From positions 1 through 38,389 of IMG/VR virus record IMGVR_UViG_3300027721_000035: DNA of 38,389 nt; one strand, 5' to 3'. The notes below the pieces were generated by a model. The model saw only the letters and a list, made by a program, of their open reading frames with translations, ran no database searches and was not told the DNA's origin. This stretch comes from a virus. The position numbers were made by a program, and so were the translations under genes. This document shows, in pieces, positions 1 to 38,389 of the stretch; positions within the stretch are counted from its first letter, which is position 1, and every line of letters starts with the position of its first letter.

Positions 1-1326
1 ATACACTTTAATTATTTCATTGGCGACCAATTAATAAATATCAAATATCGTGACGCAAGAAAAAACTTCAAATTATATAAAGGGGCTGAAAAGATTTTTT
101 ATAATATTAACAGCATTGTGGGTTTTGAATATTGCATTATTGTTGAGGGAGAAATGGATGTGCTCGCATTGCATGAAGCGGGAATCACAAACGCAATATC
201 AGTGCCAAACGGCGCAACGATAGGATCTAATAATCTAGAATATTTAGATAATTGTATTGATTACTTTGATGACAAGTCAAAGATTATTATTGCAGTTGAT
301 TCAGATGTAGCTGGCCAAGCATTGCAAACAGAATTAGTTAGAAGATTAGGTGCAGAAGTTTGTTATTTAGCATCATTTGAAGATTGTAAAGACGCTAATG
401 AATATTTAATTAAGTATGGAAAAGAAGCATTATCACAAAGAATATCAAGATCAAAACCTGTGCCGTTGGAAAACGTTACTACGTTTAAAGACATTGAAGA
501 TGAGATTACAGACTTTGTCAGAAACGGTTTCAAACCTGGTTTCCAAATTGGTTTGGATAACTTTGATAGTATTTTTTCTACATACACTGGTCAGTTCATT
601 ACTGTTACCGGTATTCCGTCTTCTGGTAAGTCTGATTTCGTAGATCAAATGATTGTAGGCTATAATGAGAAGTATGGCTGGAAGACTGCTTATGCTTCAC
701 CTGAGAATACGCCTACATATTTACATGCTCATAAGTTAATGCGTAAAACATGGCAAGGTATGCCTACAGTAGCAGATATTAAAACTGATAAGTGGAATCA
801 GATTGCTGATCATGTTAATGATAATTATTTCTTTATTGACATGGAACGGTACACATTAGAGTCTGTACTACGTAAGGGAGCTGAGCTAGTTAAACGTAAA
901 GGTATTAAATGTTTAGTTATAGATCCATTTAATAAAGTAAGAGCACAAGATGCTTCTGGCGATGTTAATGTTTATACATTAGAGTACTTAAGCCAAATAG
1001 AAATTTTTGCTAAGAAATATGATGTATTAGTTATTGTTGTTGCTCACCCCACTAAAATGTATAAAGACACTAAAGGTAATATTGAGGAACCAACAATGTA
1101 TAACATTAAAGGCGGAGGCGAATGGTATGACGCATCTTATCACGGGTTATTAGTTCATAGAAACTATGAAGAGAAGACTGTTAAAGTTAAGGTATTAAAA
1201 TGTAAGTTTCAAAACCTAGGTGAGAATGGTGCTGAATGTCATTTTAAATGGGATCTATCTTCTGGTTGTTTTGTTCCACATAATCCAAACCTGATTAGTG
1301 ATGATAAATTACCCTGGGAAGTATAA
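1..1326 (+). CDS. Primase-helicase, T7 gp4/Twinkle type (5' end outside window)
   Basis: Bifunctional replication protein predicted to make RNA primers and unwind DNA ahead of the phage polymerase. The frame is open from base 1 and the bases before the first GTG (118) still encode typical family sequence (INIKYRD, then FKLYKGAEKIFYN), so this is an internal fragment; the zinc-binding primase N-terminus lies outside. Visible: a TOPRIM domain with EGEMD (nt 145-159) and DSDVAGQ (from about nt 298), then a RecA-like DnaB-type helicase with Walker A GIPSSGKS (nt 610-633), a Walker B-like strand CLVIDPFNKV (about nt 910-940) and VVAHPTK, the usual motif H3 region. The gene ends just before a series of closely packed metabolism genes on the same strand. 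The family call is secure; the true start and total length cannot be seen. Confidence 0.93.
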   Translation: MHFNYFIGDQLINIKYRDARKNFKLYKGAEKIFYNINSIVGFEYCIIVEGEMDVLALHEAGITNAISVPNGATIGSNNLEYLDNCIDYFDDKSKIIIAVDSDVAGQALQTELVRRLGAEVCYLASFEDCKDANEYLIKYGKEALSQRISRSKPVPLENVTTFKDIEDEITDFVRNGFKPGFQIGLDNFDSIFSTYTGQFITVTGIPSSGKSDFVDQMIVGYNEKYGWKTAYASPENTPTYLHAHKLMRKTWQGMPTVADIKTDKWNQIADHVNDNYFFIDMERYTLESVLRKGAELVKRKGIKCLVIDPFNKVRAQDASGDVNVYTLEYLSQIEIFAKKYDVLVIVVAHPTKMYKDTKGNIEEPTMYNIKGGGEWYDASYHGLLVHRNYEEKTVKVKVLKCKFQNLGENGAECHFKWDLSSGCFVPHNPNLISDDKLPWEV

Positions 1327-1341
1327 TCAAAAATAAATATT

Positions 1342-1590
1342 ATGATAAAAATAGAAAGTAAAGGTAATGCAATAGAGTCTTTAATTAATTGTATGCCATA
1401 TCCAAAACAAATAACTGAAATTGATTTAGATAAAAAAGGGTGTATATATTTTACATGGAGAAGTTCTAGATATAAATTAGAATTAGATGGTGGTGGCGTA
1501 TGGGTTGTTAAAGGCGATTTTCTAGAAGGTAAAGATAATTCTATATTAATAGAAAGACTTTTAGAACTTGAAGAAGCAAAAAGATTTTAA
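1342..1590 (+). CDS. Small protein of unknown function (82 aa)
   Basis: Unrecognised small soluble protein. It follows the helicase by 15 bases, has an A/T-rich leader (AAATAAATATT before ATG) and its stop codon shares a base with the next start (TAATG), so it is probably co-transcribed and translationally coupled. The sequence reads as a small beta-rich domain: a strand ITEIDLD, then CIYFTWRSSRYKLELDGGGVW, then a C-terminal helix ILIERLLELEEA. No membrane segment or signal peptide. Small proteins with an F-x-W-R-x-x-R-Y/F motif occur next to replication genes in marine phages as far as I remember, but I can assign no function. Tight packing and an undisturbed frame make it a real gene. Confidence 0.75.
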   Translation: MIKIESKGNAIESLINCMPYPKQITEIDLDKKGCIYFTWRSSRYKLELDGGGVWVVKGDFLEGKDNSILIERLLELEEAKRF

Positions 1591-1853
1591 TGGGTAGTGG
1601 TTTTAAAAAAACAACTCAAATAGATATGGGTAATTATATACCAAACAAACAAGAACAATCAGCTTATTCTTGGTGCATTAACAATGGAATATATATATCG
1701 CCTAAGCCATCAACAACATCAACCTGGCATTTACTTGTTGAAATAAATAAGAAAATAAGTATAAGCCCTGACACATATAAAAAAGTAGAAATCTGGAAAC
1801 AATTATATAAATTTTATACATACTATTACGATAAATATGCTATCACCAAATAA
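1590..1853 (+). CDS. Small protein of unknown function (87 aa)
   Basis: Unrecognised small protein. Its start overlaps the previous stop (TAATG) and its last 17 bases overlap the following thymidylate-synthase-like gene, the compact arrangement of this block. It has a central WCINNGIYISPKPS stretch, a strand WHLLVEINKK and an aromatic C-terminal helix rich in Tyr (YKFYTYYYDKY). No membrane segment, signal peptide or catalytic motif is evident. The Trp/Tyr-rich composition suggests a small folded domain, perhaps a binding protein for a replication partner, but that is only a guess from the context. Confidence 0.75.
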   Translation: MGSGFKKTTQIDMGNYIPNKQEQSAYSWCINNGIYISPKPSTTSTWHLLVEINKKISISPDTYKKVEIWKQLYKFYTYYYDKYAITK

Positions 1854-2628
1854 ACTATCAACAAGTAGATACGAAGAACAATATAAAAATATACTTGAAC
1901 AATGCATTGCATTTGGAACTGAACGTCACGACAGAACAGGCGTCGGGTGTTATTCTATATTCAATGCAGGTTTGAGTATTGATTTAAATGATGGCTTTCC
2001 ATTATTAACTGGACGAAAGATGTTTGAAAAAACATTTAAAACTGAATTTGAATGGTTCATGAATGGTGAAACCAATATACAAAGATTCAGAGATGCTGGC
2101 GTAAAGATATGGGACGCTTGGGCAGATGCTAATGGCGATCTAGGCCCTGTGTATGGGTATCAAATGCGCAATTTTAATGATCAAAACATAGATCAGATGC
2201 ATAATCTATTAAATGACATAATGGACAATCCAGACAGTCGTAGACACATTATAAGCTTATGGAATCCTGCTCAATTAGCAGATATGAAATTGCCTCCATG
2301 TTATTTATATTTCCAATTCTTTGTTGAAGGCGATAATCTAAATATGTTTGTTGTCCAAAGATCTGGTGATGTATTCTTGGGTATACCTTATGATGTTGCT
2401 TTATTTTCACAGATACTTATATATGTAGCTGAAAAAACTAATTATAAACCTAGTAGATTAGATATTCAAATTGTGGATGCTCATGTTTACAATACTAGTT
2501 TAAGTGCTGTTAAAAAATATTTAGAGCAAGAAACATTTGATTTACCAAGTTATGAATATAATAACGGAATATTAACAATTAACAATTATAAGCACGGATT
2601 GGTTATTTCTGCTCCGGTTGCTGTATAA
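1837..2628 (+). CDS. Thymidylate synthase family enzyme, predicted dCMP methylase/hydroxymethylase
   Basis: Folate-dependent enzyme that transfers a one-carbon unit to C5 of a pyrimidine deoxynucleotide. Family motifs are intact: RTG (33-35), PLLTGRK (55-61), IWDxW (91-95), GPVYG (103-107), DSRRHI (133-138), catalytic Cys155 in LPPC, QRSGDVFLGIP (174-184) and DAHVY with His216. Cys155 and His216 match E. coli ThyA Cys146 and His207 at a constant offset of 9; the same offset puts Asp186 (codon 2392-2394) where ThyA has Asn177. That Asn selects dUMP; T4 dCMP hydroxymethylase has Asp in the aligned position, and Asn-to-Asp mutants of true thymidylate synthases shift to dCMP. I therefore infer a dCMP substrate, giving 5-methyl- or 5-hydroxymethyl-dCMP. 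Length (263 aa) is close to ThyA. Both IWDxW tryptophans remain, leaving methyl versus hydroxymethyl undecided. Confidence 0.9.
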   Translation: MLSPNKLSTSRYEEQYKNILEQCIAFGTERHDRTGVGCYSIFNAGLSIDLNDGFPLLTGRKMFEKTFKTEFEWFMNGETNIQRFRDAGVKIWDAWADANGDLGPVYGYQMRNFNDQNIDQMHNLLNDIMDNPDSRRHIISLWNPAQLADMKLPPCYLYFQFFVEGDNLNMFVVQRSGDVFLGIPYDVALFSQILIYVAEKTNYKPSRLDIQIVDAHVYNTSLSAVKKYLEQETFDLPSYEYNNGILTINNYKHGLVISAPVAV

Positions 2629-2640
2629 ATAAAAAAAAAT

Positions 2641-3549
2641 ATGGAAAAAACTAAGAATTTATACTATTTATATCATATTCCAGGCAAAAAAGTTGGAATG
2701 ACACGTAATATTTATAGAAGGGTCATATTGCAACAAGGTTACAAAGATGGTGAATTTCAGATATTAGAATCTTCATATGACAAAGATTTTATAGAGGGTA
2801 AAGAAAAACATTGGCAAGAATGGTTTGGATATAAAAAAGATCTTAACTCTTATGATGACGCAAAAAAAAGTCCTATTAATCAATTTAAATCAAATAAAAC
2901 TATGTACACAAACGTAACAGATCAAACAACAACATTTAATGTTCCTGTAAACAAATTAAAGGGTTATTTAATGGATAATTTAGGGCATACATTTGAAACA
3001 AGTTATGGTAAATATACTGTAACGCCTGAATTAGTTAGAATATTAATGGCTAATGTCAGAGAATCAATGTACCGCAATACCGCATGTTATGTATATAATA
3101 AAGTATTATTTGAAGAAACAAATAAACCAAATGGTGACAGTATTAAAGCGGCAATGTATCATCAACCTGCTCCAACTGCAACTAATCCTGAAACTTTCGA
3201 CCATGATAATGTATATGATTTAATAAGAACTTGGGCTGCTGGACGTGGTATATATACAGCTGGCGATACAAAAACGCAGTATATAAAATTACAAGAAGAG
3301 TCTGGGGAATTAGCAAGAGCAATACTTAAAAACAATAAGTCTGAATTAATTGATGCTATTGGTGATATGGTTGTTGTATTAACTAATCTTGCCGCATTAG
3401 AAGGATTAAAAATAGAAGAGTGTGTTGTATCAGCTTATGATGTTATTAAGTCACGACAAGGCTCTATGGTCAACGGGACATTTGTTAAGCAAGATTACGC
3501 AGGTACAACAGCACCATCATTAACTAATCACATTAAAACAACATTATAA
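2641..3549 (+). CDS. GIY-YIG-like N-terminal domain fused to MazG-like NTP pyrophosphohydrolase
   Basis: Two-part protein. Residues about 7-65 (YYLYHIPGKKVGMT, RRV, then a Glu-rich helix EGKEKHWQEWFGY) resemble a divergent GIY-YIG nuclease fold: the YLYHI and KVGMT strands sit where GIY and YIG would be, followed by Arg26/Arg27. Residues about 190-282 are a MazG-type all-alpha NTP pyrophosphatase: EESGE (219-223), then ELIDAIGD (235-242) supply the EExxE and ExxxD metal ligands, and the tail SRQGSMVNGTFVK (271-283) is typical of phage MazG-like proteins. The middle (90-170) is unrecognised. MazG domains hydrolyse (d)NTPs to monophosphates, which fits a neighbour acting on dCMP: it could keep unmodified dCTP low. 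The MazG part is firm; the GIY-YIG part may have lost catalysis. Confidence 0.82.
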   Translation: MEKTKNLYYLYHIPGKKVGMTRNIYRRVILQQGYKDGEFQILESSYDKDFIEGKEKHWQEWFGYKKDLNSYDDAKKSPINQFKSNKTMYTNVTDQTTTFNVPVNKLKGYLMDNLGHTFETSYGKYTVTPELVRILMANVRESMYRNTACYVYNKVLFEETNKPNGDSIKAAMYHQPAPTATNPETFDHDNVYDLIRTWAAGRGIYTAGDTKTQYIKLQEESGELARAILKNNKSELIDAIGDMVVVLTNLAALEGLKIEECVVSAYDVIKSRQGSMVNGTFVKQDYAGTTAPSLTNHIKTTL

Positions 3550-3550
3550 T

Positions 3551-3994
3551 ATGACAAAACAAGAAATTGAATTTAGAGATCCAGTTGTACAATCTGTAGT
3601 AAATAAGTTTGTAGATAGATCTGATGTTGGATTTGCAAAGTATGGCAAAACATTACGTGATGATAGCTCTGATGTATTTGAATGGCTTAATCATTTGCAA
3701 GAAGAATTAATGGATGCTACATTATATCTTCAACGATTAAAAGAAGAAATAACAACATTACGAGAAGAAAAAGCTTTATTGCGAGAGTTAAATGATATTG
3801 ATGTTATAGATGCTTTTATTGTAGAAGAGAAAAAAAAACTGCCGAAAGATTTAAAAAAATTCAAGAAGAACTTGAAACAGAAGCCTGGTCTTGGGGATAA
3901 TATTGATATAAAAAAGTTTTTAGGTATTGATTCCCCGCGTTATAATTGGAGTTACGGTTTTGACAATTCTTATTCAATTGAAATAGATGATTAA
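3551..3994 (+). CDS. Small MazG-like/coiled-coil phage protein (147 aa)
   Basis: Residues about 12-65 match a pattern common in phage proteins near nucleotide-metabolism genes: a helix followed by DVGFAKYGKTLRDD, then WLNHLQEELMDATLYLQRL. The HLQEELMDA segment recalls the EExxD metal-binding helix of MazG-like or dUTPase-like all-alpha pyrophosphatases, so a nucleotide-cleaving or sensing role is possible but unproven; only one such helix is evident. Residues 60-112 form a highly charged coiled coil, and the C-terminus is aromatic and acidic. It starts one base after the GIY/MazG gene stop and overlaps the next gene by 8 bases, so coupling is likely. Confidence 0.75.
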   Translation: MTKQEIEFRDPVVQSVVNKFVDRSDVGFAKYGKTLRDDSSDVFEWLNHLQEELMDATLYLQRLKEEITTLREEKALLRELNDIDVIDAFIVEEKKKLPKDLKKFKKNLKQKPGLGDNIDIKKFLGIDSPRYNWSYGFDNSYSIEIDD

Positions 3995-4433
3995 GCGATC
4001 CAAAAAGAAAGGTCCAGTAGTTGCAAAGAAGGTAATATATAATGGTATTACCTTTGCTTCTGGCCTTGAAAAGTTTATGTATAAGTCTTTAAAGGATGCT
4101 AAAATAGAATTTAGATACGAGGACGAATCATTTGAATTACTGCCTAGTTTTAATTTTAATAATGATTGTTATGAAAAGCAGTCAAATGGTAAAGGTGATT
4201 TTATAAACAGAGGTAATAAGAAAGTTCTTAATATAAAGTATACACCTGATTTTATTGGCGAAGACTTTATTATTGAAACAAAAGGCAGAGCTAATGAATC
4301 GTTTCCTTTACGCTGGAAAATGTTTAAATATCTAATGCACTTAATGAATGACAAAAGAACATTATATAAACCGCAAAATCAAGATCAATGTTTAGAGACA
4401 GTGAAGTTAATTCTCAAGAAGAGAAAAGATTAG
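3987..4433 (+). CDS. T7 endonuclease I-type Holliday junction resolvase (PD-(D/E)XK)
   Basis: Predicted structure-selective nuclease that cuts branched DNA during replication, recombination and packaging. At 148 aa it is nearly the length of T7 gp3 (149 aa) and carries all four active-site residues in the same motifs: SGLEKF (Glu28; T7 Glu20), YTPDF (Asp88; T7 Asp55) and IIETKG (Glu97 and Lys99; T7 Glu65 and Lys67). A basic N-terminus (KRSKKKGP) fits DNA binding. Compared with T7 there is an insertion of about 25 residues between Glu28 and Asp88 (about residues 55-80), rich in Asn and Lys. It overlaps the preceding gene by 8 bases and contains the start of the next small gene. A generic PDDEXK restriction-like nuclease is the alternative, but the motif match to gp3 is close. 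Confidence 0.85.
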   Translation: MIKRSKKKGPVVAKKVIYNGITFASGLEKFMYKSLKDAKIEFRYEDESFELLPSFNFNNDCYEKQSNGKGDFINRGNKKVLNIKYTPDFIGEDFIIETKGRANESFPLRWKMFKYLMHLMNDKRTLYKPQNQDQCLETVKLILKKRKD

Positions 4434-4564
4434 CAAGAAAAAAATATGCTGAAAGGCAATTTGATAAATGGATCAGATGGTCATTTGAAATTAAAGGCAG
4501 AATAAAATATAAGGATATATTAAACAAACAAGAGGAATTAAATTTAACCAATAACAATTATTAA
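4388..4564 (+). CDS. Small basic/acidic helical protein (58 aa)
   Basis: Short frame starting inside the endonuclease gene (46-base overlap) and ending two bases before the next start. It translates as MFRDSEVNSQEEKRLARKKY followed by a helix with AERQFDKWIRWSFEIKGRIKY and a polar tail ending NLTNNNY. It fills what would otherwise be a 130-base gap in a block where genes otherwise touch, and it keeps a charged amphipathic helical composition, which supports it as genuine. Function is unknown; size and charge would suit an accessory or inhibitor protein. The start at 4388 is the only ATG near the beginning of the frame. Confidence 0.6.
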   Translation: MFRDSEVNSQEEKRLARKKYAERQFDKWIRWSFEIKGRIKYKDILNKQEELNLTNNNY

Positions 4565-4566
4565 TT

Positions 4567-4755
4567 ATGACAAAAAAACAAAAAGAAGTTGTGCCAACAC
4601 CATTACCGGAAGAACCACAAGGAAAAACATGGACATTCTCTATAGGTATATATCCTGGAATACTGTTTGGTATTAGGACATACGAGGAGATTGATTTTAA
4701 GACGCATGTTTTGTACTTGCCATTTGTAGACTTTGCATTAGAAATAGATAATTAA
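4567..4755 (+). CDS. Small protein of unknown function (62 aa)
   Basis: Unrecognised small protein with a basic start (MTKKQKE), a proline-rich linker (PTPLPEEPQGK) and a beta-rich body (WTFSIGIYPGILFGIRTYEE, then HVLYLPFVDFALEI). The alternating hydrophobic pattern suggests a small beta fold or a surface-binding peptide rather than a membrane protein; no clear transmembrane helix. It begins two bases after the previous stop and ends 14 bases before the ribonucleotide reductase gene, so it is probably part of the same transcript. I recall similar small proteins beside reductases in marine phages but cannot give a function. Confidence 0.7.
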   Translation: MTKKQKEVVPTPLPEEPQGKTWTFSIGIYPGILFGIRTYEEIDFKTHVLYLPFVDFALEIDN

Positions 4756-4769
4756 AATAATATATAAAT

Positions 4770-6641
4770 ATGAGTTTAAGCTTAGACAAGCAAATATTAA
4801 GTGACATTACAGTATACACTAAGTATGCTAAATATTTACCGGAAAAAGAAAGAAGAGAAACCTGGGATGAATTAGTAACGCGCAACATGGAGATGCATAC
4901 TGCTAAGTTCCCTAAAATGAAAGAATCAATTGAACAAGTTTACAAGAATTTTGTATTTACTAAAAAAGTTTTACCTTCGATGCGAAGCTTACAGTTTGGT
5001 GGTAAAGCTATTGAGCTTAATAATGCTCGTGTTTATAACTGTGCTTTCCTACCTGTTGATAGTATTCATAGTTTTTCTGAGACTATGTTTCTTCTTCTTG
5101 GAGGGACTGGAGTGGGTTATTCGGTCCAGAACCACCACATTGAGAAACTTCCTGAAATCAGAAAACCTAATTACAATCGTAAGAAAAAGTATGTTGTTCA
5201 GGATAGTATAATTGGTTGGGCAGATGCGGTTAAGGCTTTATTTAAATCCTATACCGGCGGATTAACTTCGCATATAGAATTTGATTTCTCTGATATAAGA
5301 CCTAAAGGAGCTTTACTTATAACGGCTGGAGGTAAAGCACCAGGGCCTGAGCCATTAAGAATTGCATTAGTAAAGATAGAAGCTGTACTACGTGAGAAAG
5401 ATGATAGATCTAAATTAACGGATATTGAATGCCATGATATTCAATGCCATATTGCCGATGCAGTTTTAGCTGGCGGTATTCGTAGAGCAGCAATGATTAG
5501 TTTATTTGATCTTGATTCAGATGCAATGTTAAATTGTAAAGCTGGTAACTGGTGGGAAGACAATCCACAACGAGGTAGATCTAATAACTCAGTTGTTTTA
5601 TTACGTCATAAGATTGATAAGAGAACATTTGATAAAGTATGGGAACGCATTGAAGCATCTGGATCTGGTGAGCCTGGAATATATCTTACTAATGATAAAG
5701 ATTGGGGAACTAATCCTTGTTGTGAGATTGCTTTAAGGCCATATCAGTTTTGTAATCTTACTGAGATTAATATGGCAGATATTCAAGATCAAGAGGACTT
5801 TAATGCTAGAGCATCCGCCGCATCATTCATTGGTACATTGCAAGCCTCGTACTCAGACTTTCATTACTTAAGAGATATATGGAGAAAAAACACAGAAAAG
5901 GATGCCTTGCTTGGAGTATCAATGACGGGTATTGCATCAAAACACAATATACAATGTTTAAATTATGAAGAAGCTGCTCGAGTTGTTAAAGAAACCAACA
6001 ACGTTATTTCTGCTGCCCTTAACATTAACAGAGCTGCAAGAACTACCGCTGTTAAACCAGCTGGCACTACTTCTCTTGTGCTTGGTACGTCTAGTGGTAT
6101 TCACGCTTGGCATAACGATTATTATATTAGAAGGATGCGATTGGGTAAGAATGAAGCAATCTATTCTTATCTTGCAATAAATCATCCAGAACTGCTCGAA
6201 GATGAATATTTTAATCCAACATTACAAGCAGTCATTTCTGTGCCTCAGAAAGCTCCAGACGGAGCCATAACACGACATGAATCAACATTAGATCTATTAG
6301 AAAGAGTTAAATTGATTTCTAAAGATTGGGTTAAACAAGGTCATGATAAAGGTAATAATACCCATAATGTTTCTTGCACTGTTTCTGTGCGTGATGATGA
6401 ATGGAAAATTGTTGGTGAATGGATGTGGGCAAATAAAGAATACTATAATGGTTTATCTGTATTGCCTTATCACGGCGGAACATACAAGCAAACGCCATTT
6501 GAAGATTGCACTAAGGAAGTATACGAAAAGATGATGTCTACATTACACGATGTTGATCTATCTAAAGTAATTGAGGTTCAAGATAATACAAATTTTGGTG
6601 ATTCTACTGCTTGTGGTGGAGGTAATTGTGAAGTAGTATGA
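4770..6641 (+). CDS. nrdJ: Adenosylcobalamin-dependent (class II) ribonucleoside-triphosphate reductase
   Basis: Makes dNTPs from ribonucleotides by thiyl-radical chemistry started from vitamin B12 coenzyme, so the phage can raise the dNTP pool with a single oxygen-independent protein. Active-site pattern: Cys91 (RVYNC) and Cys328 (QFCNL) form the redox pair, and N-P-C-C-E at 315-319 supplies Asn315, radical Cys317 and Glu319; the 11-residue spacing from Cys317 to Cys328 equals that of the Lactobacillus leichmannii enzyme (Cys408/Cys419). The C-terminus ends ACGGGNCEVV, a CxxxxC relay pair (Cys615/Cys620) as in that enzyme. GGTGVGYS (111-118) and PAGTTSL are also typical. At 623 aa it is shorter than the 739-aa model. 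No intein or second subunit is present. An A-rich leader precedes the start; the last 4 bases overlap the next gene. Confidence 0.93.
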   Translation: MSLSLDKQILSDITVYTKYAKYLPEKERRETWDELVTRNMEMHTAKFPKMKESIEQVYKNFVFTKKVLPSMRSLQFGGKAIELNNARVYNCAFLPVDSIHSFSETMFLLLGGTGVGYSVQNHHIEKLPEIRKPNYNRKKKYVVQDSIIGWADAVKALFKSYTGGLTSHIEFDFSDIRPKGALLITAGGKAPGPEPLRIALVKIEAVLREKDDRSKLTDIECHDIQCHIADAVLAGGIRRAAMISLFDLDSDAMLNCKAGNWWEDNPQRGRSNNSVVLLRHKIDKRTFDKVWERIEASGSGEPGIYLTNDKDWGTNPCCEIALRPYQFCNLTEINMADIQDQEDFNARASAASFIGTLQASYSDFHYLRDIWRKNTEKDALLGVSMTGIASKHNIQCLNYEEAARVVKETNNVISAALNINRAARTTAVKPAGTTSLVLGTSSGIHAWHNDYYIRRMRLGKNEAIYSYLAINHPELLEDEYFNPTLQAVISVPQKAPDGAITRHESTLDLLERVKLISKDWVKQGHDKGNNTHNVSCTVSVRDDEWKIVGEWMWANKEYYNGLSVLPYHGGTYKQTPFEDCTKEVYEKMMSTLHDVDLSKVIEVQDNTNFGDSTACGGGNCEVV

Positions 6642-7201
6642 TCTATATAAAGGATGATTTTTTAGATGATAATTTAATTGAATTATTGAATACCAATAAG
6701 GATGAATTCCAGGAAATAAAAACTCCTGGAAAATCCTTCTGGGTTAAAGAAGTTCCTAAGCCAATTGCTGATATTATAAAATTTGAAATAGAGGATTTAG
6801 AACATGCTAGAATAGACCCTATATTATATTTTATGCGTGAGGCTAAAGAAGGACAAGATATAGATTGGCGTATTCATAATGATTCTATAATAGAAGGTCA
6901 ACAACCGGATAGAGCCTGTGTATTGTATATATCTGAAGAACAAGATGAGGGTTTAAATGGCACGGCTTTTTGGGAACATTGGAAACATGGAGAAAAATTT
7001 GAAAATGTTTCTGTTGAAGAACAAAATAGATTGTTGAAGGAAGATGCTAATAGCCCTAAGAAATGGAGATTAAAATCTATTATAGGGCATAAAAAGAATA
7101 GATTGATATCTTATCCTTGTAATTACTTTCACAGTAAGTATCCTAATGAATTTGTAGAAAGTAGAATAGTATTTGTAATGTTTTATAAAATAAAAAAATG
7201 A
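6638..7201 (+). CDS. 2-oxoglutarate/Fe(II)-dependent oxygenase-like protein
   Basis: Predicted double-stranded beta-helix dioxygenase, 187 aa. The iron-binding facial triad is visible as RIHND (His80, Asp82) and YFHSK (His165), with Arg176 eleven residues after the distal His as the expected 2-oxoglutarate ligand (ESRIVFVMFYK). Between them are core strands (ACVLYISEE, LNGTAFWEHW). Substrate is unknown: phage members of this superfamily hydroxylate proteins, nucleotides or DNA bases. Its position directly after ribonucleotide reductase (ATGA-type 4-base overlap) and in the same block as a dCMP-type enzyme makes nucleotide or base modification possible, but similar genes in other marine phages are usually left unassigned. 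Family assignment rests on the motif spacing. Confidence 0.7.
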   Translation: MIYIKDDFLDDNLIELLNTNKDEFQEIKTPGKSFWVKEVPKPIADIIKFEIEDLEHARIDPILYFMREAKEGQDIDWRIHNDSIIEGQQPDRACVLYISEEQDEGLNGTAFWEHWKHGEKFENVSVEEQNRLLKEDANSPKKWRLKSIIGHKKNRLISYPCNYFHSKYPNEFVESRIVFVMFYKIKK

Positions 7202-7410
7202 AAGAAAACGAATTAGTAATGATGAGGAATAAGATAGAATCTTTAACTCGAATAGTAGATTTTATGTTAACCGAAATTGAGAATACCAAGACTATGTCTG
7301 TTGGTGTTTATCAATTAATAAAAGAAATGCCGGGTTACCAAGAGGCTATATCTTTAATATCTGAAAAAGCAAAAGAAGAACTTAAAGAAAAAGAAGAAGA
7401 AGAAGAATAA
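7198..7410 (+). CDS. Small coiled-coil protein with acidic tail (70 aa)
   Basis: Last gene of the plus-strand block, coupled to the oxygenase by an ATGA overlap. Heptad-like spacing of Leu/Ile/Met (MRNKIESLTRIVDFMLTEIE) predicts a coiled coil, and the C-terminus is a run of Lys/Glu ending EKEEEEE, produced by a GAA/AAG-repeat at 7380-7407. No catalytic motif. Such tails often mediate protein-protein or mimic nucleic-acid contacts, but no specific role can be assigned. The stop codon is followed at once by the block terminator. Confidence 0.7.
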   Translation: MKENELVMMRNKIESLTRIVDFMLTEIENTKTMSVGVYQLIKEMPGYQEAISLISEKAKEELKEKEEEEE

Positions 7411-7450
7411 TAAAAAAGGGGATTCACTTATGTGGTCCCCTTCTTTTTTA
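7411..7450. terminator. Bidirectional intrinsic terminator between convergent blocks
   Basis: Perfect 7-bp stem AAGGGGA (7416-7422) with TCCCCTT (7436-7442); the loop can extend it by CAC/GTG (7425-7427/7432-7434) closed by TTAT. A T-rich tract (7441-7449) follows on the plus strand and an A-rich run (7412-7417) supplies the U tract for minus-strand transcription. It sits exactly between the end of the plus block (7410) and the end of the minus block (7476), so it can stop RNA polymerase from both sides. Confidence 0.88.
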
Positions 7451-7475
7451 CGCAATCTTAGGTATGGTGCCTATT

Positions 7476-10400
7476 CTATTTATTTGCGTTTAACTTTTTA
7501 AACATTTCTAATTTCTTACGTCTTTCCTCACGTTTCTCTAAAGCCTTTTCCTGTCTCTTTTCTCTTTTTTCTAAAGCTATTTTACGTCTATATTCTCTTC
7601 GTTCAGGTATTGATAAACCTGCGATACTATCTTTTAGTCTTTCAGCATTCTCTCTTCTAGTTTCTTTAGCTTTTATTACACCTTCCTCTTTACGTTTTGT
7701 TTTAGCGGTTTCTTTTATAAGTATATCTCCTTTAGTTCCTTCAATACCAACTGTCCAAGGTGAATAACCCATTCCTGTTGCTAATCTTTGCATTGCGGTA
7801 TTTTCAGAATTAAATGCTTGTGATACGTTTTCTACCTTATTAACTAATCGATCCATAGGGAAGTTAGTTCCAACCTCAACAAGTTTTCCAGTTACAGAAT
7901 ACATAGGGCCCAAGTGAACTCTACCGTCTTGCATAACACCCCAACCTCTTGCTGCTATTAAATCTTTGTCATATTTAGTTTGTTGTAATGCACTATATGT
8001 TTTTCTTAATTTAGATCCAATTGGCGGTGACATATTCGCTGCTTCAAGAACAACTTTTGCATATTCTGCTTTTTGTTTCTTTGCTTGCTCTTCAAGGTAT
8101 TTAACAACAGTATTTTTTAATGTTGCAGCAACACCTCCAATAAAACCAGTACCTCTAAGTATACTGTCTAATACTCCGTTTGCAACATCAATTGCGGCAT
8201 CTGTTTTTGTTTTCTTTTTATCTTTTTTCTTTTTATCTTCTTCATCATCCTCATCAAACATAATTGCAAATAATCCTTGTTGTAATGTGGAGAACATTAT
8301 ATTCTGCACAGCTAAGTAGTAAGCTATTTTAGAGATATTAGTTTTAGCATCACCTCTACCATTTTTAAGATCTAGTACAGCTTTCTTAACGATACGAGAC
8401 TGTTGCATTGTGAAGTTTTGGAAAACTAATAGTATTCTACCAGCAGCACTTGATTGTTGTTTTGATATATCTTTTGGATCTCCAGACTGTTGTGTTTCAT
8501 CTGATATTTTAGAGAAATCTTTCCATGCTTTCGATTCAGCTTCTGCGTCGGTATATTTTCTTTTTAATTTTCCATCCGCATCAAGCCCTTCATATTCTGC
8601 CATATAAGAGTTAATTCTATTTCTGTAAAACGGTGCGCCTCCAGAAGCAATAGCGAAACTATCCGCTAATTGTGTTGGTGTATAACCTATTTTTAATAAG
8701 TACGATGTTACTGCTACTACTTTATTTTTACTACCTGCCGCAGCATTAGCAATTTCAGCAGAAGCAACGTCTTCTCTTAACCCGCCACGTCTTTCTTTTA
8801 GTTTATCTGAATTCCATATACGAGAAAAGTCTTTCCAATATTGAGGTTGGTTCAAGAATGCTTTACCAGCATTGTAAGGATTATTATCTCTCCAGTTTAA
8901 GAAGTTAACAGCTCCTAACATCTGCAATGCAGCAGAACGAGTGTTCAAGAACATGATTGCTCCTGTTGAACCATTTACCCAACTACTCCAAGCAGTTGTT
9001 TCTTTGTCTTGTCCAATACTTCTGTTCTTTCCATTTATCATTCTATATATAGAATCTTCTAATGCTTCCCTAACGTTTGTGCCATAGACAGCTTCCACTT
9101 TATTTATATTAGGCCCAGATAATCTACCGTTCTCAAATTTACCAAAAATATTTTCTGTATTTTCAATGAACTCGCCTAAGAATTTTTTTCTACCAGCACC
9201 TTCTGTTATGTTGTACAAATCAGAAATAATAGTGTCAGAATCCCAATAAGTTCCAGGCGGCAACCAACCTTCTTTTTGTCTCCCCATTACTATAAGCCCA
9301 TCTTTAAACGCAGCAAGGTCCGGATCATTATTAATAAGATCAGTTAAATAAATTGTATCTCTTTCAGATAAACCTGGAATTTCTGTACCATATTGATTCC
9401 ATATTGCAACTCGCATTGCTTGATCATAGGTAAAGTTTTTATTCGGAGTTAATTTTTCAAGTTTCTTTTTAATCTCTGGGAATGATTTTAACAATGCTTT
9501 GTATTCTTTCTTAATAGATTGTCTTACGGCATCCATCATATCCACCCCATTTATATAAGGATTTATTAAAGCATCTTGAAAGAATTTCTTTTGTTCTTCA
9601 CCTAATGTGCCTTTACCCATAAATTTATAAAGCAATAACTCAAAATCTGCAGCAGATGGCGGAACATAAAAGTCAAATCTGTTTTTCTTTAATCCTTTTC
9701 TTCTTGCAGTAATATCTGAATATACTTTATAGCTTTCTACATTTTTGTTCTCTTCAATGATTCTATTAAAATCATCAGACATGGTTTTACTAAACTTAAT
9801 TTTAGCTTGTTGTATCTTTGATTTAACGTCTAATACATCTAACGCATCTTGTACTGCTTTAACATTTTGTATTGCATCATCAGAAAAGTAAAAGTCATTA
9901 TAACCTTCTGCTGCTTTTGCAACCATCCAATCTGCTTTTGCTTGAGCCGTACTATTGCCTAATCCTGCTATATTTTCTAATGGTATATTAATACCTATAG
10001 AGGTTAAAAATTCATGTATAGGCGTTGCAGCATTAGCAGGACGTGCTGTAAGAATAAAGAAATTTTCTGGTCCAAATTTACCAATCATTTTTTTCATCTT
10101 TTCAACCATAGGACCTGGTTTGCCATCTACAACTTTGCTAAATTCAGAAAAATCAAATACTGCTCCTTCCGATAAAAGATTAGAACCTTCTTTAGCAAAC
10201 TCTTCAGCGTTTAATTTGCCAGTTGAACCATCAGGCATTGTGTATAGCACATTACCTTTTGTTAAACCAACAGTGTCATCAAAATCAAAAACAGAAATTC
10301 CCTTTGGAGATTTAGAATATTTAATTGGTAATGATGAGTTAATAGCGATTATATTGTTAGAATTTTGAATATTTGCTTTAGAAGTTATCCCAGACTTTGC

Positions 10401-13400
10401 TAATTTTACTAATGAGTTAAATTTAGCTTTTGATCCATATTCTTTTTCTAACCCTGTAACTTTATACCCTTTGTCTATTAAATCTTGAAGATATAAAACT
10501 GCACTTTGATCATACATTCTGTTTTTACCTTCAATATAATCAGGTAATATATCTTCCAATGCTTTAGGTACTAGATTCACCTTTGCTTTATCTATAAAAG
10601 CTCTAAACTCATTTTCAGTTATTTTACCATCAAATAAATCTATAGTCTTTTCAACAATATTTTGAACAGGTGGATTATGCTCAAGTCTTGTTTCTTGATT
10701 TTTACCTAATTCTAATACGCCTAACCCTGATTTAGATACTTTTCTAACTAACCCTCTTTGATCCCATCTTAAAAACGCTAAATATGATTCAAAATCTTCT
10801 TTAGTTTGGTCGTTATTTTTAAAATAATTAATAACATTAATTAAATCATTTGTTGCCTTAATTGCTTCCGTATCAATTTTATTTGTAAAATTTGACCAAT
10901 CTTTTTTAATAGCGGTTGTATCTGCCCATAAAGGAACCTTAGTCTCCCCAAAATATATGGATTGTCCTTTATCAACATTGCCTAATCTATAAGAGTCTTT
11001 ACCTATTATTCCTTCAAATTTTGAATAGGTTTTAATTATTGGTAAAATTATATTTTCAAATAATCCTTTATTTGTAGTAAATTGTTTTAATCCTTTACCA
11101 ATTTCATAAGCTAATGTTCTTAAAGATCTACCATCGCTAGCAATCCAATTATTAATTACATTTACTTCATCATCAATTGTTTCAGCATTATATATATCTT
11201 TACCTAATTTATCTTGTGATATTTCAAATCCTTTAATTAATTTTTTTGAGAATTTAACATTACCTCGCTCCGCTTGCTTTGCAAATTCATTTATAACGTT
11301 GTCTTTTAAATAAACACCAAGTCTTTCTTGATTTGCTTTAAACGCATCAAAGATTGGCCCTTCTTCTTCAAAATCTTTATTAATGATATCAAATGCAGAT
11401 TCTTCAGCAATTGCTTTTGCTAATGATTCTTTTCTCCCTCTTATTGGATTACCGCTAGATTCTAATATTTGAGAAAGATAATCTGCTTCAGAAACATTAT
11501 TAGCAACATTAGGTAATCTCCTAACAAGCTCTGCTCCAGATGTTCTACCCGCTAAATCAGTAGATGTGGTTTCTCTATCTATTTTTTTACCTACCCATTC
11601 AGGATAATTAACCCATCTACCATCAACTTGTTTTTGAATAGCTTGAGGTATACCACCTTGACCATCTTTACCCATGAGCCATGTTGTGGTCATGTTTTCT
11701 AATACGTAACGCTTATTTTTTAATAACCAATTTTTAAGTTGATCATCTTTTTTACCACCCATTACCGTTTTAAGATCAATATCTAATTGCTTGCCTATTT
11801 CATCTCTAATTTCAGCAATTAAAGGCGTAACTGTACGATTTAAGCTAATAGGCTCGTCTATTTTAGACTTTAATGTTCTTACTACTGTTATAATCTTGTT
11901 TTTAGCCGTTTCTAACGCTTCTGGCTCAAATATTTTTGATTCTAATGCATTCTTATACTTTGGCCTTTCTTTTGTCTCTGTAGGAGCTTCTTCGGCTATT
12001 AAACCTTTTTCTTCTGTTACGTCCTTGCTAAAATCTTTATCTAACACTCTTCTCGATGCAGCAATAGCTCTAACCGGTAAATATTTATTAATGAATGCAG
12101 CTAAAGGTATTCCACTATCAGGTTTATATTTACTTATTAAGTCTAAAATACCGCCCGTTCCAGTTTCAATCTCATCAGTTAATAATTCTCTATCGAATCC
12201 AGGAGCATCCATTCTTCTATTAACTAATTTTTTAGTAATAGGTTTAAATAGATCTATAATATCTTGAGCGCCATTTAATCCTTTATCGTCATATATTTTT
12301 TGTACTTTGTCAGAAGACAATGAGGATCTTTCATTTTTTATTATTTCTTTATCTGCATCTTCTTCGGACACTTCTTTTTTAACCTCAACTACAGGTGTTG
12401 TCTTTTCTTTTTCAACCGCCTTTTTAATTTTATTTTGTAGGTTAGCAACTTGCTGATCAAAATCGTCAGGATCATAATCAAATTCGTTGTCTTGTATATC
12501 TTTAAGTTGTTTCTTTAAAGTTTCAACTTGTGATAATGGTTGACTTTTCTTTACAGTAGTTTTGGTAGCAGTTCTAACTGGAGCATTACCTTTAGCAATG
12601 GATCCTTTATATGTACCCTCTTTTGCCAATGCTTTAAATGCTTTTGTAAATTGCCCTTTCTCAAAGCTTTTATTGTAATCTCTGACAAAATTAAATACGT
12701 CTTTACCCGTATCAAATTTTACTTTGCTTAATCCATATTTTTGAAATACCCTACGTAATATATCGCCTATTTTAGTAAAGAAGGTTTCATTATATTTAAT
12801 ATCTTTTTTTGTTAAAGACTCAGATAATAATGGTAAAACCTCCTCTAAATATTTTCCTTCTGCTTTTGCTGTAGCATCATCTGCTTCTGTAATTGCTTGG
12901 TTATATCTTTCTTCTTGTATAAGCCCTCTTTCAAAATAGTCTTTTGCTTTTTCTACTTTAGTATCTAATTCTGATTTGGTTTTTTCAAAATCGGTTTTAT
13001 AAACATCATATCTATTTTTAAATTCAGTATTATTGAATTCTTCTGTTTCAATGTAACCCTCAATATGATTATATAAATCCGTACCTATTTTCTTTTGCAA
13101 GGTTGGATTATCTTTTACCGCTTTATAAATAAGCTTATGCAGGAATTCATGCTGCCCCGTAGTGACTACTTGATCCATATTAGCGGCTTCCTTATTTATA
13201 ATCAAAGCTTCTTTACCATTTGCTAATGGGATAAATGCCCCGTAGGAATCCGCAAGATCTTCTATAGTATTTTCATCAAGATCAGTATTTTCATTTAAAT
13301 ATGTTATTACATCATTAGCGGTATTTAATTCGGGCATGTCAATTTCTTCGCTTAACCCCAATTCTTTAGCAGCTGTTCTTGTTCTTTCTACATCTGTAGC

Positions 13401-15227
13401 AATGTCTTTTGTACGAATTTCAGCATTATAAATATTAATTGCCTCCCTTTTTATTTCGTCTTCATTAAACTTTGTTTTAGGATTGTCTGTTAATTCAGAA
13501 TCCGCTACCAATGTTTCATTAGCCAATACTTTAATTCTGTTTTGCTCAGCATCTGGTAATTTATTAAAATCTTCATAGATATAATTACCTTCAATGATAC
13601 TTGTTTTTCTATCTTGTATTTCCTTAGCTTGTAAAGACAATTCGCTACCCATTGCTTTTTTAATATCAAGAGGCAATTCTTTATTGTCAACTAAATCTAG
13701 ATATTTACTCTTTAAATCATCTAATCCAGAATTTAAATCATTAAGTTCTGTTTTTACACTTTCTGGTAGCGCGCTAATTTTTTCTAGACTGCTACCTACG
13801 ATAGCTTTATTTTCTGTAACAAGTCTATTAACCCGTGCAGAAATTATTTTTTTATCTGGATCACTTATATATGGGTTAGATAACTGATTTGTAAGTGAAT
13901 TTATTTCTTTATTTACTTTTTTTACTTGATTATATTCAACTGCTTTCATATAGCCTTTAGCAGCATATACAGGCACCGTGTTAGTCCCTGCCATACCTGT
14001 AGCTATAATACCTGCATTTGTTATTTGTCTATAATCTAGTTCATTTCTAATGCCGGAATTCATGTCATTTAATTGGTTACCCAATTCTACGGCGCTTTCT
14101 TCAGCAATCTCGCCTACAACTCCAATCATTGGGCTTTTTTCAATTGCTTTTTCAAGAGTACCCATTATTCCATTAGAAATAATTTTGGAACCTGCTTTTG
14201 CTCCTTTATCTGCAATTATTCTTTTTACAACACCGCCAGATGCTCCTGTAAATAATTGGCCTAAGTATCCTTCTAGCATACCTGATACGGCAGCGTTTGT
14301 TGTTCTTCTTTGAACGTCCATTTCTGGATTTTCTTTTTTTATTTGCTCAGCTTTTGATATTGCGGTCGATGTTGCAATACCGGCCATAGCAGCAGAACTA
14401 CCTCCGCTAAGTATTGCAGCTGCCATCATAGGTGAAGATTGAACTGTTCCTCCAGCAACTAATTTTGCGGCACCTAAATAATTACCATTTTCTATAGCTG
14501 TTAATGGATCTACTCCATTTTTATCACTATATTCTTTTATTACTTTATTAGATTCGTCTATTCTTTTTTGTAAAATTTCTGCTGGAACATTTCTAATTCC
14601 TAAATCCTCCATCATTTTTTCAGAAGAAGTGTCCTCAACTTCTTCTCCGGTTAATTTACCAATTGCTCTACCAACAGGATTTGTAATAGATGCTGAAACA
14701 TCATAAGCAAATTCTGGAATTTTATAAAAAGATTGCGTTATTGTAGAAACACCAACATCAAAACTTTCTTTAAGGTAATTAAAAAAATCATTATCTTGCT
14801 CTTTTGGTTTCTCGTATTTTCTTAATCTAGTAACAGGCTCCTCTTTTGCTTTTTCTTCTTCTTTTGCAGCTTCAATAGCTTTATATTCTTTTGTTTTGCC
14901 AACCTCTTTAAAATTGAAGGGTTTTAATTCATTATTAATTTCTGCTCCAAAATCATCAACGCCTGGAGTTATAGTTGGTGTAATGGGCTTTTTCTTAGTC
15001 TTATTAATTTCAGAAAACTGATCTTTTGCAGGATTTTCAAACCCAAACGTTTTTTTATAAACATCCTCACCAAATCTTTCATCAAGTTTAGCAGGCTGTT
15101 TTGTTTTTTTAGAAGCAGGTTTGAAGCCTTTACTTTTAATATAAGCCGGGAGTTTGTCTTTACCCCCGGCTGCTTTAATTAAATCTTCTTCTGTGTATAT
15201 TTTACCGTTAAGTTCGTATTCTAACAT
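7476..15227 (-). CDS. Giant ejection/internal virion protein with embedded HAD phosphatase domain (2583 aa)
   Basis: Last and largest product of the virion block, in the place of T7 gp16; inferred to be packaged in the head and ejected with DNA. The N-terminal 35 residues (YELNGKIYTEEDLIKAAGG) look like a conserved head module of such proteins, followed by a Lys/Pro-rich linker. Residues about 245-420 are Ala/Gly-rich helices (possible membrane-active or pore region). HEFLH at 693-697 is a zinc-peptidase-like motif. Residues about 988-1065 resemble sigma-70 region 2. A HAD hydrolase domain spans about 1645-1800: DFDDT (1648-1652), ILTARP (1725-1730) and DD (1783-1784). The C-terminal third (about 1810-2583) is helical, with an acidic/Lys-rich insert near 2320 and a very basic tail, as in marine podovirus proteins. 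Enzymatic activity of the modules is untested. Confidence 0.88.
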   Translation of the reverse strand: MLEYELNGKIYTEEDLIKAAGGKDKLPAYIKSKGFKPASKKTKQPAKLDERFGEDVYKKTFGFENPAKDQFSEINKTKKKPITPTITPGVDDFGAEINNELKPFNFKEVGKTKEYKAIEAAKEEEKAKEEPVTRLRKYEKPKEQDNDFFNYLKESFDVGVSTITQSFYKIPEFAYDVSASITNPVGRAIGKLTGEEVEDTSSEKMMEDLGIRNVPAEILQKRIDESNKVIKEYSDKNGVDPLTAIENGNYLGAAKLVAGGTVQSSPMMAAAILSGGSSAAMAGIATSTAISKAEQIKKENPEMDVQRRTTNAAVSGMLEGYLGQLFTGASGGVVKRIIADKGAKAGSKIISNGIMGTLEKAIEKSPMIGVVGEIAEESAVELGNQLNDMNSGIRNELDYRQITNAGIIATGMAGTNTVPVYAAKGYMKAVEYNQVKKVNKEINSLTNQLSNPYISDPDKKIISARVNRLVTENKAIVGSSLEKISALPESVKTELNDLNSGLDDLKSKYLDLVDNKELPLDIKKAMGSELSLQAKEIQDRKTSIIEGNYIYEDFNKLPDAEQNRIKVLANETLVADSELTDNPKTKFNEDEIKREAINIYNAEIRTKDIATDVERTRTAAKELGLSEEIDMPELNTANDVITYLNENTDLDENTIEDLADSYGAFIPLANGKEALIINKEAANMDQVVTTGQHEFLHKLIYKAVKDNPTLQKKIGTDLYNHIEGYIETEEFNNTEFKNRYDVYKTDFEKTKSELDTKVEKAKDYFERGLIQEERYNQAITEADDATAKAEGKYLEEVLPLLSESLTKKDIKYNETFFTKIGDILRRVFQKYGLSKVKFDTGKDVFNFVRDYNKSFEKGQFTKAFKALAKEGTYKGSIAKGNAPVRTATKTTVKKSQPLSQVETLKKQLKDIQDNEFDYDPDDFDQQVANLQNKIKKAVEKEKTTPVVEVKKEVSEEDADKEIIKNERSSLSSDKVQKIYDDKGLNGAQDIIDLFKPITKKLVNRRMDAPGFDRELLTDEIETGTGGILDLISKYKPDSGIPLAAFINKYLPVRAIAASRRVLDKDFSKDVTEEKGLIAEEAPTETKERPKYKNALESKIFEPEALETAKNKIITVVRTLKSKIDEPISLNRTVTPLIAEIRDEIGKQLDIDLKTVMGGKKDDQLKNWLLKNKRYVLENMTTTWLMGKDGQGGIPQAIQKQVDGRWVNYPEWVGKKIDRETTSTDLAGRTSGAELVRRLPNVANNVSEADYLSQILESSGNPIRGRKESLAKAIAEESAFDIINKDFEEEGPIFDAFKANQERLGVYLKDNVINEFAKQAERGNVKFSKKLIKGFEISQDKLGKDIYNAETIDDEVNVINNWIASDGRSLRTLAYEIGKGLKQFTTNKGLFENIILPIIKTYSKFEGIIGKDSYRLGNVDKGQSIYFGETKVPLWADTTAIKKDWSNFTNKIDTEAIKATNDLINVINYFKNNDQTKEDFESYLAFLRWDQRGLVRKVSKSGLGVLELGKNQETRLEHNPPVQNIVEKTIDLFDGKITENEFRAFIDKAKVNLVPKALEDILPDYIEGKNRMYDQSAVLYLQDLIDKGYKVTGLEKEYGSKAKFNSLVKLAKSGITSKANIQNSNNIIAINSSLPIKYSKSPKGISVFDFDDTVGLTKGNVLYTMPDGSTGKLNAEEFAKEGSNLLSEGAVFDFSEFSKVVDGKPGPMVEKMKKMIGKFGPENFFILTARPANAATPIHEFLTSIGINIPLENIAGLGNSTAQAKADWMVAKAAEGYNDFYFSDDAIQNVKAVQDALDVLDVKSKIQQAKIKFSKTMSDDFNRIIEENKNVESYKVYSDITARRKGLKKNRFDFYVPPSAADFELLLYKFMGKGTLGEEQKKFFQDALINPYINGVDMMDAVRQSIKKEYKALLKSFPEIKKKLEKLTPNKNFTYDQAMRVAIWNQYGTEIPGLSERDTIYLTDLINNDPDLAAFKDGLIVMGRQKEGWLPPGTYWDSDTIISDLYNITEGAGRKKFLGEFIENTENIFGKFENGRLSGPNINKVEAVYGTNVREALEDSIYRMINGKNRSIGQDKETTAWSSWVNGSTGAIMFLNTRSAALQMLGAVNFLNWRDNNPYNAGKAFLNQPQYWKDFSRIWNSDKLKERRGGLREDVASAEIANAAAGSKNKVVAVTSYLLKIGYTPTQLADSFAIASGGAPFYRNRINSYMAEYEGLDADGKLKRKYTDAEAESKAWKDFSKISDETQQSGDPKDISKQQSSAAGRILLVFQNFTMQQSRIVKKAVLDLKNGRGDAKTNISKIAYYLAVQNIMFSTLQQGLFAIMFDEDDEEDKKKKDKKKTKTDAAIDVANGVLDSILRGTGFIGGVAATLKNTVVKYLEEQAKKQKAEYAKVVLEAANMSPPIGSKLRKTYSALQQTKYDKDLIAARGWGVMQDGRVHLGPMYSVTGKLVEVGTNFPMDRLVNKVENVSQAFNSENTAMQRLATGMGYSPWTVGIEGTKGDILIKETAKTKRKEEGVIKAKETRRENAERLKDSIAGLSIPERREYRRKIALEKREKRQEKALEKREERRKKLEMFKKLNANK

Positions 15228-15243
15228 ATATATATTTTGATTA

Positions 15244-16806
15244 TTAATCTATTGTACCACCTATAAATGTAGCTAATACGCTAGGGTCTGTTATATCTTC
15301 TGTTCCTACTTTAGGTATTCCATCTTTGTCATATACTCCCCATCTTCCATCTAGTATTTGCAATGTATATCCTCCTTTAGATACCCCACCAGCTTTATTC
15401 TTTATAACTTTACGAATTCTTTCATTAAACGCTGCCTGGTTTTTTTGAGTGCCCGTTGCACCACCTCCTGATTTTTTAGATTCCTCATTAAATATTCTAA
15501 TACTTTCAGGATCCATTTTATAATATTCTCCGTCAACTAATTTAAGTTGAGATTTTTTAATTATATTATCAACTTCTTTTTGTTCCATTTTGCTTGCTAA
15601 AAGATTTACCTTTGTTGTAAGATCTAATTTAGCAAATTCTTTTGATTGGTAATTAGTACCAAATCCTAATTTAGCTAAAACACCATCAGCAGTATCTGGA
15701 TCTTGAAAAGCAGATGCTATTAATCCTTCTGCCTTTGCTTGTAACGAAGGCCTTAAAGATAATTTTATTGCCTCAATATCAATTGGTGTTCTTTGGTATT
15801 TTACAATACCTTGATCTTTGCTTAAATTAGCATTTCCTTCAACATCGATATATTCCGTTGGCTTCATATATATAGGAGATACGTCTATATCATTTTCTTT
15901 ACTATAAACCCCTGTTGTAACAGGAACTTTGCCATATTCAATCTCTGGTATTTTAACATATAATTCTCCGTCATAATCGGAATTAATATCCTTTTTAAAA
16001 TTAATAGAATATTGGTCATTGTCGCCTTTTATTATAAAACCTTTATTAATGCCTTCATTTATTTTTGTATCTATTTCTTCTTGGCTAACTCCTGGGTTAG
16101 TATCTTTAAAAGTTTTTGTTAAAGTATTATAATCGCCTATTTTTGAGGTAACGTTTAAAGTAATTTTAGAAGGATCGCCATTAACATCATAGTCTAATTG
16201 TTTTGTAGTCTTATCATTATCAGGGTATGCCAATGCAAAAGCTGTAACTCTGTTTAAAGTTTGATCAAGTATATTATCCCCCTTAAATTTAATATTACTT
16301 ATATTATTTTCATTAAGTTCTCCATTTTTAATTGCTTGTGCTTGAGAATATAATCCACCAGCAACCCTAACTAAATTTTCTTCACCTTTTGCAGTTTGAG
16401 CGGCATAAGCATTTTTTTTATCAAGTTCATCTTTACTTAAAACCTTTGTTTTAATCTCTACATTATTTTTACCATTTATTTCTCCAGTGCTAACAAGAAA
16501 TCCATTTATTAATTCTGTTCCATCAGCGCTGACGCCTGCTTTTACTAATCCATCATCAATTTTAGCCATGCGGGTTTGATATTTATATCTTTCCTCACTA
16601 CTATATATTTGATTATTTATAGCTTGTTCTTTCTCTTCTTTGGCTTTTTTTTCCGCTTCTAATTTAGCTTCTTTTTCTTTTGCCTCTCTATCTTTTTTAG
16701 CGGCAGCATAACTTTGCGTAAAACTTTCTGCAAAACCACCGGCCGCTTGTCCCCATATTAGGGCGGCATCGTTCTTTATTATAGTTGGATTATCGTATGC
16801 ACTCAT
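15244..16806 (-). CDS. Putative internal virion/ejection protein (520 aa)
   Basis: Unrecognised by domain, but its place between the 242-aa gp14-like protein and the giant protein matches T7 gp15. The N-terminus (IWGQAAGGFAESFTQSYAAA) is an amphipathic helix, followed by a long Lys/Glu/Ala coiled coil (about 35-80). The middle is beta-rich (strands such as KITLNVTSKIG and GELYVKIPEIEYGK), then comes a helical region with Gln/Lys-rich stretches and a C-terminal strand-rich part (YTLQILDGRWGVYDKDG). No signal peptide and no catalytic motif. The start is preceded by AATATAATAT, a leader shared by several genes of this block. A structural or ejectosome role is inferred from order. Confidence 0.72.
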   Translation of the reverse strand: MSAYDNPTIIKNDAALIWGQAAGGFAESFTQSYAAAKKDREAKEKEAKLEAEKKAKEEKEQAINNQIYSSEERYKYQTRMAKIDDGLVKAGVSADGTELINGFLVSTGEINGKNNVEIKTKVLSKDELDKKNAYAAQTAKGEENLVRVAGGLYSQAQAIKNGELNENNISNIKFKGDNILDQTLNRVTAFALAYPDNDKTTKQLDYDVNGDPSKITLNVTSKIGDYNTLTKTFKDTNPGVSQEEIDTKINEGINKGFIIKGDNDQYSINFKKDINSDYDGELYVKIPEIEYGKVPVTTGVYSKENDIDVSPIYMKPTEYIDVEGNANLSKDQGIVKYQRTPIDIEAIKLSLRPSLQAKAEGLIASAFQDPDTADGVLAKLGFGTNYQSKEFAKLDLTTKVNLLASKMEQKEVDNIIKKSQLKLVDGEYYKMDPESIRIFNEESKKSGGGATGTQKNQAAFNERIRKVIKNKAGGVSKGGYTLQILDGRWGVYDKDGIPKVGTEDITDPSVLATFIGGTID

Positions 16807-16821
16807 ATATTATATTTTTAA

Positions 16822-16878
16822 TTAAGAAATTGCTCCCCTGTCGTTTACGGCCCATGTATCCTGGGCTCCTACTTTCCC
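16822..16878 (-). other. Predicted programmed -1 ribosomal frameshift site and 16-codon extension
   Basis: On the minus strand the zero-frame codons GGG GGA AAG TAG contain the slippery heptamer G_GGA_AAG (16878-16872), which fits X_XXY_YYZ and is the sequence used in the lambda tail gene G/T frameshift. After a 5-nt spacer (TAGGA) comes a hairpin GCCCA-ggataca-TGGGC (16866-16850). The -1 frame then reads VGAQDTWAVNDRGAIS and stops at TAA (16824-16822), filling most of the 62-base gap before the next gene. The efficiency is unknown; a homopolymer indel in the assembly or a recent mutation is the alternative. Confidence 0.6.
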
Positions 16879-17597
16879 CCACCCATTCCGCCTACTGCAC
16901 CTCCTAAAGCGGAACCTACTCCTTGAATTGCTCCACTCCACGCTGCAGCTTCCCCTGCTTGAGCAGATGCTTGATTTTGCATTGCTTGTGCTAATGCTCC
17001 AGCTGATTGCCCTAAGTCCGCATTAGTTCTATCCTCTCGCGCCGCGAACATAAATTGTTGCCCTGCTGCTTGAGCCGCTTGTACTCTTTGTGCTTCGCTA
17101 ATTCGTATTGATTGTAATCTTTGTTGTTCAGCCATTTTAAGTTGATTACGTTCTGCTTCTCCTTGAGCTTTTAACTTTTCATTTGCCGCTTCTTGTTGTT
17201 CAATATTTGCGGCAATATCTTTTTTACTTCTTAATGCTGCTTGTGCCAATGCGGTAGCTCCACCCGCACTAGCTCCCGTTGCTCTTAAAGTATCTAATGT
17301 ATTTGCTAAAGCTATATCAGCCTCTTCTGCTTGCATTTCTGCAGCTTGAGTAGCTACTCCTAAATTTGCATAAGGATTATTTATCATTCCTGATAAATCT
17401 GTTGCCATGCTACTAATATCAATTGTTGATGCATAAGGATTGGTTATTGGTTGTCTAGCCGCTTTAATTGCAGCCATTTCCGCTCTCGATCTATTTGCAT
17501 CATTACGAGCCCCTTTTGCCGCTTGACTTGCTTGATGAGCCGATACTGCTCCACCTACTAGTGCGACACCTGCTGTTATTGCTGTTACTGCTGCCAT
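16869..17597 (-). CDS. gp14-like internal virion protein, zero-frame product (242 aa)
   Basis: Starts with a hydrophobic Ala/Gly/Val segment (VTAITAGVALVGGAVSAHQA), then a long Ala/Gln/Glu-rich helical body (KLKAQGEAERNQLKMAEQQR and repeats of AQAA) and ends in a glycine-rich tail (GVGSALGGAVGGMGGGK). This composition and the position just before two larger internal proteins match T7 gp14-type ejection proteins, which form a pore in the outer membrane. The predicted helices and lack of cysteine are consistent. The frame ends with GGT GGG GGA AAG TAG; the GGGAAAG is a known -1 slippery heptamer, and the -1 frame continues for 16 codons to 16822, giving a 258-aa alternative product (see separate entry). 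The start ATG follows TTAATATAAT. Confidence 0.78.
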   Translation of the reverse strand: MAAVTAITAGVALVGGAVSAHQASQAAKGARNDANRSRAEMAAIKAARQPITNPYASTIDISSMATDLSGMINNPYANLGVATQAAEMQAEEADIALANTLDTLRATGASAGGATALAQAALRSKKDIAANIEQQEAANEKLKAQGEAERNQLKMAEQQRLQSIRISEAQRVQAAQAAGQQFMFAAREDRTNADLGQSAGALAQAMQNQASAQAGEAAAWSGAIQGVGSALGGAVGGMGGGK

Positions 17598-17598
17598 A

Positions 17599-18006
17599 TT
17601 ATATTAATTTTTTTGAAATTTCATACGATGCTCTATCATCCACCGTATATCCTAATTTTTTGTGCATATCTATTAAGCCTGTGTTTCTTCCAATACTTAA
17701 TATTATATTTTTATCAACGCTTAACGCTATATCTTCTAATCCAAGTATTAACATTTCTAATGCTTCTTTTCTATCTGCCTCTCTATAATCTTTATTTGAT
17801 ATTATCCATTCCATCCAAGCTACTTTAGAGTTAGTCAAATATAAAAATCCAGATACTATTGGTATATTGCCTTTATAAACAATTAGACCTCCAGTACCAT
17901 TTAAAGGCAATAGGTCTTTATTCATTTCTGGCCAATTCCATTTAGTCCACCATTCTTGTAATGTTTCCCAATCTGATTCTTGTAATGCTCGTACAGTTAA
18001 TTCCAT
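17599..18006 (-). CDS. GNAT-family N-acetyltransferase (135 aa)
   Basis: Predicted acetyl-CoA-dependent acyltransferase. The N-terminus (VRALQESDWETLQEWWTKW) is the standard GNAT strand-1/helix-1 pattern (R-x-L-x-x-x-D), followed by core strands GGLIVYKGN, PIVSGFLYLTN and WMEWIISN, then the acetyl-CoA-binding helix region YREADRKEALEMLI, and a closing strand ILSIGRNTGLIDMHKKLGY, the usual N-x-x-x-x-x-x-x-K-x-G-F/Y ending. The Q/RxxGxG/A loop is degenerate (YREADR). It is embedded in the tail and ejection cassette, one base from the 242-aa gene, as in several T7-like and marine podoviruses. Substrate unknown: it could modify a virion or host protein. The A-rich leader AATTAAATCAA precedes ATGGAA. 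Confidence 0.78.
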   Translation of the reverse strand: MELTVRALQESDWETLQEWWTKWNWPEMNKDLLPLNGTGGLIVYKGNIPIVSGFLYLTNSKVAWMEWIISNKDYREADRKEALEMLILGLEDIALSVDKNIILSIGRNTGLIDMHKKLGYTVDDRASYEISKKLI

Positions 18007-18017
18007 TTGATTTAATT
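18001..18017 (-). repeat. Shared 17-base leader/start element, copy 1 (GNAT gene)
   Basis: AATTAAATCAAATGGAA, read on the minus strand, contains the ATGGAA start of the acetyltransferase gene. An identical 17-base element is at 36996-37012, at the start of the 88-aa coiled-coil gene. It has no Shine-Dalgarno motif. An A-rich translational enhancer typical of Bacteroidota or coincidental identity in AT-rich DNA are both possible. Confidence 0.5.
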
Positions 18018-19334
18018 TTAATATGATGATTCTATATATTCTGAAGATACTGCAAATAATTCTGCTCTTTTTTGTAATGTTGCATTCTGATACACAAATC
18101 TTGTGGTAGCAAACATACCTTTAACACCCGACATTGATTTGCCCCATACTATTTCTCCTGTAGTTGGATTAGATATATTAATTAAGTTCGCAAAATATTT
18201 ATCTTCTTTTCTTTTAAATGAATTTGCAAATAATTGGGCTTCCATATCACCTAGCGTTAAAATTCCTACGTTTTTTGATACAGGTGCTGAAATATCAGTT
18301 TCAGTATAAAAATCAGTAACTTCCCAGCCACCACTACCTTCGTAATTTACAGTTTTAAATGTTTTAACAGTAGATACCTCAGGGTTAAACACTGCTTCCA
18401 CAATGGAATTATTATTTACCCCGTAAAAATTACCCCAATTTGTTGTTTTTGAATAATGTTTCCAAATTTCACCATTCTTAAATGTGTAAAAATTGTTTCT
18501 TAAACTATCTCCATGATTAGGTTTATAATCAAAGAAACTTGTCCATCCTTGTACATCCTCATCAAATGCCAATGTATTATAAGTCCCATTTGAATTTTGT
18601 AATGAAACCACATATTCCTTACTATGCATGTCCCACATGCCTAAAATTAAGTTATCATCCCCAATTTCGGCGAGTCTATCTCTAAAGAAATTACTCATTC
18701 CATACTCTGAAACTTCCGTTATGCCATCTTGAGATAATCTTAATACTAAGCCTTGATTTCTATCTGTAAAGTATTTTCGATAGCCATAAACAGCAAAACT
18801 TTCGGGGTTAGTAGCAATGCCATAGTTTCCGGCATAAGCTTGAATCTGGCCAATTACTTGCGATCCAGAAGTGGTCATTGGTTCTCCTTCAGCTGAGTAA
18901 ATTGCGTCTTTATCAATTAAAGCTCTACTTACTTTAAACTCCTGGAAAATGGTTAAGTTTGTATTTTCTGAATATAATTTTTGTATAGAACCATTATAAG
19001 GATCTAAACTTTTTGTTATATCCTCCCCAACTGAAAATTGATTTGTATTATTTACACCTGTTCTAGAATTAAATATGCCAGAATATATTAAAGAATTTTT
19101 TCTATGCTGTTGATTAATATTGTCTTCCACAATATATGCTTTAACCCCTAAATCAACATTTGTGTTATTATAGCCTCCTCTAATCCTTGCTTCTTCTGCA
19201 AGCCAATCCGTTGGGCCAGCATCATAATCGTTTGGAACAAAATCAAAATTTGTTATAGGCCCAGATTCCACTACTGTATCCAGTTTTTTTAACCAAAAAG
19301 AGTTGAAAAATTTTAATTCTAATATTGCAGCCAT
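18018..19334 (-). CDS. Propeller-like tail/stabilization protein (438 aa)
   Basis: Tail structural protein. It carries a chain of motifs I associate with tail stabilization or muzzle-type proteins of marine and crAss-like podoviruses: RKNSLIYSGIFNSRTGVNN, then SIQKLYSENTNLTIFQE, KVSRALIDKDAIYSAEG and YGIATNPESFAVYGYRKYFT. Repeated blade-like strands (GLVLRLSQDGITEVSEYG, DNLILGMWDMHSKEYVVSL, NSNGTYNTLAFDEDVQGW) indicate a beta-propeller or beta-solenoid. The lipid-free N-terminus begins AAILELKFFNSFWLKKL. No signal peptide. It lies directly downstream of the 1749-aa protein; in related phages the corresponding N- and C-terminal motifs can be in one polypeptide, so the two may assemble together. 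Exact role (tail tube, hub or fibre anchor) is inferred. Confidence 0.75.
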   Translation of the reverse strand: MAAILELKFFNSFWLKKLDTVVESGPITNFDFVPNDYDAGPTDWLAEEARIRGGYNNTNVDLGVKAYIVEDNINQQHRKNSLIYSGIFNSRTGVNNTNQFSVGEDITKSLDPYNGSIQKLYSENTNLTIFQEFKVSRALIDKDAIYSAEGEPMTTSGSQVIGQIQAYAGNYGIATNPESFAVYGYRKYFTDRNQGLVLRLSQDGITEVSEYGMSNFFRDRLAEIGDDNLILGMWDMHSKEYVVSLQNSNGTYNTLAFDEDVQGWTSFFDYKPNHGDSLRNNFYTFKNGEIWKHYSKTTNWGNFYGVNNNSIVEAVFNPEVSTVKTFKTVNYEGSGGWEVTDFYTETDISAPVSKNVGILTLGDMEAQLFANSFKRKEDKYFANLINISNPTTGEIVWGKSMSGVKGMFATTRFVYQNATLQKRAELFAVSSEYIESSY

Positions 19335-19392
19335 ATTTTATAATTACGTTTTTTTTATGGTTTTTAGTTTAATTTAAGTATACCTATTATAA

Positions 19393-22300
19393 TTAGAATG
19401 GCTCTTCATAATAAAGTATATTGTACGCATAATTATCAATAGGTAATGGATTATTCTGGTCATTAGCCATTCCTATCCAAGCTGTTTGAGAATCAAAATA
19501 TCCTGATTGTGCTGTTTGCTCTATTACCTCGCCTTCTTCATTAAACTTAGCACAATAAAAAGGGAATTCGGTATATTTAAGCACACCAGCGTTAGGACCG
19601 TTAGGCCAACTAACCTCTCCAGGATTATAGTTTTTAGTTGTTTGAAACACATAAAATCTATCCGGCACAGGAGGTATCCATTTATCACTAAGATTAATGT
19701 CTGTATAAAATCTTTTTATTTCAGTACCTTCTTCTGTGTTTGCATATAATGTTCCAACAGTAGCAAAAAGTGGGTCATAAATAAAATTAAAGACAAAAGT
19801 AGCATTTGCACCAGCTAAATTTAAAGCAGGGCCAGGTGTACCTGCTAATTGCACAGATATTACACCTGTAACTTGATTTACTCCTACAACTATACCATTA
19901 TATGCTGAAATAGAGCTAATACCAACAGTAAGTCCCGGCGCAATTTGATTATTAGTTATTGTTAAAATAAAATTAGCTATATTAGAACCCGCTAACACAC
20001 TTCCCGACGCTATTGTATTTGCGAGAGAAGAATATTGTAGTCCTTTTCTTGCATCCGGTGTTTCATACGGCACTGCAGATGGATACCCAGGAACTCCAGG
20101 AGCACTAACCTGCTCTAGCCCTGTCAAATAAGTATAAGCAGTTGTTATTAGATTATCAAACGGATAACCGCCATAAGAGTAATTAGCGTCTCTACCATAA
20201 ATTTCAACGAAAGGGGTGTTAGGAATAGGCGGATCAGTAGGGAATGGATTTGGAGCACTATTAGTATAAGCGGTTGCTGTATTTTTCATATCAATACCGA
20301 TTGCCCATTCATAAAACTCGTCAATTCCTTCTAACGCCTCAATAGTAAATGAAGTTGTTATTGCTTTTCTTCGTCCATATAATATATCTGGTGGATCAGT
20401 AAAGGTAGTAACAACTAATTCAGGAGATGTATAAGGGGTTTGTTTATTATTTGTAGTAGCAGCTAATACCCAGGGATTTATGGCAGCCGTGTTATATTCT
20501 CTTTTATATAAATATATATCAAATTCTTTCCCAAATGATGCAAGGCCTAATGACGGATCACATAAATTAGGCGCCGGGACAGTTAGTTTTATACTTACCC
20601 TATATTCTCCTGAAATTAATCCTTCAGGCAGTATTGGTAGAAACCCTTGAGCATTAACAATTTCTATATTTTCGGCAAATTGGTATTCTCTACTCGAACC
20701 TGGTATTTCTGGTAAATAATCATAATCACCATTTGGGCCTGAAAAATCTGTTTGTTCACCTATATAAACCATTGCATAAGGTGGATTTATACCTGAGCAA
20801 TCACTTCCCGCGTTTATAACTTGTGTACTTGTATATTCTGGTCTTAGCCAAATAGGAACAGGATTATCACCTACATTTATATTTAATTCCTTTGTATCAA
20901 ATTTTGTGCCATAATCATTTCCTTCAGGAGGCAGTATTGCTCCAGTAGTAGTATTAACGGCGTCTTGTACTTTTATCATTAATGTATATCCCCCTAACGG
21001 AATTTCATTATCTATTAAGCTTAATACCCCAGTATACTCGTCTAGTCTAAAATAGTCATCTCCATTTCCGCTGGTTATACTCCATTTTAAACCGGTTGTA
21101 GAAACTGGTATTGTAGTACCATTAAAAAAGGATCCATTATTAGCTTGTAATGTTACAAAATTTGTTGCACTCTGTGCTATATTATAATCAACTACCGATG
21201 TTGTTATAATCGGGGCATTATTACTTAATCTACCATTAATGTATAAATCTGATGTTATTGGGGTTCCGGTGTCACGTGATGTAACACGTAGAGTAAATGT
21301 ATAGGATTCTAACGTAGAGGCATCGTTATTGAATACAAAACGACCACCACCGTCTTCTGGTTTTTTAATATATAATCTATATCTTGTAGGAAGAGTTAGA
21401 CCCGCTGGCGGAATTACCTCTAAACCAAAATAAGATAATCTATCAGTGTTGCCTGTAACCCCATCATCAACTGCCCATAATACAGCTGATGTATCATTTA
21501 AAATGGTATCAAATTGATTTACAACTACAAATTCATCTGTTATGTATTTTGAATCAGAATCTCCAGCTACTAATCCACTGCCATAAGGATTTTGCTCTTC
21601 AAAATGTCTATATCCAACATTACTAAACTTTGATGGCCCATCATATCCAGTTAATACGTCAGCATTTAAATCAGAAATTAGACCAGTTGTTGTTGTTTCC
21701 CAAAATATATCTAATGCACTTTGCTCTGGCTTTGTTTCATATATGCTTAAAAACGGGATCATATCTCTTGCTGCAACTCCAATTCGTTGAGCTGTAGAAA
21801 CCCTGCCTATTAAGGGATCAGTTTGCAATTGATAAAGGTTTAATCCAGCAGTACCCGCTAAATTATTAGCAGAGCTAGATAAGAAATTAAATTCAGTTGC
21901 AGATGCAATTGATGATACCGTATCCGCTTTTCTGGTTGGAAAATATTGCCTATTTTCAGCTCTTGTTATTATAAAATTAATATAATTTGTTCCGTTAGGA
22001 TTTTGAGTTGCTTTTAAAACCCACTGTGGATTTGAAATTATCATCGTTCCATCTGTACCTGACACTCCATTAGACACGACAACGGTATCTCCTAACCATC
22101 TATATGGACTTTGTGTGGTAGCGCCAGCGGTAGCAGGTGGGGCATTATCTGGCACAGGCTCGGAGGCCTCAACGCATTGTATTCCATCACCAGCTTTTAT
22201 TAATGCCCAATCTTCATTTAGCCCAGGTCCAACAGTATATTTTATTATTGAAGTCTTAGAAGAATAGGCTGGTATATTACCAATTATTTCAACAGTGTCT

Positions 22301-24642
22301 TCGGTATTCTCAACTCTTCCGTATAATTGAACACTACTTCTATATTGTTTTTGATCGGGTCCAACATCAGATAAATCTCTTGGTACTTTATTTATATTAT
22401 CATTTATTAATACAATATGCGACGTGCTAGCTGTTTCGCTAACTGGAAATTGTGTTGTATTTATTCCGTTTTGTAAAGTTGGATCAAATGTTGCCCCTGA
22501 ATATACAACTTGAGAACCAAATGTTTGCCCGGTTGGGTAACCAAGTAGCATGCCCGGCAAATATACATTATAATAATCCTGTTCAGGTTGTTTAACAACT
22601 ACCTTATATGAGTACCATCCAATAGGATTATAAATATAAGAAAATTTAATGTCTAATGTACCTGGTCCTTGATCATTATAATTATATATATCATTAACTC
22701 TGCCACTTGTGAAAACTTCATATACTGGTGCCACAGGCGGTGTATAAGGAGGCGGTGGTGGTGGTATAACCTCTACATAATCCGTATAATAACCTCTTAA
22801 TATATCCCCAACAGCGGGTTGTGTATTCGTGGCTGCTGTAGTATCTAACGTATATGTATATGATGTATCTGTTATAGTAGATGCAGTAATTGCAAATCCT
22901 GAGTTTGATGTAGGCATTGCATATAATCCTGGCTTACCCGCTGGTATATCTTTTTGTTGATCTATTGTTGAACTTATATATACCAATAAAGTATCGCCAA
23001 ACCACTCACGTACATCAGTAAATAAAGGCGAGTTTTCATAACTTGAATAAATAGTTGAACCTTTTGCATATATGCCTCCCCCTATATTTGCTGCTAATAA
23101 ATCCACAGAAGATAATATAACAGGGGATTGCCTTCCAAATTTATCTGCAATTACAAATCCAATTTGATAATTTCTATTCTTTTTTAATGTATGATTTGGA
23201 TATTCTATAAAATTAGTTCCTCTTGGCAATTTTGGTTGAATTGACACATTATAATTTACGGTATCAACGCAAGTATATTTATCGTAGTAATTTCCATAAA
23301 TTATTCTATTACCTACAGATTCTTGAGCTCTTGCTCTAACTGGTACTTTATCATATACCCTTACACTTTGATCATCTGGTAATGTTCTATAGGGTCTTTG
23401 TGATTGATAAGGTTGTATATAATAATTATTATTGGTATTAGCAGGCGAATTTATACTTGATACAGGTAATGTTTCAAGAACCTTAATAGCAAGTGAGTCT
23501 GATTCTTTATACAAAACATCAATCTCTTTTATTTTATAACTATTACTTAAATTACCTATTTTATCGGGCAGAGGAATAATTAATTCAATATTATTTATAT
23601 TGTTTTCAAACCAATTTATAACTGTACTTCTATAAGCGTCAATTTCATTTCCTTTTACAAAATATCCTTTTTGTTTTGGTATATATGCTATTTGAGTAAA
23701 TGGAGCGGTTAAAGAATATTCGTTATCATCGTATTTAAAACGATAACTAAAACGAACATATTTATCTTCTAAAAAAACTGGATCCCCTGGCCAATCTACT
23801 TCGTCCGATTTATTGGACATTGTAGATATTAAAAATGTTAATTCCGTTCCGCTTGTAATTATAGAAGGTAAGTCTTGGTGAAAAGTGATAGTTGTCCCTG
23901 TAACATCCACAACAAGACAAAAATCACTTGAGGATATATCGTCTGTTACTAAAGTCATTCCAGGCACAATTCCCTCTGCATCTTCAACATCAACTGTGTC
24001 AGTAACTGAATCGCCATCAGCTATAGCAACCACCTTTCTGTATAATAATATAGGGTCTATAGGCGCATATTTTGCAACAGATATTTGAGTTTCTGTGGTA
24101 TAATAAAGTGGATTACCTAATGCATTTGATACGTTTATTTTTCTAGGTTGGTTTCTATTGTCAACCCAAAATAATAATCCCTCTACTAAATTTACTCCAG
24201 TTATTCTAAATTCATTATTTTTAGCAAAATTTAAAAATAACCCTTCAACTAAAGTAGTGTAGCCAGCAGGGGAATCAAAATTGTACATTGTTATTTTCAT
24301 ATTGCCTGAAGTTGGCAATGTGATATTGTTCGGATTTGGATCAGTATAATCAGTTAAAAATTGGAATATACGATTATTTTGATTGTCCATGAAAGAACCT
24401 ATACACTCTAAACCAGGTATATAGTTTGGATTAGGTGTAGTAGTCCCAGGTATAAATGGGGAATTATTAGTCAATGGAAGTAACTCATTGCCAAGTATAT
24501 TTTGCAATGCTCCAATATCATCTGCTTCTGATTTGCCTATAGAAATATTATTAGCATATCTATATTCTCCATTAGGTATAAGTCTATCATCCAAGTCTTG
24601 ATTCATCTTGGACTTTAGAAAACTATTTTTTACTTCTGCCAT
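19393..24642 (-). CDS. Large tail protein with cadherin-like module, putative receptor-contact protein (1749 aa)
   Basis: Very large, Thr/Asn/Pro-rich beta protein. The N-terminus (SKMNQDLDDRLIPNGEYRYA, then DDIGALQNILGNE) is the signature start of tail stabilization proteins in marine and crAss-like podoviruses and probably docks to the tail. A hexaproline hinge (IPPPPPPYTPP) lies near residue 630. Around residues 1130-1260 there is a cadherin-like or Ig-like domain: LKWSITSGNGDDYFRLDEYTG followed by LSLIDNE, GGYTLMIKVQDA, with the typical F-x-L-D-x-x-T-G turn and V-x-D-A end. The remaining C-terminal 480 residues are beta-rich and unrecognised. No cleavage or chaperone domain is obvious. 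The gene starts 3 bases after the previous stop (TAAaaaATG). A host-surface binding role for the central and C-terminal parts is inference. Confidence 0.78.
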   Translation of the reverse strand: MAEVKNSFLKSKMNQDLDDRLIPNGEYRYANNISIGKSEADDIGALQNILGNELLPLTNNSPFIPGTTTPNPNYIPGLECIGSFMDNQNNRIFQFLTDYTDPNPNNITLPTSGNMKITMYNFDSPAGYTTLVEGLFLNFAKNNEFRITGVNLVEGLLFWVDNRNQPRKINVSNALGNPLYYTTETQISVAKYAPIDPILLYRKVVAIADGDSVTDTVDVEDAEGIVPGMTLVTDDISSSDFCLVVDVTGTTITFHQDLPSIITSGTELTFLISTMSNKSDEVDWPGDPVFLEDKYVRFSYRFKYDDNEYSLTAPFTQIAYIPKQKGYFVKGNEIDAYRSTVINWFENNINNIELIIPLPDKIGNLSNSYKIKEIDVLYKESDSLAIKVLETLPVSSINSPANTNNNYYIQPYQSQRPYRTLPDDQSVRVYDKVPVRARAQESVGNRIIYGNYYDKYTCVDTVNYNVSIQPKLPRGTNFIEYPNHTLKKNRNYQIGFVIADKFGRQSPVILSSVDLLAANIGGGIYAKGSTIYSSYENSPLFTDVREWFGDTLLVYISSTIDQQKDIPAGKPGLYAMPTSNSGFAITASTITDTSYTYTLDTTAATNTQPAVGDILRGYYTDYVEVIPPPPPPYTPPVAPVYEVFTSGRVNDIYNYNDQGPGTLDIKFSYIYNPIGWYSYKVVVKQPEQDYYNVYLPGMLLGYPTGQTFGSQVVYSGATFDPTLQNGINTTQFPVSETASTSHIVLINDNINKVPRDLSDVGPDQKQYRSSVQLYGRVENTEDTVEIIGNIPAYSSKTSIIKYTVGPGLNEDWALIKAGDGIQCVEASEPVPDNAPPATAGATTQSPYRWLGDTVVVSNGVSGTDGTMIISNPQWVLKATQNPNGTNYINFIITRAENRQYFPTRKADTVSSIASATEFNFLSSSANNLAGTAGLNLYQLQTDPLIGRVSTAQRIGVAARDMIPFLSIYETKPEQSALDIFWETTTTGLISDLNADVLTGYDGPSKFSNVGYRHFEEQNPYGSGLVAGDSDSKYITDEFVVVNQFDTILNDTSAVLWAVDDGVTGNTDRLSYFGLEVIPPAGLTLPTRYRLYIKKPEDGGGRFVFNNDASTLESYTFTLRVTSRDTGTPITSDLYINGRLSNNAPIITTSVVDYNIAQSATNFVTLQANNGSFFNGTTIPVSTTGLKWSITSGNGDDYFRLDEYTGVLSLIDNEIPLGGYTLMIKVQDAVNTTTGAILPPEGNDYGTKFDTKELNINVGDNPVPIWLRPEYTSTQVINAGSDCSGINPPYAMVYIGEQTDFSGPNGDYDYLPEIPGSSREYQFAENIEIVNAQGFLPILPEGLISGEYRVSIKLTVPAPNLCDPSLGLASFGKEFDIYLYKREYNTAAINPWVLAATTNNKQTPYTSPELVVTTFTDPPDILYGRRKAITTSFTIEALEGIDEFYEWAIGIDMKNTATAYTNSAPNPFPTDPPIPNTPFVEIYGRDANYSYGGYPFDNLITTAYTYLTGLEQVSAPGVPGYPSAVPYETPDARKGLQYSSLANTIASGSVLAGSNIANFILTITNNQIAPGLTVGISSISAYNGIVVGVNQVTGVISVQLAGTPGPALNLAGANATFVFNFIYDPLFATVGTLYANTEEGTEIKRFYTDINLSDKWIPPVPDRFYVFQTTKNYNPGEVSWPNGPNAGVLKYTEFPFYCAKFNEEGEVIEQTAQSGYFDSQTAWIGMANDQNNPLPIDNYAYNILYYEEPF

Positions 24643-24645
24643 TTT

Positions 24646-25893
24646 TTAATGTTTAATCCATTTAGATTTGCCTCTAAATACCTGAGTTATTTCTTCTAAT
24701 TTAATATTTGAAAGTCTTATTTTAGCATTTCTTAATTTTGCTGATTTGTCTTGCTGTAGTCTTCTAACAAGATATTCTTGAGATCCAGAACGATGCGAAA
24801 TAATCGAATGCAGAATATAAGCATACAACGCATCCTCCGCCATTTTTGGTACTCTTGAATCTAAATCATAAGCTAATCCGTCTGATATATACTCTAATAC
24901 AATTAGTTTACCAACTAGATTACTACTAAAAGATATTTTGCCTTCTCTATCATTTATAGAAAAGTATCCATTCATATTTGCATATTGAGGATCCATACCA
25001 AATAATCTACCATAAAATCTATCTTGAACCCAATTATCATCATTATACCAATCATTGCCTATATTATCAACCTCATTAATACGAGGAAGTATATTATTGG
25101 TATTCCATCTTTCTTCTGTTAAAGAATCTCCTTCTATATTCGCATCAAAATTGTCTTGTATTGGCAGTCCTCTCTGATCCTGTATTGGATTTTCATAGGG
25201 ATTGGTAGTTAAAGCATTGACTGGATATATAGGATGTTTAATACCATAATGGTCAATCCACGACATTTTAACGTAGTTAACATAATCTTGAGGTATTGCA
25301 ACGCTTAAACTATGCGGTATATTTAATTCCTGTGATTTAACGCTTTTTAATGTGTCATAACTAAATTCCTGCATTCCGCGTTTTGCATGGAATATAACAT
25401 CTGTTCTTTTTACATCACTAATCAATTTGCCGGTGCCAACATAGGCTACTATAAAGTTGTTTATAATATCATTTAATGATATATATTGGTAACTGCCATA
25501 ATTTTCCTCTACGGTGTCCCCAAACGCGTCCTTATCGCCATAATTACCACCATCTAATGTTTTTAATTGAACAATTAGATAACTATCAGCAAATGGCAAA
25601 TTAGTATTTACATAGTTAATAGTATTACCACTAACAGTATATATATCGGTTACTTCAGAAAATGAATCAGGTAATCCAGTTTCGCTCCAATATAGTTTAA
25701 AATTATTTAAAGCATAATTAATTTCATTTGGATCATAACTACCAAATACTAAATCTGCATTAAAGGTAGTAGTAAAATTAGTGGTCCAAACAGGTTGTCC
25801 GTTTCTAAATGAGAATGTTATTGTAAAACCCTGCGCTCCTTCGTAGTATTGTCTATTTGTTTCGGTAATTAACCCGTTATTAGGTGTTGGCAT
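24646..25893 (-). CDS. Head-tail connector/neck ring-like protein (415 aa)
   Basis: Residues about 138-235 contain a run characteristic, as I recall it, of neck proteins in marine and crAss-like podoviruses: YISLNDIINNFIVAYVGTGK, then VKRTDVIFHAKRGMQEFSYD, LKSVKSQELNIP and PQDYVNYVKMSWID. C-terminal helices (MAEDALYAYILHSIISHR, YLVRRLQQDKSAKLRNAKIR) end in a basic tail KSKWIKH. The first 130 residues form an additional beta domain (FTITFSFRNGQPVWTTNF, FKLYWSETGLPDSFSEV) that looks like an Ig-type decoration. Position two genes before the large tail protein and after the capsid genes supports a gp11/ring-type adaptor role in joining portal and tail. The A-rich leader AATAAAAA precedes ATG. Confidence 0.72.
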   Translation of the reverse strand: MPTPNNGLITETNRQYYEGAQGFTITFSFRNGQPVWTTNFTTTFNADLVFGSYDPNEINYALNNFKLYWSETGLPDSFSEVTDIYTVSGNTINYVNTNLPFADSYLIVQLKTLDGGNYGDKDAFGDTVEENYGSYQYISLNDIINNFIVAYVGTGKLISDVKRTDVIFHAKRGMQEFSYDTLKSVKSQELNIPHSLSVAIPQDYVNYVKMSWIDHYGIKHPIYPVNALTTNPYENPIQDQRGLPIQDNFDANIEGDSLTEERWNTNNILPRINEVDNIGNDWYNDDNWVQDRFYGRLFGMDPQYANMNGYFSINDREGKISFSSNLVGKLIVLEYISDGLAYDLDSRVPKMAEDALYAYILHSIISHRSGSQEYLVRRLQQDKSAKLRNAKIRLSNIKLEEITQVFRGKSKWIKH

Positions 25894-25899
25894 TTTTTA

Positions 25900-26823
25900 T
25901 TAACTTTTTGAATTAATACTTTCTGTTTGAACTTGTGACGCTGCAACCTGAATTATTTGAGGGTCTTTTATTACAACTCCTGAATATAACAATATTCTTG
26001 TTATAACATTTGTTTGTTCTGAAATCATTAATTCAAATTGTTGTGAAGTATTTGGATTATATATATATGTATAAGATGGTGCTGTTGTAGTAAAGTTCCA
26101 TATAACATCCTTTGGTTTACGAACATAAGAAACCGATATACCTGTAACTATTTCTTTTGGATATACATATATTTTATTCTCTTCATATATATATATAGGA
26201 TATTTTTTTGTAGGCTTTGTTAAAGGCGATTGAGTTATATACAATAAATTATTCCTTTGTTCTTTTTGCACTTCAATTTCGCCGTTATATATAACCGTAC
26301 CTAATCTATAAAAATCATTAGCGGTTACTGTAATAAGTATATTAAATACGGTTGTTGGTATTGCTGTTAATGTTAAAGTATTCCCTGCTGTAGAATAAAC
26401 AGAAGGACTTTGCAATACCCCATTAAAATAAACTTTTACTACGCCGTTCTGTATTTGCGCTTGCGTTAATGACGTTAATATATAATTTGACTTTCCAATA
26501 ACTGTTTGAAATACAGGTTCAGAATATATTGCTGAGCCTGACGAAGTAGGTAACGCCCATTCACTAGTCGCCGTTAAAGAGCAATTATTTATAGTTTTAA
26601 ATACAGCTATTTGCTCATCTAGGTTTTTAATCCTATCAGCATATTCACTATCATTATCTTGAACCCTTAATTGTTGATTAAGATTTTCAAAATAATTTTC
26701 AAATATCTCAAGCTGTACTTGAGTTGCTATTTTATTAAACTCATCAGGGGTCATATAACCTCTCTGTTCTTTATTAAGTATTAATAAAACTGTCTTGTAA
26801 ACTGTATCTACGTTTATTGCCAC
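25900..26823 (-). CDS. Neck/ring-like virion protein with Ig-like insertion (307 aa, GTG start)
   Basis: The N-terminal helical segment (VYKTVLLILNKEQRGYMTPDEFNKIATQVQLEIFENYF) followed by a heptad-like helix resembles neck adaptor proteins in marine podoviruses. Residues about 98-165 form a small beta sandwich (VVKVYFNGVLQSPSVYS, NTLTLTAIPTTVFNILITVTAND) of the type inserted in many phage structural proteins. The C-terminal half has strands KYPIYIYEENKIYVYPKEI and ISVSYVRKPKDVIWNF, typical of this ring protein group. The start is GTG (26823-26821): no ATG lies upstream in frame near it and the family begins with this MAINVDTVYK stretch. It lies 7 bases before the next gene and follows a hairpin. 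Confidence 0.7.
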   Translation of the reverse strand: MAINVDTVYKTVLLILNKEQRGYMTPDEFNKIATQVQLEIFENYFENLNQQLRVQDNDSEYADRIKNLDEQIAVFKTINNCSLTATSEWALPTSSGSAIYSEPVFQTVIGKSNYILTSLTQAQIQNGVVKVYFNGVLQSPSVYSTAGNTLTLTAIPTTVFNILITVTANDFYRLGTVIYNGEIEVQKEQRNNLLYITQSPLTKPTKKYPIYIYEENKIYVYPKEIVTGISVSYVRKPKDVIWNFTTTAPSYTYIYNPNTSQQFELMISEQTNVITRILLYSGVVIKDPQIIQVAASQVQTESINSKS

Positions 26824-26847
26824 CTTGCTTATTTTATTATAATATTA

Positions 26848-26871
26848 AGGCGGTAACCAAAGCCACCGCCT
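26848..26871 (-). promoter_or_regulatory. Intercistronic hairpin before the GTG-started ring protein
   Basis: Perfect 7-bp GC-rich inverted repeat AGGCGGT (26848-26854) and ACCGCCT (26865-26871) with a 10-nt loop, in an otherwise nearly GC-free intergenic stretch. In the minus-strand transcript it lies 18 nt after the 283-aa gene stop and about 25 nt before the GTG start. The following bases (TTAATATTATAATAAAAT) are A/T-rich but not a U run, so it may be a weak terminator, an mRNA end-protector or a processing site rather than a full terminator. Confidence 0.55.
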
Positions 26872-26889
26872 ATATATTAATATTACGTA

Positions 26890-27741
26890 TTATTTTAATT
26901 TTTTCTCTATAGACTTAAAGACTTCTATACCTTCATCTGTTTTGAAAAATGCCGCCATAGCTGAATACGGATTTTCATCAAAAGGCACTGTCATTAACTT
27001 TCTATTATTTTCGCTCCAATGGAATGTTCTATTGTCTTGTGATAATGTTATAATGTTTGCTTCAACAGCTCTAATAGCTATATTTCTAAGTTGTATATTA
27101 TCATCATTTGCTAATTCTATAAATAAAGAAGGATTGTTTCTTGCTAATAATAACAAATCTCTTTTTATTTCCTTAGAACTCATTTTATTCACTCTAGATC
27201 CAACTTCTACTCTAACAATGGATTCCGCTTGATCAATATCCATCTCTAAAGCAGCATTTAATGCCATCACCTCTAGCTCAATATCTTCTAATTCATCCTC
27301 AGCTTCCAATGTTGGATCAAATTCCATATATTTAGTATTTAACCCAGGGTGGTAAATTGATAATAATTTTTGAAGGCTCTGTTTTTCTTTTGGCACATTT
27401 AATATGCCGTTGTCAAATATAATATGACCTAAGGTAACTGATCCTTTCTGTTGCGACACTAATGGAGAATTTTGATTAGTCGCATATCTTAATTCCTCTT
27501 GTTCTCCTGTTTCTTTATTAAACCATAATAAAGGATACCTTAATGAGTGTCTACTTTGTAAAGTATAAGTTAAAGGAGAATAATCGTCAGCTATAACATA
27601 AGTTCTGTCCTTTATTACCCAAGTATCTTTTAATGATTTTTGTTTTGTTTCTTTAGGTACAATTGTTTCTTCTACAGTAATTGTATCTATATCAAATTCA
27701 TTTGATTCTAATTCTTTTTTTGTTGTTTGTTTTGTTGCCAT
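26890..27741 (-). CDS. Unknown protein following the capsid gene (283 aa)
   Basis: Unrecognised by function, but the sequence has motifs I associate with genes following the major capsid gene in uncultured marine podoviruses: KDRTYVIADDYSPLTYTLQS, then LRYPLLWFNKETG, ELRYATNQNSP and GILNVPKEKQSLQKLLS. An acidic helix (EAEDELEDIELEVMALNAAL) follows, then helices with VNKMSSKEIKRDLLLLARNN and a C-terminal segment with NIAIRAVEAN and WSENNRKLMTVP. The N-terminal 40 residues are Thr/Lys/Glu-rich and probably disordered. It has no membrane segment. It may be a neck completion or virion-associated regulatory protein; the order MCP, this gene, ring proteins is the only hint. It is flanked on both sides by hairpins, suggesting separately tuned expression. 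Confidence 0.62.
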   Translation of the reverse strand: MATKQTTKKELESNEFDIDTITVEETIVPKETKQKSLKDTWVIKDRTYVIADDYSPLTYTLQSRHSLRYPLLWFNKETGEQEELRYATNQNSPLVSQQKGSVTLGHIIFDNGILNVPKEKQSLQKLLSIYHPGLNTKYMEFDPTLEAEDELEDIELEVMALNAALEMDIDQAESIVRVEVGSRVNKMSSKEIKRDLLLLARNNPSLFIELANDDNIQLRNIAIRAVEANIITLSQDNRTFHWSENNRKLMTVPFDENPYSAMAAFFKTDEGIEVFKSIEKKLK

Positions 27742-27771
27742 AATATAATATAATTTAATAAATTTTTAAAA

Positions 27772-27813
27772 GGTAATAATTACCCCCGTAAATTCAACGA
27801 GGGTAATATTACC
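27772..27813 (-). terminator. Hairpin region after the major capsid gene with alternating GGTAAT/ATTACC half-sites
   Basis: Immediately after the capsid stop codon (27821). The main stem pairs ATTACCC (27779-27785) with GGGTAAT (27801-27807), extends across one mismatch by CGT/ACG (27787-27789/27797-27799) and closes with a 7-nt loop. On the minus strand it is followed by TATTACCTTTTAAAAATT, a partial U tract. The region also holds two palindromes, GGTAATAATTACC (27772-27784) and GGTAATATTACC (27802-27813), that compete with the main stem. Most likely a partial terminator lowering read-through after the capsid gene, as T7 Tphi does after gene 10. Confidence 0.65.
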
Positions 27814-27820
27814 ATGATTG

Positions 27821-29284
27821 TTATGCAGAAGCAGTAAATAACACAAAGTTATTAGCTCCTTGAGTAACTAAACATCTTTCAGATAAGAAGTGTACTTGCA
27901 TTGCATCAAGATCAGAAGTGTAAGCGCCTCCAACAGATCCAGTAATCCAAGATTTCATTCTTCTATCGTCAGCTTGATTAGCTCTATAACGAACGTGTAA
28001 GAATGGTCTACGGATATTAGTACCTAATTGTTGGTCATATACAGTTGATGTACCAGCAGGAACAAGTAATCCATCAATAGATGAAGTATTCATACCTCCG
28101 CGAGTAGACGCGTCATTTAAATATTTCCAGTCAGTTTTGTAGAAATCATAAGATCCACGACGGAAACCAGAGAATCCTAAGTTCAATGCCATTTGCTCAG
28201 AGTTTTCAAATAAACCATAAGCAACACCTCCCGCTGCACCAGCAGATAAAGAAGCAAGCATATCGTCAAAGTCAAGTGAAGTTGCACGGTTTAAGAATAA
28301 CATGTTCTCTTCAATAGCTCCTTGAGTATCTAATCCTTTTAAGATTGAATCAAAATCATTAAGCCCTGAAGCAGCCGTAAAATTATTTACAATATTACCT
28401 CTTTCTCTAACTGCAGAGAAAAGACCTTGAGTACCTTTGTAAGTTACCCCAGTAGCAGGAGTTAAAGTTGATACACCTGAACTAGCAGCTGACAACTCTC
28501 CTTCAATTACACTCATTTCTAAGTAATCTTCAAAACGCAATCTTGTTTCAGATTCTGCTTTCAAATACCATAGGTATCCTGACGCTCCATCTTCAGTAGC
28601 AACTTCTACCCATCCAATTTGCGCAGTATCAGATCCATTGATTTCATATTTTTCTCTAACAATAATTGGTGAATTACTGTATTGAGTAAATGAAGGAGTA
28701 ACTGATTTTAAACTAGTGTCGCTTGAACCTTTTATAAATTCAGAACCATAAACAAATATTTTAAGATTTGTATTAGAAGCGCTCCATACTACTGCTCCAG
28801 AAAACAAACTAGCTTGTGTATAAGGGTAAACTGTAAGAGTAGCTGTAGTACCTACCGTAGTTGAAGCATTAACAAGAACTTTTAACTCTTGTCCAGTAGT
28901 AGGATTCATAACTACTAAAGTTTGACCTGGAGATACAACATTTTGAACAAAGTTAATACCAGTTCCGCCAACTGTAAATGTTAAAGTAGTTGCAGTAGCT
29001 GAAGTTACATTGTTATAAGCAATATGCAATCTGTTTTGTTCAGACCAAACAACTTGGTCAGAAGACATAGGCATTTCAGCCCCTACCATACGTAAGAAAC
29101 CAGATAAAGTTCTGTTGCCATAACGCTCAATTTCTTGCTCGTAAATTTCTGGTAAATATTGTTGTGCAAAGTCGTTTTGACCATTTGTAAAATTTAAATA
29201 GTTTGTTTCTAACGCTTGCTGTTTTTGTGACGGTTTAATAGAACCAAAGTTAGTTCCAGTAACCGAGTTAATCATGTTTGACAT
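27821..29284 (-). CDS. Major capsid protein (487 aa)
   Basis: Predicted HK97-fold shell protein. The call rests on order (terminase, portal, acidic scaffold, then this gene), length, composition and recognisable segments: EIYEQEIERYGNRTLSGFLR, PMSSDQVVWSEQNRLHIAY near the N-terminus, a beta-rich insert (residues about 95-170, Thr/Val-rich), the segment SPIIVREKYEINGSDTAQIG, and the C-terminal VHFLSERCLVTQGANNFVLF, which recalls crAss-like and marine podovirus capsids. There is no N-terminal protease-type delta domain longer than about 20 residues, in keeping with a separate scaffold. Its codons look GC-richer than those of neighbours, as expected for the most abundant virion protein. The start is preceded by AAAAATTAAACGATT and has no Shine-Dalgarno site. 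Confidence 0.85.
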   Translation of the reverse strand: MSNMINSVTGTNFGSIKPSQKQQALETNYLNFTNGQNDFAQQYLPEIYEQEIERYGNRTLSGFLRMVGAEMPMSSDQVVWSEQNRLHIAYNNVTSATATTLTFTVGGTGINFVQNVVSPGQTLVVMNPTTGQELKVLVNASTTVGTTATLTVYPYTQASLFSGAVVWSASNTNLKIFVYGSEFIKGSSDTSLKSVTPSFTQYSNSPIIVREKYEINGSDTAQIGWVEVATEDGASGYLWYLKAESETRLRFEDYLEMSVIEGELSAASSGVSTLTPATGVTYKGTQGLFSAVRERGNIVNNFTAASGLNDFDSILKGLDTQGAIEENMLFLNRATSLDFDDMLASLSAGAAGGVAYGLFENSEQMALNLGFSGFRRGSYDFYKTDWKYLNDASTRGGMNTSSIDGLLVPAGTSTVYDQQLGTNIRRPFLHVRYRANQADDRRMKSWITGSVGGAYTSDLDAMQVHFLSERCLVTQGANNFVLFTASA

Positions 29285-29304
29285 AATCGTTTAATTTTTA
29301 ATTG

Positions 29305-30477
29305 TTAAAATTTTTTTGTTTGGATCCTTAATTTTGTGGAATCCTGGCCACTTATAGATTTGACTCTAAATCCATTAATGAATGGCTCACTAGCGGTTCT
29401 AGGAGCATCCATGCTTGGATTTTTGGAATTACTAACTACTTGTTTAACAGCGTCAGCTTTTCCTTGTTCATAAAAATGAGCAGCTATTTTGTCAGCATTC
29501 ATTGCTGAATACAAAGCCTTATGATAACCCGGTATATCCGTTACATTGCCTTCTTTATCTAGAAACTTTCCGACGAAGGTTTGTATATTTGATTGAGTTT
29601 CGGCAACTTGATTTGGATTCTGAACATTGTATCTAAATCTTTTTTCACCTAAGTTGTATTCAAAACCTTTGAATTCATTGTTAAAAAGATTAGACGTTTG
29701 TTTTTTAAACGCATCTTGTTGTTGAGCCACTTTGTTTTGCTCGTTATTATATCTGTTAAAAAAATCAACAGCTTTTTGTTGTTCCGCATTAACCCCAGGT
29801 CTTGCCTTGATTTCTGCGTAATATTTTTTCTTTGCTTCCTCTAAAAAGGTTTTCGCTTTAGAAATCTCATCTTTAAATGCTAACTTCTTCAGTTTAATTT
29901 CTCTTTCATCGTCAATGTCTTCGTCAAAGAAGAACTTGTCTTCTAATAGGAATTCTACTTCTTCCGCATCTAAATGAGGTTTGGTATTCTTATAGTATTC
30001 TTTTAATAGAGCAACATTATTTACATTTGAATAATCCGCATTCAATCTAACATAGTCTTCAATAGTTCCACCAGTCTCTTCCATAAAAGAAACTAACTTC
30101 TCTATATTTTCTGGCAGTTCTACATTGTTCTTTGTTTGATCTTGAGTATGAAATTGCAGCTCTTCTTTAATATCTGCAACTTCTTGTTTTATTTCTTGTT
30201 CGAAGATTTCTTCAATAACATCTTCAGCGGCCCCTTGGTTTCCTTCGACCACTTCTTGCAATCCCAATTCGGGCTGTTTATTGCGTAACATGCTTTCATC
30301 TGTGCTTTGCTCTTGAACGGCATCTATTTCTTCTTTAGGTATTACTACTTTTATTGGCTCTTCTTGCTTCTGCGTCAAATCAACCTTAATAGGTTCATCT
30401 GTTTTGTTTAGTTTTCTTGGCGAAGGTTTCTTTGCTTTTATTTTAAATTCCCCCTCTTGTTTTACTTGTTCTGACAT
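29305..30477 (-). CDS. Capsid assembly scaffold-like protein (390 aa)
   Basis: Highly charged, mostly helical and low in aromatic residues, encoded between portal and capsid genes, the standard scaffold position. The N-terminus is basic (FKIKAKKPSPRKLNK) with a repeated PIKVDL/PIKVVI element; residues 40-130 are Glu/Gln-rich and probably disordered. Then comes a helical body with EFLLEDKFFFDEDIDDEREI, KLAFKDEISKAKTFLEEAKK and FNRYNNEQNKVAQQQDAFKK, and a C-terminal part including FLDKEGNVTDIPGYHKALYS and a basic end (KLRIQTKKF) suited to binding the shell's interior. It starts 30 bases after the portal gene. No protease motif is seen, so the scaffold is probably released or cleaved by another agent. 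Function is inferred from position and composition. Confidence 0.75.
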   Translation of the reverse strand: MSEQVKQEGEFKIKAKKPSPRKLNKTDEPIKVDLTQKQEEPIKVVIPKEEIDAVQEQSTDESMLRNKQPELGLQEVVEGNQGAAEDVIEEIFEQEIKQEVADIKEELQFHTQDQTKNNVELPENIEKLVSFMEETGGTIEDYVRLNADYSNVNNVALLKEYYKNTKPHLDAEEVEFLLEDKFFFDEDIDDEREIKLKKLAFKDEISKAKTFLEEAKKKYYAEIKARPGVNAEQQKAVDFFNRYNNEQNKVAQQQDAFKKQTSNLFNNEFKGFEYNLGEKRFRYNVQNPNQVAETQSNIQTFVGKFLDKEGNVTDIPGYHKALYSAMNADKIAAHFYEQGKADAVKQVVSNSKNPSMDAPRTASEPFINGFRVKSISGQDSTKLRIQTKKF

Positions 30478-30507
30478 AATATGATAATATAAAATTGGTT
30501 AATAAGT

Positions 30508-32916
30508 TTATTCCATTTGCAACATACCACCTAAATCATTCATTAAATTTTCTGCGCTATTCTGAAAGTCTTTTGGTAAAGAATCATTCTTGCGTTGGTC
30601 TATTAATTCAGACTGTTGTGTTGCTTGTATCTTTGTTCTCTCATCTTTTCTATCTTCTAGTTGATTGAACTTAGTTGTTTCTGCTTGAACCTTTAATTGT
30701 GCTAATTGCATATCATAATTAAATTGTTCCGCCATTAATTGTTTTTTAATTTGAGCTTCTGTTTGTAATCTTTGAATCTCAAATTGTGATTTTGCTTGTT
30801 CAACATTAATTGCTTCTTGCGTTAATGCTTGTTGCTTTTGAACCTCAAACATTGCTGCTTTCTCTGCGTTTTGCGAATTAGCATCTGCTTGTGCCTGTAT
30901 GTTTGCTAATTGTTGTTGTTGTACTTGCTCTAGTTTCTTTTTTCTTTTTAGCTTCAATAATTGATTCGCTAATTTAAGATTTCTAACCTGTCTTATATCA
31001 ATAGCATCTTCTAAATCAATTCCTCCATTTTGTAAAGACACTTGTATGTTTTGTTCTAATTGCGCTTTCTCTTCTTCGTCTGGTTCAATCTCTAAGAAGA
31101 TACCAAAGTCATGTAAATTTAAGCTTTCAATTTCTTTTAAAACTTCAACATTATAAGTTGATATACTTTGCTTTAATGAATTTGCGGTTAAAGGATTACT
31201 TAAACAATCGGCCACTCGCAATGATATATTCTCACATATTCTCGTGGTTAAATATATACTTGCATCTTTTATATGACGGGTTGCTACATTAGAAGCATTC
31301 GCTGCTATTTTCTGTAATCCTACTAAAGCATTAGAATCTGGTTTACTACCATCAACAGCTTCATTAAGACCTGTAACATCTCTAATCATTTGCAAATAAT
31401 ACTGATAAGTTTGTATTAAACTTTGTATCTTGCCTTGTCCACTTGATGTTGTTAATTCTTGTATAGGAACCTTACCTCTGTTTATTTCTCCGTCTTGAGT
31501 TAAGGATCTACCTACGATGCTACCAGTTTGGAAATACATATTCAATGCTTCCGCTGGATTGTATTTTGTGCCGTTGCCCAAATCAACCTCCATCAAACCA
31601 TCAACATCTAAGAATACCCCATCAGGTACTACCCTAGACATAACTTGTTGAAGTTTTAAATGTGTTAATTGAATCATGTCCGCAAAAGAAATACACTTAG
31701 TAACAATTGAATCAATTCTTCCTTTGTACATTCTAGGCGCAGCAATAGTATAATTCATTTTAACTTTAGTAGTATCTGCTTGAGGACGAGTCATATCATT
31801 AGATAACTTCCACTCTAACATCATATTAGTGCCTATAATTTTAGCCCCTGTATATAACACCTCTATTGTTCTTGATACCCTTTCAAAATTATCATTTGGC
31901 GGTGGATTAAAAGAATCTGTTTTTTCAATTACCTTCTCTAATCCATTCTCATTATTTTTTATTTTGAATACTTGATTCATATAAGTCTTATACTCAAAAT
32001 ATAATACTTGCACTGTATTCTCATCATAGTTTCCCCATCCCTGAATATATTGTCTATTACCGGGCATTTGTTGTATCTTAAGAAGTTCTTCTTCTGATAT
32101 ATATGGGAATTCTTTTTTTAACTCTGGTATTGTAACCGCTTTCACTTCTCCAACATAATATATGTCTTCAAAGTTAGGATCTTCTGTATATGAATAAACT
32201 AAATAAGCAGGATCTACATAATCAAATACAATCCCCTCTGATTTATTAAACGATGTTTTAGTCGCCGCAATACCAATAGTTGTTAAATCATAGTTAAGTC
32301 TTTTTCTAGTAAGATCATACTTATTAGTTTTTAACACGGTATTTATAGCTTCTTCTTCAGCAATCTCAATAGATTGTTTATAAGAAAGTTGCATGTGCAA
32401 CTCTAATTCCTCTTGTGTTGCTGGTAAATCCTCAGCAGGTATATTTGATTTTGATATATTAGTTCCAGTCTTTTGTAATACGTCCTGGATTATTGGTTGG
32501 TTAACCATATCAAATTGTAATGAAGAAGCATAATCCATTTTCTTTTTAAGAGATTCCGGATCCTGAGCAAATGCTTTTACATCATAGGTTTTTTTAGAAA
32601 TTCCATTAGCAACTATATCAACAAACTTTGATAATATAGGTACTGGTGTCCAATCTAAATTCAAATAGGATAAATCACCATTTATTGATAATTCATCTTT
32701 ATATTTTTGTACGGATTGCTCTCCTCTTGCGTAAAGTCTTAATCTATTAAAATTATTCCAATGTGTTAAATATCTATTACCGCTAGTCCTCCCTTGATTA
32801 AACCATTCTTGTTCTATGGCACGAGACACCTGTAATCCATATTCTTCAGAAGCCTTAGTAGCATCATCTACAACCTGACTAGGGAAAGTGCTATTTGGAT
32901 TTGTGTATATATTCAT
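30508..32916 (-). CDS. Portal protein (802 aa)
   Basis: Predicted dodecameric head vertex channel through which DNA is packaged and ejected. It lies directly after large terminase (stop and start abut as TAAATG) and before the scaffold. The N-terminal 350 residues fit a portal clip/wing (RLRLYARGEQSVQKYK, DWTPVPILSKFVDIVANGI, SKKTYDVKAFAQDPESLKKK), and TGLNEAVDG with ANASNVATRHIKDASIYLTT matches the stem/wing helices. The C-terminal 140 residues (from about 656) are a Gln/Lys/Ala-rich long helix (KLEQVQQQQLANIQAQADAN, AQIKKQLMAEQFNYDMQL), comparable to the barrel of P22-type portals. No nuclease or protease fusion. The leader is a TAA-adjacent ATG, so translation is probably coupled to terminase. 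Confidence 0.85.
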   Translation of the reverse strand: MNIYTNPNSTFPSQVVDDATKASEEYGLQVSRAIEQEWFNQGRTSGNRYLTHWNNFNRLRLYARGEQSVQKYKDELSINGDLSYLNLDWTPVPILSKFVDIVANGISKKTYDVKAFAQDPESLKKKMDYASSLQFDMVNQPIIQDVLQKTGTNISKSNIPAEDLPATQEELELHMQLSYKQSIEIAEEEAINTVLKTNKYDLTRKRLNYDLTTIGIAATKTSFNKSEGIVFDYVDPAYLVYSYTEDPNFEDIYYVGEVKAVTIPELKKEFPYISEEELLKIQQMPGNRQYIQGWGNYDENTVQVLYFEYKTYMNQVFKIKNNENGLEKVIEKTDSFNPPPNDNFERVSRTIEVLYTGAKIIGTNMMLEWKLSNDMTRPQADTTKVKMNYTIAAPRMYKGRIDSIVTKCISFADMIQLTHLKLQQVMSRVVPDGVFLDVDGLMEVDLGNGTKYNPAEALNMYFQTGSIVGRSLTQDGEINRGKVPIQELTTSSGQGKIQSLIQTYQYYLQMIRDVTGLNEAVDGSKPDSNALVGLQKIAANASNVATRHIKDASIYLTTRICENISLRVADCLSNPLTANSLKQSISTYNVEVLKEIESLNLHDFGIFLEIEPDEEEKAQLEQNIQVSLQNGGIDLEDAIDIRQVRNLKLANQLLKLKRKKKLEQVQQQQLANIQAQADANSQNAEKAAMFEVQKQQALTQEAINVEQAKSQFEIQRLQTEAQIKKQLMAEQFNYDMQLAQLKVQAETTKFNQLEDRKDERTKIQATQQSELIDQRKNDSLPKDFQNSAENLMNDLGGMLQME

Positions 32917-35139
32917 TTACTTAATAATTTTTGATGTAGTTCCTTGATTATTATATTTCTTAAAACCTAAAGGGACAGACACTATTTCTCTTTTTTCAGT
33001 TGGCATATATTTATTTCTATTACAAGCCATTATTGCTAATCCTGAACTAATAGAAGCATCATGATTAGTTCTTTTATTTATATCAAATCTTGCCCAATCT
33101 TCCAATGTATCTTGAAAATACATTGTTCCATAACCCATTTCATTTAAACCTACATATTCTTCTATATAAGTTTCTATAGCCGCAGCGTGTGCTTGTATTA
33201 TATCTTGAGATGAGTTTGGTATTCCTCCTATTTCTCTTTCTGTTGCAGATAGTTTATTAAATACTCTATCTGGTCTATTCATTGAGAATCCTCTATAACC
33301 TCTTCTTTTAAAATGATATAATAATCTTGGTTTATTATTCTCTGCTAATATCGGCATACCATAAAATATACACGCCATAAGCACATCTTCAAAAAAGATC
33401 TCAGCTGTTTGAGGCCTTGATATATATTGTAAAAAGAATGTATTAGATGGAGCATCTTCCATTGAAAATTTAGTTAATCCATGTAAAGCTCCTTTAGATC
33501 CTTTACCATCTGTCGTTCCTGATATGTCATAAGGGTCACAACCAAATGCGCCAATATGCTCATTACCAGGATATTTCATACTATTCTTTAATATTGTATT
33601 ATTTTGTAAATGATAAGGAGGAATCCATGACACTAAAAATCTGCCATCTTTGTTTGGATAAAATATTACTTTGGTATCTTGTATACCACCTTCCCATTGA
33701 AAATTACCTCTTGTTAATATATTAGTATTCCTTAGATCATTATTATAATCAATTTGCTCATATATTTTTGTAAGGTTAAATAAAGATTGTTTCGTTTCAT
33801 CTCTAAAAGCGTGTTGTTCCGTTCTTGGAAATTGTCTATAATATTCATTTAATGCATCAGAGTCAGACTTTAAGCCATCAACCTCGTTCTGCCAGTGTTC
33901 AATAACACCATAATCTATTTCGTTTCCGTCAATTCCTTTGATTGAGGTTTTTGGAGTATCGAAGACAGGTATCCCATAAGTATCAATGAATCCCTCGTAC
34001 GACCATTCCATAGGTATGAACAAACTATATAATCCTGAGCTAGTCTGTCCATTGCGGTTTCTTTTCGTAATATCTGAGGCATAATATAATTTTTTAAAAT
34101 TGTCTCCTCCTTTATCTAAAGCATTTGACGTTGAACCCATCATACACTTACCAATAATTCTACTACCTAATCTTAAGCAGGTTTTGGTAACTCTCCAGTT
34201 GTTTAATATATTATCAGGTCTTAACCATTTACCACTTTCATCATGAACTAGTAATTTAAGCTTTTCACCATCATAGGAGTTATCTCCTGTATTCTTCCAA
34301 TCTATTGTTGTGTCAAGACCTTCTAGTTCTTCAAGATTTTCTTGACTATCTAATTTTCTTCTTGTAAACTTTGAGGCAGGTACTCTATAAGCAAGTTCTG
34401 TTTTCGGTCTATCCATACCATCTTGTATGGGTTTAAAGAAGAAAGGATAATTAAGAGAGATTGGAACAACTTTGTCGGTAAACATTGTTTTAGCGTCTGC
34501 TCCGGCTTTTGATAAAATTCCAAACCTTGAATCACTTGATATAGTGGCTTGATTAACTAATTCAGCGGATGACATAAAAGAAAACCCGGAACGTCTATTC
34601 TTTAAATAACACATTCCATAACATCTTGGATCTGCTTTACAAGCTTCCCAAAATATAAAAAATAATCTATTTGATTCTCTAAAATCAGGTGCTCCAACAT
34701 CTATCTTGCTCCATTGCAAGTACATATAGTGCGTACCCGTTATATATGTAGGTATTCCATTATTGTAAAATGAGAAACCTTCTTCTCTACGTTTAAATTC
34801 ATGATCAACATAATCATACCATCTTTCTTTAAAAGTGTCTGGATATTTATTCCAATCAAATACACTCTTTATTTTTTCAAGTTCTTTTGGTATTTTTAAT
34901 TGCTCCCAATACTGTTCTTCTTTCTTTGGTGCTCTTTTAAATGATTCATCAATTAACGGCAAAGCAATCCTTAAGTTCTGTATCTCGTATATTTCTCCAA
35001 TCTTACCTGTTTTGCTTATAATAATTACATCGTGTTCTTTATTATAACCATATTTCCATTTATTATATCGGTTTTGTTGCTTGATTACCGATTGTTTAAT
35101 GTAGTCAGGTAATACTTTATAAAGTGTTTGCTCGTACAT
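32917..35139 (-). CDS. terL: Terminase large subunit (packaging ATPase/nuclease, 740 aa)
   Basis: DNA-packaging motor docking on the portal. ATPase landmarks: an ITGTHYMYLQW segment (133-143), a Walker A-like loop at 180-188 (KNRRSGFSF) where the classical GKT/GKS is replaced, Walker B LLVHDE (296-301) with catalytic Glu301, and a coupling-type motif MMGSTSNALDKGG (333-345). A C-terminal RNase H-like nuclease begins around FGCDPYD (Asp535), followed by GTTDGKGSKG; later acidic residues are present but I cannot assign them. Length is above the 450-650 aa of many terminases; an N-terminal extension of about 125 residues may explain it. It overlaps the preceding gene by one base and abuts the portal gene. 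Confidence 0.87.
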   Translation of the reverse strand: MYEQTLYKVLPDYIKQSVIKQQNRYNKWKYGYNKEHDVIIISKTGKIGEIYEIQNLRIALPLIDESFKRAPKKEEQYWEQLKIPKELEKIKSVFDWNKYPDTFKERWYDYVDHEFKRREEGFSFYNNGIPTYITGTHYMYLQWSKIDVGAPDFRESNRLFFIFWEACKADPRCYGMCYLKNRRSGFSFMSSAELVNQATISSDSRFGILSKAGADAKTMFTDKVVPISLNYPFFFKPIQDGMDRPKTELAYRVPASKFTRRKLDSQENLEELEGLDTTIDWKNTGDNSYDGEKLKLLVHDESGKWLRPDNILNNWRVTKTCLRLGSRIIGKCMMGSTSNALDKGGDNFKKLYYASDITKRNRNGQTSSGLYSLFIPMEWSYEGFIDTYGIPVFDTPKTSIKGIDGNEIDYGVIEHWQNEVDGLKSDSDALNEYYRQFPRTEQHAFRDETKQSLFNLTKIYEQIDYNNDLRNTNILTRGNFQWEGGIQDTKVIFYPNKDGRFLVSWIPPYHLQNNTILKNSMKYPGNEHIGAFGCDPYDISGTTDGKGSKGALHGLTKFSMEDAPSNTFFLQYISRPQTAEIFFEDVLMACIFYGMPILAENNKPRLLYHFKRRGYRGFSMNRPDRVFNKLSATEREIGGIPNSSQDIIQAHAAAIETYIEEYVGLNEMGYGTMYFQDTLEDWARFDINKRTNHDASISSGLAIMACNRNKYMPTEKREIVSVPLGFKKYNNQGTTSKIIK

Positions 35140-35414
35140 TACTTGGATCTCCCTTCTGCAAAACCTTTAAAAGTTTTTATTGTAGGATCTTTCTCTTCTT
35201 CTTCTAGCATACGGGTTTCATCCTGTATTCTACTTAAGATTTCAAAAGCATCAAATATGGCTAACTTCTTTGTTGCTGCAGCGTTCTTTAATTTATCTGC
35301 TGATAAATCATCATCGCCATTATCTAAAATAGCTTCCTCTGCAACTTTAATTAATTCAAGAACTGCTTTGTGCCCAGCTTTTATGATATTATTTTTTGTT
35401 TCTTTAATATCCAT
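35139..35414 (-). CDS. Small helical protein before terL, possible small terminase subunit (91 aa)
   Basis: All-helical acidic protein: KNNIIKAGHKAVLELIKVAE (a helix-turn-helix-like start), an Asp-rich turn (DNGDDDLSADKL), then NAAATKKLAIFDAFEILSRI and a coiled tail with RMLEEEEKDP. Its place just before the large terminase (one-base overlap, TAATG) and its helical character suggest the DNA-recognition subunit TerS, which is typically small, helical and multimeric; no sequence motif proves this. The start MDIKETK is repeated at the start of the adjacent homing endonuclease. The upstream leader is TTATATTATATTAAATAAA, rich in A/T. Confidence 0.6.
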   Translation of the reverse strand: MDIKETKNNIIKAGHKAVLELIKVAEEAILDNGDDDLSADKLKNAAATKKLAIFDAFEILSRIQDETRMLEEEEKDPTIKTFKGFAEGRSK

Positions 35415-35415
35415 T

Positions 35416-35958
35416 TTATTTAATATAATATAATTTTTTTATAGTATTTTTATGGACTCCAAAAGCTAATGCCGCTTGTCTTAAAGATAGATATTCAATT
35501 CCATCAATTGTAACAGGCATCCTATTTTTCTGACCAGTGCAACATTTTATTTTTGATGCTGAAGATAATTTCTTGCCAGTTAAAGTAGCGATTATTTTTT
35601 TTCTTCTAATAAACTCTAAATCGTCGTTTAGTTTTCCAGTACCTTCACCTCCACAAGTCATATTACAAAGAGTTCCGGTTTTTAAATCAATTCTGCCATA
35701 TAATTCTATAAACTCTACCTCTTTTTCTATTGCTTGTTCTTTTGTTAAATCTTCAAAAAGAATTTCTACAGTATACTCTGTCTTGCCAATTATGCTTTTC
35801 CAAAATTTGGATCTACTTCTTTTATTATATGGTCTACTAATATCTTTACCTATACCAATATAAAACGGCATATTTTTATCGTTTCTTATATGTCTATAAA
35901 CAATCCAATTATTTTGCCCAAGTTGGGTTGTATTCTGTTTCGTTTCCTTTATGTCCAT
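35416..35958 (-). CDS. GIY-YIG homing endonuclease with C-terminal NUMOD/HTH DNA-binding segment (180 aa)
   Basis: Free-standing mobile intron-type endonuclease. The GIY-YIG domain runs from about residue 19: VYRHIR (20-25) in the GIY place, FYIGIG (32-37) as YIG, Arg42 and KFWK (51-54), then KEVEFIELYGR (79-89) with the metal-binding Glu82, and CNMTCGGEGTG (98-108). Residues about 147-178 (MPVTIDGIEYLSLRQAALAF) are a NUMOD1-like or helix-turn-helix recognition segment, as in phage and intron homing nucleases. It is inserted between a GroES-like gene, overlapping its last 50 bases, and the terS/terL genes. Its first 7 residues (MDIKETK) equal those of the following 91-aa gene. Expected to cut a phage genome lacking the gene and promote its own spread. 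It has no visible intron boundaries. Confidence 0.85.
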   Translation of the reverse strand: MDIKETKQNTTQLGQNNWIVYRHIRNDKNMPFYIGIGKDISRPYNKRSRSKFWKSIIGKTEYTVEILFEDLTKEQAIEKEVEFIELYGRIDLKTGTLCNMTCGGEGTGKLNDDLEFIRRKKIIATLTGKKLSSASKIKCCTGQKNRMPVTIDGIEYLSLRQAALAFGVHKNTIKKLYYIK

Positions 35959-36508
35959 ATTTAATTACAATATCATTAGATTTCATACAATAAAGTCTTT
36001 GCCTATCAATGACAAAGTCAAATTCTCCGTAAGGAGTATATCCAACAAGGTCTCCCTCGTTTATTTTAAGCGCTTCTAAGGAGCTATTTCCGTACTTTAA
36101 TATACCAATAAGCTTTTGCTCTTTATCTACGTTTAAATAGTCTTTATTTTTAATTGGCTTAACAAAGCATCTGTCTCCAAATGCTTTCCATTTACCTGTA
36201 TTTTTATATAAATATATTTGATCTAAATTGCAAAAATATAAATCATCTTTAAAATATGATCTACTATTTTTTTTATTACCTCTTATATCGTAAAATACCC
36301 TAAAAACATTATGATGTATTACAACTATATCTCCAACTTTAATATCGGTTGAATAAGCTAAAGGTAGCGCAACAACTTCAGCAAAGTTATTTACAGATTT
36401 AAAACTTTCAATTTTAGTATTAACTATTAATTCTCTATCTGCAATCTTAACTTTGTTATTGTATCTTTCTCCTACAGGTTTAACTATAAAGTCAAATACG
36501 CTTCTCAT
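35909..36508 (-). CDS. Tandem GroES-like co-chaperonin (199 aa)
   Basis: Predicted co-chaperonin that would pair with host GroEL to fold the capsid protein, like T4 gp31. Two copies of a GroES-type barrel seem to follow one another. The first, residues about 1-105, has FIVKPVGER and NFAEVVALPLAYSTDIKVGD (the A-E-V-V-A... I-K-V-G-D pattern of GroES). The second, about 108-190, has AFGDRCFVKPIKNKD, then LKINEGDLVGYTPYGEFDFV and LYCMKSNDIVIKY, the usual C-terminal strand. The mobile-loop sequence is not obvious. No GroEL-like gene is in the window. Its position in the capsid block supports a virion-folding role. The C-terminal residues (GHKGNETEYNPTWAK) overlap the start of the homing endonuclease; the extension is unusual for GroES. 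Confidence 0.6.
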   Translation of the reverse strand: MRSVFDFIVKPVGERYNNKVKIADRELIVNTKIESFKSVNNFAEVVALPLAYSTDIKVGDIVVIHHNVFRVFYDIRGNKKNSRSYFKDDLYFCNLDQIYLYKNTGKWKAFGDRCFVKPIKNKDYLNVDKEQKLIGILKYGNSSLEALKINEGDLVGYTPYGEFDFVIDRQRLYCMKSNDIVIKYGHKGNETEYNPTWAK

Positions 36509-36735
36509 TAGTATTCTAAATCATATTCAACAGAGATAGCCATATTAGAATTAAACTTCTTCCATGGCATAACTTCGTCTTCTTTTTTAATATAAATATT
36601 ATACGATGTATCTTTATCGTCAAATATAATATTACATATGGCATGCCCTCCGTAAACGTTTTGGCCTACGGAGTAATGCATTGCTTCATTTTTATAGTCT
36701 GTACCTATACTAATTTTTCTAATAACAGAACTCAT
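36508..36735 (-). CDS. Small beta-rich protein of unknown function (75 aa)
   Basis: Unrecognised. It starts ATG at 36735, one base overlapping the previous gene's stop, and its stop overlaps the GroES-like start, so the trio is translationally coupled. The sequence (IRKISIGTDYKNEAMHYSVG, then GGHAICNIIFDDKDTSYNIYI, MPWKKFNSNMAISVEYDL) is a compact beta domain with a Gly-Gln-Asn-Val-Tyr-Gly-Gly loop. As far as I recall it resembles small proteins in the same position of other marine phages, so it may be a structural accessory such as a capsid decoration, but no function is known. Confidence 0.65.
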   Translation of the reverse strand: MSSVIRKISIGTDYKNEAMHYSVGQNVYGGHAICNIIFDDKDTSYNIYIKKEDEVMPWKKFNSNMAISVEYDLEY

Positions 36736-37001
36736 TAGTCAACTTTTTCTAATACAACCTCTTCAGGTTTATTTATAGGAGCGTAAGAACCATCTTCAAC
36801 ATTAATATTAATATCTCCGTATTCTGCTTGTAACTCTGATTTGAATTCTTCTACTCTTTTATTTACTTCCGCAATTTGGTGTAAGAACCCATGCTTTTGA
36901 GATTCTAATAAACCTATATTAGATAATAGGGTATTCATTTCTTTTTGTTGATTAACAATAGTTTCTAATTGTTTTTCTGTAATTTTGTTTGTGTTTTCCA
37001 T
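36735..37001 (-). CDS. Small coiled-coil protein of unknown function (88 aa)
   Basis: Amphipathic helical protein: ITEKQLETIVNQQKEMNTLL, a short break, then LESQKHGFLHQIAEVNKRVE and EEFKSELQAEYG, giving a coiled coil of about 50 residues followed by a loose acidic tail (NVEDGSYAPINKPEEVVLEK). No membrane or signal peptide. It shares a 17-base leader-start region with the GNAT gene (see repeat entry) and overlaps the following gene by one base. It could be a scaffold-like or virion assembly factor, but this is a guess from location only. Confidence 0.65.
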   Translation of the reverse strand: MENTNKITEKQLETIVNQQKEMNTLLSNIGLLESQKHGFLHQIAEVNKRVEEFKSELQAEYGDININVEDGSYAPINKPEEVVLEKVD

Positions 37002-37012
37002 TTGATTTAATT
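36996..37012 (-). repeat. Shared 17-base leader/start element, copy 2 (coiled-coil gene)
   Basis: Identical to 18001-18017. It carries the start codon and the six-base A/T context before it. Both copies are on the minus strand and both start with Met-Glu. Confidence 0.5.
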
Positions 37013-37027
37013 ATTTGTTTATTTTAA

Positions 37028-37294
37028 TTATCTATATAATAATATGTTTTCTTTATCAATGTTATTATAAGCCACCACTTTAGTAATAACTATCGGCAAA
37101 AATGTTCCTTGCGATATACCGGTAATTCCAATTGCTACGCCATTATTACCTACAGGTATCACATCAAGCGAGCAAGGGTCTCCATCAATTGTTTTGCCTA
37201 CATAAATTGCCGATGGTGGAAATTCATCCGCTCCTACTATGTCCACATTTGTTACTATTGTTCCAAAATCTGGTTGATTACCATATTGTCCCAT
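37028..37294 (-). CDS. Small virion-associated beta-barrel-like protein (88 aa)
   Basis: The N-terminus MGQYGNQPDFGTIVTNV and the pattern ...PPSAIYVGKTIDGDPCSLDVI...NNGVAIGITGISQGTFLPIVITKVVAYN resembles small proteins encoded near capsid genes in many marine phages, in which a start with Y/FGxxxDFGT, S-x-I/L-Y-V-G and GTF/ILPIRV-K-V occur. These are thought to be capsid decoration or minor structural proteins; I cannot confirm it. Sequence is almost entirely short beta strands and glycine turns, suited to a trimeric jelly-roll-like decoration protein. The stop leaves 26 bases before the next gene. Confidence 0.68.
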   Translation of the reverse strand: MGQYGNQPDFGTIVTNVDIVGADEFPPSAIYVGKTIDGDPCSLDVIPVGNNGVAIGITGISQGTFLPIVITKVVAYNNIDKENILLYR

Positions 37295-37297
37295 AAT

Positions 37298-37537
37298 TTA
37301 TTTTTTAAATATTCTATTATATATTGTTGATTTCTTCACAGGTATTTCTAATACAGTATCTCCCGGAAAACTATAATCCATACCTTGCTGCATTTTTATT
37401 GAATAACCTAAATTATCTATACCTAAAACGGGAAACTCCACATTTTTCATAGTGATTTCCCCGCTAGGTATTACATTATAAGGTCTATCTTTATCAGGAC
37501 TATTTTTTTTATAACCTTTTACAGATAGATTTTTCAT
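37298..37537 (-). CDS. Small virion-type protein of unknown function (79 aa)
   Basis: Starts MKNLSVKGYKKNSPDKDRPY and carries NVIPSGEITMKNVEFPVLGI, DNLGYSIKMQQGMDYSFPGD, a chain of motifs (P-S-G-x-I-T-M, V-x-F-P-V-x-G, G-M-D-Y-x-F-P-G) that I recall from structural-region proteins of Bacteroidota podoviruses, in which it is usually followed by a variable C-terminal extension; here only a short basic tail (KSTIYNRIFKK) follows. There is no signal peptide. It is 3 bases from the previous gene and 1 base from the next, so they are likely co-translated. Function unknown. Confidence 0.65.
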   Translation of the reverse strand: MKNLSVKGYKKNSPDKDRPYNVIPSGEITMKNVEFPVLGIDNLGYSIKMQQGMDYSFPGDTVLEIPVKKSTIYNRIFKK

Positions 37538-37538
37538 T

Positions 37539-38024
37539 TTATCTAGTTCTCTTAGCTTTATTAAGTTTTACCAAAGAAGAGATTTGTCCAGAACTTAAAT
37601 TATCAGGTTTAGTGCCTCCACTTGTAGCATTATATAATTCAGCACTTCGGTTTCTTCTATTCATAGTAGATGTACTATCGCTTACGAATTTTTTACGTAA
37701 ATTTTCAACTTCTCTACCTTGGCCATAAGAGGAAGCTGTAGCCATAGTTTTATTATCACCTCCCATAATACTAGCTCCTTTTGTTTCTTTGTTTGTAACA
37801 AAACTTTTTTCGTAAGGTTTAGCTGTGGCAAATCCAGTTGTTTTATCAATATTTAAACCTGTATCTGTCTTGCCTTCTTCTCTTTTTTTCTTTAAAGTTT
37901 TTACACCTTTTGTGTATCTTTCAGTAAGTTCAATACCATTATCTTGTCTTAGCGGTGTAGGTAATCCATTCCCTGTTTTTGGCATATTACCTCTGCCTGG
38001 TTTCATTTTGAAAGGAGTATTCAT
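37539..38024 (-). CDS. Basic, low-complexity virion-region protein (161 aa)
   Basis: Unrecognised, very polar protein (Lys, Thr, Ser, Gly, Asn, Arg-rich) that is probably largely disordered. The N-terminus (MNTPFKMKPGRGNMPKTGNG, then PTPLRQ) looks like the short P-F-K-M-K-x-G/P motif found at the ends of proteins in this phage group and possibly a binding or packaging signal. Other visible stretches are RYTKGVKTLKKKREEGK, TGFATAKPYEKSFV and NLSSGQISSLVKLNKAKRT. A strongly positive charge fits nucleic-acid or capsid-interior contact. No catalytic motif. Upstream leader AATAAACAAA before ATG. Confidence 0.62.
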   Translation of the reverse strand: MNTPFKMKPGRGNMPKTGNGLPTPLRQDNGIELTERYTKGVKTLKKKREEGKTDTGLNIDKTTGFATAKPYEKSFVTNKETKGASIMGGDNKTMATASSYGQGREVENLRKKFVSDSTSTMNRRNRSAELYNATSGGTKPDNLSSGQISSLVKLNKAKRTR

Positions 38025-38029
38025 TTTGT

Positions 38030-38389
38030 TTATTTTTTGTTTATTAGTCTTTTATAAATTACGGGTCCTGGAGAGTCGCTAACATAATTAGCAACCATTG
38101 TATCTTGATCTACAACTATAAATTTACCTAAAGCTTCCCAATCATTAGGTTCATGCAATGTATTTAAATAGAAATTATTTTTATCAAATTGGTAACCTAA
38201 TATTTTAAAGTAATTTCCAGTTAAATAAGAAAATGATACAACATTAAGTTCATTTTTGTTTATAATAGAAAAATCTATTTGCACGGTGTCGGAGGCCCAT
38301 GTTCCAACTAGAAAATCTTTAGTAAGCTTTTGGGCTTGAACATAAGAATTGAAAACTAAAAATACAATAATACAGATTACTTTTTCCAT
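38030..38389 (-). CDS. Secreted lipocalin-like protein, possibly partial (119 aa)
   Basis: The first 20 residues (MEKVICIIVFLVFNSYVQAQ) are a classical signal peptide, cleaved after the Q-A-Q type site common in Bacteroidota, with mature start near KLTKDFLVGTW. The D-F-L-V-G-T-W start and alternating strands (VQIDFSII, ELNVVSFSYL, YFKILGYQF, NFYLNTL) resemble bacterial lipocalin-like or extracellular beta-barrel domains. No Cys follows the signal, so it is not a lipoprotein. The ATG is the final codon of the window on this strand, so further upstream sequence or another start cannot be excluded. A phage-carried secreted protein may be a cargo (moron) gene affecting the host envelope; this is inference. 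Confidence 0.62.
   Translation of the reverse strand: MEKVICIIVFLVFNSYVQAQKLTKDFLVGTWASDTVQIDFSIINKNELNVVSFSYLTGNYFKILGYQFDKNNFYLNTLHEPNDWEALGKFIVVDQDTMVANYVSDSPGPVIYKRLINKK

Follow-up and report, generated by a model that had tools for sequence, protein, structure and literature searches.

A candidate -1 frameshift signal at the end of a putative internal virion protein gene in an IMG/VR virus and its relatives

Does the small virion protein gene of the IMG/VR record IMGVR_UViG_3300027721_000035 always end at its own stop codon, or do some ribosomes change frame just before reaching it? The window, that is, the whole stretch of 38,389 nucleotides that we analyzed, carries this gene on its minus strand at the gp14 position of the virion operon. 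Its end reads GGA ATG GGT GGG GGA AAG TAG GAGCCCAGGATACATGGGCCG, and the minus strand from 16900 to 16800 is ...ATG GGT GGG GGA AAG TAG GAGCCCAGGATACATGGGCCGTAAACGACAGGGGAGCAATTTCTTAATT... As expected of a programmed -1 site, the zero frame contains an X_XXY_YYZ heptamer, and the -1 reading frame stays open past the zero-frame stop. A preliminary description of this DNA had listed the heptamer, the adjoining TAG, a 5-nt spacer, a hairpin, and a -1 frame of 16 codons, and on re-reading the minus strand each of these is exact. The features and their coordinates are collected in Table 1.

Table 1. Features at and around the gene end, with positions in the 38,389-nt window.
Feature	Position	Strand	Remarks
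gp14-position virion protein gene	16869..17597	-	zero-frame product 242 aa; TAG stop 16869-16871; 170 distinct homologous loci
Slippery heptamer G_GGA_AAG	16872..16878	-	zero-frame TAG (16871-16869) directly 3'
Putative stimulatory hairpin GCCCA-ggataca-TGGGC	16850..16866	-	5 nt 3' of the heptamer; spacer TAGGA
-1 extension VGAQDTWAVNDRGAIS	16872-16825; TAA stop 16824-16822	-	16 codons; peptide conserved in L002 and L009
Predicted transframe product			would be 258 aa; candidate junction and tail peptides GGKVGAQDTWAVNDR; YKPNDTVGFYGNLFNN
Next gene, 520-aa protein, gp15 position	15244..16806	-	context
Giant 2583-aa protein, gp16 position	7476..15227	-	synteny with phi38:1
Upstream gene, 135 aa, homologue of phi38:1 gp98	17599..18006	-	BLASTP 8e-10
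Homologues carrying the S74-like domain			L004, L021, L047, L090, L142, L210, L227, L240, L243, L395

Homologues of the gp14-position protein were collected by IMG/VR protein scans, using as queries the protein of the window and five relatives. Deduplication by the sequence ahead of the stop leaves 170 distinct loci from viral metagenomes. We observe the signal in about one in seven of these related versions of the gene: 23 of the 170 have a heptamer GGGAAAN or AAAAAAG at a distance of 0-2 codons from the stop, followed by a -1 extension. GGGAAAG is the most common heptamer (14 loci), followed by AAAAAAG (4), GGGAAAT (2), GGGAAAA (2), and GGGAAAC (1). The heptamer abuts the stop in 18 of the loci, is one codon away in 4, and two codons away in 1, and the extensions that follow range from 16 to 49 residues. 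Two additional loci, L049 (GAT TTT TAA, around 3652) and L376 (GCT TTT TAG), have a -1 extension at the same place behind T_TTT_TAR. Re-pairing at that site would be open to the P-site tRNA only, which suggests P-site slippage in competition with termination. What had been described from a single sequence, the slip site, the adjacent stop, and the -1 extension, is conserved when the C-termini of homologues are compared, and it is so across different heptamers and hairpins. Each refuting condition of the preliminary description that we could examine agreed with the frameshift reading.

As a control for how often such gene ends occur, we looked for any heptamer followed by a -1 run in other genes of these loci, and found 24 cases in 461 ORFs, all A/T-rich, with many belonging to a single conserved upstream gene. 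Because A/T-rich chance sites make this control too loose, it was repeated for GGGAAAN and AAAAAAG, and none of the 567 other ORFs (at least 100 codons) of the same loci has one of these heptamers in its last three codons. The contrast between 23/170 and 0/567 has a Fisher p-value of about 7e-16, a value that overstates the independence of the counts since the homologues are related to each other.

An error in the G5A3 run of one contig would produce the same appearance, but the run is unchanged in contig L001, which is almost identical to the window (1 mismatch in 6726 bp), so that an indel in one contig is unlikely; and because 25 divergent loci carry the signal, assembly indels cannot explain it. 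The 25 positives are without exception contigs from metagenomes. The signal is absent from this gene in the named relatives that we examined (phi38:1, phi19:3, Calle_1, elemoC, and MW202828). Contigs of GTDB genomes yielded no homologue of the protein, a DNA pattern for the WAVND extension matched only the near-identical contig, and the downstream 520-aa protein used as a query retrieved only two loci.

The next question is whether the -1 frame is coding. From the TAG of the window to the next ATG (16806) there are 62 nt, and the preliminary description had taken this gap to be mostly coding. The comparison bears that out, as the -1 peptide is conserved in relatives and long gaps go together with extensions. 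In all 25 positives (the 23 heptamer loci plus L049 and L376) the next gene with an ATG start lies 59-327 nt away, whereas in the other homologues this distance has a median of 12 nt and does not exceed 40 except in L078 and L103, two long-gap loci in which the next gene looks disrupted. The -1 peptide of the window is homologous to VGDPDIWAVNDTGIVS in L002 and to GVAKDTWAVNDSGTVS in L009. Extension peptides match each other with E-values of 1.6e-10 for L086 and L105, 2.4e-8 for L013 and L125, and 6.6e-7 for L001 and L009. The conserved motifs include WAVND, YKPNDTVGFY (common to L086 and L105), and YNNRDFAKY (common to L079 and L170), and a 19-residue stretch is common to L013 and L125. The tails, polar for the most part, vary strongly across clades, and short-query BLAST found no convincing in-frame copy of them in other homologues. 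Reading on in the zero frame, or in the +1 frame, usually meets a stop earlier than the -1 extension does.

Codon-by-codon counts in the -1 frame give dN/dS values of 0.26, 0.24, 0.10, 0.12, 0.36, and 0.25 in six of the seven pairs compared, three of the six coming from one trio. The remaining pair, L088 and L151, has a value of 1.47 and no purifying selection, on only six substitutions. The heptamer itself was expected to leave a mark at synonymous sites, and it does: the base before GGA, the one that completes GGGAAAN, is a G in 19 of 19 loci with an extension versus 0 of 11 Gly-(Lys/Asn) ends without one. As G occupies only 12% of the third positions in this gene, the constraint on a silent site is seen directly.

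Downstream of the heptamer, a putative stimulatory hairpin lies at 5 nt in the window, and hairpins are enriched at this place among the homologues. In 19 of the 23 heptamer loci the hairpin score is above the mean of the locus's own shuffled sequences, and in 16 loci a perfect Watson-Crick stem of 4-7 bp begins 3-7 nt past the heptamer. These stems are unrelated in sequence (AACCCC-GGGGTT, GGGCC-GGCCC, AGCAG-CTGCT, and TGCCG-CGGCA, for example). Hairpin scores in the positives exceed both those of homologues without the frameshift signal (p 6e-8) and those of internal coding segments (p 2e-5), and ViennaRNA on 36-nt stretches gives a mean z of -1.4 for the positives versus +0.3 for the homologues without the signal. 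No perfect stem was found in the tested stretch of L009, L088, L151, L049, or L376. The hairpin at 16850-16866 was also considered as an intrinsic terminator, a reading that we rejected as no T-run follows it.

The predicted frameshift tail is gained and lost often among the homologues. A tree of 136 of them, which predates the last two homologue scans, needs 13 state changes of the signal, and well supported branches force at least 11. Past its stop, L006 has a decayed-looking -1 peptide, IGKNNWVIKN, that resembles the VGAQDTWAVND tail of the window and has no slip site; perhaps it is the remnant of a recent loss. The same C-terminal end can also carry other additions. Ten homologues (Table 1) have in frame an S74-like domain (SDRRLKxNI...VDYSKIDVEFK), similar to the C-terminal chaperone domain of the S74/endosialidase type, with a best Pfam score of 21.3 that is just below the curated cut-off of 22. 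This domain and the frameshift signal never occur in the same homologue. Among named relatives, in-frame tails are seen at the end of elemo gp22 (TPLFQ) and of phi38:1 gp99 (NPFK).

What protein would receive the tail? The preliminary description called it gp14-like, a label that gene order supports and that profile comparison with T7 gp14 does not. The order of a small, a medium, and a giant virion gene is that of gp99-gp100-gp101 in Cellulophaga phi38:1, and hhalign relates the small protein to gp99 ('virion structural protein') at 91%. The 520-aa and 2583-aa proteins are paired with gp100 and gp101 by position only, with no BLASTP similarity between the 520-aa protein and gp100. Like T7 gp14, P22 gp7, and phi38:1 gp99, the protein is small and helical, with a hydrophobic N-terminus, and its gene precedes those of a medium and a giant virion protein; unlike gp99, T7 gp14 and P22 gp7 have no profile match to it (hhalign probability 0.6% and 0.7%, no homology detected). 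Its AlphaFold model is almost entirely helical (pLDDT 79), and in BFVD it is best matched by an 'Internal virion protein' (E 5e-3). Fold, N-terminus, and BFVD match all fit an ejection protein at the gp14 position. Profile searches of solved structures and Foldseek against the PDB returned nothing meaningful. Operon position and profile homology to gp99 support an internal virion protein. Its operon slot is that of the T7 gp14 class, a label given by position without detected sequence homology.

Searches against named phages by blastn and tblastn found no homologue of this protein, and the relatives of the phage were therefore placed through portal and terminase. The portal is 52% identical to that of uncultured MW202828, 41% to elemoviruses, and 34% to phi38:1; the terminase is 64% identical to MW202828 and 45% to elemoviruses. 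By these two proteins, the phage is placed near the Flavobacterium elemoviruses, Cellulophaga phi38:1 (Pervagoviridae), and MW202828, a placement that makes a Bacteroidota host likely. Elsewhere on the minus strand, a 438-aa protein (18018-19334) has a match to PF25729, the C-terminal domain of the crAssvirus muzzle (E 1.7e-9), a hint that this phage and the crAss-like phages may have a tail muzzle in common.

We conclude that a programmed -1 ribosomal frameshift at the end of this gene very probably yields a main form of 242 aa and a minor, C-terminally extended form of 258 aa. Frameshifting in vivo, its efficiency, the incorporation of the product into virions, and the role of the tail are what we infer in the following. 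With GGA at the P site and AAG at the A site, ribosomes would be held by the hairpin 5 nt downstream, and the stop codon would be next in line. A fraction of them would bypass the TAG through tandem re-pairing on GGG-AAA, add 16 residues, and terminate at 16822. The rules of slippage are known mainly from E. coli, and the hosts here are presumably Bacteroidota. Only some subunits of the small helical protein would then carry the tail, which may serve as a docking peptide or cap and bind a partner belonging to the capsid core or the ejection complex; on every subunit it would be redundant or would clash. The C-terminus would be an exchangeable docking site, with frameshifting limiting the number of tailed subunits. 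A more general version, which we offer only tentatively, is that of a switchable C-terminal docking site for which short, fast-evolving tails are repeatedly acquired and rationed by a -1 shift at the stop, with the slip site changed to U_UUU_UAR in some lineages, where slippage may be set against termination.

The frameshift could also be real and serve regulation, such that termination near the next start sets the ratio or the coupling of the 520-aa protein and the peptide is incidental. In the window the -1 stop (16822) is only 15 nt ahead of the next ATG (16806), and the extensions, all of them short, differ greatly from clade to clade. But homologues without the signal usually have their next start closer still, and because the amino acids of the extension are conserved in related phages, with shared motifs and dN/dS values mostly of 0.1-0.36, we regard this explanation as unlikely. 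We give even less weight to the tail being made in some other way, either because RNA polymerase slips on the G/A run or because translation of a small overlapping ORF starts independently. Slippage during transcription is an established alternative (PMC5009743), and there are runs for it to act on, G5A3 in the window, A6G in others, and T5 in L049 and L376; most sites, on the other hand, are merely GGGAAAN with no long homopolymer. Separate initiation is unlikely because 20 of the 25 loci have no ATG, GTG, or TTG in the -1 frame at or before codon 3 of the extension. The hairpin, at a spacing downstream that suits a ribosome, agrees with a translational event.

The least probable explanation of all, close to negligible in our judgment, is chance, in which the gene end looks slippery by accident and is followed by a neutral spacer. 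A/T-rich heptamers do occur at other gene ends of these AT-rich phages, as the 24 control sites attest, but none of those is GGGAAAN or AAAAAAG, and in the positives the site, the long gap, the conserved -1 peptide, and the hairpin occur together. Several other gene ends in these phages are worth recording. On the plus strand of the window, a 187-codon ORF (6638-7201) ends in A_AAA_AAA directly before its stop and overlaps the ATG of the next gene (7198), which its -1 frame enters; it is a possible shift site, though a poly-A-biased one. The phi38:1 gp92 gene (L469:5621-6823) and its Calle_1 homologue (L472) both have A_AAA_AAG directly before the stop and the same 6-codon -1 tail, VRNTTK, which may be due to chance or may represent a very short frameshift tail. 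In L043, a gene ending in TAC GAA AAA AAT CAA TAA has A_AAA_AAT near the stop, and the -1 frame runs straight into the next gene, open for 517 codons, possibly a fusion and possibly chance.

Minor virion proteins extended by frameshifting are known from gene 10 of T7 and T3, from Lactobacillus A2, and from Listeria phages (PMC5009743). In the capsid proteins of phiEco32-like phages and of Privateer, the slippery sequence is GGGAAAG, and the longer form of Privateer has been detected in virions by mass spectrometry (PMC7881722). The T7/T3 10A/10B and Privateer cases resemble ours in that a -1 shift near the 3' end yields a minor, C-terminally extended virion protein, and the Privateer heptamer is identical to the one in the window, where the longer form is predicted. 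They differ in that here the protein is a small internal virion protein and not a capsid protein, the stop abuts the heptamer, and the tail, of 16-49 residues, is hypervariable and frequently gained or lost.

The slippery sequence of G/GT, the tail assembly chaperone of lambda, is GGGAAAG, the same as in the gp14-position gene. Its low-frequency -1 product binds an extra partner (PMC5009743). Unlike in lambda, the protein here is no tail chaperone and is not joined to the domain of a second ORF, and the gene order is of the podovirus type. A review of ejection proteins leaves frameshifting unmentioned (PMC8954989), and in the open-access literature we found no report of frameshifting in proteins of the internal, ejection, or gp14 type, in agreement with the preliminary description, which knew of none for this class. 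The mechanism is classical. As far as could be checked, the protein class, the placement against the stop, and the repeated turnover are new.

If the frameshift is real, the core or the ejection complex of these phages would hold two forms of one subunit in a set ratio, and the stoichiometry of that two-form subunit becomes directly testable. Many aquatic phages, which probably infect Bacteroidota, would also gain C-terminal tails that their annotation now lacks.
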